Part shown: positions 1-41,403 of the stretch, in pieces
How positions within the stretch are numbered: position 1 is the stretch's first letter
Layout: every line of letters begins with the position of its first letter
Source: Candidatus Saccharimonadota bacterium
GTDB taxonomy: Bacteria > Patescibacteriota > Saccharimonadia > Saccharimonadales > JAGQMS01
Length of the DNA stretch: 41,403 nt
NCBI GenBank assembly: GCA_020428535.1
Contig: JAGQMS010000005.1
Coordinates: 2,275-43,677, forward strand
Reading direction: 5' to 3'
The notes under the pieces: model-generated
The model's database searches: none
The model's input: the letters and a program-made list of their open reading frames with translations, nothing else
Told to the model about the DNA's origin: nothing
Program-made: the position numbers and the translations under genes

Positions 1-24
1 CCTAAGTCCTAAGTCCTAAGTCCT
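1..24. repeat. Heptamer tandem repeat (CCTAAGT) at window edge
   Basis: Three full copies of CCTAAGT plus a partial CCTA lie immediately downstream of the stop codon of the first (minus-strand) gene. The array touches the window edge, so its full length is unknown. It looks like a simple slippage-type microsatellite; no function is visible. Confidence 0.7.
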
Positions 25-25
25 A

Positions 26-1432
26 CTACTGGTATACTCTCATATAGCCGCGCTTCGTCCAGGTAGATGTCTGGTTATCGCTACCCGGAACAGAAGATGT
101 GAAGTTAATTACTGCATTATTTGAGAGTTGTACGGTCTGTCCAGCAACAGCTCCAAGGGTGCCATTATTGTCTATTGATGCCAACGACCATCTAGCATAG
201 AGGATTGATTTTGATGCAGAGCCGTTATTTGAAAGATCTACTGTTTGCACAGTTTGACTATTTGCTAGATCTGTACCAGTCACATCAGTGCAGTCAGGTG
301 AGCATGAAGCTGCGCTCCAGTAAGTTATTATCATCATTCCTGTACCTGAAGAGTTGGGCTTTAGTATCCCATTATTGTTAATAGTCATTGCGTAGTTGTG
401 GCCACTTGTAGCGCCATCAACCATTATTACAGGTGAAGTTGCGCCTAGTGAGTCTGCGACTTTTATGGTGGCATTATTGTTTACGTTGAGTCTTCCTGTT
501 ATCCATACATTTCCGTTGATCGTAACCGTACAGCCGTTTGATACCGTTACGTTACCGGTTATTTTTGTATTAGCTTGCCAAGTCTTAGATCCACCTGAGC
601 ATGCTGCTGCAGATGAAGAAATAGTCTCATCAACATGATCTTTCTGATATTGACGATCATAATTAGGCATTGCTGTTGGAGCCACTGTTTGATTAGGAAT
701 CAGCCCCGGCTTTGACATTTTTGTTGATGTTGTCTGGTTTGTAGCCCGAACATCAGCATAGATTTTTGCGGTATTTCCCATGCTAATTGGTTCACCATTT
801 TCACTTGGTGCGCAAACTCTAGGGTAGGTAGAATCTACTGGGTTAGGGCAGTTTGTATGAGCTACTCTAACATTTATAGCATTCGCAAGCGGCGTCGTAG
901 AAAGCCCGATCTGTGAATTATTGCTCATGGTAATCGTTCCGTTAACAATTACGTCACCACCGGAAATTTTGGCGTTGCTTTTTAAGATTAAGCCACCAAC
1001 ACCGCTTACTACCGACGACCCACTTGTACCAGAAGTAACCTCTTGGATATCGACTTCATACCTTCGTGTAATCTTGGTATTACCACCAATTTTGGTTCTG
1101 GCGATTACAGCGAGTGTTTTTTTATCAGAACTTGCACCATCGATGACAGCAATTTGATAGGTAGTGGTCATGTTTCCAGAACTCAAGAAATCAGTTTCGT
1201 TTGAATAAGTAGAACTATAAGCAGCGATCCCTGAAGTATTGATGTTTGATAGTGCTATATCGAGAGCTGCATCTGCTGTCATTTGGGCATTTGATTTGTA
1301 TACATCACGAGTTGCCAGGTTGTACGTTGTGAGAGAAAGGCTAGTTACATAAGTAATACTTACCGTGACGAACAACACAGTTATTATCAGTATCGCCAGT
1401 ATGTATCCTTTTTGAGAGCTACTTTTTCTCAT
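26..1432 (-). CDS. PilX-like pilus-associated protein with repetitive beta-helix-like body
   Basis: Last gene of the T4P cluster. The N-terminus (basic residues, then GYILAILI and a hydrophobic stretch at about residues 10-32) resembles the PilX/prepilin membrane anchor, but the Glu at mature position 5 of true prepilins is missing. The rest is Ser/Thr/Asn-rich. From about residue 145 it repeats a short pattern of the form NN(A/G/S)xI/L (SNNSQI, NNNATI, NNNGIL, DNNGTL, SNNAVI). This spacing suggests a right-handed beta-helix like those of bactofilin or polymer-forming domains. It overlaps the upstream minor prepilin gene by one base. Likely role: a minor or tip component of the pilus. Family placement is inferred from position and the N-terminus. 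Confidence 0.72.
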   Translation of the reverse strand: MRKSSSQKGYILAILIITVLFVTVSITYVTSLSLTTYNLATRDVYKSNAQMTADAALDIALSNINTSGIAAYSSTYSNETDFLSSGNMTTTYQIAVIDGASSDKKTLAVIARTKIGGNTKITRRYEVDIQEVTSGTSGSSVVSGVGGLILKSNAKISGGDVIVNGTITMSNNSQIGLSTTPLANAINVRVAHTNCPNPVDSTYPRVCAPSENGEPISMGNTAKIYADVRATNQTTSTKMSKPGLIPNQTVAPTAMPNYDRQYQKDHVDETISSSAAACSGGSKTWQANTKITGNVTVSNGCTVTINGNVWITGRLNVNNNATIKVADSLGATSPVIMVDGATSGHNYAMTINNNGILKPNSSGTGMMIITYWSAASCSPDCTDVTGTDLANSQTVQTVDLSNNGSASKSILYARWSLASIDNNGTLGAVAGQTVQLSNNAVINFTSSVPGSDNQTSTWTKRGYMRVYQ

Positions 1433-2094
1433 TATTTGTTCCTCAAAGTAGTGCGGATAGAGTTTGCGAAAGTTACATTATCTCCGCCAACTTTTCTTTC
1501 GGTTGTAACTGTTATTTTCACTGAGCGAGCCATGGAAGGATCAGCTGTAGTTGCATCAGAGTCGTCATAAAATGTGAACGCCAGATCTTTAAGATACTTT
1601 GTAAATTCTTTATCTGCCGGACAACTAGCTGTAGCTAGGTTTGCGGGACAGCTTGTAACAGCAGTATTGCCTGGTGCATCTGGATTTTTTAAGATTCGCT
1701 TATACATCGTACTACCCGAACCGTAATATATAATCTCATTTTTGTAGGGAAACCCGGTCGTAGAGTTGTAGATAATATTGCGGTCACTATCTATTGCTGG
1801 CGACTCGATAATTATTACATTTGAAGGATCGCTTGTTGTCCATCCTCCTACTGGTGAGTTTGAGTCAGCTAAAATATTTGTCTGTGAAAGAGCATCAGCT
1901 AATCTCGTATCGTCAATCATCGAGCGAAGTAGAATTTCGGATTCAATTGCCATATCAGCATTGATCCTTGCGCGAAGAATTTCACTTGTATAACGAAGGC
2001 TAATTGTCAAAAATAGCGCAGCAATTATGCTAGAAATAGCAACTGAGATAACAACTTCTATGATGGTGAAGCCACCTTGAGAAGACTTACTCAT
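1432..2094 (-). CDS. Minor prepilin, PilW-like
   Basis: Class III signal peptide with the prepilin peptidase site G8|FTIIE and Glu at mature position 5, followed by a hydrophobic helix to about residue 32. The globular part contains two closely spaced Cys (TSCPANLATASC) that could form a disulfide. At 220 aa the length fits PilW/GspJ-like minor pilins. It overlaps its neighbours by one base on each side, so it is translated within the pilus operon. Substrate of the prepilin peptidase (not in this window) and probably part of the initiating tip complex. Confidence 0.85.
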   Translation of the reverse strand: MSKSSQGGFTIIEVVISVAISSIIAALFLTISLRYTSEILRARINADMAIESEILLRSMIDDTRLADALSQTNILADSNSPVGGWTTSDPSNVIIIESPAIDSDRNIIYNSTTGFPYKNEIIYYGSGSTMYKRILKNPDAPGNTAVTSCPANLATASCPADKEFTKYLKDLAFTFYDDSDATTADPSMARSVKITVTTERKVGGDNVTFANSIRTTLRNK

Positions 2095-2492
2095 TATTGC
2101 CCTACTCCCGTTTCGCTAATCACTGATTTATAATTGATAGTACGGTTATGCCTGTAATCAGAATACTGAACCGTGATGTCAACAGTTTTTATCCCATTAT
2201 TTTCGGTTACTGTGTAGGACGCTGATTTAGGACTAGCTATTTCACTGGGAAGCTCATCTGAGAAATCTACTGTACCTACATCGATTGAATTGAAACCTAT
2301 ACTACGCAGAGACTCGATTTTATTCTCGGATATGATACTTATTAAAGTTAAATCCCTTGCTCTGTTATTGAGCTGAGTTAAGGTTGATAGGCCAAGTGTT
2401 AATGCCGGTACCATCAGCATTATTAAGGCAAGTGTAACAAGGATCTCAATAATCGTAAAACCTGACTGTGTATTGACTTTATCTCGTTTCAT
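2094..2492 (-). CDS. Minor prepilin, PilV/GspI-like
   Basis: Short prepilin of 132 aa with cleavage site SG11|FTIIE and a hydrophobic helix running to about residue 35. No Cys is visible. The size and its position directly before a PilW-like prepilin match the PilV/GspI minor pilin slot. It shares one base with each neighbouring gene. Pseudopilin function is well supported; the exact paralogue is inferred from order. Confidence 0.82.
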   Translation of the reverse strand: MKRDKVNTQSGFTIIEILVTLALIMLMVPALTLGLSTLTQLNNRARDLTLISIISENKIESLRSIGFNSIDVGTVDFSDELPSEIASPKSASYTVTENNGIKTVDITVQYSDYRHNRTINYKSVISETGVGQ

Positions 2493-2782
2493 TAAAATGG
2501 ATTTTCACGGTTATTTAGATATTCGCTTTCAAGGCTTACGGGCTTTGATTTTAGTTCTTTGAATATAGTTAAGACGTCCTGATCAGGCTTCTTTGATATC
2601 TTGCTTGTTTCCGTGTTCGGGGGCAGCGGTTCGTTAATCAGGCTATTGATCTGAAGCACTAGATATGCGCTAGTTAATCCAAAAACGATCAAAAGTACCA
2701 GACGCATATTGTTGAAGATAATTAAACCGTAAGGCTTGTACTTATCGGAGAATTCTTGTAATTGTTCAGTAATCTTACTCAT
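2492..2782 (-). CDS. Small inner-membrane protein in the PilP position
   Basis: 96-aa protein with an amphipathic N-terminus, one membrane helix (about residues 24-50) and a short acidic/proline-containing tail ending NNRENPF. There is no lipobox, so it is not a classical PilP lipoprotein, but it follows PilM-PilN-PilO directly (4-nt overlap with pilO) where PilP stands in other T4P operons. A role as a short alignment-complex subunit is inference from position only. Confidence 0.65.
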   Translation of the reverse strand: MSKITEQLQEFSDKYKPYGLIIFNNMRLVLLIVFGLTSAYLVLQINSLINEPLPPNTETSKISKKPDQDVLTIFKELKSKPVSLESEYLNNRENPF

Positions 2783-3444
2783 GCTCGTACGAATATATTA
2801 AGTGTTAAATTAATAGAATATAATGGCTCTCCATTAATGGCTCCAACAGGTGAGATATCAATAGATCGAATCTGAATTGTTCTGATGTTATGCTCAAGTT
2901 GCTTAATGAAAGATATCATCTCTGGATATCTTACTCCGTTTTGACCTCCACCCAAAGATCGGCTACTAATAGCACCTAAGCTAACTTGGATTGATTGGAC
3001 ACCGGGGATATCTTTCACTGGGGTAGCTTGTGAAATGACCTTTTGCTGTGTAGTTGAGGATTTATCGTTGGTCGATGTCGAGGCAGACGGTTTTGCTACT
3101 GTCTGCGAGCCTAATGTAGAAGCAGGAAATTCTACCGATTCGATAGTAACATTTGCGACTTCAGAAATTGCGTATAACTCCTTCAGTACTCGTGCCTGGT
3201 CTTTATCTGTCGGGAGGGCTTTAGAAAGTGATTCGACATCAAAGATTTTATCATTGAGAATAGTCTTTGCAGCGAGTAGGTCATTTCGTTTTGTCTCTAG
3301 ATTGGAGACTTCCTGCCTAGCGCTCTGAAGCTGGTCATTGCTCGCCACGAATGATTTACTAGCGTAACGCACCATCCATCCTGCGAGCGTTAGGCCAAGT
3401 ACAAACGCTATCAATAGGTATCGGTTTAGTTTTTTGGCATTCAT
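2779..3444 (-). CDS. pilO: T4P alignment-complex protein PilO
   Basis: 221 aa: short cytoplasmic N-terminus, one membrane helix (about residues 8-27), a coiled-coil segment (about 35-75) and a periplasmic ferredoxin-like domain at the end. This is the PilO architecture. A Ser/Thr/Gln-rich linker (about residues 115-140) separates coil and globular domain. Overlaps pilN and the next gene by 4 nt each, so translation is coupled. PilO pairs with PilN to connect the cytoplasmic PilM platform to the envelope. Confidence 0.82.
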   Translation of the reverse strand: MNAKKLNRYLLIAFVLGLTLAGWMVRYASKSFVASNDQLQSARQEVSNLETKRNDLLAAKTILNDKIFDVESLSKALPTDKDQARVLKELYAISEVANVTIESVEFPASTLGSQTVAKPSASTSTNDKSSTTQQKVISQATPVKDIPGVQSIQVSLGAISSRSLGGGQNGVRYPEMISFIKQLEHNIRTIQIRSIDISPVGAINGEPLYSINLTLNIFVRA

Positions 3445-4736
3445 TTCGTAGCACCTCCGTCACTGATAAGATAGAATTTAGAATTCGGGTCAAACTGTGC
3501 TCGCATTTCCACTTTACATTGATTTAATCCTGAAATAGCATCAGCCTGGCAGGCTGTTACACGGTTAATATCAATTTTTTCAAATAATTGATTATACGTA
3601 GCAACAATCTTGTGAGTACAACTATTGCCATTCGAATTACATGTTGCTTGTTCAGCGCTCGAGACGGAAGTGATTTTGGCATTGGTATATAGCTCGTCGT
3701 AATAACCCCTTATTACGTAATGACAACCTTTCTCGCTTTTTGGAATGCATACTTTCTGGTCATAATCACAATTATCGAGACCGTTACTGCAAACCGCATC
3801 ACAAGTAGATTTGTTAGATCCAGAAATTTGAGCTATGCAGTCCTTGCCGAAAATGTAGCCTGTATCATTGAATAGGTATGTTTCAGTGAATGCACCCCAT
3901 TTATTAGAGTCTATGACATTTTTTACCGCATTCATCTCATCCATGGAGTTAGCTGAAAAATAGAAATCGACAGTTTTATTTTGTGTATTCACTGTATATG
4001 AATCTAAGTGTGGCACATTGCTAGGTGACTCTTGAGCTGTGTAGCCACTTGAATCGAAACTAGGAGCCAAAAGCGAATAAGCAAATTCTCCACCGTTTTT
4101 TAAGGCGTTTGAAAGCGTGTCGTATGCTTTATCATTCTCAATATTGACGAAAAACCGTAATTCCCTAGAATCAGAGTTAATGATAATCTGTGGGATCTGA
4201 CTGCCATCGCTTTGTGTTACTAACTTTCCGGCCAAATCCACAGAAAATGCTCCTGGCAGTAGCACCCTGGTTTGTTGGGCAATATATTCACCCTGGTTTT
4301 CAAGATTTACTTGAATCGTAGGACCCAAATTATCTCTGGAATTAACAAAGTTAAGTGTAATAGCCCGATCGCTATCAGTCAGAGCAATGCTGGATAATTT
4401 TGAATCTGGGGGAATTAATGTGGCTAATTTCTTAATTAATCTAGAGTACAGAATTTGTTGCTGGTAGATCTTTTTTAAGCCAGTTAAACCATCCAGAAAG
4501 TCTGAATACTGTTGTTCAACGCTATTTAGGTTCGAACTAGTGATTTCTGAATTTATCGAGTCCTTCTGGCTATTTGCTTGGTTGGTGGCGATGTTAAACG
4601 TTAATCTTCCAAATATTGATACCAAAAATAACACAATGATTCCAAAGATTAATGTTGTGACCCAGGATAGTATCCGAGTATTTTTGCGTCCGTAATCAAT
4701 TGATTCGCGGTATTCAGGAGGCAGAAGATTAATCAT
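3441..4736 (-). CDS. pilN: T4P alignment-complex protein PilN with Cys-rich extension
   Basis: Begins MINLLPPEYR, the conserved PilN N-terminus that binds PilM, followed by a membrane helix (about residues 25-48) and a periplasmic domain. Canonical PilN is about 200 aa; this one is 431 aa. Roughly residues 300-410 form an extension with ten Cys (patterns such as STCDAVC and KVCIP) that is likely disulfide-bonded outside the membrane. The start codon lies inside the 3' end of the restored pilM frame (8-nt overlap), which supports the frameshift interpretation of pilM. Confidence 0.85.
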   Translation of the reverse strand: MINLLPPEYRESIDYGRKNTRILSWVTTLIFGIIVLFLVSIFGRLTFNIATNQANSQKDSINSEITSSNLNSVEQQYSDFLDGLTGLKKIYQQQILYSRLIKKLATLIPPDSKLSSIALTDSDRAITLNFVNSRDNLGPTIQVNLENQGEYIAQQTRVLLPGAFSVDLAGKLVTQSDGSQIPQIIINSDSRELRFFVNIENDKAYDTLSNALKNGGEFAYSLLAPSFDSSGYTAQESPSNVPHLDSYTVNTQNKTVDFYFSANSMDEMNAVKNVIDSNKWGAFTETYLFNDTGYIFGKDCIAQISGSNKSTCDAVCSNGLDNCDYDQKVCIPKSEKGCHYVIRGYYDELYTNAKITSVSSAEQATCNSNGNSCTHKIVATYNQLFEKIDINRVTACQADAISGLNQCKVEMRAQFDPNSKFYLISDGGATK

Positions 4737-5795
4737 CGCTGAGCTCCTCTTCGGTGACTAAACTTAAACCTGCTGCAGTGGTGAATATTGTAGTTTCAAG
4801 CTGGTGAGGGGCCTGCAGACCACCAAAACTAATATTCTGCCAAGGATCACATAACCTTGCAGGTACACGAATCTGATCTGTGATAAATGTACTTAAGCCT
4901 GGTAAGTAGCTCCACCGCCGAGAACAATGATTTGTCCGAGCTCCGAGCCTTCGCTTGCTCTTTCATCGTAATAACGAATCATCTTACGTATTTCGGTTAT
5001 GAGCTTATCTAGCTCTGGCTTCACTGCGTCCATTATCTCGGCCTGTTTTTTGCTAGGTTCAATACCGTAGCGTGTTTTTATGGTATGTGCTTGAGTGCTA
5101 CTAACTGATAGCTTAGAAGCAATTAGACGAGTAATATCTTCACTACCGCAGTCTGCAGTTCCGGTGATACGAATAGTCGATCCATCGTAGATAGCCAGAT
5201 CAGCTGCAGTAGAGCCTAAATCGATAATCATAGTAATAATATCGTCTCCCTCAGCATGAGTGACAATTCTCGACACAGATGAAATATTTGGCTCTATAGC
5301 TGCAACCTCAAGACCCAAGATATCTGCTAACGTCATGTATGAATCAATAATGTCTTTTGGCGTAGCGACTATTTGTATTTCTTGCATATTATTTTCAAGA
5401 GTTGAGCCAATTGTATAATCTACATATAGGTCTTCAATTTTTACTGGGATAGTCCTGCCTGCTTCAGCCAAAATTGCTTCTCTCAGGGTTTTTCCTTGTA
5501 ATGTAGGCAACACTAAAACCCTACTAAAACTGTATTCATTTGGTACGGAAAATGACACTCTTTTTGTACTAAGACTACCAACAAATTGTTTTGTAAGAAG
5601 TTCATGAGTGGCACTCGCAAGATCTTCAAAATCCTGGATTACACCTCGGTTAAGGCTTTCTGGCTTAAAGTGCGTGTTTCCATAGCCCGTAACTATCGAC
5701 TTACCATTAATCTCATTGATCTGCATGATCTTAATAGAAGATCTACCTATATCAAGACCAAACACCGGTTTATCTGTATATAGTAAGTTTGCCAT
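4729..5795 (-). CDS. pilM: T4P assembly ATPase-fold protein PilM, interrupted by a frameshift
   Basis: Actin-like (FtsA/SHS2-type) cytoplasmic protein. Seen: FGLDIGRSSIK phosphate-1 motif at residue 12 onward, DLGSTAADLAI near 193, and the C-terminal GGGAT motif. The open frame stops at 4893 after 300 aa. In the next frame, reading from about 4905 to 4729, the sequence continues LPGLSTFITDQI, then DPW, and ends EEELSDD just inside pilN. That is the missing PilM C-terminus (about 58 aa, total about 352, the normal family length). One missing base near 4903-4907, for example a third T in ACTTACC, explains it. Sequencing error or very recent mutation are both possible. Confidence 0.85.
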
Positions 5796-5829
5796 TTGTT
5801 AGTTTGTTTTCGCCACCTATTTACACTTT

Positions 5830-5842
5830 ATGTATAGTATAC
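5830..5842 (-). promoter_or_regulatory. -10 region of the pilM operon
   Basis: Reading minus, TATACT and overlapping TATACA lie 36-45 nt before the pilM ATG, just after the terminator of the pilin gene. No convincing -35 was found, and there is no clear Shine-Dalgarno before pilM. Confidence 0.4.
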
Positions 5843-5849
5843 CTTTTAG

Positions 5850-5892
5850 GGTCGCAAAATTAAACCACCCTGATTAAATTTCAGGGTGGTTT
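5850..5892 (-). terminator. Intrinsic terminator after the major pilin gene
   Basis: Perfect 12-bp stem AAACCACCCTGA (5862-5873) with TCAGGGTGGTTT (5881-5892). Reading minus it is followed by AATTTT. It separates the strongly expressed pilin from the pilM operon; the other strand also has a short T run. Confidence 0.85.
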
Positions 5893-5911
5893 TTCCTAGA
5901 TAAATCTAAGA

Positions 5912-6424
5912 TCAAGGATTTTGCAAACCAAGCTTGACGTATGGGTTTGGTGTTGTAGTTGTGGGTCGTTCTACATAAGTCATCAATCGATAACCTGTGC
6001 AAGCTGTACCGCTATATGAACCACCTGAAAGTGCCATATCACAACCGGTTGGGTAGGTAACATACTTAAATTCGTTTCCAGAGCCAGATGTTGGATCTGC
6101 TGCTGCAGCCATTGCTGTAGCGTCGGCAACAATAGTGCTAACTAAGTCACCGCCTCTTGGGTCTTTTACGGCGTTTTGGTCAATTCCAGGGAAGTTCGCA
6201 GTGTTAGCTGCGTCAGCTGGATAACCGTTAGCTTCGTTGTAGAACTCCTCAAGCTTTGAGTGAATAGCATTGATTCTTGTAACACGCTGAGTATCACGAG
6301 CTTTTGCTTGAGCGCCTTGGAAGTTATTCAATACCAAGCCAGCCAAGATTGCAATGATGGCGATAACGATCAAAAGTTCGATGATCGTGAAACCTTTTTG
6401 CAGTTTAGTTAATGATTTAGTCAT
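5912..6424 (-). CDS. Type IV major pilin-like prepilin (PilA/PilE type)
   Basis: 170 aa with leader MTKSLTKLQKG|FTIIELL, Glu at mature position 5 and a long hydrophobic N-terminal helix typical of type IVa pilins. Two Cys near the C-terminus (GCDMAL and TACTGY) can close the usual D-region disulfide loop. The ATG at 6424 is chosen over the GTG at 6430 because AGGAG lies 5 nt before it. It has its own promoter (TTGCAT-17-TAGTAT) and a strong terminator, so it is monocistronic, as expected for an abundant structural subunit. Confidence 0.9.
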   Translation of the reverse strand: MTKSLTKLQKGFTIIELLIVIAIIAILAGLVLNNFQGAQAKARDTQRVTRINAIHSKLEEFYNEANGYPADAANTANFPGIDQNAVKDPRGGDLVSTIVADATAMAAAADPTSGSGNEFKYVTYPTGCDMALSGGSYSGTACTGYRLMTYVERPTTTTPNPYVKLGLQNP

Positions 6425-6457
6425 TCCCACTCCTTTAGTTATTTTACTTATGGTTAA

Positions 6458-6486
6458 ATACTACACCCATGACTTTTTGAATGCAA
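6458..6486 (-). promoter_or_regulatory. Promoter of the pilin gene
   Basis: Reading minus: -35 TTGCAT (6486-6481), 17-bp spacer, -10 TAGTAT (6463-6458), then a leader of about 28 nt with an AGGAG Shine-Dalgarno before the ATG at 6424. Confidence 0.65.
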
Positions 6487-6493
6487 GTTACCC

Positions 6494-7702
6494 CTAAATT
6501 TGATTACTTAAATTGCTAATTGGGCCAATCACACTCGCAGCAATGAGTGCTACCATCACACCCATTATTACAATCATGATAGGTTCAAGTATTGAGCTCA
6601 AACTTTCTACTGTAGCATCGACTTCGTCTTCGTAAAATTCAGCAACCTTAATAAGAACTTCGTCAATCTTTCCAGTTTCTTCACCCACCCCTAGCATTTG
6701 CGGGACAATTGCCGGAAATACTTTGGATTCGTATAGTGGTTGAGATAATTGAACACCGTTAGCAACTTGTTTTGCTGCAGCATTCAGCTCATCTTCTAGT
6801 ACGCTATTGCCGATTGCTTTTGCTGTAATTTCAATTGAATCTAAGACTGTGACACCTGCTGACATCATTGAAGCGAATATGCGAGAAAATCTCGCAACCG
6901 CTACCTTAACTATTATTTGATTTAGGACTGGAATCTTCATCAACATACGATCTTTCCAGCGTTTACCGTCTGCTGTCGAAGTGTAACGTTTGTAAAATAC
7001 TCCACCGCCGACAATGGCGCCGAGGATCAGGTACCAATACTTAACCATAAAATTGCTTATTGCCAGCATCACCTGTGTAAGGGTGGGCAGGGGTGCTCCA
7101 TTAGCAAGATCTGAAACAATTTTACCGATTTTTGGCATGACGATAGTCATCAAACCGATAAATACTATTCCGGTAATAGTAAGCAAAATTACCGGGTAGG
7201 TCATGGCGCTTTTAAACTTTTGTTTAATTTTTGCATCTTTTTCTTGTTGTAACGCAAGTTTCTTCAAGATTTCGTCCAAAATTCCACTCGCTTCACCCGC
7301 TCGCACCATATTTACGTATATCGGAGAAAAAGTATTTGGATGCTTTTCTAGGGCGTCGGCAAAAGTTGATCCTCCCTCGATATCTTTAGAAATTGTTAGC
7401 AATTGTTTTTTCAGAAGTTTACTTTCAGTTTGTGATTGAAGGGTAGCTAGAGATCGGACAAGCGGAACGCCAGCATTAATCATAGTCGCCAATTGTCTAG
7501 TAAAAATGACCATGTCTGTTGTTTTTATTTTTGAGCCAAATAGGGTATTTAGATTTAAGCCCGTACTCTCAGGTTTGACGATGATAGGGGTTAGTCCTTG
7601 TTTATATAAATACTCAGTAGCTGCTTCTATAGATGATGATTCAACAGAGCCGACAATGTTTTTGCCAGTCTGATTTATTGCTTTATAAGTGTATTGTGCC
7701 AC
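6494..7702 (-). CDS. pilC: T4P inner-membrane platform protein PilC
   Basis: 402 aa polytopic GspF/PilC family protein. It has an N-terminal MAQYTYKAINQTGK motif and two T2SF domains (about residues 65-190 and 270-395), with membrane helices after about residues 165, 205 and 370. Starts with GTG; AGGA about 8 nt upstream acts as ribosome site, only 9 nt after pilB. It forms the membrane base on which PilB acts to extrude pilin. Length and domains are normal. Confidence 0.93.
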   Translation of the reverse strand: MAQYTYKAINQTGKNIVGSVESSSIEAATEYLYKQGLTPIIVKPESTGLNLNTLFGSKIKTTDMVIFTRQLATMINAGVPLVRSLATLQSQTESKLLKKQLLTISKDIEGGSTFADALEKHPNTFSPIYVNMVRAGEASGILDEILKKLALQQEKDAKIKQKFKSAMTYPVILLTITGIVFIGLMTIVMPKIGKIVSDLANGAPLPTLTQVMLAISNFMVKYWYLILGAIVGGGVFYKRYTSTADGKRWKDRMLMKIPVLNQIIVKVAVARFSRIFASMMSAGVTVLDSIEITAKAIGNSVLEDELNAAAKQVANGVQLSQPLYESKVFPAIVPQMLGVGEETGKIDEVLIKVAEFYEDEVDATVESLSSILEPIMIVIMGVMVALIAASVIGPISNLSNQI

Positions 7703-7711
7703 CCTTAGTTC

Positions 7712-9472
7712 CTATTCTCTCGTGACTCTTAATATTTCTTCAATTGATGTCATACCGATAGCGGCCTTAATAAAGCCATCGAGTTGCATTGTGACCATAC
7801 CTTCCTTGATTGCTAGATCTTGGATCTCGTCACTTGTTCCGTTTGCAACAATTAGTTTCTGAGTCTCATTAGAATTGTACAAAACCTCGTAGATACCCAT
7901 CCTACCTTTGTAGCCAGTACTATTGGCAGGCAGATCTTTTTTGGGGCGGTATAACGTTAGCTTTGGCGTCACAGGTTTTCCGAATGCTTCTTGAGCCGTA
8001 TTTACGAGCTTCATTAACCTTGCCCAGTCGGCGTCTGTTTTGATTCCAAAATTCTTTTCAAGTTCGCTTTTTTCATCTGCGCTAGGCTCGTAGGCCTCGC
8101 TTTCTTCCGGCACCAATCGCCTCACTAATCTTTGCCCAATTACTGCCCGAACTACTGAAGCAATGAGAAATGGCTCAATACCCATATCAAGTAAACGGGG
8201 AAGACAGGTTGCTGCATTATTGGTGTGTAATGTTGAAAATACTAAATGTCCGGTCAAGGCAGCTTGAACACCCAAGCCGGCAGTTTCACCATCTCGTATT
8301 TCACCAACCATAATGACGTTAGGGTCTTGCCTTAGAAGTGCCCGAAGACCGGCTGCAAATGTCATTCCAGCTGCAGGGTTTACTTGTGTTTGATTTACGC
8401 CTTCGAGCCGATATTCCACAGGGTCTTCGATTGTGGAAATATTTACCTCTGGCCTGTTCAATATGTGCAAAACGCTGTGAAGGGTAGTTGATTTTCCAGA
8501 GCCGGTTGGACCAGTGACCAAAATCATACCGTGCGGTTGAGAAGCAGCGTCATTTATTCTATCGAGCGCGATACCCCAGAAACCAAGTTGCAATAAGCTC
8601 AATGGCTCAGTCGATTCATCAAGAATACGCATAACTACTTTCTCGCCATCAGTGATTGGAAGCGTTGATACTCGGAAGGCAAAAACGCGCCCGTTTAGAT
8701 TGATCTTGAACCGCCCATCTTGTGGTGCACGACGCTCATCAATTTTCAAGTTCGCTAAGATCTTAATCCTAGAAACAAGAGCATTCATTGTGCGTTTTGG
8801 AAGCTTATTTGCCTCATTGAGGACGCCATCAATTCGGTAGCGAACTTGCACGTTTCTTTCGCGCGGCTCGATATGAATATCCGAAGCCCCGCTCTTAATC
8901 GCGTATTCTAAAATTAGGTTTACGGTTTGCGCGACAGGAGAATCTTCCGCTATATCTTCTTCTTTTACTTCATCGCTAGAATCATCTTCATCACCATCAT
9001 CCTGAGTTATGGTTTTAGTTATTTCGCCTGATAAATTACTCCTATATTGATCGATTGCAGCCAAGATGTTCAGATGTGTCGCCATATGAATCTGAATTGA
9101 GTTCCCGAAAAGCTTGTGAAGCACGTCAATTGCCTGTAAGTCGTCAGGATCTTCCATCGCTACTGATTTTTCGGCAGTATCAGCGCCACCTGCGAATAAA
9201 ACCATTCCGTAAATCTTCGCAATATGCTCAGGTAGTTGATGCAAAATTTCGCGGTCCAACTCCTTGGGGTTCAACTCAATAAAAGGTACTCCGATTTCCT
9301 CGGCGTACATTTTTATCAAGTCGTTTTCGCTAATAGTATTGGAAGATACAGCTAAATCTTTCAGTGAAACATGTTCAGTCAAAGCCTGCTCTTTGAGTTG
9401 GCTAATCTTAGCGTCATCAGCTTTCGCGCTTTTTTTTAGGATTTCAATTACTGTTTTTTCTGGTATCACCAT
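7712..9472 (-). CDS. pilB: T4P extension ATPase PilB
   Basis: GspE/PilB ATPase, 586 aa from the ATG at 9472. An MshE-like N-terminal domain occupies about residues 5-140, and an acidic linker (DDGDEDDSSDE) lies near 170. The ATPase core has Walker A GPTGSGKST near residue 321, the Asp box IEDPVEYRLEG and Walker B NVIMVGEIRD. The CxxC zinc motif that usually follows RR(L) is absent, replaced by RRLVPEESEAY. Upstream codons to 9562 are rejected because they contain the promoter (TATACT at 9487-9492). Powers pilin polymerisation together with PilC. No pilT-like gene is in the window. Confidence 0.93.
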   Translation of the reverse strand: MVIPEKTVIEILKKSAKADDAKISQLKEQALTEHVSLKDLAVSSNTISENDLIKMYAEEIGVPFIELNPKELDREILHQLPEHIAKIYGMVLFAGGADTAEKSVAMEDPDDLQAIDVLHKLFGNSIQIHMATHLNILAAIDQYRSNLSGEITKTITQDDGDEDDSSDEVKEEDIAEDSPVAQTVNLILEYAIKSGASDIHIEPRERNVQVRYRIDGVLNEANKLPKRTMNALVSRIKILANLKIDERRAPQDGRFKINLNGRVFAFRVSTLPITDGEKVVMRILDESTEPLSLLQLGFWGIALDRINDAASQPHGMILVTGPTGSGKSTTLHSVLHILNRPEVNISTIEDPVEYRLEGVNQTQVNPAAGMTFAAGLRALLRQDPNVIMVGEIRDGETAGLGVQAALTGHLVFSTLHTNNAATCLPRLLDMGIEPFLIASVVRAVIGQRLVRRLVPEESEAYEPSADEKSELEKNFGIKTDADWARLMKLVNTAQEAFGKPVTPKLTLYRPKKDLPANSTGYKGRMGIYEVLYNSNETQKLIVANGTSDEIQDLAIKEGMVTMQLDGFIKAAIGMTSIEEILRVTRE

Positions 9473-9486
9473 AATTCTTACGTATA

Positions 9487-9492
9487 AGTATA
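9487..9492 (-). promoter_or_regulatory. -10 box of the pilB-pilC operon
   Basis: TATACT on the minus strand, 14 nt before the pilB ATG. The predicted mRNA leader is only about 7 nt with no Shine-Dalgarno. Confidence 0.5.
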
Positions 9493-9555
9493 CCTCAGTT
9501 CTTTTTATCTTTATATTCTTAAATCGGAAAAATATGAATGTTGAGTAAATTACCT

Positions 9556-9584
9556 TTGTCAATCGGTCGGGCAGAAACTATACT
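9556..9584 (+). promoter_or_regulatory. recA promoter
   Basis: TTGTCA (9556-9561), 17-bp spacer, TATACT (9579-9584): a near-consensus sigma-70-type promoter. The leader is about 23 nt and contains GGAGGG (9601-9606). No clear LexA/SOS box was seen. Confidence 0.75.
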
Positions 9585-9613
9585 AAGGTATAACTTGACA
9601 GGAGGGTAAATCA

Positions 9614-10645
9614 GTGGCTAAAGCAAATTCTAGTAATACGGATGTTCCAGAAAAAAATAAAAATGAATCAGGCAAATCTCAAGCATTAAGTTTGGCAATG
9701 GACCAGATTGAAAAACAGTTTGGTAAGGGCGCCATTATGAAGATGGACGGGAGTTACAAGCTTGACGTCGAGACTATACCTACCGGATCCTTAAGCCTCG
9801 ATCTAGCTCTTGGTGGTGGTGTGCCAAAGGGTCGAATAATTGAGATCTATGGCCCAGAAAGTTCTGGTAAAACTACACTTAGCTTACATGTAGTAGCAGA
9901 AGTTCAGAAGTCTGGCGGTACAGCAGCTTTCGTTGATGCCGAGCACGCACTTGACCCTTCTTATGCAGAAAAGATCGGTGTTAAATTAGACACTCTACTT
10001 GTCTCACAGCCCGATAACGGAGAGCAGGCTCTTGAGATAGTCGAGACATTGGTCCGTTCCAATGCAGTCGATATTATAGTTGTGGACTCGGTGGCGGCTC
10101 TTGTTCCCCAAGCAGAAATAGAAGGTGATATGGGCGACGCTCATATGGGGCTTCAGGCAAGACTCATGAGTCAAGCGCTTAGAAAACTCACAGGAGTTAT
10201 TAATAAAAGTAAAACCACCGTCATATTTCTAAATCAACTTCGCATGAAGATCGGGGTTATGTTCGGTAATCCAGAAACGACAACCGGTGGTAACGCTCTA
10301 AAGTTCTATGCATCTGTACGCATGGACATTCGTAGAACCAGTCAAATTAAAAGTGGCGAAGATGTAATCGGGAATAGAACTCGAGTAAAAGTGGTAAAAA
10401 ACAAGATTGCTCCACCATTTAGAGAGGCAGAATTCGACATCATGTATAACCACGGAATATCTAGAGAGGGTGATGTTCTTGATTTGGCTACTGAAAAAGG
10501 GTTAGTGGAAAAAGCAGGTGCCTGGTTTAGTTATAACGGCGAAAAAATTTCACAAGGACGAGAAGCCGCTAAACAGTATTTGATTGATAATCCAAAAGTT
10601 CTAGAAGAACTTGATTCCAAGATTCGTGAAATCGCCAGCGTCTAG
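9614..10645 (+). CDS. recA: Recombinase RecA
   Basis: 343 aa, full RecA. Seen: Walker [10 protein letters not shown] near residue 75, [10 protein letters not shown], Walker [13 protein letters not shown], loop L1/L2 region with [19 protein letters not shown] and the [17 protein letters not shown] stretch. The C-terminal acidic tail is short. Starts at GTG with GGAGGG 7 nt upstream. Catalyses ATP-dependent strand exchange in homologous recombination. It is followed 7 nt later by recX, its usual regulator. Confidence 0.98.
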
Positions 10646-10652
10646 ATAGCAA

Positions 10653-11288
10653 ATGAAAATAACCGCAATCAAATCACAGAAGCGCGATGAAGAACGCGTA
10701 AGTGTGTTTGTGGATGGTAAATACAGCTTTTCACTCACCATTTCTCAGCTACTCGAGAACAAGGTTAAACAAGGGCAAGAGATAGATGAGGGAGAACTTA
10801 CCTTTTTTAGAAAGCTATCGAATGAGGGCAAAATTCGATTTCGAGCAATGGCATGGGTAATGTCTCGCCCTAGATCGGTCAAAGAGCTGAGAGATTATTT
10901 AAAAAAAACGAGTTTCAGGGAAAAAATAAAGGGACAAAATTTTGGCGAAGATTTTATTGCTAACTTAATAGAGGATTTTATCGCTAGAGGATGGGTAAGT
11001 GATCAATATTTTGCAGAGTGGTGGATCGGTAGAAGCTCCCGACAAAATTCAAGTAGACTGCAAATTATTAATGAATTACGTTCCAAGGGAATCGAAAAAT
11101 CAATTATCGATGAAGTCCTAAAATCGCGTAATGAAGCCGATAGCCTGAGGAATCTGGTAGAACGCTTAAAAAACAAATCAAAATACCAAGATCAAATGAA
11201 GCTAAAGCGATACCTAGCGAGTAAAGGCTACGGCTATTCTTCCATTGAAGAAGTATTGGCGGAAGGCAATGAAGAGAACGCTGGCTGA
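10653..11288 (+). CDS. recX: RecA regulator RecX
   Basis: 211 aa three-helix-repeat protein of the RecX family. Motifs such as RSVKELRDYLKK and FIARGWVSDQYFAEWW match RecX repeats; N-terminal MKITAIKSQKRDEERVSVFVDG fits the family. Immediately downstream of recA, so probably co-transcribed. Known role: binds RecA filaments and limits their activity. Its last 55 nt overlap the convergent PRC-barrel gene. Confidence 0.9.
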   Translation: MKITAIKSQKRDEERVSVFVDGKYSFSLTISQLLENKVKQGQEIDEGELTFFRKLSNEGKIRFRAMAWVMSRPRSVKELRDYLKKTSFREKIKGQNFGEDFIANLIEDFIARGWVSDQYFAEWWIGRSSRQNSSRLQIINELRSKGIEKSIIDEVLKSRNEADSLRNLVERLKNKSKYQDQMKLKRYLASKGYGYSSIEEVLAEGNEENAG

Positions 11289-11803
11289 GCTTGTTTTTGA
11301 TTTTTTTGTTTAGCAGACTCTCTTACCTCATTACCACTGATCCTCACATATTTTTGAGAAACTTCGATGATTTGCGAACGATCGATTGTCAATCTTGAAG
11401 TATTAAGTGCCTTCCATATATTTGGGCTGACATATAACTTACGTATGTAAAAAGTTAGATTTTCTACTGCGTAGTCAGCTACTTTGCCAATTGGGAATCT
11501 ACCGGATATAACTTTTTTATCAATCAGATTGAAATTAAGATCAATAATTTTTTTTAGTCTATGGGCGTCACTAGGGTTCAGAATTTCATCTATATCATTT
11601 ATCACAATACCCTGAGGTGAAGCTTCTCTAATATCTTTTGTCAGTAGTAAATGTGGCTCTTTAAAGCCACCAATTTTAACCCATAATGCATCAATTTTGA
11701 GTGAGTGAGGATTAATTAGATGGCCAATAACCGTTCCTACTTTGGTGCCGATCCTAATGGACAAGACCGGTATTTTAGCGAATGAGCTTCCGAGTAATAG
11801 CAT
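11234..11803 (-). CDS. PRC-barrel domain protein
   Basis: 189 aa with two PRC-barrel-like halves: an N-terminal MLLLGSSFAKIPVLS with GTKVGTVIG, and a second beginning near KKVISGRFPIGKVADYAVE (about residue 95). The C-terminus is a polar, Gln/Ser-rich tail. PRC barrels occur in RimM-like and other RNA- or membrane-associated proteins; this stand-alone type has no established role. Transcribed toward recX, with the two coding regions overlapping at their ends. Confidence 0.78.
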   Translation of the reverse strand: MLLLGSSFAKIPVLSIRIGTKVGTVIGHLINPHSLKIDALWVKIGGFKEPHLLLTKDIREASPQGIVINDIDEILNPSDAHRLKKIIDLNFNLIDKKVISGRFPIGKVADYAVENLTFYIRKLYVSPNIWKALNTSRLTIDRSQIIEVSQKYVRISGNEVRESAKQKNQKQAQPAFSSLPSANTSSMEE

Positions 11804-11878
11804 ATATACATATTCAGTATATCGAAGCTTTAATTAAAACATCTAGCAAAACGAAATTTTTTATGTATCATAAAGCTA

Positions 11879-13393
11879 ATGTCTATATTTCAGCGTATAT
11901 TCAGAATAAAGATTCTATCAGTTATTATTGCGTTGATTTATACAAATATGTTTCTTGCGCCACTTGTTTCAGCTCAGTCTACTCCAATACAAACAGCCAG
12001 AATTCTAATAACTGAACTTCAGACAGAATCGCTTACAGATTCAAACGAAGAATTTATCGAGATCACGAACATTTCCGGAGAAACCATTGATCTAAGCGGG
12101 TGGACTATCCAATACCGTGCGGCGAGTGGTACTTCCTGGAGCGATAAGGCAGTTTTGAGTGGGTATCTTTACCCAGACGGTTCATTAGTAATATCTTCAC
12201 AGACCTACCTTACTGATATATCTAGCTTTTTTTGGAGCCAAACCGGCGGAGTTTTGGCTGCCACAGGTGGAAATATAAGGCTACTTCCAGCAAATGCTGT
12301 TGATGCTGAAGATACTTTAGCATGGGGAACTGGTGTTTATGGTGAAGGAGAACCTGCCAATAAAGCACCAAAAGGCGAAACATTACAGCGTAAAAATACT
12401 GACGGCGTGTGGCAGGATACCAATAACAATGTTGATGATTTTGTCTCCTCTTTGGCAGAGCCTATAGCCAGTAATATCGAGCCACCCGCTGATCAAACTC
12501 CACCCGACCAGCAAAACCAAGACAACAACCCTACGCAACCAGTCGATGATACCCAAACCTCTGACCCAGTTAACGACACTCCTCCAGTAGATACTGGTGA
12601 AAATACTGAAACCCCTCAAGATCCTGTCGTATCTGACCAGACTAACCAACAGCAGGTTCCCGAAGTAGATCTCGCAGACCCTGTAATTAACGAGTTGTTG
12701 ATTGACCCAGCCATGCCCCAAACCGATGCTCTTGATGAGTGGGTTGAGCTTTACAACCCCAATGACACAGAGTTACCGCTCAAAGGCTACAAGATTCAAA
12801 CAGGCACCACTTTTAGTCATAGTTATTCCTTTGTCGATGCAGATACTATCCAGCCTCATGGCTATTTAGTTATATATTCAGCTGATACAAACCTTACACT
12901 CAGTAATACAGCAGGCGCGGTAAGATTAATCACTCCAGACGGCATAGTTGGTGAACAAGTTGTTCAATATGATGATTCTGAGGAAGGGAATAGTTTTGCA
13001 CTTGATACCGATGGTACATGGAAATGGACAACTACGCCTACGCCCATGGCCTTTAATACAATTACCCTCAAGCCAGAGGTTTTGCCAAAGCCCAAAACAA
13101 CAACTGCTAAATCTACATCTAAATCCACGAAGTCTACGTCTAAAACTACTGCCAAACCCAAAACTACAGCCGTAAAGTCGTCTACCACAAAGAATGCAAG
13201 CTCTACTAACGTTGAATCCGTGCCACAATTTGATGACACTCCCGATCCACGTGCTCACAATGTTGCTATTGCGGTATTTGTGGTTTTAGCGGTAGGCTAT
13301 GCATGTTATGAATACAGAGATGACTTTATCCAAAAAGTGCGACTCATTAGAAGATACCTTGATGCTAGGAGAGCTGCTAGGACGGGCTTGTAG
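11879..13393 (+). CDS. Surface protein with two lamin-tail (LTD) domains
   Basis: 504 aa. Signal peptide residues 1-33 (basic start, hydrophobic core, likely cleavage after LVSA). First LTD domain about residues 40-165 (ILITELQ, EFIEITN, DLSGWTI). A Pro/Gln/Asp/Thr-rich linker covers about 200-270. Second LTD about 275-395 (VINELLIDP, DEWVELYNPND). A Lys/Thr/Ser-rich stalk follows at about 400-445, with a C-terminal membrane helix near residue 460-478 and a basic cytoplasmic tail. Bacterial LTD domains are extracellular Ig-like modules. The layout suggests a membrane-anchored surface stalk; no LPxTG motif is present. TATCAT lies 7 nt before the ATG. Confidence 0.85.
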   Translation: MSIFQRIFRIKILSVIIALIYTNMFLAPLVSAQSTPIQTARILITELQTESLTDSNEEFIEITNISGETIDLSGWTIQYRAASGTSWSDKAVLSGYLYPDGSLVISSQTYLTDISSFFWSQTGGVLAATGGNIRLLPANAVDAEDTLAWGTGVYGEGEPANKAPKGETLQRKNTDGVWQDTNNNVDDFVSSLAEPIASNIEPPADQTPPDQQNQDNNPTQPVDDTQTSDPVNDTPPVDTGENTETPQDPVVSDQTNQQQVPEVDLADPVINELLIDPAMPQTDALDEWVELYNPNDTELPLKGYKIQTGTTFSHSYSFVDADTIQPHGYLVIYSADTNLTLSNTAGAVRLITPDGIVGEQVVQYDDSEEGNSFALDTDGTWKWTTTPTPMAFNTITLKPEVLPKPKTTTAKSTSKSTKSTSKTTAKPKTTAVKSSTTKNASSTNVESVPQFDDTPDPRAHNVAIAVFVVLAVGYACYEYRDDFIQKVRLIRRYLDARRAARTGL

Positions 13394-13778
13394 GGGCGGC
13401 GAAGTATTTGAGCTGATTAGCGATCTGGGCGGTGGGAAGACGAGCTTAGTCCATGGTATGGCAAGAGCTTTTGGGGTAGAGGATCAGGTAACTAGCCCAA
13501 CCTTTTCCATAAATAATACCTATATGTCGGACAGTCTAACTTTGCAACATTTTGATTTTTTTCGTCTTACCAAATCTGGAGTCGTGGGAGAAGAGCTAAA
13601 AGAATATTTGGGCGATAAGGATTCAATCGTAGTTATTGAATGGGGTGAAATCGTGCATGATATTTTGCCAATAGACAGAGTAACAATTCATATTTGGACA
13701 ACAGATGTAGAAAAAAGACTCTTTGAGATTAAATACCCGATACAATTAGAGTACTTAGTAGAGGGGTTGAAGGCATGA
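13320..13778 (+). CDS. tsaE: tRNA t6A modification ATPase TsaE
   Basis: About 152 aa. Walker A region SDLGGGKTSLVHGMARA, then the family motif VTSPTFSINNTY and the HFDFFRL segment. Works with TsaB, TsaD and TsaC to make t6A37 on ANN-decoding tRNAs. Start chosen at the third in-frame ATG because it gives the family's usual N-terminal length; ATGs at 13299 and 13308 are alternatives. All of them place the start inside the 3' end of the LTD gene. Followed by tsaB with an ATGA overlap. Confidence 0.9.
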   Translation: MTLSKKCDSLEDTLMLGELLGRACRGGEVFELISDLGGGKTSLVHGMARAFGVEDQVTSPTFSINNTYMSDSLTLQHFDFFRLTKSGVVGEELKEYLGDKDSIVVIEWGEIVHDILPIDRVTIHIWTTDVEKRLFEIKYPIQLEYLVEGLKA

Positions 13779-14167
13779 ATATTCTCTATCTTAAAACTGA
13801 TGGGCCAACGACTTACCTAGGCCTGGCCTTAGCAGGCAAACTAGTTCAGGAAGTAAATTGGGAATCTGGAAAAGATTTAGCCAGAGACTTACTCAGCAAA
13901 ATTGCTAGTATCTTCGAAGCTTCTGAGACTAAGTTGGAGAATATCGACGGCATAGTAATTTACAAAGGTCCTGGATCATTCACGTCGCTAAGGATAGGTT
14001 GCACCGTTGCAAATACTTTGTCGTATAGTCGGGGTGTACCAATTGTTGGAACTAGTGACCTCCACTGGATGAGCGACGGAATGGAGAGGTTAAAAGCAGG
14101 GGAAAATGACAAGATAGTCATTCCGGAATATGGAGCAGAGCCGAATATAACTCCGCAAAAAAAGTAG
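13775..14167 (+). CDS. tsaB: Short TsaB, tRNA t6A scaffold protein
   Basis: 130 aa; ASKHA-fold TsaB N-terminal domain only. Seen: MNILYLKTDGPTTYLGLA, then IDGIVIYKGPGSFTSLRIG with the GPGSFTxLRIG signature near residues 68-78, then GVPIVGTSDL. Bacterial TsaB is usually over 200 aa, so the second domain is missing. The C-terminus ends in a Pro/Lys-rich tail, with no sign of frameshift in the following 130 nt. Overlaps tsaE by 4 nt. Confidence 0.87.
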   Translation: MNILYLKTDGPTTYLGLALAGKLVQEVNWESGKDLARDLLSKIASIFEASETKLENIDGIVIYKGPGSFTSLRIGCTVANTLSYSRGVPIVGTSDLHWMSDGMERLKAGENDKIVIPEYGAEPNITPQKK

Positions 14168-14296
14168 AAAACACAACATCTTATAAAATTGATGTTTGAC
14201 AATCTCATCTGGATAGATCAGAATTAACGTAGCGTTTTTAAACACATAAAATAAACTCAAATAACAAAACACCAATATTAAAAACGTGAAAATAAA

Positions 14297-15265
14297 ATGA
14301 ATACCGATATAAAAATTCCAGAAAATATTCCTATATCCAATAATAGCCCATCCGAAGATAGGCTTGATGCGTATATGGTAGATTCAGTAGCTAGAGCGAA
14401 GAGCCTGCTAGATACGAAAGTTGGTTCAGCCACTCAGCCAGTCGTGTCAATTCAGGAAGAAAATATCAGCAATATAGTTAGCACCATTCAGGAAGTAGCT
14501 GGCGCAAAGAAATCAAAAACAGATTTGCGTAAAATTGCCTCCGAAACACTAAATACTCTATTACATCAACCAAAGGTTCTACTAAAGAACAAGTTATTTT
14601 ACGCTGTATTAGTTGCTGTATTTACGCCAGTATTATTTGGTGTGTTAGTTTCTGCATTTATGAATTTCAGTAATAATTCGGTCAATAAGAAGTTAAGCAG
14701 TTTAAACCCAGTAGCTGACGCCGCTTCAGCACAAACAGAGAGTCAAGCCTCATCCCTTCCTAGTGAAGACGTGATTCCCCAAGTTGTAATTGATAATTAT
14801 TCCGTTCCGGCAACAACTCCCAAATACTTAGAAGTACCCTCAATAGGCATTCAAAAAACTAGAATACTTCAGGTCGGCCTAGATGATAAAAGCCAAATCA
14901 GAACAACTCGGAGTGTTTGGGATACAGGTTGGTATGAAGCAAGTTCAAAGCCAAATGATGCTTCTGGGTCTGTATTAATTGGAGGATATATCAGTGGCAA
15001 AAATGATGTCGGCGTTTTTTATAACTTATACAAGCTAACGGATGGTGACATGGTGAAGGTTACGACGGGCGATAATCACGAATATTCTTATAAAATTATC
15101 TCTAAGACGTCGATTCCTGATGGTGATTATGATGTAAGTAAATTTACGCAATCAATAAACACCGACAAGCCGGGGCTTACGCTTATTACGTTCGAAGGTG
15201 AGTTGAATCCAAAAACAGGCACCCAAGAACAGAGGATGGCAGTTTTTGCTATTCGAGTTGAGTAG
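14297..15265 (+). CDS. Sortase-fold protein lacking catalytic His and Cys
   Basis: 322 aa: long polar cytoplasmic N-terminus, one membrane helix (about residues 108-127), linker, and a sortase domain from about 175 to the end. The domain is well conserved around LEVPSIGIQKTRI, VLIGGYISGKNDVGVFYNLYKL and GLTLITFEGE. In active sortases these read LI(D/G)GHxSG and TLITC. Here the His position is Tyr231 (TAT) and the Cys position is Phe299 (TTC), each one base from CAT and TGC. Arg313 (EQRMAVFAI) is retained. A transpeptidase reaction is therefore not expected. It could be a binding or scaffolding pseudoenzyme; it is an intact, well-kept reading frame. Confidence 0.85.
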   Translation: MNTDIKIPENIPISNNSPSEDRLDAYMVDSVARAKSLLDTKVGSATQPVVSIQEENISNIVSTIQEVAGAKKSKTDLRKIASETLNTLLHQPKVLLKNKLFYAVLVAVFTPVLFGVLVSAFMNFSNNSVNKKLSSLNPVADAASAQTESQASSLPSEDVIPQVVIDNYSVPATTPKYLEVPSIGIQKTRILQVGLDDKSQIRTTRSVWDTGWYEASSKPNDASGSVLIGGYISGKNDVGVFYNLYKLTDGDMVKVTTGDNHEYSYKIISKTSIPDGDYDVSKFTQSINTDKPGLTLITFEGELNPKTGTQEQRMAVFAIRVE

Positions 15266-15281
15266 GTATACAATTTAAATA

Positions 15282-15315
15282 ATCTGAGGATATAAAAAAG
15301 AATTTTATCTCAGAT
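15282..15315. repeat. Inverted repeat between sortase-like gene and rny
   Basis: ATCTGAG (15282-15288) and CTCAGAT (15309-15315) around an A/T-rich loop. It could be a weak terminator or processing stem; no T-run follows. The remaining intergenic sequence up to 15417 shows no clear feature. Confidence 0.35.
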
Positions 15316-15427
15316 ATTACAGACATTTAATTAGAATCATCGGAAATACTAATCGCAAAAATATTGGCTAGTGAAGTGAAAGCGATTGCCAACACAGCGA
15401 CTGTTTCCACGATATAGAAGGGGAGAT

Positions 15428-16942
15428 ATGGAACCAATTACTATAGTTTTGGCGCTTGTTGGCGTTGTCGTTGGCTTTGGTGTAAATCAAAGCATGACAA
15501 AAAAGAAGCTTGGTAGTGCAGCGGCTGAGGCCGAAAAGCAGCTTGAGAAAGCAAAAAAAGAGAGTAGCAAACTAGTCCAGGAAGCTAGAGACGAAGCGGC
15601 AAAAATTGCGGATGAGGCTAGAAAAGACGAAGCAACCAGAAGAAAAGAATTTAAGGATGTTGAAAATCGTCTTGTCGCCAGAGAAGAATCGCTAGATAAG
15701 AAATTAGATGATCTAGACAAGCGTAGTGAGAAATTACGTGCGAGTGAAGTTGAAGTCGAAGAACTTAAGAACGAGATACGCGAACTTCGTACCAAACAGC
15801 AAGAGAAACTTGAGAAAATCGCAAAACTCAAACAGTCAGAAGCTGCAGAAAAATTAATGCAGATGACCGAGAGAGATATTCGTGAAGACCTCAAAGGTTT
15901 AATTTTCAAACTTCAAACTGAAGCCAAGGAAAACGCCGAAGAACTAGCCGCAGCAGAAATGATCGCTGCTATGGAACGCATGGCTAATGACGTTACAGCT
16001 GAGCGGACCGTTACTGCCTTAAAACTTGAAGACGAAGAAATGAAGGGGAGAATCATCGGTAAGGAGGGTCGAAACATTCAGGCTCTTCAAAGAGAAACCG
16101 GTGTTGATATCTTGGTTGACGACACTCCAGGTTACGTGGTTATCTCAACTTTCGACCCTGTTAGGCGCGAAGTTGCAAGACAGTCTCTTGAAATGCTAAT
16201 GAAGGATGGTCGTATCCATCCAGCGCGTATAGAAGAAGTAGTAGCAAAGGCTCAGGCTAATGTTCAGAAAGAAGTTGTACGTGCTGCTGAAGATGCTGCT
16301 CGTGAAGTAGGCGTCGTAGGCATGCCGAAAGAAGTACTTCAACTTCTTGGTGAGCTGAAGTATCGAACAAGTTACGGCCAAAATGTCTTAAAGCACTCTA
16401 TTGAAATGGCCCAGATTTCTGCAATTATTGCTGAACAAATCGGGGCTGATGTGAAGATTTGTAAGTACGGTGCACTATGTCACGATCTAGGAAAGGCACT
16501 TTCACACAAAGTTGAAGGCAAACACCATCATATTAGTGGTGAAATGCTCCGAAAGTATGGTGTCCCTGAAGAAATTGCACATGCCGCTGAAGCACATCAC
16601 GATGACATTGAGGCTACAACACTTGAGGCAATGGTTGTCCGTGTAGTCGACGCAATCAGCGCAGCAAGACCTGGCGCAAGAAATATCTCAGCCGAGAACT
16701 TTGCTGAGAGAATGAGAGACCTAGAAAATACTGCTCTAAGCTTCCCGGGCATCGAAAAAGCATACGCAATCAGTGCTGGTCGAGAGATACGGGTGTTCGT
16801 ACGACCACAAGAACTTGATGACCTATCTGCCATCAAAACTGCACGTGATATCGCCACCAAGATTGAATCTACAATGCAGTATCCTGGGACTATCAAAGTC
16901 ATGGTCCTCCGAGAAACCCGAGCCATAGAATACGCTAAGTAA
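15428..16942 (+). CDS. rny: Ribonuclease Y
   Basis: 504 aa from ATG 15428, which has GAAGGGGAG just upstream; the in-frame ATG at 15386 lacks this. N-terminal membrane helix (residues 4-22), long coiled coil (about 30-165), KH domain (GRIIGKEGRNIQALQ) near 210-270, and HD domain with the CHDLGKA motif near 355 and HHDD near 395. Endoribonuclease that starts mRNA decay at the membrane. Its stop overlaps the ymdB start (TAATG), the same pairing seen in many Gram-positives. Confidence 0.97.
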   Translation: MEPITIVLALVGVVVGFGVNQSMTKKKLGSAAAEAEKQLEKAKKESSKLVQEARDEAAKIADEARKDEATRRKEFKDVENRLVAREESLDKKLDDLDKRSEKLRASEVEVEELKNEIRELRTKQQEKLEKIAKLKQSEAAEKLMQMTERDIREDLKGLIFKLQTEAKENAEELAAAEMIAAMERMANDVTAERTVTALKLEDEEMKGRIIGKEGRNIQALQRETGVDILVDDTPGYVVISTFDPVRREVARQSLEMLMKDGRIHPARIEEVVAKAQANVQKEVVRAAEDAAREVGVVGMPKEVLQLLGELKYRTSYGQNVLKHSIEMAQISAIIAEQIGADVKICKYGALCHDLGKALSHKVEGKHHHISGEMLRKYGVPEEIAHAAEAHHDDIEATTLEAMVVRVVDAISAARPGARNISAENFAERMRDLENTALSFPGIEKAYAISAGREIRVFVRPQELDDLSAIKTARDIATKIESTMQYPGTIKVMVLRETRAIEYAK

Positions 16943-17736
16943 TGAATATTCTCTACATCGGGGACATAATGGGCGAGCCTGGCCGAGAAACGGTCAGGTT
17001 GCTACTGCCTAATTTGCGAAAAGAACTCAACGCAGATTTAGTAATTGCTCAGGCTGAGAATGTTAGCCATGGGGTTGGCATAACACCTCAGCACATGGAT
17101 GAACTAATTTCGTTTGGAGTAGACGCCTTCACTGGTGGGAATCATATCTACAAAAAAGATGGTATTCATTCGAGATTGAAAGATACCAAGTCCCCTATTA
17201 TCGGTCCGGCTAACATGAATGTTTGCCCCGGGAATGGCTATATAAGTGTAGAAACTGCGAATGGATCAGTACTAGTAGTATCAATACTTGGTAGTATTTT
17301 TCCTCTTAAAGACGGAGAATCTACTGAGAACCCATTAAAAACTATCGATACGATACTTGAGGATAATAATGGCAAACACCATGTTGCAACAATCGTAAAC
17401 TTTCACGGAGACTGGTCTAGTGAAAAAATAGCAATTGGTCACTACCTAGATGGTCGAGTGAGTGCGGTGGTGGGTGATCACTGGCATGTGCCAACTGCTG
17501 ATGCCAGAATTTTGCCAAAAGGAACAGCTCATATAAGCGATGTAGGTATGACAGGTGCGCTAGACAGTTGTCTTGGTGTCGAATTAGATAAGATTATTCC
17601 CAGATGGAGAGATGGAGTTAAAAACAAAAATGAACTTGAAGTAAACAAACCATGGCAGCTGAATGCCGTGCTAATATCTACTTCATCGAGCACTGAGGCA
17701 AAGTTAATTACTCAGATACACCGTGAAATAAACTAA
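16942..17736 (+). CDS. ymdB: YmdB-family metallophosphoesterase
   Basis: 264 aa, TIGR00282 family (2',3'-cyclic nucleotide phosphodiesterase-like). Metal-site residues are all visible: GDIMG (Asp), AENVSHG (Glu-Asn), GGNH (Asn-His), FHGDWSSEK (His) and GDHWHVPTAD (two His). The surrounding residues differ from the common NGEN, DFHAE and GTHTH forms. Start codon shares one base with the rny stop, so translation is coupled. The 3' end overlaps the convergent 62-aa gene by 4 nt. Confidence 0.93.
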   Translation: MNILYIGDIMGEPGRETVRLLLPNLRKELNADLVIAQAENVSHGVGITPQHMDELISFGVDAFTGGNHIYKKDGIHSRLKDTKSPIIGPANMNVCPGNGYISVETANGSVLVVSILGSIFPLKDGESTENPLKTIDTILEDNNGKHHVATIVNFHGDWSSEKIAIGHYLDGRVSAVVGDHWHVPTADARILPKGTAHISDVGMTGALDSCLGVELDKIIPRWRDGVKNKNELEVNKPWQLNAVLISTSSSTEAKLITQIHREIN

Positions 17737-17921
17737 ATTTCTTTTTTGCCACGAAAACCGAATATAGAAATAAAGATCGAAAATATCATGTCGATCATAA
17801 CAATTTTGATAAACGGTAAGTTGTGGTCTATAGCCATTAAAGCTGCACTACCAAGCCAAGTGGTAGCGATAACGCCTGCAGTGTAAGGGTATTTGATGAA
17901 TAAAATAAACTCTTTAAGCAT
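17733..17921 (-). CDS. Small membrane protein, 62 aa
   Basis: Two hydrophobic segments (about residues 12-32 and 36-54) and a basic end FRGKKEI. The start overlaps the 3' end of the UbiB-like kinase gene by 8 nt, so it is the third gene of that operon. No family recognised. Confidence 0.6.
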   Translation of the reverse strand: MLKEFILFIKYPYTAGVIATTWLGSAALMAIDHNLPFIKIVMIDMIFSIFISIFGFRGKKEI

Positions 17922-19449
17922 TCTTTTCTCCTTCGGCGATTATATCACTTTTTGCTGCTATCTTGGCAGAGAGTTCTCTGAAAAGCTTCGGGTCTTTTTC
18001 GGCGACTCGCTCTAGCCATGCAGAAACTGTCTCTAATGCTTCGTTTAATGATACGGTTGAAACATCTGAAGTTATCTCAGGATATTTTGATTTTACATGC
18101 GAGATAACCCTGTCAGTGATTTTTGGTAGCACTTTGCTATAAAGCCCCAAAGAATAGAGCAATGTCATGAAGCTCTGCGCTGAACGCATTATCGCTGTGT
18201 CATCGATTCTTAGGATAAGACCAAACTTATTTCCCTCATTCATCATTTTGTTTGTCTCAATTAGGGCCAAATCTTCTTTGCCTTCTTCTAGCTCCACTAC
18301 AGTTTTCCCGGTCATCTCTTCGAATGACTTTTCGGCCATATCGCCTAATTGTTTTGTTAAAGCTTTTTCAGCTTTTGCCCCCATATATCTGCTTATCGTA
18401 GTTAAGGCGCGATACAGATCTTTGACAAAGAAGCGAAGAGTTTTGTCGAATAAATTGGCCACTGATTGGTTGCCGGTTAGCAGATCGTCGTATGCCTCTA
18501 CTAATGCAAAAAATGAAGCTTTGTCTTCAGGAGCTTTTGCAGCAATCCCAAAATCTATTAGGCCCACTTGATTATTCGGGAGTAGCCGAATATTTCCCGG
18601 GTGAGGATCGCCCTGTACTCTTGGCATGTCAAAGGCGCCGCGCAGTAGTTCATATCCGAGAGTCTCCATCTGTTTCTCAAGATTTGACCCAACTTGGTCT
18701 TTTACGTAGGTGCTGACATCAACACCCTGTTCCTTCAGCCCGATAAGTTGTGCAACTGAAATACCACCAACATATTCTTGTACGATGATTTTATCGGTGC
18801 ACAAGTCCATGAAAGTTTCCGGGATATATAGTTCATGATTCCCCTTATAGAATTCAAACAATTCTTTGGCGAAAGTAGCTTCAGCGCGGTAGTTGGTTTC
18901 GCCCATTGTAGCTTCTGCAAAATCTTGCAGTGCCTGCCTGGCGTCCGTATCGATATTTTTACTTGTTAGTTTCAAGTAAAATCGACGCATGAACGCGTTT
19001 AGTAGGCGCAGATCATACTTCAATGTCTCTCTAATCATCGGACGCAGAACTTTGATAATTATCGGCCTACCGTTGTGTAGCTCTGCATAATAGACTTGGC
19101 CAAAAGTTCCAGCCGCAAATGGTTGCGGTTGAACATGTACAATTTGCTGCAACTTTTGAGGACCTAGCTCTTTTCTGAGTATTGAGACTATATCCAGGGG
19201 CTCTGTATCAAGTTTTTCAAAGATCCTTAGCTTATCTTCGCTCTGCCAATTACGCATCATCTTTGACCTTAATAGAACGCCCTGAAGGAATTTAAGATAA
19301 ACTCCACCTAGAGCAACAAACTCGTCGCAAATAAGAGTGTAGATTTCAATATCTCGCTTTTTTCTATGTAGTACATAAGCTCGCCCCACTAACCGTGCAA
19401 GCTGGGCAGTTCGGTGCCGCTTTATGGCATTTATCGCTTTTTTGTCCAC
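17914..19449 (-). CDS. ABC1/AarF/UbiB-family protein kinase-like
   Basis: About 511 aa. Ala-rich loop FAAGTFGQVYYAEL near 120, Lys of IIIKVLRP near 140, catalytic-loop GDPHPGN near 290 and the metal motif LIDFGIAAK near 305. The family signature KxGQ before the fold is altered to KFLQ. The C-terminal half is helical. Family members support ubiquinone synthesis or lipid homeostasis, but no quinone genes are nearby, so the substrate is unknown. GTG at 19449, with TAGG 6 nt upstream, is preferred over TTG at 19476 because the latter overlaps the upstream small gene. Confidence 0.88.
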   Translation of the reverse strand: MDKKAINAIKRHRTAQLARLVGRAYVLHRKKRDIEIYTLICDEFVALGGVYLKFLQGVLLRSKMMRNWQSEDKLRIFEKLDTEPLDIVSILRKELGPQKLQQIVHVQPQPFAAGTFGQVYYAELHNGRPIIIKVLRPMIRETLKYDLRLLNAFMRRFYLKLTSKNIDTDARQALQDFAEATMGETNYRAEATFAKELFEFYKGNHELYIPETFMDLCTDKIIVQEYVGGISVAQLIGLKEQGVDVSTYVKDQVGSNLEKQMETLGYELLRGAFDMPRVQGDPHPGNIRLLPNNQVGLIDFGIAAKAPEDKASFFALVEAYDDLLTGNQSVANLFDKTLRFFVKDLYRALTTISRYMGAKAEKALTKQLGDMAEKSFEEMTGKTVVELEEGKEDLALIETNKMMNEGNKFGLILRIDDTAIMRSAQSFMTLLYSLGLYSKVLPKITDRVISHVKSKYPEITSDVSTVSLNEALETVSAWLERVAEKDPKLFRELSAKIAAKSDIIAEGEKNA

Positions 19450-19456
19450 TTTTAAC

Positions 19457-19615
19457 CTATTTCTTTGCAAAGCCAATCAAGAATAGCACTAGGGTGCACC
19501 CCATGACGGCCAGATAGAGCTGGAATATTTCTGTGGTGTTTGATCTGGTTAAGGCCATTAAGATTATGGCTAACCATATGAACAGAATAGTGAAGAATAT
19601 AGATGCGTACTTCAT
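19457..19615 (-). CDS. Small two-helix membrane protein, 52 aa
   Basis: Translating from the ATG at 19615 gives a protein starting MKYASIFFTILFIWLAIILM, then a short polar loop (TRSNTTE) and a second hydrophobic helix ending IGFAKK. This helix-loop-helix pattern and the tight fit to the kinase start (8-nt gap) support a real gene heading the UbiB-like operon. Overlapping frames in the same stretch look like non-protein sequence. No family recognised. Confidence 0.6.
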   Translation of the reverse strand: MKYASIFFTILFIWLAIILMALTRSNTTEIFQLYLAVMGCTLVLFLIGFAKK

Positions 19616-19663
19616 TTACCAAGATTATATCATAAAACCCGATCAAATCACTAAATTAAAGAT

Positions 19664-19692
19664 TTGGCAAATTCAAAGAAAAATGCTAGTAT
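19664..19692 (+). promoter_or_regulatory. Promoter ahead of tRNA-linked repeat A
   Basis: TTGGCA (19664-19669), 17-bp spacer, TAGTAT (19687-19692). It points into the tRNA-Pro 5' fragment and repeat A, so the element is probably transcribed. Confidence 0.5.
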
Positions 19693-19711
19693 TACCTCTG
19701 TCATTACAGCC

Positions 19712-19734
19712 CGGGGATTGGCGCAGTTGGCTAG
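19712..19734 (+). repeat. Duplicated 5' fragment of tRNA-Pro
   Basis: 23 bases identical to the first 23 bases of the intact tRNA-Pro (19884-19906). The identity stops abruptly at repeat A, in what would be the D-loop. It cannot fold as a tRNA. Confidence 0.9.
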
Positions 19735-19832
19735 TGTGAGACGAGCCTGTGGCTCGTCGCAAGGACATCCACACTTCAAAATTTATTTTGAAAGCAGTGG
19801 TGTCGGGGTCGCCAGAGGTGACCGCGGGAACC
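19735..19832 (+). repeat. tRNA-linked structured repeat, copy A
   Basis: Member of a four-copy family. Stem 1 is GACGAGCC/GGCTCGTC with a 3-nt loop, followed by GCAAGG. Stem 2 is CCAC...GTGG enclosing TTCAAAA/TTTTGAA, with a 3-by-5 internal loop. A third short stem is followed by AGAGGTGA. It lies between a tRNA-Pro 5' fragment and the intact tRNA-Pro, on the same strand. It is the most diverged copy at its 3' end. Confidence 0.75.
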
Positions 19833-19883
19833 GCGCGATGTAAGACTTAATGTACGTTACAATAAAGGAATCTTTAATATTTA

Positions 19884-19960
19884 CGGGGATTGGCGCAGTT
19901 GGCTAGCGCGCGCGGTTTGGGACCGCGAGGTCGTAGGTTCGAGTCCTATATCCCCGACCA
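19884..19960 (+). tRNA. tRNA-Pro (anticodon TGG)
   Basis: 77 nt with 7-bp acceptor CGGGGAT/ATCCCCG, anticodon stem CGCGG-TTTGGGA-CCGCG, T-arm with TTCGAGT and encoded CCA. A TACAAT box lies about 20 nt upstream (19858-19863). Confidence 0.95.
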
Positions 19961-19969
19961 TAAATAAAT

Positions 19970-19998
19970 ACCTCCATGAAAATGGAGGTTTTTATTTT
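19970..19998 (+). terminator. Intrinsic terminator after tRNA-Pro
   Basis: Stem ACCTCCAT/ATGGAGGT with a 4-nt loop followed by TTTTTATTTT. Confidence 0.88.
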
Positions 19999-20035
19999 GA
20001 GCAGGCTAATATATTTCCGAAATAATATGGAAGAG

Positions 20036-20041
20036 TATAAT
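20036..20041 (+). promoter_or_regulatory. -10 box of the CTP-transferase-like gene
   Basis: TATAAT with 8 nt to the ATG at 20050, predicting an almost leaderless mRNA. Confidence 0.5.
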
Positions 20042-20049
20042 TACTTCAT

Positions 20050-20715
20050 ATGCTAATACGCTTGATTGTTGCGTGTTTCTTTGTAGGAAGCGCTATTTTT
20101 TTTGCAGAAGTTGCCAGGGCTAATAAGTGGGTAAGCGGCGAAAGAGCCCGAAAAATAATTCATATACTCATTGGAGTTTGGGGTGCTTGGCTACCGCTTT
20201 GGCTGGGGTGGAGAAGTATCATCGTTTTGGGGGTTATGCTATTTATCGGTGTTTACATAGCCAACCACATGAAGCTTTTTAAATCTATTCATAGCATTGG
20301 CAGAAGTACTATTGGCGAATACATCTTTCCGCTGAGTATGATAGTTTTAGCTATCCTTTTTAGGGATGAAATAATTTTCGCAGCTGCGATGCTTGAACTT
20401 GGTGTTGCTGACGGTTTGGCTGCAGTTATTGGTACAAGATATGGCAAAAAAACAACTTTCAAGATCTTAGGCTACAAAAAAAGTTGGCATGGTACGGCGA
20501 CATTTTTTATAGCCTCTGTGGTTATCGTCTTCGGTGCCTTGTATCTTAGAAATCCGAGTATCATTGGCTCAAACTTTGTAACGCTCTTAGTCACGCTCGG
20601 GCTATCGTGCCTGATTTCCATAGGCTTAACAGCCAGTGAACTTATAGGTGTCCATGGGCTTGATAATATTACCGTCCCAGGAATCTGTGCCGTTGCTTTG
20701 TATTTGTTACGTTAA
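20050..20715 (+). CDS. CTP-dependent lipid kinase-like protein (dolichol/phytol kinase family)
   Basis: 221 aa, about six membrane helices. Family motifs: RKIIHI near residue 34, ELGVADGLAAVIGTRYGKK near 115-133, KKSWHGTATFF near 140-150 and the C-terminal GLDNITVP. These match the CTP_transf_1 / dolichol-kinase-like group, which uses CTP to phosphorylate a prenol or to make CDP-lipids. The substrate cannot be told from sequence; polyprenol salvage for wall synthesis is possible. Follows the tRNA-Pro terminator and has its own -10 box. Confidence 0.82.
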   Translation: MLIRLIVACFFVGSAIFFAEVARANKWVSGERARKIIHILIGVWGAWLPLWLGWRSIIVLGVMLFIGVYIANHMKLFKSIHSIGRSTIGEYIFPLSMIVLAILFRDEIIFAAAMLELGVADGLAAVIGTRYGKKTTFKILGYKKSWHGTATFFIASVVIVFGALYLRNPSIIGSNFVTLLVTLGLSCLISIGLTASELIGVHGLDNITVPGICAVALYLLR

Positions 20716-20740
20716 CCTCGTCAGAAAACAATTTTTAGCG

Positions 20741-20746
20741 TAAGCT
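20741..20746 (+). promoter_or_regulatory. -10-like box of the VIT1-family gene
   Basis: TAAGCT exactly 6 nt before the ATG at 20753. It is weaker than consensus but sits at the spacing shared by other genes in the window. Confidence 0.35.
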
Positions 20747-20752
20747 TATTTT

Positions 20753-21289
20753 ATGATCTTGTCTAAAAGAAGAATGCGCAGTGAGGCACGTTCACACATT
20801 GCTCAATTCGTTTATGGCGCAACAGATGGCACGGTCACTACTTTTGCCGTAGTGGCGGGAGCGGTTGGTGGTGGTTTTGGTGCTAATGTTGCGTTAATCC
20901 TCGGTTTCGCTAACTTATTTGCCGATGGCATTTCGATGGGTGTCTCAGCGTATCTAGGCGAAGAATCTGATGAAGAAGTGAGAAAAATAAGAAATAGACG
21001 TCGAGCACTTGGTCGTGCCCTCATCACGTTCGGAGCATTCCTGAGCGTCGGCTCAATTACCCTTTGGGCATATGTCTGGCAATTCTTTTTCAACGGAGAC
21101 AGCCAAAAGACATTCTCTATTTCGTTAATTCTCGCAATATTAAGTTTCTTATTTATAGGATTTGTGAAGGCCTTAGTAACCGGTGCTAGTCGAATAAAGT
21201 CTATGTTAGAAACATTGCTTCTCGGAGGAGTCGCAGCAGGAGCTGCTTACATTGTTGGTGTACTTTTAGAAAAGGCGATCACAAAATAA
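20753..21289 (+). CDS. VIT1/CCC1-family membrane transporter
   Basis: 178 aa. Starts with a short basic region, then FVYGATDGTVTTFAVVAGAVGG (first helix with the family's DG motif), LGFANLFADGISMGVSAYLG (second helix), a charged cytoplasmic segment (EESDEEVRKIRNRRR) and three C-terminal helices. The cytoplasmic metal-binding domain of plant VIT1 is short here. Family members move Fe2+ or Mn2+; the substrate here is inferred. Confidence 0.85.
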   Translation: MILSKRRMRSEARSHIAQFVYGATDGTVTTFAVVAGAVGGGFGANVALILGFANLFADGISMGVSAYLGEESDEEVRKIRNRRRALGRALITFGAFLSVGSITLWAYVWQFFFNGDSQKTFSISLILAILSFLFIGFVKALVTGASRIKSMLETLLLGGVAAGAAYIVGVLLEKAITK

Positions 21290-21291
21290 AA

Positions 21292-21322
21292 AATGACCCG
21301 TTAAAAAGGTCATTATTAATTT
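21292..21322. terminator. Bidirectional terminator
   Basis: Stem AATGACC (21292-21298) / GGTCATT (21308-21314). On plus it ends the transporter gene (ATTAATTTT). On minus, TTTTTTATTTT follows, ending the tRNA-His transcript. Confidence 0.8.
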
Positions 21323-21398
21323 TGGGGCGAATGAAGGGAATCGAACCCTCGTCTTCGGAACCACAACCCGACATTCTAACCGTTGAACTACATTCGCC
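21323..21398 (-). tRNA. tRNA-His (anticodon GTG)
   Basis: Cloverleaf with anticodon loop TTGTGGT, T-loop TTCGATT and encoded CCA. The extra 5' G opposite discriminator C (G-1:C73), diagnostic for tRNA-His, is encoded. Confidence 0.95.
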
Positions 21399-21451
21399 AT
21401 AAATATGTTAATGCCACAAGAGTATAACAGTTTTAGGGAGATTTTTACAGA

Positions 21452-21946
21452 TTACTTTTTGGCATTCTGGATGTATTTCTTGCTGATCTCATAAATGAAA
21501 AACAAACTGTAAGCGCCTAAGGTATTGGCGAATAGATCCCACCAGACATCAGTGCCATCGACAGCGTATATGTGAAGCTTAGTTACGCTAAACTCTAAAA
21601 GCTCATTTGTAACGCCCATCATCGACACGAATGGGTAAAGAAGCAGGAGCCGACCAAAGAAAGGGATTTTAAATTTAAGTTCCTTTATTAAATACTCCAT
21701 ATAGAGAGCACTGATAAAACCACCACCAACAAAGTGTTGTGCTAGAGTTCCCGATTCATTTGTGATGTTAGGCTCGGGCAAATGACGGGCCAAAATGTAG
21801 ATTAGACCAGAAAGAATCGGGATGACATATGTGTAGACATCTCGATTCCATTCGAGTTTAAGCTTCTTATGAAGTAGAAGGTTTGCAAATAGGGGGGCAG
21901 CTACAATTGACAGTGTTATCGTTGCAGTTAAAAGAAAATGAAGCAT
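21452..21946 (-). CDS. Polytopic membrane protein, VanZ-like
   Basis: 164 aa with four to five hydrophobic segments. The C-terminal DVWWDLFANTLGAYSLFF resembles the D-x-x-x-N-x-x-G helix of VanZ-like proteins. An NE pair in GVTNELLEF precedes it. Starts 16 nt after the cupin gene stop, so probably the same transcript. The family link is tentative. Confidence 0.65.
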   Translation of the reverse strand: MLHFLLTATITLSIVAAPLFANLLLHKKLKLEWNRDVYTYVIPILSGLIYILARHLPEPNITNESGTLAQHFVGGGFISALYMEYLIKELKFKIPFFGRLLLLYPFVSMMGVTNELLEFSVTKLHIYAVDGTDVWWDLFANTLGAYSLFFIYEISKKYIQNAKK

Positions 21947-21962
21947 AAAGATCTAAAAGGGT

Positions 21963-22379
21963 TTAATTATGCTCTGCCTCTTCGGCTGCTACCGCGTCTT
22001 CGTATGTTTCGTGAACGGTTCCATGTGGGTGGTGTACTGGCGCGTAGATAGAGTAGATTTTAAGTGGTTCGGTGCCGACATTGATAATGTTGTGCCAAGT
22101 ACCGGCTGGGACGAAAATCGCCCAATCTCCCTCAGCAGACCATTCCTTATCTAGGTTATCTTGAGTTGGCCCCATAACAACTTTTGCTGAGCCTTGCTCG
22201 AGTCTAAGGAATTGGTCGGTGTCGTTGTGTACCTCCAAGCCGACCTGACCACCAACCGCGATTTCCATTAGGGTCATCTGCAGGTAAGTGCCAGTCCAGG
22301 CAGCAGTTCTGAAATTTGTATTTGCTAAAGTTAGTTCCTCAATATTGACTACGTATGGATTCGGTCCGTTATCGTTCAT
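21963..22379 (-). CDS. Cupin-domain protein
   Basis: 138 aa single cupin. First motif: GLEVHNDTDQFLRLEQG; second motif: VPAGTWHNIINVG. A His/Glu-rich tail (HHPHGTVHETYED, AEEAEHN) follows. Metal ligands are reduced compared with the classical HxH set. Preceded by a strong AGGAGG and a TATAAT further upstream, so unlike many neighbours it has a leader. Substrate unknown; sugar or small-molecule binding is typical for the fold. Confidence 0.85.
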   Translation of the reverse strand: MNDNGPNPYVVNIEELTLANTNFRTAAWTGTYLQMTLMEIAVGGQVGLEVHNDTDQFLRLEQGSAKVVMGPTQDNLDKEWSAEGDWAIFVPAGTWHNIINVGTEPLKIYSIYAPVHHPHGTVHETYEDAVAAEEAEHN

Positions 22380-22430
22380 AGCATCCTCCTAGGTTACATC
22401 TATATTATAACCCTAATCCTTTGCTGAGAT

Positions 22431-23108
22431 CTAAGATATTACATATTGGTAAATCAACAAAAAGTGACAAAGTGCGCCACCCATAACAAGCAAATGCCAG
22501 ATTTCATGGAATCCGAAATGGCCAGGTTTTGGGTTTGGTTTTTCTAAAACATAAATAGCAAAACCAAATGAATAGAACAATCCTCCAACGGCAAGCAGCA
22601 CTGTGCCGGCGGTTGGGATATTAATTCCTCCAAGTAGCAAAGTGATTGGTAGCCAGCCTAGAACTATATACATCGTATTGGTGATATATTTCGGCAGACT
22701 TTGTATTGATGATCTCAGTGCAATGCCGCAGGTAGCGATTGCCCATACTGCCCCGAACACGCACCAGCCAAAAACTGTTCTGCTCGAGATTAAAACCAAT
22801 GGCGTAACGGTTCCGGCTATAAGTGCGAAAACGGCAACATAATCAAAGGTGCGCATTATTTCATTCACTTTTTTTGAGCTATTTAAGCCATGATGAAGTG
22901 TACTGAATACGAATAATGTAATTAGAGAAAAGCTATAAACGCTAGCACTGACGATTTGCCAGACATTGTGGCTAGAAATAGATTTTGTGATTAAGAGGCT
23001 TGCTCCGAGTATAGAAAAGCAGGCCGCAATTAGGTGCGATGCGGTGTTGAACTTTTCACTAGTTGCATGCTTGCTACCGTCGCGACTAAGGGTTGTTCCT
23101 TCTAACAT
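22431..23108 (-). CDS. Hemolysin III / PAQR-family membrane protein
   Basis: 225 aa, seven membrane helices. PAQR motifs visible: SHLIAA near residue 24, FSTLHHG near 68, DYVAVFALIAGTVTP near 88-103 and HEIWHLLVMGGALCH near 200-215. The three His and one Asp of the putative zinc site are retained. TATTAT lies 7 nt before the ATG (leaderless prediction). The biochemical role of bacterial members is not firmly known. Confidence 0.88.
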   Translation of the reverse strand: MLEGTTLSRDGSKHATSEKFNTASHLIAACFSILGASLLITKSISSHNVWQIVSASVYSFSLITLFVFSTLHHGLNSSKKVNEIMRTFDYVAVFALIAGTVTPLVLISSRTVFGWCVFGAVWAIATCGIALRSSIQSLPKYITNTMYIVLGWLPITLLLGGINIPTAGTVLLAVGGLFYSFGFAIYVLEKPNPKPGHFGFHEIWHLLVMGGALCHFLLIYQYVIS

Positions 23109-23185
23109 AAATCTAATAATATCATTTTAGTATTTGGCACAATTCTTTCTAAGACCTTAGTGCTTATTTTGGTCTTACCTACTAC

Positions 23186-23211
23186 TAAAAACACCTCAGT
23201 CAAGCTGAGGT
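23186..23211 (-). terminator. Terminator after tRNA-linked repeat B
   Basis: Stem ACCTCAG/CTGAGGT with a 5-nt loop. Reading minus it is followed by GTTTTTAG. It is the second terminator in the tRNA-Arg(TCT) unit. Confidence 0.75.
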
Positions 23212-23217
23212 ATTTTC

Positions 23218-23370
23218 TTTGGTACCCCGGGAGGGATTCGACCTACCTTCGGCAGGCCCGCAACTTCGCGATGGCAAACATAGTTTGCCTCGGAAGATTG
23301 CCTTGCGACGAGCCACCGGCTCGTCTCACCCCGACCTTTTTGGTCGGCTGCAAGTCGAACTGCAGACCAA
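23218..23370 (-). repeat. tRNA-linked structured repeat, copy B
   Basis: Reading minus: hairpin CCGACC/GGTCGG, GGTGAG, stem 1 GACGAGCC/GGCTCGTC, GCAAGG, stem 2 CTTC...GAAG enclosing GGCAAAC/GTTTGCC, then CCGAAGGTAGGTCGAATCC. It ends in a copy of the tRNA-Arg(TCT) 3' end: 23218-23241 is identical over 24 bases to 23403-23426. It lies downstream of the intact tRNA and its terminator. Confidence 0.8.
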
Positions 23371-23371
23371 A

Positions 23372-23396
23372 ATAAAAACCGGTCAAGAAGACCGGC
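23372..23396 (-). terminator. Terminator of tRNA-Arg(TCT)
   Basis: Stem CCGGTC/GACCGG with a 5-nt loop. Reading minus it is followed by TTTTTATTTT. Confidence 0.82.
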
Positions 23397-23404
23397 CTTC
23401 ATTT

Positions 23405-23481
23405 TGGTACCCCGGGAGGGATTCGAACCCCCGACCTGTGGGATAGAAGCCCATCGCTCTAATCCACTGAGCTACCGGGGC
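23405..23481 (-). tRNA. tRNA-Arg (anticodon TCT)
   Basis: Acceptor GCCCCGG/CCGGGGT with a G-U first pair, anticodon loop CTTCTAT, T-loop TTCGAAT, CCA encoded. Bracketed by structured repeats C (upstream) and B (downstream). Confidence 0.95.
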
Positions 23482-23517
23482 AGAGTACCAACTATATTGT
23501 AAATCGGTTCGAATCTG

Positions 23518-23618
23518 GATTTGACTCACCTTCGGCGAGCCCGTCGCCACGTCTTTGCAAAACAAGTTTGCAAGAGTGGGCTCCCTTGCGAAATGCCACC
23601 GGCATTTCTCACCCCAAC
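23518..23618 (-). repeat. tRNA-linked structured repeat, copy C
   Basis: Reading minus: GGGGTGAG, stem 1 AAATGCC/GGCATTT, GCAAGG, stem 2 CCAC...GTGG enclosing TTGCAAAC/TTTTGCA, GGCGA/TCGCC hairpin, then GAAGGTGAGTCAAATCC. Nearly identical in its second half to copy D. It directly follows a degraded 5' part of tRNA-Arg(TCT). Confidence 0.82.
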
Positions 23619-23674
23619 CTATCGGGATAGAAGCCCATCGCTCTATCCGTCTATCGCTACCGGGGCAGAGTACC
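23619..23674 (-). pseudogene. tRNA-Arg(TCT) 5' remnant
   Basis: Two blocks are identical to the intact tRNA-Arg(TCT) and its 5' flank: 23656-23674 (19 bases) and 23624-23645 (22 bases, including the anticodon arm). The D-arm between them is degraded. The 3' half is replaced by repeat C, so it cannot be a working tRNA. Confidence 0.85.
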
Positions 23675-23689
23675 GAAAAATTTCATTCT

Positions 23690-23764
23690 TGGTGCGGGTG
23701 GCGAGAGTCTAACTCGCGTCGCCTGCTTGGAAGGCAGGAATAATAAACGTTATACCACACCCGC
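23690..23764 (-). tRNA. tRNA-Gly (anticodon TCC) with altered elbow
   Basis: Acceptor GCGGGTG/CACCCGC, anticodon arm CCTGC-CTTCCAA-GCAGG, CCA encoded. The D-loop AACGTTTA lacks the G18-G19 pair. The T-loop is TTAGACT instead of TTCGANT, so the usual G19-C56 contact appears as T19-A56. A TATAAT lies upstream at 23779-23784. Confidence 0.88.
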
Positions 23765-23789
23765 ATAGAACGAAATACATTATAACAGA

Positions 23790-25325
23790 TTAGATGTCAC
23801 GTTCTACAGTAATTTTTGCACCTAAAGAATTCAATCTTTCGGCTAAATCTTCATAACCTCGATTTATGGTGTAAATGTTTCGCAGTATTGATTCCCCTGG
23901 AGCGGCTAGCATTCCGATCAGAATAATGACTGCTGGTCTCAAGCCTTGAGGGCAAACCATATCAGCTGGCTTCCATTTTGTTGGACCATTTATCAATACC
24001 CTATGTATGTCGGCAAGAGTCATATTGACACCAATCTTTTTCATGTCCATAAACATCAGGGCTCTATCTTCGTAGGCCCAGTCATGAATTAACGATTCGC
24101 CTTTGGCAACAGCACATATCGGTACAAAATATGACAAGTTGTCTATATTCAGCCCGGGGAAGGGCCGACCATAAATTTTTTCCGCAGGCGCTACGAGCTT
24201 ACCGTTATGCTTCCTGATTATTATATCCACCAGATCCGTATGGCCGTTGGCAGCCTTGAATGTCGGAGTTCTATCGATGACAGCACCCATTTTTTCTAGT
24301 TTTAGCAACTCTAACTCTAGAAATTCTATCGGCACCCTTCGTACTGTGAGTTCTGAGTTTGTAGTTAAGGCAGCTGCCACAAATGTCATTGCCTCTACGG
24401 GGTCCTCGCTCGGTGTATATGAAATAGATTTTCGTGGGAGGCCACTCAATCCTCGTATCTTCAGTGTAGTAGTCCCAATACCTTCTATTTTTACTCCGAG
24501 TTTTTGTAGGTAAAAACAAACTTCCTGGACTTGATAGTTAGCGCTTGCCATTTTAATTATTGTTTCACCTGGTGTGCACGAAGCTGCAAATATCACATTG
24601 ACTGTTGCCGTATCACCAGATTCGTACATGATTATCGGGCGGCTGGGCGCCTTCTTGTTAACGCTGAAAGCATAGTGGGTATGCTTTGATTCAACTTGTA
24701 CCCCAAACTCTTCAAGTGCGTAGATGTGTGGTAGCACAGTTCGTTTACCAAGCTCACAACCACCAGCGTGGGGAAGTCTAAAGGTCTTTAAATGATGCAT
24801 CAAGCTACCAGAGAACATAAACGCACTACGTGTTTTTAGAGCAGACTCACGATTAATGTTTTCCATCAAAAAACGCTTTGGTGGTTTTATCTCTAGAGTA
24901 TTACCGGGCATCCATCGGGTTTTTACACCAATACTTTCCATAACCTCGATTAGTCGGTAAACTTCTTCAATGCGAGCTACACCGTTTAGCTTTGTTGTGC
25001 CTGTATTGAGCAAGCTTGCGCATAAAAGTGCCACACATGCGTTTTTTGATGATTTTAAGGTGATCTCTCCAGAAAGCTCATAGCCCCCTTCAATGCGGAG
25101 CGAGATTGCGCCACGGCTAATACTGATAATCTGTTTATTAAGTACTTCACTGATTCTTGACAGTAACTCTATAGAAATATTTTGGTGACCTTTTTCGATT
25201 CTATTTATTGCGCTTTGGGAAGTACCAAGTTTTTTGGCAAATTCTGCCTGAGTCATTCCTCTTTGTACGCGAGCAGACGAAATTAATTGGCCGATTTTTT
25301 CAAATTCTGTTTTCATCTTTGTCAT
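23790..25325 (-). CDS. XRE-type HTH fused to a MurA-like enolpyruvyl transferase
   Basis: About 511 aa. Residues about 8-65 are a Cro/C1-type helix-turn-helix (RGMTQAEFAKKLGTSQSAINRIEKG). From about 75 to the end there is a complete MurA-like EPT fold: KSSKNACVALL (substrate Lys-Asn), HAGGCELGKR (the catalytic Cys of MurA in the same loop), PFPGLNIDNLSYF (catalytic Asp) and QGLRPAVIIL (Arg). It could act as UDP-GlcNAc enolpyruvyl transferase, the first step of murein synthesis, while binding DNA. Alternatively the EPT fold may be a sensor. ATG 25325 was chosen; 25316 is also possible. Confidence 0.87.
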   Translation of the reverse strand: MTKMKTEFEKIGQLISSARVQRGMTQAEFAKKLGTSQSAINRIEKGHQNISIELLSRISEVLNKQIISISRGAISLRIEGGYELSGEITLKSSKNACVALLCASLLNTGTTKLNGVARIEEVYRLIEVMESIGVKTRWMPGNTLEIKPPKRFLMENINRESALKTRSAFMFSGSLMHHLKTFRLPHAGGCELGKRTVLPHIYALEEFGVQVESKHTHYAFSVNKKAPSRPIIMYESGDTATVNVIFAASCTPGETIIKMASANYQVQEVCFYLQKLGVKIEGIGTTTLKIRGLSGLPRKSISYTPSEDPVEAMTFVAAALTTNSELTVRRVPIEFLELELLKLEKMGAVIDRTPTFKAANGHTDLVDIIIRKHNGKLVAPAEKIYGRPFPGLNIDNLSYFVPICAVAKGESLIHDWAYEDRALMFMDMKKIGVNMTLADIHRVLINGPTKWKPADMVCPQGLRPAVIILIGMLAAPGESILRNIYTINRGYEDLAERLNSLGAKITVERDI

Positions 25326-25379
25326 GAATAATATCAAGAATAGTATATCGTGCCTAGATGTTATTCTGCCCTAATCTGT

Positions 25380-25385
25380 TACAAT
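25380..25385 (+). promoter_or_regulatory. -10 box of glyA
   Basis: TACAAT, 6 nt before the ATG at 25392. Transcription would start at or within a base or two of the start codon. Confidence 0.6.
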
Positions 25386-25391
25386 CTTGCT

Positions 25392-26672
25392 ATGGATTAT
25401 GTCAGCCAGGTTATGGGTTATATTTCAGACGAAGAGCGTCGGCAGGCAGAAGGACTCGAGTTAATTCCTTCTGAAAATTACGTCTCCAAAGATGTTCGGG
25501 AGGCTGTTGCATCAGTTTTTACAAACAAATACTCCGAAGGCTATCCGGGGAGAAGATATTATGGCGGGCAACAAAATACAGATCGAGTAGAACAGCTTGC
25601 TATCGATCTCGCGATGCAGCTTTTTAGGGCTGATCACGCTAATGTCCAGCCTCATTCGGGAGCTACTGCAAATGAGGCAGTCTATAATTCCTGGCTAGAG
25701 CCGGGCGACACAGTTCTAGCGATGGACCTTTCTCATGGCGGGCATCTGACTCACGGTGCGCCAGTCACTAAGCTTGCCCAGCAGTTTAACTTTATTCGAT
25801 ATCGAATGAAAGATATTGAGACTGGCGAAATCGATTTTGATGAATTGAGTGATTTGGCTAAAAAACACAAACCGAAAATTATTTTGGCTGGCTACAGCGC
25901 CTACCCCAGAGAACTTAATTATGATCTATTTGCTCAGGTTGGCAATGAGGTTGGAGCGGTACTTGTTGCTGATATTGCTCATATTGCGGGCTTAATTGCC
26001 GCTGGTGTGATGAAAAACCCTTTCGATAGTGGGTTTCACGTTCTTTCTTCAACCACACATAAGACACTGCGAGGTCCTAGGGGTGGTTTGATCCTCTCAA
26101 ATGGAACCGTCTCAAACCCCCTAAAAGCCCCCGAGAAAACAATAAATAATCTACCGACATTGATAGATAGAACTGTGTTCCCAGGGCTTCAGGGAGGGCC
26201 TCTGATGCATGTGATAGCTGGGAAGGCTGTCTGTTTCGCCGAGGCATTACGACCCGAATTCAGGATATACGCAGAGCAAATTCTGAAGAATGCAAAAGCT
26301 CTGTCGCATGAACTAATGGCTCTTGGTTGCAAGCTTGTAACTAATGGTACAGACAATCACCTTATGCTCATCGACACTGTCACCAGTTTTAAATTAGATG
26401 GTTCTGTTGTCGAAGATGTACTTGATAGGGTGGGTCTTACATTAAATAAAAATGCAATTCCAGATGACCCAAACCCGCCTTTCAAGCCGAGTGGCGTTAG
26501 GCTTGGTACGCCCGCTATAACTACAAGAGGGGCAAAAGAGAGTGATATGAAAGATCTTGCTAGCTGGATCGTTGGCGCTATTAAAGCGCGAAATGATGAT
26601 AAAGAATTAAGCAGAATTGCTTCAGAAGTTCGTGACTTTTCAAAAAAACTTCTTAATCCTACAGAAATTTAG
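25392..26672 (+). CDS. glyA: Serine hydroxymethyltransferase
   Basis: 426 aa PLP enzyme. Seen: ELIPSENYVS at the N-terminus, YPGRRYYGG, VNVQPHSGA-type loop (NVQPHSGATANEAV), DIAHIAGL, and the PLP-lysine motif STTHKTLRGPRGG near residue 225. Converts serine and tetrahydrofolate to glycine and methylene-THF, feeding folD-type one-carbon chemistry. The in-frame ATG at 25350 is rejected because the -10 box lies between it and the conserved N-terminus. Confidence 0.97.
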   Translation: MDYVSQVMGYISDEERRQAEGLELIPSENYVSKDVREAVASVFTNKYSEGYPGRRYYGGQQNTDRVEQLAIDLAMQLFRADHANVQPHSGATANEAVYNSWLEPGDTVLAMDLSHGGHLTHGAPVTKLAQQFNFIRYRMKDIETGEIDFDELSDLAKKHKPKIILAGYSAYPRELNYDLFAQVGNEVGAVLVADIAHIAGLIAAGVMKNPFDSGFHVLSSTTHKTLRGPRGGLILSNGTVSNPLKAPEKTINNLPTLIDRTVFPGLQGGPLMHVIAGKAVCFAEALRPEFRIYAEQILKNAKALSHELMALGCKLVTNGTDNHLMLIDTVTSFKLDGSVVEDVLDRVGLTLNKNAIPDDPNPPFKPSGVRLGTPAITTRGAKESDMKDLASWIVGAIKARNDDKELSRIASEVRDFSKKLLNPTEI

Positions 26673-26674
26673 CA

Positions 26675-28126
26675 CTAATCAACTGTCTGGCTTTCCAAAG
26701 CTTTTCTGATTCGGTTTCGAGCATTAGCTGTGACTACGATTTTCAGCCAATCTGGCCTTGGCTTGGAGTTCTTAGCAGTGATTATCTCAATTACTGATTC
26801 ACTTTCTACAAGTGATGATAATTGTCGAGGGAGGCCATTAACGATAGCCATATGCGCGTGGTCACCTATCTCACTATGAATTGAATATGCAAAGTCTAAG
26901 ATTGTTGCCCCAACGGGTAGATCAATCACATCACCACTCGGTGTGATTGCAAATATTCTGGTGTTGAAAAAGTCAATTTGTAGCTCGTGGATGTATTCCT
27001 CTGGAGAAACTAGATCCTTTGATAGTTCATTTATTTGAGAAATCCAATCAAAGCTATGTTTAGTGTAAGTATCATTTGTGGAAGTTTTATACAAAAAATG
27101 TGCCGCAGCGCCGTATTCATTTTCTGTATGCATCTGAATGGTGCGAATCTGTATTTCGGCGTTAAGCCCGGATTCATCAATTATTACCGTATGGAGACTC
27201 TTGTACCCATTTGGTTTAGGGATCGAAATATAATCTTTCATTCGTCCGGGCATGGAGCGAAACTGACTGTGAATAGCGCCAAGTATTCTATAGCAGTCAT
27301 CCACATTTTTTACTATTACTCTCAATGCCACTAAATCGTATATTTCATTTATATTCCAATTTTTTCTTTCTAGCTTTTGAAATGAGCTGTATATCCCCTT
27401 AATTCGCTCGTCAATATCAGCTTGATATCCAAGTGTTGCAACAGCGATTTCATCAAGTTTTTTATGTATCTTTACGATTTCTTTGTCAGCTTTTTTTCTG
27501 GCAGGGGCAGTAATGCCTATTGTTTTTTGATATTCGTCTGGATAGGCATAGGGGAATGCTAAATCTTTTAGGATGTTTGCAAGCTTTCCCATATTTAAAC
27601 GTGACGCTAATTGTGCGTGGATCAATATGCTCTCGCGGGCAATTCTAGTTTGTTTCTCTGGGCTGAGATATTGCAATGTTTCGAGGTTATGCCAACGGTC
27701 GCAAAGTTTCAAAACGACAACTCGAACATCCTTTGCAACCGCAACAAAGAATTTTCTTAAGGATTCAACATGTCTCTCATTGCCTTTGAACTTGACCTTG
27801 CTAAGCTTGCTAACTCCATCGACAAGCTCGGCTATTGTTTCTCCGCATTTGGCTTGAAGCTCTTGATAGGTCAGCGCTGTGTCCTCAAGCGTATCGTGAA
27901 GAAGTGCTGCGGCAATCATTTCCGAACCCATGTGAAGGCTTGCAACATGCAAAGATACTGGTACGCAGTGACCTTCAAAATATGGATCGCCATTAGATCG
28001 TTTTTGCCCGGCATGAAACTGCTCGGCTAAGCTGAAGGCAGTCCCTAAGATTTCCTCATCTTCAGCAGATAGCTCCTCGCCACGCTCCTTAGAAACTAAA
28101 TTAAAATACTCCTCAAGTGATATCAT
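26675..28126 (-). CDS. RelA/SpoT-type (p)ppGpp enzyme without C-terminal ACT region
   Basis: 483 aa. HD hydrolase domain (about 35-190) with HAGQKR and LLHDTLEDT. Synthetase domain (about 225-355) with YDLVALRVIV, GRMKDYISIPKPNGYKSLH and EIQIRT. TGS domain (about 385-445). The zinc-finger and ACT parts of long Rel proteins are missing. Both catalytic domains look intact, so synthesis and hydrolysis are plausible, while the missing C-terminus implies different ribosome control. TATACT lies 6 nt before the start. Confidence 0.92.
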   Translation of the reverse strand: MISLEEYFNLVSKERGEELSAEDEEILGTAFSLAEQFHAGQKRSNGDPYFEGHCVPVSLHVASLHMGSEMIAAALLHDTLEDTALTYQELQAKCGETIAELVDGVSKLSKVKFKGNERHVESLRKFFVAVAKDVRVVVLKLCDRWHNLETLQYLSPEKQTRIARESILIHAQLASRLNMGKLANILKDLAFPYAYPDEYQKTIGITAPARKKADKEIVKIHKKLDEIAVATLGYQADIDERIKGIYSSFQKLERKNWNINEIYDLVALRVIVKNVDDCYRILGAIHSQFRSMPGRMKDYISIPKPNGYKSLHTVIIDESGLNAEIQIRTIQMHTENEYGAAAHFLYKTSTNDTYTKHSFDWISQINELSKDLVSPEEYIHELQIDFFNTRIFAITPSGDVIDLPVGATILDFAYSIHSEIGDHAHMAIVNGLPRQLSSLVESESVIEIITAKNSKPRPDWLKIVVTANARNRIRKALESQTVD

Positions 28127-28132
28127 ATTTGT

Positions 28133-28138
28133 AGTATA
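28133..28138 (-). promoter_or_regulatory. -10 box of the rel gene
   Basis: TATACT on the minus strand, 6 nt from the ATG at 28126 (leaderless prediction). Confidence 0.6.
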
Positions 28139-28162
28139 ACTATTTCAAGGAGAAGAGAATAG

Positions 28163-28681
28163 ATGGCGCCATACAATAAATTCGGTCAAGTCCTAACAAG
28201 CCTTCGGCGAAAATATCACGTCTCGAAGAAAGAATTTTGTAGTGCGCTTGAGATTAACGAAGAACTACTTAGCGACATAGAAAATGGCAATGAGAAGCCC
28301 TCTGAAGAATTTGTTGAGCAAATGATTAGTCATTTTTCGCTAGACGATAATCTTGCGGAAAATCTCTGGAGGCTAGCAGGATTTTCTCAGACCGAAAAAC
28401 TCGAGGAGATAATTGCCCAAACTGCACTTCTGCCTGTAAATGAGCTTAAGGTCCCATATACGGACATGGTACACGTAACGGTCAATAACTACGGAGTAGT
28501 CTTGAATTTCATGCAACACTCTGGCCCCCAAAATCAACCGATTGTAGTGTCTCGTCTTGGAATGAGCAAAGAACATGCCAAGAGTGTAATAGAAGTTTTG
28601 GCACGTACACTTGCAACGCACAACCAGCAAGATCAAAAAAAGAATTTGTTACTGTCTGATAACAGTGAAACCCAAGCTTGA
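28163..28681 (+). CDS. XRE-family transcriptional regulator
   Basis: 172 aa. HTH at about residues 8-62 (TSLRRKYHVSKKEFCSALEINEELLSDIENG). The C-terminal part contains MVHVTVNNYGVVLNFMQHSGPQ and SRLGMSKEHAKSVIEVLART, a pattern of small proteins of the DUF3467 type. Good AAGGAGAAG ribosome site. Divergent from rel, so it may control the shared intergenic region. Its stop codon lies within the -35 of the downstream tRNA promoter. Confidence 0.82.
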   Translation: MAPYNKFGQVLTSLRRKYHVSKKEFCSALEINEELLSDIENGNEKPSEEFVEQMISHFSLDDNLAENLWRLAGFSQTEKLEEIIAQTALLPVNELKVPYTDMVHVTVNNYGVVLNFMQHSGPQNQPIVVSRLGMSKEHAKSVIEVLARTLATHNQQDQKKNLLLSDNSETQA

Positions 28682-28706
28682 AAAAAAGGCCAAACAGAGG
28701 TAAAAT
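28678..28706 (+). promoter_or_regulatory. Promoter of the tRNA-Lys/tRNA-Arg transcript
   Basis: TTGAAA (28678-28683), 17-bp spacer, TAAAAT (28701-28706), 20 nt before tRNA-Lys. Confidence 0.75.
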
Positions 28707-28726
28707 AGCGCATGTCTTGCTAACGC

Positions 28727-28803
28727 GGGGCTGTAGCTCAGCCGGTTAGAGCATCTGCCTCTTAAGCAGAGTGTCGAGGGTTCGAGTCCCTCCAGCCCCT
28801 CCA
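28727..28803 (+). tRNA. tRNA-Lys (anticodon CTT)
   Basis: Acceptor GGGGCTG/CAGCCCC, anticodon arm TCTGC-CTCTTAA-GCAGA, T-loop TTCGAGT, CCA encoded. Confidence 0.95.
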
Positions 28804-28823
28804 GGCAAGATTTTTTATAATAT

Positions 28824-28900
28824 GCACCCGTAGCTCAGCGGATTAGAGCATCTGTCTTCGGAACAGAGGGTCGGCGGTTCGAATCCGTCCGGGTGTACCA
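28824..28900 (+). tRNA. tRNA-Arg (anticodon TCG)
   Basis: Acceptor GCACCCG/CGGGTGT, anticodon arm TCTGT-CTTCGGA-ACAGA, T-loop TTCGAAT, CCA encoded. Its last 22 bases are repeated at 29070-29091. Its 3' edge plus terminator is repeated at 30416-30459. Confidence 0.95.
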
Positions 28901-28937
28901 AAAAATCAGAACCTCAGCTTGTCTGGGGTTTTGTTTT
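28894..28937 (+). repeat. 44-bp direct repeat, left copy (tRNA-Arg end plus terminator)
   Basis: Identical over all 44 bases to 30416-30459, 1522 bp away. It contains the last seven bases of tRNA-Arg(TCG) and the terminator hairpin. Together the two copies flank structured repeat D and the fic gene. Confidence 0.95.
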
Positions 28938-28940
28938 TTT
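28910..28940 (+). terminator. Terminator of the tRNA-Lys/Arg transcript
   Basis: Stem AACCTCAG/CTGGGGTT, 5-nt loop, T-rich tail. Confidence 0.85.
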
Positions 28941-28952
28941 GGATTTCTGATA

Positions 28953-29091
28953 GTTTGAGTCGACGACGCCAAGGGTCGGTGTGAGGAATGCCTGTGGCAT
29001 TCCGCAAGGGAGTCCACTCTTGCAAACTTGTTTTGCAAAAGATGTGGCGACGGGCTCGCCGAAGGTGAGTCGAATCCGTCCGGGTGTACCA
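28953..29091 (+). repeat. tRNA-linked structured repeat, copy D
   Basis: TCGGTGTGAG, stem 1 GGAATGCC/GGCATTCC (28985-29003), GCAAGG, stem 2 CCAC...GTGG enclosing TTGCAAA/TTTTGCAA, hairpin GGCGA-CGGGC-TCGCC, then GAAGGTGAGTCGAATCC. It runs into a 22-base copy of the tRNA-Arg(TCG) 3' end (29070-29091), including the base after the acceptor. Confidence 0.85.
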
Positions 29092-29106
29092 TTTCGCTTA
29101 CGCTTA

Positions 29107-29132
29107 AACTCCTCAACTTAAGGAGTTTTTTA
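29107..29132 (+). terminator. Terminator after repeat D
   Basis: Stem AACTCCT/AGGAGTT followed by TTTTTT; the tail overlaps the fic stop codon. The stem can also serve the convergent fic transcript, with a weaker tail. Confidence 0.75.
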
Positions 29133-30215
29133 CGAAATGATATCTAGCAGTTCTGCAAATGCATAAAGTGTAGTTCCACCAGAGCCTTTTTGGCCTATCT
29201 CTAGTAACACCCTATCAGTCTGTAGTTGCTCTACTAACCTTAGAGCGGTCATTCTAGACGGTATTCCGAGGCGTTTCATTATTTCAGGGGGGCTAATAAC
29301 AGGTGACTCGAAAAGTAAGTCAATGAGCCTAAGGATGTATGGAGATTTAGAATTTTCATACTTTTTCTTTAGAGATCCATTAAGATCCCTGATTTTATCC
29401 ACGAGCACTAGTGTTTCTTTAGCTTGTTCTGCTATTGCAGACAGAAAGAACTTTAACCATGGCTCGTAATGTCCAGTGGTATCTACGACACGTAGGGCAT
29501 CACGATACTGATTAGCTCTCGCCTCGAAATAACCACTACTATACACAATAGGAAGGGAGAGCTCTCCTTTATAGTAAAGAATAAGCGGTATAAGTAAGCG
29601 CCCAATTCTACCATTCCCATCTTCAAATGGGTGAACGGCTTCGAATTGATAGTGAATTACACCTGCTTTTACTAGGTTGATTTCATCTGCTTCGTCAACA
29701 TACTCAATCAAGTTATCAATGTAACTGACGACGTGCATATGCTCTGGTGGGATATACAGCGCTTTTTCGATTGGATCCCCCTCTTTTTCTGCAATCCATA
29801 CGTCACCGTCTCTAAACGCCCCCAACTTCCCTTTATAACGTACTCCCGTTAGAAGTTTGGAGTGAAGAGATTTAATTAGATGCTTGGTGATTTTTTTGCG
29901 GCCCTGTATAGCAAAGATAGCATCATACATAGCGGACCTATAATTAGAGACTACTGGCGTATCGGTATGCATAGCCTTACCACCCGCAGCGTAGACAAAA
30001 ACATCTTTAGAAGTACTTTGAGTGCCTTCTATTTTTGAACTTACTTCAGCCTCCTTTGCAACAAGTGGTCCTATTAAATGAAGGGCGTTGTGCAGAGTCT
30101 TCTGTGATCCCTGTAATAATCCTATCGCATATTGGGCTTCGGCTAACTCACGAGCAAATAGTCCATAATCCAGTTTTATGGGTAGATAATGTGGTTGGTG
30201 GTACTTGACTGACAT
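29130..30215 (-). CDS. Fic-domain AMP transferase with inhibitory helix and winged helix
   Basis: 361 aa. The N-terminal Fic_N part holds the inhibitory motif SSKIEG near residues 60-65, matching (S/T)xxxE(G/N). The Fic core has the full active-site motif HPFEDGNGRIGR near residue 197-208, and a C-terminal winged-helix region has ISPPEIMKRLGIPSRMTA. Such proteins transfer AMP (or similar) to target hydroxyls and are held off by their own inhibitory Glu. Start ATG 30215 fits the promoter TTGATA-17-TATATT. It is the only gene between the 44-bp direct repeats. Confidence 0.93.
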   Translation of the reverse strand: MSVKYHQPHYLPIKLDYGLFARELAEAQYAIGLLQGSQKTLHNALHLIGPLVAKEAEVSSKIEGTQSTSKDVFVYAAGGKAMHTDTPVVSNYRSAMYDAIFAIQGRKKITKHLIKSLHSKLLTGVRYKGKLGAFRDGDVWIAEKEGDPIEKALYIPPEHMHVVSYIDNLIEYVDEADEINLVKAGVIHYQFEAVHPFEDGNGRIGRLLIPLILYYKGELSLPIVYSSGYFEARANQYRDALRVVDTTGHYEPWLKFFLSAIAEQAKETLVLVDKIRDLNGSLKKKYENSKSPYILRLIDLLFESPVISPPEIMKRLGIPSRMTALRLVEQLQTDRVLLEIGQKGSGGTTLYAFAELLDIIS

Positions 30216-30222
30216 AATTAAC

Positions 30223-30251
30223 AATATATCACCTATGTATCAGATTATCAA
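30223..30251 (-). promoter_or_regulatory. fic promoter
   Basis: Reading minus: TTGATA (30251-30246), 17-bp spacer, TATATT (30228-30223), then 7 nt to the ATG. A TGATACA motif lies within the spacer. Confidence 0.65.
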
Positions 30252-30353
30252 TATTATGATACAATTCTCTGAACTTGTACCACTGGTGATACATAAATGC
30301 TTGTGCGTAACATTGATCAGTAGAACCTGATACAAGATACTGTTTTTGTATCA
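30236..30353. promoter_or_regulatory. Cluster of five TGATACA motifs (candidate operators)
   Basis: TGATACA on plus at 30257, 30287 and 30328, and on minus at 30236-30242 and 30347-30353. The last two (30328-30353) form a perfect inverted repeat TGATACAA/TTGTATCA. The first lies inside the fic promoter, so a repressor bound here could block it. Confidence 0.6.
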
Positions 30354-30415
30354 CTGATGTTACAGGATTATTGATTGGGTAGCTATAAATAGAGTTCTAA
30401 CCTGTGCTAAAATGC

Positions 30416-30459
30416 TGTACCAAAAAATCAGAACCTCAGCTTGTCTGGGGTTTTGTTTT
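30416..30459 (+). repeat. 44-bp direct repeat, right copy
   Basis: Exact copy of 28894-28937; it carries seven bases of the tRNA 3' end and the complete terminator hairpin (stem at 30432-30452), now without a tRNA in front. Confidence 0.95.
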
Positions 30460-30461
30460 GT

Positions 30462-30467
30462 TAAAAT
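30462..30467 (+). promoter_or_regulatory. -10 box of the 103-aa gene
   Basis: TAAAAT exactly 6 nt before the ATG at 30474, immediately after the right direct repeat. Confidence 0.5.
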
Positions 30468-30473
30468 ATAGGC

Positions 30474-30785
30474 ATGTTGGGCAAAATACTTCTATGGAAT
30501 ATATACGAAATAAGCTCTCCAAGTGCTTCATTAAATGGAGTTATGCTCAGGGGAAGAGTTCGAAAACTTGGTCTTGAAAAAGGATTTAATGTTTTAGTAG
30601 AGAATACTGAAGATGTTGAAAACGGTGTGAGATTTGCGGTACTTAACGAAAATGATAAAGAACTAATAATTAGCTATCTAAAAACCATCATTGATAACGT
30701 AGTCGTTAGGAAGGTGCTGGAAGACTGCCCGAACCCTGTTCTCAGTAAACTCAAAGTCAACGCTGAATCACGCTACACTCTATAG
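30474..30785 (+). CDS. Hypothetical protein, 103 aa
   Basis: No certain family. The stretch GVMLRGRVRKLGLEKGFNVLVEN followed by an alpha/beta pattern faintly resembles acylphosphatase, but the acylphosphatase GxxQGVxFR signature is not present. Has its own -10 box with leaderless spacing. It stands just outside the Fic cassette. Confidence 0.6.
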   Translation: MLGKILLWNIYEISSPSASLNGVMLRGRVRKLGLEKGFNVLVENTEDVENGVRFAVLNENDKELIISYLKTIIDNVVVRKVLEDCPNPVLSKLKVNAESRYTL

Positions 30786-30827
30786 AGGATCATGGTATTT
30801 GTATGAAGTCGTGTCGATTCTTATGTA

Positions 30828-31214
30828 TTAGTGTTTAAGCTTTTCGTGAGCTAGTTTTTTATTATTTTTTAGATTAACTATTACCATAAAGACTAAAACT
30901 AGCGAAACGGCGGCTAAATCTACCGGTGCGTATTTAGCGGTGTCATATCCACGGTCCTTAGTGAAGAATTTCCAGGTAATCCAAGAAAAATGATAACCCC
31001 AACTAAGATCAGGGTTTTCAGAGCAATTGGGCTGCATTTCAATTGACGCAGACTCAGACAGGTTGTTGCCAATATCTACACATTCTGTCGACGTGGGATT
31101 ATTTCGCAAGACATTTCTATTAAAGCTGAATTTATTAATTGCGATTAAAAACACTCCTATTACCAGATAAATAATTAGAAATATATATAGCGCAAACTTA
31201 ATATAATTCTTCAT
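30828..31214 (-). CDS. Membrane protein of unknown function, 128 aa
   Basis: Start ATG 31214, directly behind the TAA of the histidine kinase (TAAGATG); upstream in-frame ATGs lie inside the kinase gene. Two membrane helices (about residues 5-28 and 98-118) flank an extracytoplasmic loop with two Cys (TECVDIG, QPNCSEN). Translationally linked to the kinase, so possibly an accessory or sensor partner. Confidence 0.65.
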   Translation of the reverse strand: MKNYIKFALYIFLIIYLVIGVFLIAINKFSFNRNVLRNNPTSTECVDIGNNLSESASIEMQPNCSENPDLSWGYHFSWITWKFFTKDRGYDTAKYAPVDLAAVSLVLVFMVIVNLKNNKKLAHEKLKH

Positions 31215-31215
31215 C

Positions 31216-32895
31216 TTATTTTTCGGATTTTTCGTTTTCAATTTCATGTTCTTTTTTAGTTTTATCTTCTTGGTTGGGTACATGCACACTAAATGTCGAT
31301 CCTTCATTGAGTTTGCTTTTCAGATCAATGCTAGCGTTAATGAGTTTCATTAGCTTTTTGGCGACATATAAGCCCAGGCCGGTACCGCTACTTTCACGAG
31401 TTCGGAAATCTTCTGAACGAAAGAATTTATCGAAGACACGTTTTTGGTCGCTCTTTGAAATGCCTATCCCAGTATCCTTAACTTCAAATACTACTCCGTC
31501 ATCATCGGCCTTGGACACTACTTTGACGCTACCTTCCTTTGTATATTTAATGGCATTAGTAACAAAATTTTGTAATATTTCACGGATATACAATCTGTTG
31601 GACATAATTTTTTCTGGCGTTGAATCTTCTATCTCGATGCTAAATTCCAGGCCTTTTGTGTCTGCTTCTTTCTTGTAGTCATCGACCAGAGATTGCATTA
31701 TTTCACGTGGCGAAATTTCCTCAACAGTCATATCAAGAATGCCTCGTTCAGCACGTGACAAAGTAGAAAGATCATTAATCATGTTTGCCAAAAATAGAAC
31801 TTGCTTGTGGGTAGCATCTAAAGCCACCTTCATCCCCTCAATATTATTACCTTTTTCAACGATGAATTGTGCGTTTGAAACATTTGCTTCGGCGATTGCT
31901 ATAGGCGTTCTTAACTCATGTGATACAACAGAGATAAATTCATTTCTTTCTTCTTCAAGTGATTTTTCACGTGTGATATCACGAAACGAAATGATGAAGC
32001 CACGCTCTATGTTTTGCTGGAAGCTCAGTTTTATTGGTGAGATGTTTAGGTATAAGTTTATTTTTTCCCCATCTGGGTAGACCATCAGGTATTCGTCGCT
32101 AATAATATTTGTCGTTGTGTTGGTGGCAAGTTCAACCAAATTTACCATCTTGGCGGACTTATCAATTAGCTTCATGACATCGCCTATGCTCTTGTTGTCC
32201 AAAGCAGCATTCGTATCAATTACATTGAGCGCTGCTGCATTGTAGAGCTTGATTATTCCTTTTTCATCAGTCGATATAACACCATCACCCATACTGTTAA
32301 TCAGCGCGGTTAGGCGCTGTTTTTCAACTTCTGCTTTATCCATACTCCCGAGGATAAGTTTCTGATCTTTATCAGCTACCGATTCGGTTTCTAGGAAAAA
32401 TAATCCCAAGACAATCAATACTCCACCCTGGGTTAGTACGGACTGAATGTAGTCATAGACAAGAACATCACCGCTAAAAAGTCGAAATGCAGCACCTGTA
32501 AGAGTCACTAATAATAAACCAGAACTCAACAAGAATCCCGGCCGACCGTAGTAATAGTTTGTGATATATAAAAGAATTAGCCAGGTAAACAGAAAAGGGG
32601 AGTACTCCGGAGCAAAGAATCCGAACCCTACTACAAAAATTATGTGGTAGACGACTAAGTATATTAATGGATAATTATTGACTTTAAATAGATCAAAGAA
32701 TCGTGCAATTCCATATATCAAGAAAGCAACACATACAGCGCTGATGCCGATTAGTGTATTCAAGTTGTAATATTGCCTGTCAATTAGGATATCGGCAATG
32801 ATTGCCAATGATAATCCACCATGAAATAAAAGAACGGTGAGCTGATTAAGCACTCTCTTTGTTCTGTCGCTGAGGTTGAGCGGATCATGTTTCAT
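31216..32895 (-). CDS. Membrane sensor histidine kinase with PAS domain
   Basis: 559 aa. About six membrane helices in residues 15-175 form an integral sensor. A PAS-like domain spans about 190-305 (INSMGDGVISTDEKGIIKLYN). HisKA carries the H-box FISVVSHELRTPIA near 330, and HATPase carries NFVTNAIKYT, DTGIGI and GTGLGLYVAKKL. Autophosphorylates on His and passes phosphate to a response regulator; the two single-domain receivers downstream (35745-36514) are candidates. Confidence 0.92.
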   Translation of the reverse strand: MKHDPLNLSDRTKRVLNQLTVLLFHGGLSLAIIADILIDRQYYNLNTLIGISAVCVAFLIYGIARFFDLFKVNNYPLIYLVVYHIIFVVGFGFFAPEYSPFLFTWLILLYITNYYYGRPGFLLSSGLLLVTLTGAAFRLFSGDVLVYDYIQSVLTQGGVLIVLGLFFLETESVADKDQKLILGSMDKAEVEKQRLTALINSMGDGVISTDEKGIIKLYNAAALNVIDTNAALDNKSIGDVMKLIDKSAKMVNLVELATNTTTNIISDEYLMVYPDGEKINLYLNISPIKLSFQQNIERGFIISFRDITREKSLEEERNEFISVVSHELRTPIAIAEANVSNAQFIVEKGNNIEGMKVALDATHKQVLFLANMINDLSTLSRAERGILDMTVEEISPREIMQSLVDDYKKEADTKGLEFSIEIEDSTPEKIMSNRLYIREILQNFVTNAIKYTKEGSVKVVSKADDDGVVFEVKDTGIGISKSDQKRVFDKFFRSEDFRTRESSGTGLGLYVAKKLMKLINASIDLKSKLNEGSTFSVHVPNQEDKTKKEHEIENEKSEK

Positions 32896-32946
32896 AAAAT
32901 GTTTATGGTTATTATAACTGAATTTCTATCTAATGAGACCAAAAGC

Positions 32947-32952
32947 TATACT
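32947..32952 (+). promoter_or_regulatory. -10 box of folD-murI
   Basis: TATACT, 6 nt before the ATG at 32959. Confidence 0.6.
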
Positions 32953-32958
32953 AATGTT

Positions 32959-33762
32959 ATGAACAAGCAGAAAGTCTTAAATGGCCAAGAAGTTGCTGAA
33001 TATATTAAGGAGCGGCAAGCTAGACAAGTGGCAGGTCTCAACAAAACCCCTTGCCTTGCGATAGTGCGCACCAATGATGATCAAGTAACTGATCTTTATC
33101 TAAGGATAAAACAACGCTACGCGAATGATATTGGTGTCGACGTAAAGGTTCTAAAGTCAACTGAAGTTGATTCTGAAAACATAATTAAGAAACTCAACCA
33201 AGACCCGACTATAGATGGCATTATCATTCAATTGCCACTGGCGGACCAGACAAAAACAGATGTATTACTAAACATGGTGTCGCAGTCAAAAGACGTTGAT
33301 GGGCTTGCCAAAAGCTCAGAGTTCGATCCACCAACGCCTTTAGGAATCCTATGGCTTCTAAGTGCCTATAATATTGAGCTTTCAGGAAAGAGCATCTTAG
33401 TCGTTGGGCAGGGAAGACTGGTAGGATTACCTCTGACAAAGCTATTGGGAAGTTCAGGTTATAAGGTATTAACTGCGGATGAGTCTACAAAAGATCTAAA
33501 AAGCATATGTCTAGACTCCGACATAATTATTTCTGCAGTCGGTAAGTCTGGATTAATTCGCGCTGATATGATTAAAGCGGGTGCTGTGATTATTGATTCG
33601 GGCACATCTAGTGAAGGTGGTGCAGTGGTTGGAGATGTAGCAGAAGATGTCAGAAAATTACCTAACATTGCAATAACTCCAATAAAAGGTGGTGTTGGGC
33701 CTATGACCGTAGCGGCACTATTTGAAAATCTGATACAAGCTACGATAAAACATCAACAATGA
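32959..33762 (+). CDS. folD: Methylenetetrahydrofolate dehydrogenase/cyclohydrolase FolD
   Basis: 267 aa from ATG 32959. Catalytic Tyr/Lys in DLYLRIKQRY, DGIIIQLPL, DVDGL, PPTPLGILWLL and the NADP-binding motif VVGQGRLVGLPLTKLL, ending KGGVGPMTVAAL. Interconverts methylene-, methenyl- and formyl-THF, complementing glyA. The in-frame ATG at 32887 is rejected: it precedes the -10 box. ATGA overlap with murI. Confidence 0.92.
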   Translation: MNKQKVLNGQEVAEYIKERQARQVAGLNKTPCLAIVRTNDDQVTDLYLRIKQRYANDIGVDVKVLKSTEVDSENIIKKLNQDPTIDGIIIQLPLADQTKTDVLLNMVSQSKDVDGLAKSSEFDPPTPLGILWLLSAYNIELSGKSILVVGQGRLVGLPLTKLLGSSGYKVLTADESTKDLKSICLDSDIIISAVGKSGLIRADMIKAGAVIIDSGTSSEGGAVVGDVAEDVRKLPNIAITPIKGGVGPMTVAALFENLIQATIKHQQ

Positions 33763-34406
33763 AAATTGGCGTATTCGATTCTGGGGTTGGCGGGAAGTCA
33801 GTGGCAGATGCATTAAGCAATGCCCTTGCTGATCACGAAGTTATTTTTATCAATGATTCAGAAAATATGCCGTATGGTGATAAAACTGATGAAGAACTTG
33901 AGAGACTAGTAACGCCCAAGATTCAATTGCTTATCGATAAAGGCTGTCAGATTATTGTGGTAGCTTGCAATACAGTTTCCTGCACGATTTTTCCTAAAAT
34001 TCGTTCAAAATTTACTGTTGAAATTGTTGGTATTGTCCCAATGGTTAAACCCGCTTGCAATCTGACAAAATCTGGAAAAATTGCCGTTTGCGCGACTCCT
34101 AGGACTCTTTCAAGTCCGAGATACGAGGAGTTAAAAAACGAATTTGCATCCAAGGTCGAAGTGTTCGAGCCAGACTGTAGCAACTGGGCGAGAATGATCG
34201 AATCAAGTCAGGTGAACTACAAACAAATCAGAGAAACTATAGACAGCGTATGCAGAGATGGCGCAGATGTAGTTGTTTTAGGTTGCACTCACTATCATTG
34301 GATACGCGAAGAAATCCTAAAATACACAAAAGGTAGAGCTCAGGTTATCCAGCCTGAGAGCGCCATAGTAGATCGTGTTAAGACGCTGATAGAACAGCTT
34401 GCTTAA
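33759..34406 (+). CDS. murI: Glutamate racemase (short form)
   Basis: 215 aa (usual about 260). FDSGVGG at residue 6, MPYGDK, the first catalytic Cys in VVACNTVS and the second in VLGCTHYHW are present. Makes D-glutamate for peptidoglycan, the substrate of MurD encoded convergently next door (29-nt overlap of the 3' ends). Translationally coupled to folD. Confidence 0.92.
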   Translation: MKIGVFDSGVGGKSVADALSNALADHEVIFINDSENMPYGDKTDEELERLVTPKIQLLIDKGCQIIVVACNTVSCTIFPKIRSKFTVEIVGIVPMVKPACNLTKSGKIAVCATPRTLSSPRYEELKNEFASKVEVFEPDCSNWARMIESSQVNYKQIRETIDSVCRDGADVVVLGCTHYHWIREEILKYTKGRAQVIQPESAIVDRVKTLIEQLA

Positions 34407-35748
34407 ACTGATTTCCGCGATCCTTATAGTTCTGGAAGATTCCAAAACTAGCGCATCCAGTGGAGAGCAGGACTATATCACCATTTGAGGAGCTTTCCCT
34501 GGCTTCTGCGATTATTTCCTCCATTGTCCAGCTGTTTCCATCGTCTTTTATTGTGGCTTTTGATTGGTCAAGACCCGCAGAGATAGCCAATTCGTATAAC
34601 TTCTTACCGATTGAACCGATAAAGATAACTTTCTTGACATCCTCTTTAGAAAGCCTGCTCGCCATTTGTTCCATTGGGTTGCCCTTGTCATGACCGCCAA
34701 CAATCATAATTTTTGGTTGCGAGAAGGAATCCATCGCAACTATTGCTGTGTCGGGTGTAGTGCCAAACGAATCGTCGTAGAACTTCACACCGTTAATCTC
34801 CTTCACAAACTCCAATCGGTGCTCAAGACCGGAGAACGAAATGGCAACTTTTTTGACAGCATCTTGATCTTGGAACGCTTGCCAAAAAGCAGTTGTAGCT
34901 GCACATATATTTTGTATATTATGTTCTCCTAGCAAGGCAAACTCAGATTTGCGACAGACTTTGAGGCCTGATATTGTTAAAAACCCATCTGAATCGATAT
35001 ATGCACCTGGTTCTTCTGTGTATGGGATGTGTTTACCTTTTGAAAATCTAACGTTTTCTGAACTAAAACTGTTTTTTGGGTAAAAAATCGCAAAATCCTC
35101 TTCTTTCTGGTGAAGGAAAATATTGCGCTTTGATTGCACGTAGTCTTCCATAGTTTTGTGCCACTCTTCAATGTGTTCGGGCATCATCATCAAGTGCACC
35201 GCAATGCGTGGTGAGTAGGGGAATTTATACAGCTGAAAGCTGGATAATTCTAGGACAACCCAATCATCAGCTGATATTTGGGGTAATAGATCCAATACCG
35301 GAAGACCAATATTTCCCCCAACGTGGACTCTTTTGCCAGCTGCCTCGAGCATTTTAGCAATCAATGTTGTAGTTGTGCCCTTGCCCTTAGTGCCGGTTAC
35401 GCCAATGATATTTTTGGTGGGGCATTTTTCAAAGAATATATGCTGGATTGTTTTGGCTTTCCCCCAGAATTCATCTTCTGGCAGAAAGTGTTTCTCGAGG
35501 TTTTTAGCAATTGATGGCTGATAAATAACCATATCGCAAGTTTCGAAATGGTTCAGATAGCTCAAGTCGGAGACATTTCCAACTAGCCCGGGTTTTCTTG
35601 TCTCAGAAAGTGAAAAAATTTCAACATTTTCTGACACCGGAAAGTCAGGGCGGGGCTTTTCATTAGCTATAACGTAGCGATGCTCATCTCCATAAAATCT
35701 AAACGCGCTTTGGGCCTCTAGCCCCCAGCCAGCAAAACCAATTTTCAT
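34378..35748 (-). CDS. murD: UDP-N-acetylmuramoyl-L-alanine:D-glutamate ligase MurD
   Basis: 456 aa Mur ligase. N-terminal nucleotide-binding-like domain (KIGFAGWGLEAQSA), P-loop GVTGTKGKGTTTT near residue 118, central ELSSFQL, HIEEWH, the HNIQN segment and C-terminal FYDDSFGTTPD and STGCASFGIF. Adds D-Glu to UDP-MurNAc-L-Ala. Overlaps the upstream receiver gene by 4 nt, forming the end of a plsC-REC-REC-murD operon. Confidence 0.95.
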   Translation of the reverse strand: MKIGFAGWGLEAQSAFRFYGDEHRYVIANEKPRPDFPVSENVEIFSLSETRKPGLVGNVSDLSYLNHFETCDMVIYQPSIAKNLEKHFLPEDEFWGKAKTIQHIFFEKCPTKNIIGVTGTKGKGTTTTLIAKMLEAAGKRVHVGGNIGLPVLDLLPQISADDWVVLELSSFQLYKFPYSPRIAVHLMMMPEHIEEWHKTMEDYVQSKRNIFLHQKEEDFAIFYPKNSFSSENVRFSKGKHIPYTEEPGAYIDSDGFLTISGLKVCRKSEFALLGEHNIQNICAATTAFWQAFQDQDAVKKVAISFSGLEHRLEFVKEINGVKFYDDSFGTTPDTAIVAMDSFSQPKIMIVGGHDKGNPMEQMASRLSKEDVKKVIFIGSIGKKLYELAISAGLDQSKATIKDDGNSWTMEEIIAEARESSSNGDIVLLSTGCASFGIFQNYKDRGNQFKQAVLSAS

Positions 35749-36113
35749 CTAGCCAAAACTTCCTTAACAAGCTCAGCAACTTGGCGTGGAGTCATTTCAG
35801 CTTTGACAATAAAATCCGAAACATTGAGAGATTTCAATTTTGCCGGTGCTTCATTTTCACCCATATTGGTTAGGATTATTACCTTAATGTCTGCGCCCCA
35901 TTCGGTTGCGCGCAATTTTTCGAGCATTTCGTCGCCATTCATTTCAGGCATCATTATGTCGAGCAGAATAATGTCCGGCATCATTTGTTTGGTCAATTCA
36001 AGACCAAGGCGGCCGTTTGAGGCCATTTGGACATTGAATCCTTCGCCCTCGAACTTCAGTCGATACATCTGGGCGATTGCTTGGTCATCTTCTATAATCG
36101 CAATTTTTGGCAT
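35745..36113 (-). CDS. Single-domain response regulator (receiver only)
   Basis: 122 aa receiver. EDD acidic pair near residue 8, phospho-acceptor Asp in ILLDIMMP near 52, Thr in ILTNMG and Lys in FIVKAEMT (Lys-Ala instead of the usual Lys-Pro). No output domain. Start at ATG 36113, since TATACT stands 6 nt before it. It also has that private promoter inside the operon. Confidence 0.9.
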   Translation of the reverse strand: MPKIAIIEDDQAIAQMYRLKFEGEGFNVQMASNGRLGLELTKQMMPDIILLDIMMPEMNGDEMLEKLRATEWGADIKVIILTNMGENEAPAKLKSLNVSDFIVKAEMTPRQVAELVKEVLAR

Positions 36114-36119
36114 ATGTTT

Positions 36120-36125
36120 AGTATA
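36120..36125 (-). promoter_or_regulatory. -10 box of the second receiver gene
   Basis: TATACT on minus, 6 nt from the ATG at 36113. Confidence 0.55.
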
Positions 36126-36145
36126 CTTGTCGGGATTGTCGACTT

Positions 36146-36514
36146 TCAATCCTTCTTAGCAATTGATTTTATTTTATTGATTACCTCAGATGGAGTAGTA
36201 TTAGCTTTTACAATATAGCCCGCAATACCATTTCCCCAAATGCTTGATGGGGCCTCCTCGGCGCTGGTGTTAGTCAGAATCAATACAGGGATTTTCTTGT
36301 TGTCTTCTTGGGAGTGAAAAATTCTTAAAAATTCAGCTCCGTTCATGATGGGCATCAAAATATCTAAAAGAATAACTTCGGGCGTAAAACTTTTTAGTAT
36401 TTCTAAAGCCTGTTTCCCATCATTAGCCACAACGGCATTAATGCCTGTGAGTTGGCATTTAAGCTGGTACATCTGAGAGATCGATTGATCATCTTCAATG
36501 ATGAGAACATTCAT
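36146..36514 (-). CDS. Single-domain response regulator (receiver only)
   Basis: 122 aa receiver, paralogue of the next gene: IIEDDQSISQMYQLK, phospho-Asp in ILLDILMP, ILTNTSAEE and YIVKANTT. No DNA-binding domain. It starts 3 nt after the acyltransferase stop. Stand-alone receivers can act on proteins or pass phosphate on; the target is not visible here. Confidence 0.9.
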   Translation of the reverse strand: MNVLIIEDDQSISQMYQLKCQLTGINAVVANDGKQALEILKSFTPEVILLDILMPIMNGAEFLRIFHSQEDNKKIPVLILTNTSAEEAPSSIWGNGIAGYIVKANTTPSEVINKIKSIAKKD

Positions 36515-36516
36515 GC

Positions 36517-37134
36517 TTAAACATTATGGCCTATAGAGAATAACCTGTCCATTACTAAACTTGGCTCTGTAAACTTAAGAACACTATCGTCCTGCTCGAT
36601 TGAAATAAAATACTCGTTACCATTCTCTTTATTCCTATTGATATGGCACAGCAAAACATGCGCTTCATATGATTCGATTGACTGCATAATCTTGATCACA
36701 CCGTAATGAGGCTCCTGCTTATCTTCGAATACACGCTTGCCCTCAGGGTAAATCCCCAGACTGTATCCCTTCTTAAGGTATCTAATTGATGCCGCTGTAC
36801 CAGACCACTTTTTAAAAGGTTTCAATAGCGGTCGAGCTGGGAAGCAGCCCATAAGCCATGCAAATGGCATCAGAGGAGAATGAAAGTACCACTTTGCCAT
36901 CATTACTTTCATGGGGCTTATGATTCTCAGTTCCCTCCAGCTTAGGCTGCCCATTAGCAAATACGGGTCGAGATGCGATACATGATTTGAGATGATGATC
37001 AGCGGTTTTTCTTTAGCAATACCGTCCATATTTGGCAAGCTGACATCCGTTTTGATTACTGTCGCAGCAATTAACTTTCCGTAAAGCCATACAAGGATTT
37101 GTCCAAACTTTATGAGATTTTTTTGTTTTTGCAT
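36517..37134 (-). CDS. 1-acyl-glycerol-3-phosphate acyltransferase-like (PlsC family)
   Basis: 205 aa. Acyltransferase motif ISNHVSHLDPYLL (HxxxxD) near residue 45, a PLMPFAWLMG helix, and GIYPEGKRVFE (EGxR) near 125. Transfers an acyl chain to a lysophospholipid at the inner membrane. Start at ATG 37134; TATAAT lies 10 nt upstream (37145-37150), and the longer in-frame extension to 37263 would cover that promoter. Confidence 0.87.
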   Translation of the reverse strand: MQKQKNLIKFGQILVWLYGKLIAATVIKTDVSLPNMDGIAKEKPLIIISNHVSHLDPYLLMGSLSWRELRIISPMKVMMAKWYFHSPLMPFAWLMGCFPARPLLKPFKKWSGTAASIRYLKKGYSLGIYPEGKRVFEDKQEPHYGVIKIMQSIESYEAHVLLCHINRNKENGNEYFISIEQDDSVLKFTEPSLVMDRLFSIGHNV

Positions 37135-37144
37135 ATTTTGGATG

Positions 37145-37150
37145 ATTATA
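37145..37150 (-). promoter_or_regulatory. -10 box of the plsC-REC-REC-murD operon
   Basis: TATAAT on minus, 10 nt before the acyltransferase ATG. Confidence 0.55.
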
Positions 37151-37234
37151 TTGTAAAAAAAGTTAACCCTTAAGGCAAGCAAAGCATAAGGATATAGGTT
37201 ATCATTATTGATAAGATGAAACATGTAGGAAACC

Positions 37235-37957
37235 ATGCAATCCTTTAGCAAAGATGTACCCAAATACTTTGACCTTACTAAGATTAGTAAGCTAACTGCT
37301 GATCTACTGAGTGATGCGGGCGATAAACATGAGGCGAGATTTAAGCTTTTTGTAACTAATGAAAAACATCCTTACGAAGAGCTGGCTCGTTTTGTTGAGT
37401 TTACAGTGTTCCATCACCAGTTTGACTATAGCTATCAGTCCTATCATGCCCATTATGCGAAGTATGGACACTCCAGCACTTTTATAATTGTTGTTGATAC
37501 GGATGAAAAAATTCCAATGGGTAGCATCAGGATTAACGTAGATTCTCATGAAGGTTTCCCGGCGGAACGAATTTTAAGGGAGGTATGGAACGAAGAGGGA
37601 ATGCTAGAGAAGTTGTCAATCGATCGCAAAGACGTAGCCGAAATTGTAACCTGGTCAGTATTGCCAGAATATCGGGGTGGCGAGGGAAATCGTATTAGCA
37701 TGCAGTTGCTTTCCGAGTGTCTGACGCAGGTAAGTCTAGTCATGCGGAAATCATATATGATCGCGGTGATGGATCTGCACCCCCTGAAAATAATTCAGCA
37801 GTTGGGCGAACCGTTCAAGACGATGAATAATTTGTCAGCACTTGATTACGATGGGTCGCTTTGCCTGCCGGTATACATGAATATCCCAAAGACTATTGAA
37901 CGCATAAGAAAAGATCGTCCTGATATATACGGTATGTTACTGGGTGAAAAGGGGTAG
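37235..37957 (+). CDS. GNAT/autoinducer-synthase-fold acyltransferase-like protein
   Basis: 240 aa. The central beta-strand pattern TFIIVVDTDEKIPMGSIRI, followed by AEIVTWSVLPEYRGGEGNRISMQLLSECL, resembles acyl-CoA N-acyltransferase folds of the AHL-synthase/PEP-CTERM-linked type. The typical GNAT R/Q-x-x-G-x-G/A loop is represented by YRGGEGNR. AGGA lies about 6 nt before the start. Product unknown. It stands between plsC (divergent) and a sensor kinase (same strand, 28-nt gap). Confidence 0.65.
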   Translation: MQSFSKDVPKYFDLTKISKLTADLLSDAGDKHEARFKLFVTNEKHPYEELARFVEFTVFHHQFDYSYQSYHAHYAKYGHSSTFIIVVDTDEKIPMGSIRINVDSHEGFPAERILREVWNEEGMLEKLSIDRKDVAEIVTWSVLPEYRGGEGNRISMQLLSECLTQVSLVMRKSYMIAVMDLHPLKIIQQLGEPFKTMNNLSALDYDGSLCLPVYMNIPKTIERIRKDRPDIYGMLLGEKG

Positions 37958-37985
37958 ATAGCGTAATAGATACGCCGTAAAGCTT

Positions 37986-40136
37986 ATGAGAGATTTTCTG
38001 ATATTATTGCCGGTACTAATCATAAACGCTGTATTGGCGTTTTATATCTTTCGACTCCGTACCAAAGAAAATTCTACCCCAGTGGCACTTTACAGTCTCA
38101 TGGCGCTTTCTATAACGGGCTGGGAGGTCTGCGTATTTTTGTCGGATCATGCCCCGGGCGACGTGTTAAAGCTATGGTTTTCCAGGCTATTATTTGTTTT
38201 TGCGACAGGTGTAGTATTTTTCATGTACAACTTCTCGAGAGTTTTTACAGTTAAAGGCCAGAACAGACTGATATCAGCACCATCACTAATTTTACTTTTA
38301 ATTCTTAGTGCGGCAATTATGTCCCCTTGGTTCATATCATCAATTACTTTTGAGAAGGGGTATTCTGATTTTGTTACTGGTTTTCTATACCCTCTGTCAC
38401 TGGGCTTGATCTTCTTTTGGGTGGTCCTCTCGATAGCAAATTTTTACCGTCACTACAAGGCGGGTAACCCTGTTAGTAGGGCGCAAATTCGGAATGTATC
38501 GCTCGGTATAGCAATTACAGTTTCTTGGGTGTTCTTGTTCGCGGTTATATTGCCAGCAATACTATCTGACTATGGTCCCGGCAGGTTTGGCCCGGTGGGT
38601 ACCCTATTCTTTTTGGGGTTTATGGGTTTTGCAATTGTCAAGCATCACATGTTTGATGTGCGAGGTACGGTGGCAAGGGGTACTGCATATGCACTGTCCC
38701 TGCTAGTATTAATCGGCGGGTATTTCGCAGTGATGAGCGCGATCACTGCCTCTTTAGACGCTAGTTCGGTAAGCCAGGCAAGCTACGGCTGGGTATACAT
38801 AGTAGTCGCAGTATTCAGTGCAATTATATTCCACCCTCTTCATCAGTTTTTTGACAGGGTAACGCTCAAAATTTTCTATCGCAACCAATACGATCCGGAA
38901 AAGCTACTCGGTGAAGTTGGAAACTTAATAGTAGAAAAGTTCGAACTCAGAGATTTGCTTTCTGCTAGCGAGGAACTATTTAGGGTAGCCTTTTCGCCAG
39001 AAAAAATCATGTTCTTGGTTAAGTCAGACAAACACGGAATCATTACTCATTCTAGTGATGAGATCAAGCTAGAGAAGTCCGAGCTGGAAGAGATATACTC
39101 CTGTGTCTCTGAATTGAAGGATGAAGTCATCGTCAGGGTCGATAAGCTAGAAGGTACCAGTAGTCGATCGTATAAGATTTTGAACAAACTTCACGTTGGT
39201 CTCGTTGTTAAGTTTATCGCCGGAAAAGATGTAGTGGGTTTGATGCTGTTTGGCGAAAAGCGTAGCGGTGATAGCTATGTAGATAGGGATATATTTGTGC
39301 TTGATGTGGCTGGCGATGAGCTGGGTGTTGCCATTCAAAACGCCCTTCGTTATCAAGAAATTGAGGGCTTCAATGAGAAACTTATCAAAGAAATTGACCA
39401 AGCCACCAGGGCATTAAAGCAAAGCAACGCCAAGCTACAGGCTCTTGATGAGGCCAAAGATGAATTCATCAGTATGGCCAGCCATCAACTTCGAACGCCA
39501 CTAACGAGCATCAAGGGCTATCTCAGCATGGTTCTAGACGGTGATGTTGGCAAAGTTAGCAAACAGCAATCCGAAATGCTCAGCACGGCCTACGCTAGCG
39601 CTCAACGCATGGTTTATTTAATTGCTGATCTTTTGAATGTATCTCGACTGCAAACAGGTAAGTTCGTTATCGAGAAGAATGAATGTTTCTTGCCAGAAAT
39701 GGTTGAAGAGGAGATTGCTCAGCTAAAAGAAGCAGCTTCAGCTAAAAATATTTCATTTGAATTTAAAAAGCCTGCAGATTTTCCGAAAATGATGCTTGAT
39801 GAGACAAAGATCAGACAAGTGATCATGAATTTTGCCGATAACGCTCTGTACTACACGCCTGCTGGCGGTAAGGTAAAGATCGAGCTACACGCCAATTCAA
39901 AGTCAGTAGAGCTGACCATCACCGACAATGGTATCGGTGTGCCAAAAGACGAACAGCATAAGTTGTTTAGCAAATTCTACCGAGCCGGGAACGCTCAAAA
40001 AGCCCGACCAGACGGCACGGGCCTTGGGCTTTTCATGGCCAAAAAGGTAGTCGTAGCCAGCGGTGGAGCGATAATATTCAGGAGTCGCGAAGGCAAAGGC
40101 TCCACCTTCGGCTTCACTTTCCCAAGATTACACTAA
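37986..40136 (+). CDS. 7TM sensor histidine kinase with GAF domain
   Basis: 716 aa. Residues 1-290 form eight or so hydrophobic helices of the His_kinase_N 7TM type, ending with HPLHQFFDRVTLKIFYRNQYDPEKLL. A GAF-like domain spans about 310-455, then a coiled coil. HisKA carries FISMASHQLRTPLTSIKGYL near 495, and HATPase carries NFADNALYYTPAGG, DNGIGVP and GTGLGLFMAKKV. A membrane-embedded sensor with no receiver gene on its strand; the two receivers encoded 1.5 kb away are plausible partners. Confidence 0.92.
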   Translation: MRDFLILLPVLIINAVLAFYIFRLRTKENSTPVALYSLMALSITGWEVCVFLSDHAPGDVLKLWFSRLLFVFATGVVFFMYNFSRVFTVKGQNRLISAPSLILLLILSAAIMSPWFISSITFEKGYSDFVTGFLYPLSLGLIFFWVVLSIANFYRHYKAGNPVSRAQIRNVSLGIAITVSWVFLFAVILPAILSDYGPGRFGPVGTLFFLGFMGFAIVKHHMFDVRGTVARGTAYALSLLVLIGGYFAVMSAITASLDASSVSQASYGWVYIVVAVFSAIIFHPLHQFFDRVTLKIFYRNQYDPEKLLGEVGNLIVEKFELRDLLSASEELFRVAFSPEKIMFLVKSDKHGIITHSSDEIKLEKSELEEIYSCVSELKDEVIVRVDKLEGTSSRSYKILNKLHVGLVVKFIAGKDVVGLMLFGEKRSGDSYVDRDIFVLDVAGDELGVAIQNALRYQEIEGFNEKLIKEIDQATRALKQSNAKLQALDEAKDEFISMASHQLRTPLTSIKGYLSMVLDGDVGKVSKQQSEMLSTAYASAQRMVYLIADLLNVSRLQTGKFVIEKNECFLPEMVEEEIAQLKEAASAKNISFEFKKPADFPKMMLDETKIRQVIMNFADNALYYTPAGGKVKIELHANSKSVELTITDNGIGVPKDEQHKLFSKFYRAGNAQKARPDGTGLGLFMAKKVVVASGGAIIFRSREGKGSTFGFTFPRLH

Positions 40137-40138
40137 TA

Positions 40139-40167
40139 TTGACACAAGAACGAGCTTATGTTAAAAT
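40139..40167 (+). promoter_or_regulatory. Promoter of the GC-rich cassette
   Basis: TTGACA (40139-40144), 17-bp spacer, TAAAAT (40162-40167). It matches the promoter at 40990-41018 closely, including an identical 15-base block AGCTTATGTTAAAAT. Confidence 0.8.
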
Positions 40168-40174
40168 AGATCTA

Positions 40175-40364
40175 TCTCTAGTTGAGTTTTGGTACTCCTA
40201 CGAGAGCATTTTGACAGCGTAGCAATTGCAAGAAGAATTCTTGTTTCTTTTGGTTGACGGTCCCAGAACAATTGAGATCAAAACTGCTCCCTCTCAAGGA
40301 CAGTTAAATGGTGGGTCTCAAGTGCTCTGGAACCTTTCCAGAAATCTGAATCAGGGAGTCTTTC
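40175..40364 (+). other. Long structured leader of the GC-rich gene
   Basis: About 190 nt of A/T-rich leader. It contains hairpins CAAGAA-GAA-TTCTTG followed by TTTCTTTT (possible attenuator) and TCTGGAA-CCT-TTCCAGA (40326-40342). CTCCCT near 40290 could pair with the AGGGAG ribosome site at 40353-40358. No ORF with coding character is seen. Confidence 0.45.
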
Positions 40365-40799
40365 ATGAACAACAACAAGAACGGCGAGGTCTTCGCTGGT
40401 TTCGTCGTCGTCGCCGTCATCGCCGCAATCGTGGCGATGGTCGTCTTTGGCAACAAGGATGACCAGGCCACGACGACCAAGGTCACCGTCACGGTGGTCA
40501 TTGGTGTAGGGGAGGAGATCCCCACGCCGAATGACTGTGGCGGCCCCTCGCCGACAGCGCCGTTCGGCTGCCAGCGCATCGAGGTGCGCGGCAGTGCCGA
40601 CCAGAATGCCGTACTCGGCATCCTGGCTGCCCAGCCGACCGCTCTGCGAGTCGGTATCGACGCCAGCGTCGTCTGGGTGGACATCCCCCAGAACGGCGTC
40701 GAGCCCTCCAAGACGGAGGCTGAATGGCAGATGGTCGTCGACCGGGGCCTGGCCTTGGTCTCACCGACAACGACCGTACCGACCGCGGCCACCACGTGA
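40365..40799 (+). CDS. GC-rich membrane-anchored protein of foreign origin
   Basis: 144 aa. Polar start MNNNKNGE, one membrane helix (about residues 9-29), then an extracytoplasmic domain with two Cys (DCGGPSPTAPFGC) and a Thr-rich end. AGGGAG 6 nt before the ATG. Nearly all third codon positions are G or C, unlike every other gene here, which indicates transfer from a high-GC donor (the actinobacterial hosts of Saccharibacteria are a natural guess) or a chimeric assembly. No family recognised. Confidence 0.75.
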   Translation: MNNNKNGEVFAGFVVVAVIAAIVAMVVFGNKDDQATTTKVTVTVVIGVGEEIPTPNDCGGPSPTAPFGCQRIEVRGSADQNAVLGILAAQPTALRVGIDASVVWVDIPQNGVEPSKTEAEWQMVVDRGLALVSPTTTVPTAATT

Positions 40800-40869
40800 G
40801 GCATCACAGCCTTAAAAGGTGTCGCGGGCCGGACGGTCACAGGAATGTTCGCTTGCATGCGGACCACGG

Positions 40870-40953
40870 TCTCCCCGAAAACGGGAGAACCATGGGCAGC
40901 CGCTACGCTGTCATTCCTACCTAGCGCTTGAAATTCGAGCTCCAGGTAGGGAA
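40870..40953 (+). other. Two hairpins in the 3' flank of the GC-rich gene
   Basis: TCTCCC/GGGAGA (40870-40888) and an imperfect long stem TTCCTACCT/AGGTAGGGAA (40914-40953). They may end the transcript, although no T-run follows. Otherwise 40800-40980 shows no gene; GC content falls back to the native level near 40960. Confidence 0.4.
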
Positions 40954-40989
40954 GTAACTCCAAACGCATTAGTATACATAATCCCAACA

Positions 40990-41018
40990 TTGACAAAGCA
41001 ACAAGCTTATGTTAAAAT
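40990..41018 (+). promoter_or_regulatory. Promoter of the gene at the right window edge
   Basis: TTGACA (40990-40995), 17-bp spacer, TAAAAT (41013-41018), ATG 9 nt later. Confidence 0.8.
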
Positions 41019-41027
41019 GTATCTATT

Positions 41028-41403
41028 ATGTCATCTAAATCTTCAGCAGTAGTCAGACCAGAAAATCTTGGCGAACTTCGTCAGATTGAGATTAACCCAA
41101 AAGACGGCGATAGCTCCTATACCCGTACATACGAAGCTGTGCAAAGCACGGTTGACCCAAACCGTTTAATTTGGAAGATCGTCAGAAACCCTCGAGCAGT
41201 TCAGGGAGTTGGGATCACTGCTACTGCTGGTGTGTCGGGCAATCCTCTATCAAGAGGCTTAGATAATGTCACCGGTGCCCAAGCTTTTAATATAGACCCG
41301 CAAGACCTAGACCCTAGTGAAGTTAGTGAACCTGGCGAACTTGTTTATCATCTAGATTTACTTGCTTCTATGCGCGCAGAACTGTCGGCGACCTTGCAAA
41401 TCA
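41028..41403 (+). CDS. Unidentified protein, 5' part only
   Basis: Open frame from ATG 41028 to the window end (125 codons). Begins MSSKSSAVVRPENLGELRQI and contains YTRTYEAVQSTVDPNRLIWKIVRNPRAVQGVG. No signal peptide and no family recognised. Codon use is like the native genes. Leaderless or very short leader. Confidence 0.75.
   Translation, partial: MSSKSSAVVRPENLGELRQIEINPKDGDSSYTRTYEAVQSTVDPNRLIWKIVRNPRAVQGVGITATAGVSGNPLSRGLDNVTGAQAFNIDPQDLDPSEVSEPGELVYHLDLLASMRAELSATLQI

Follow-up and report, generated by a model that had tools for sequence, protein, structure and literature searches.

The DNA downstream of tRNA-Arg(TCG) in the window, the whole stretch of 41,403 nucleotides analysed here, is best read as the product of two nested insertions, a reading to which we give a probability of about two in three. 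A small DNA-hairpin element, D, would have settled beside the tRNA gene, and a module carrying a fic gene would later have entered the spare tRNA tail of the D unit.

A tRNA tail copy interrupted by fic

The intact tRNA-Arg(TCG) gene (28824..28900, plus strand; ARAGORN and Rfam), parent of the copies described below, follows an intact tRNA-Lys(CTT) (28727-28803; ARAGORN). Its 3' end and terminator T1 form a 59-bp stretch (28879..28937, plus strand), of which the 44 bp at 28894-28937 recur letter for letter on the same strand at 30416-30459, at a spacing of 1522 bp. The neighbouring bases differ at both ends (G/C before, T/G after), and a chance origin of this exact repeat is far outside expectation. 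The sequence-only reading had reported both the identity and the differing outer bases, which we verified. It had also worried that the terminator copy might be a common repeat, but a genome search found it nowhere else.

That reading took the 44-bp repeat for the att pair of a fic island, inserted as one unit of 1522 bp. A second repeat, absent from it, leads to a different interpretation. At 29070-29091 (plus strand), where the D unit ends on the right, 22 bp of the tRNA-Arg 3' tail, CCA included, recur exactly (TCGAATCCGTCCGGGTGTACCA). TGTACCA is the overlap between this piece and the 44-bp one; it forms the left boundary of the fic insert (29085..29091, plus strand) and, as the first 7 bp of the distal 44-bp copy, its right boundary. 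When 29085-30415 is removed, the 15 bp before and the 44 bp after join into TCGAATCCGTCCGGGTGTACCAAAAAATCAGAACCTCAGCTTGTCTGGGGTTTTGTTTT, identical to 28879-28937 at all 59 bases. Therefore, fic interrupts a copy of the tRNA end and terminator that was there before it, it is bounded by the heptamer on both sides, and the 44-bp repeat is older than fic. This repeat belongs to the D unit, which copied the tRNA tail and terminator and was later split by fic at the CCA end, so that the locus holds two nested layers rather than a single 1522-bp unit.

The first layer begins with a small hairpin, CGACG..GGTCGG (28961..28979, plus strand), adjoining the D core. It may be a decayed antisense fold-back of the tRNA T-arm, an assignment that is weak in this copy; the fold-back is intact in two relatives (loci L020 and L084). 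The core itself, called 'repeat D' in the sequence-only reading, comprises three hairpins (28979..29077, plus strand; 109 bits and E 1e-23 with covariance model R1, and covariation) and lies within a partial tRNA-Arg copy, in its T-loop. The second layer contains a terminator-like hairpin, CTCCTCAACTTAAGGAG, recognised from its sequence between the D tail and the fic stop (29092..29129, assigned to neither strand), then fic (29130..30215, minus strand) and its control region with five TGATACA/TGTATCA sites (30216..30415, minus strand). The distal 44-bp copy (30416..30459) is the remainder of the D unit's copy of the tRNA end and terminator. Six other D units downstream of tRNAs (L004, L083, L084, L098, L118 and L161) show the tail and terminator layout without fic, which is the state we infer at tRNA-Arg(TCG) before fic.

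In the proposed course of events, D would first have become established beside tRNA-Arg(TCG), seated in the T-loop of an additional, incomplete tRNA copy, leaving the real tRNA intact and a D unit ending with the 59-bp copy. The 1.3-kb fic module would then have entered this spare tail exactly at TGTACCA (the acceptor end with CCA), leaving the heptamer on both sides and splitting the copy into the 22-bp and 44-bp repeats. A recombinase encoded away from the locus may have carried out this second step, integrating the module site-specifically at the acceptor end of tRNA-Arg. D would thus have offered fic a spare place to land next to a tRNA that is essential.

Could the whole 1522 bp instead be one tRNA-integrated island, with the 44 bp as attL and attR, an integrase since lost, and D carried inside? 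The exact repeat does cover the tRNA end and terminator, and the closest fic homologue, in genome G027, likewise lies at a tRNA-Arg. Yet that homologue has no D, D units with the same tail and terminator copy but no fic occur at many tRNAs, and the whole source genome gave only one match to a Xer-type tyrosine recombinase, on another contig. We rejected insertion in one step because the D tail and distal repeat rejoin into a perfect 59-bp copy, and we regard the single-island history as improbable.

tRNA genes are classic landing sites of mobile DNA. The fic locus resembles tRNA 3'-end islands in its place at a tRNA 3' end, its intact tRNA and its direct repeats, the insert being flanked by TGTACCA within the 22-bp and 44-bp copies of the tRNA end. 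It differs from them in lacking an integrase, in using a tail supplied by D, and in its core of 7 bp, whose shortness is a point against the nested reading. The likeness drawn by the sequence-only reading thus holds for an added segment, an unharmed tRNA and the missing integrase (the insert holds fic only, and no recombinase was found at the fic/D locus). It does not extend to a one-step event with 44-bp att sites.

The same reading had proposed a search for empty sites and had allowed that fic and both repeats might be fixed in all relatives. In ten relatives with the same upstream HTH/DUF3467 gene, the region at tRNA-Arg(TCG) is free of both D and fic, so these are not fixed at the locus. 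The far flank is not conserved, the 103-aa gene being absent from the loci of these relatives, so that no empty site matched on both flanks was found. This gene has no Pfam match and no credible PDB match. At locus L023, an antisense tRNA 3' half follows the terminator downstream of tRNA-Arg(TCG), without any D.

The fic gene and its homologues

The sole gene of the 1.3-kb insert, fic, is of the stress type and encodes a 361-aa protein matching the Pfam families Fic (1.8e-18) and Fic_N (7e-18). Its active motif, HPFEDGNGRIGR, and a motif of the inhibitory-helix type, SSKIEG, agree with the patterns HPFx(D/E)GN(G/K)R and (S/T)xxxE(G/N) of self-inhibited Fic AMP-transferases. The nearest solved structures are SoFic-like: by sequence, the protein shares the Fic_N, Fic and C-terminal regions of SoFic-type Fic adenylyltransferases (PDB 3eqx, 3zcn; E ~1e-27). 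We predict a self-inhibited AMP-transferase that carries a DNA-binding tail of its own, and the gene is likely autoregulated through the candidate TGATACA sites.

Related fic genes occur in 13 of 149 genomes. The closest, in G027 from another family (91% identical in amino acids, 76% in DNA), lies downstream of tRNA-Arg(GCG) in the same orientation. Its right end, AATGC followed by TGTACC, is as at tRNA-Arg(TCG), and the control region is conserved, including the TGATACA/TGTATCA sites; no D was found at this copy. By eye, a probable RelE/ParE-type toxin-antitoxin pair lies between the tRNA and the G027 homologue (L100). G063 holds a distant fic behind an additional tRNA-Glu tail copy of 14 bp, beyond a hairpin unit that has decayed.

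A family of D elements in Saccharibacteria

A genome search with the locus returned related stretches of ~100 bp elsewhere, each beside a tRNA. Covariance model R1, built from ten copies and with an alignment now of 138 sequences, describes a three-hairpin element of ~97 bp, with 12 copies in the 783-kb source genome. Within the order (Saccharibacteria), 66 of 149 genomes carry it, the richest with 27 copies. The window holds three more copies. One precedes tRNA-Pro(TGG) and occupies the D-loop of a 5' copy of tRNA-Pro (19734..19830, plus strand). The other two flank tRNA-Arg(TCT): the downstream one has a tail copy of its own (23234..23331, minus strand), and the upstream one is seated in the T-loop of a tRNA-Arg 5' copy that has decayed (23517..23614, minus strand).

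When 84,980 species genomes were scanned for the D pattern, 83 stretches were returned, the great majority labelled Saccharibacteria or Saccharimonadia; the few other labels probably reflect misbinning in part. Across a 380-genome sample of the phylum, D was confined to members of the order, the sole exception being a marginal fragment of 58 bp located where a contig ends. Viral carriage was rejected, the pattern having no match in the IMG/VR collection. We found no published description of D in full-text literature searches of incomplete coverage, and within the literature searched the family is previously undescribed. Loci L135 and L139, from MAGs labelled Saccharibacteria and Doudnabacteria, share the same D flank, and a D unit lies in a 'Thiothrix' MAG (L156); these and a 'Parcubacteria' MAG (L191) are probably misbinned or misnamed.

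For 21 of 75 D copies the nearest sequence neighbour came from the same genome, where 5.3 were expected, as within-genome spread predicts. Common descent with gene conversion would give such clustering too. Protein clustering of the D loci revealed no obvious shared mobile-element gene, the neighbours being mostly the ordinary ones of the tRNAs.

D elements sit in hairpin loops

A tRNA on the same strand immediately precedes 76 of the 150 distinct copies and immediately follows another 48. The ends of D reproduce the neighbour's own tail (Arg-TCG, Arg-TCT, Arg-GCG, Tyr, Trp, Val, Ala), whereas upstream copies beside Gln, Arg-TCT and Pro reproduce the tRNA 5' half instead. Copied tails match their own tRNA at 18.4 of 22 positions on average, versus 12.7 of 22 for other isotypes, with the own tRNA best or tied in 46 of 59. 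Downstream of tRNAs, the distance from element to CCA is constant and corresponds to a T-loop seat in 40 of the 51 scorable tails; upstream, the seat is the T-, D- or anticodon loop. In 21 of the 25 cases with a readable junction, insertion into the T-loop has replaced exactly 2 nt.

Most D elements adjoin an intact tRNA. Three tRNAs, otherwise complete, are interrupted by D in a loop and have no intact neighbour (L170, Ala-GGC; L172, Gly-GCC; L179, Glu-CTC). Elsewhere D occupies the loop of a common REP-like repeat, tcatcccgaGCG[D]GTCGAG (L182, L146), or lies inside another D (L088, L166). The common denominator of these sites is the hairpin loop.

An antisense tRNA 3' half accompanies downstream D units in 48 of 75 cases, giving a sense-antisense-sense layout, and occurs at 16 of 99 tRNAs without D. 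This layout turns at the terminator, and such fold-backs at tRNAs without D (L023, for instance) would be expected if the whole arrangement arose by replication error, that is, by template switching at tRNA and terminator hairpins with D as an old passive passenger. However, the fold-backs are enriched beside D, and both its presence in unrelated hairpins and the constant 2-nt replacement point to specific insertion; pure replication error therefore seems unlikely to us. Downstream of a tRNA-Lys and a tRNA-Arg (L035, L073), a different hairpin (GGGTATGTCCAGTGGACATACCCC and relatives) lies inside an antisense T-arm copy, which suggests further loop-inserting families.

Does D act as DNA or as RNA?

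In the stems of the 138 aligned copies, 97.7% of cells pair and double changes affect 23 of 25 pairs (0/500 shuffles). G-T and A-C combinations number 19 and 24 when two special positions (columns 142-153 and 9-52) are excluded, versus 149 and 1 in the tRNA stems of the same loci. The signature of structured RNA, in which G-U is tolerated over A-C, is thus not found in D: G-T is as rare as A-C, so pairing is conserved as for DNA, which favours a role of folded DNA over one of RNA. Some role at the RNA level, or one tied to a single strand, would still be compatible with the two special G-T positions, and the nearly fixed G-T at columns 142-153 is possibly a recognition mark.

An RNA function, as a tRNA intron, a ribozyme or a regulatory tRNA-like RNA, would fit the strong folding of D, its location on the tRNA's strand in nearly all neighbours, and the complete tRNAs that hold it in a loop. 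Against this stand the G-T counts and the intactness of most neighbouring tRNAs. Moreover, the interrupted tRNAs are isotypes whose codons other tRNAs may read, and D has no Rfam match (the window matched Rfam only at its tRNAs). Of the alternatives considered, this one appears to us the least probable.

We favour mobility of D as DNA, probably as a folded single strand entering the loops of extruded hairpins with the help of an enzyme supplied in trans. Integron attC sites and the folded attP of the CTX phage are recombination substrates that work as folded single-stranded DNA. D would resemble them in this folded-DNA role, although it has no integron integrase and no attC boxes were recognised in it. 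It is possible, though we advance it only tentatively, that D represents an unrecognised form of DNA-hairpin transposition in Saccharibacteria, in which a folded element of ~97 nt enters tRNA loops by an exact 2-nt replacement and builds partial tRNA copies, later used as spare integration sites by cargo such as fic.

Every tRNA loop, and certain other hairpin loops too, seems to serve this family as a target. The family also creates spare tRNA ends open to cargo, and does so in bacteria whose genomes are very small and hold few recombinases. The covariance model and its alignment make it a concrete family for the study of DNA-hairpin-directed insertion in Patescibacteria, and annotators should beware that tail copies of D units beside tRNAs can mimic the att sites of lost islands.

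Candidate enzymes and related elements

The analyses run identified no enzyme for the D step or the fic step. An extra tyrosine integrase was discarded as a candidate: with D or without it, almost every genome yields one strong Xer-type match, and in most genomes this is the only one. Reverse transcriptase shows no association with D (12/30 versus 54/119), and IS110/bridge-RNA transposases are present in only 4 of 149 genomes. Y1_Tnp transposases of the RAYT/TIRYT type are associated with D, both unstratified (33/42 versus 33/107) and when stratified within families (odds ratio 6.7, p 3e-4). They are not required, however: several D-rich genomes have no Y1 match (G007, G084, G099 and the complete G035, with 16 copies).

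D could accordingly be a large REP-like element that targets palindromes and is mobilised in trans by such Y1 (HUH) transposases. The within-family association, the conservation of the hairpins at the DNA level and the published precedent of REPs placed inside palindromes (PMC3733652) all agree with this. It is weakened by the D-rich genomes lacking Y1, by the examined Y1 genes, which are flanked by palindromes other than D and have D next to one only (L219), and by the source genome, 87% complete, in which no Y1 transposase was detected. We consider this a real contender, though short of even odds.

Like the REP/REPIN elements of RAYT transposases (kin of IS200/IS605), D consists of short DNA palindromes in many dispersed copies, inserts within palindromes and is statistically linked to Y1 transposases. 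Unlike them, it has three hairpins in ~97 bp, targets tRNA loops with a fixed 2-nt replacement and is accompanied by partial tRNA copies. No GTAG/CGTC tag was recognised in it; its left end is a near-invariant TGA(G/A) and its right end is variable (GTGAG/GTAGG/GTGAC). The Rickettsia palindromic elements (RPE), at least as cited in PMC3733652, are ~100-bp palindromic sequences inserted within genes. By that description D is alike in size and palindromic form, but it is seated in hairpin loops, chiefly of tRNAs, and its host lineage is unrelated.

Genomes of family f37 are Y1-positive with few and weak R1 matches, and may hold a diverged D family missed by this model. Several RAYT/TIRYT-like genes of Saccharibacteria (L205-L208, L214, L217, L226 and L229) are each flanked by a palindrome of their own, for example TGTACAAGGACGTTCCTTGTACAG.
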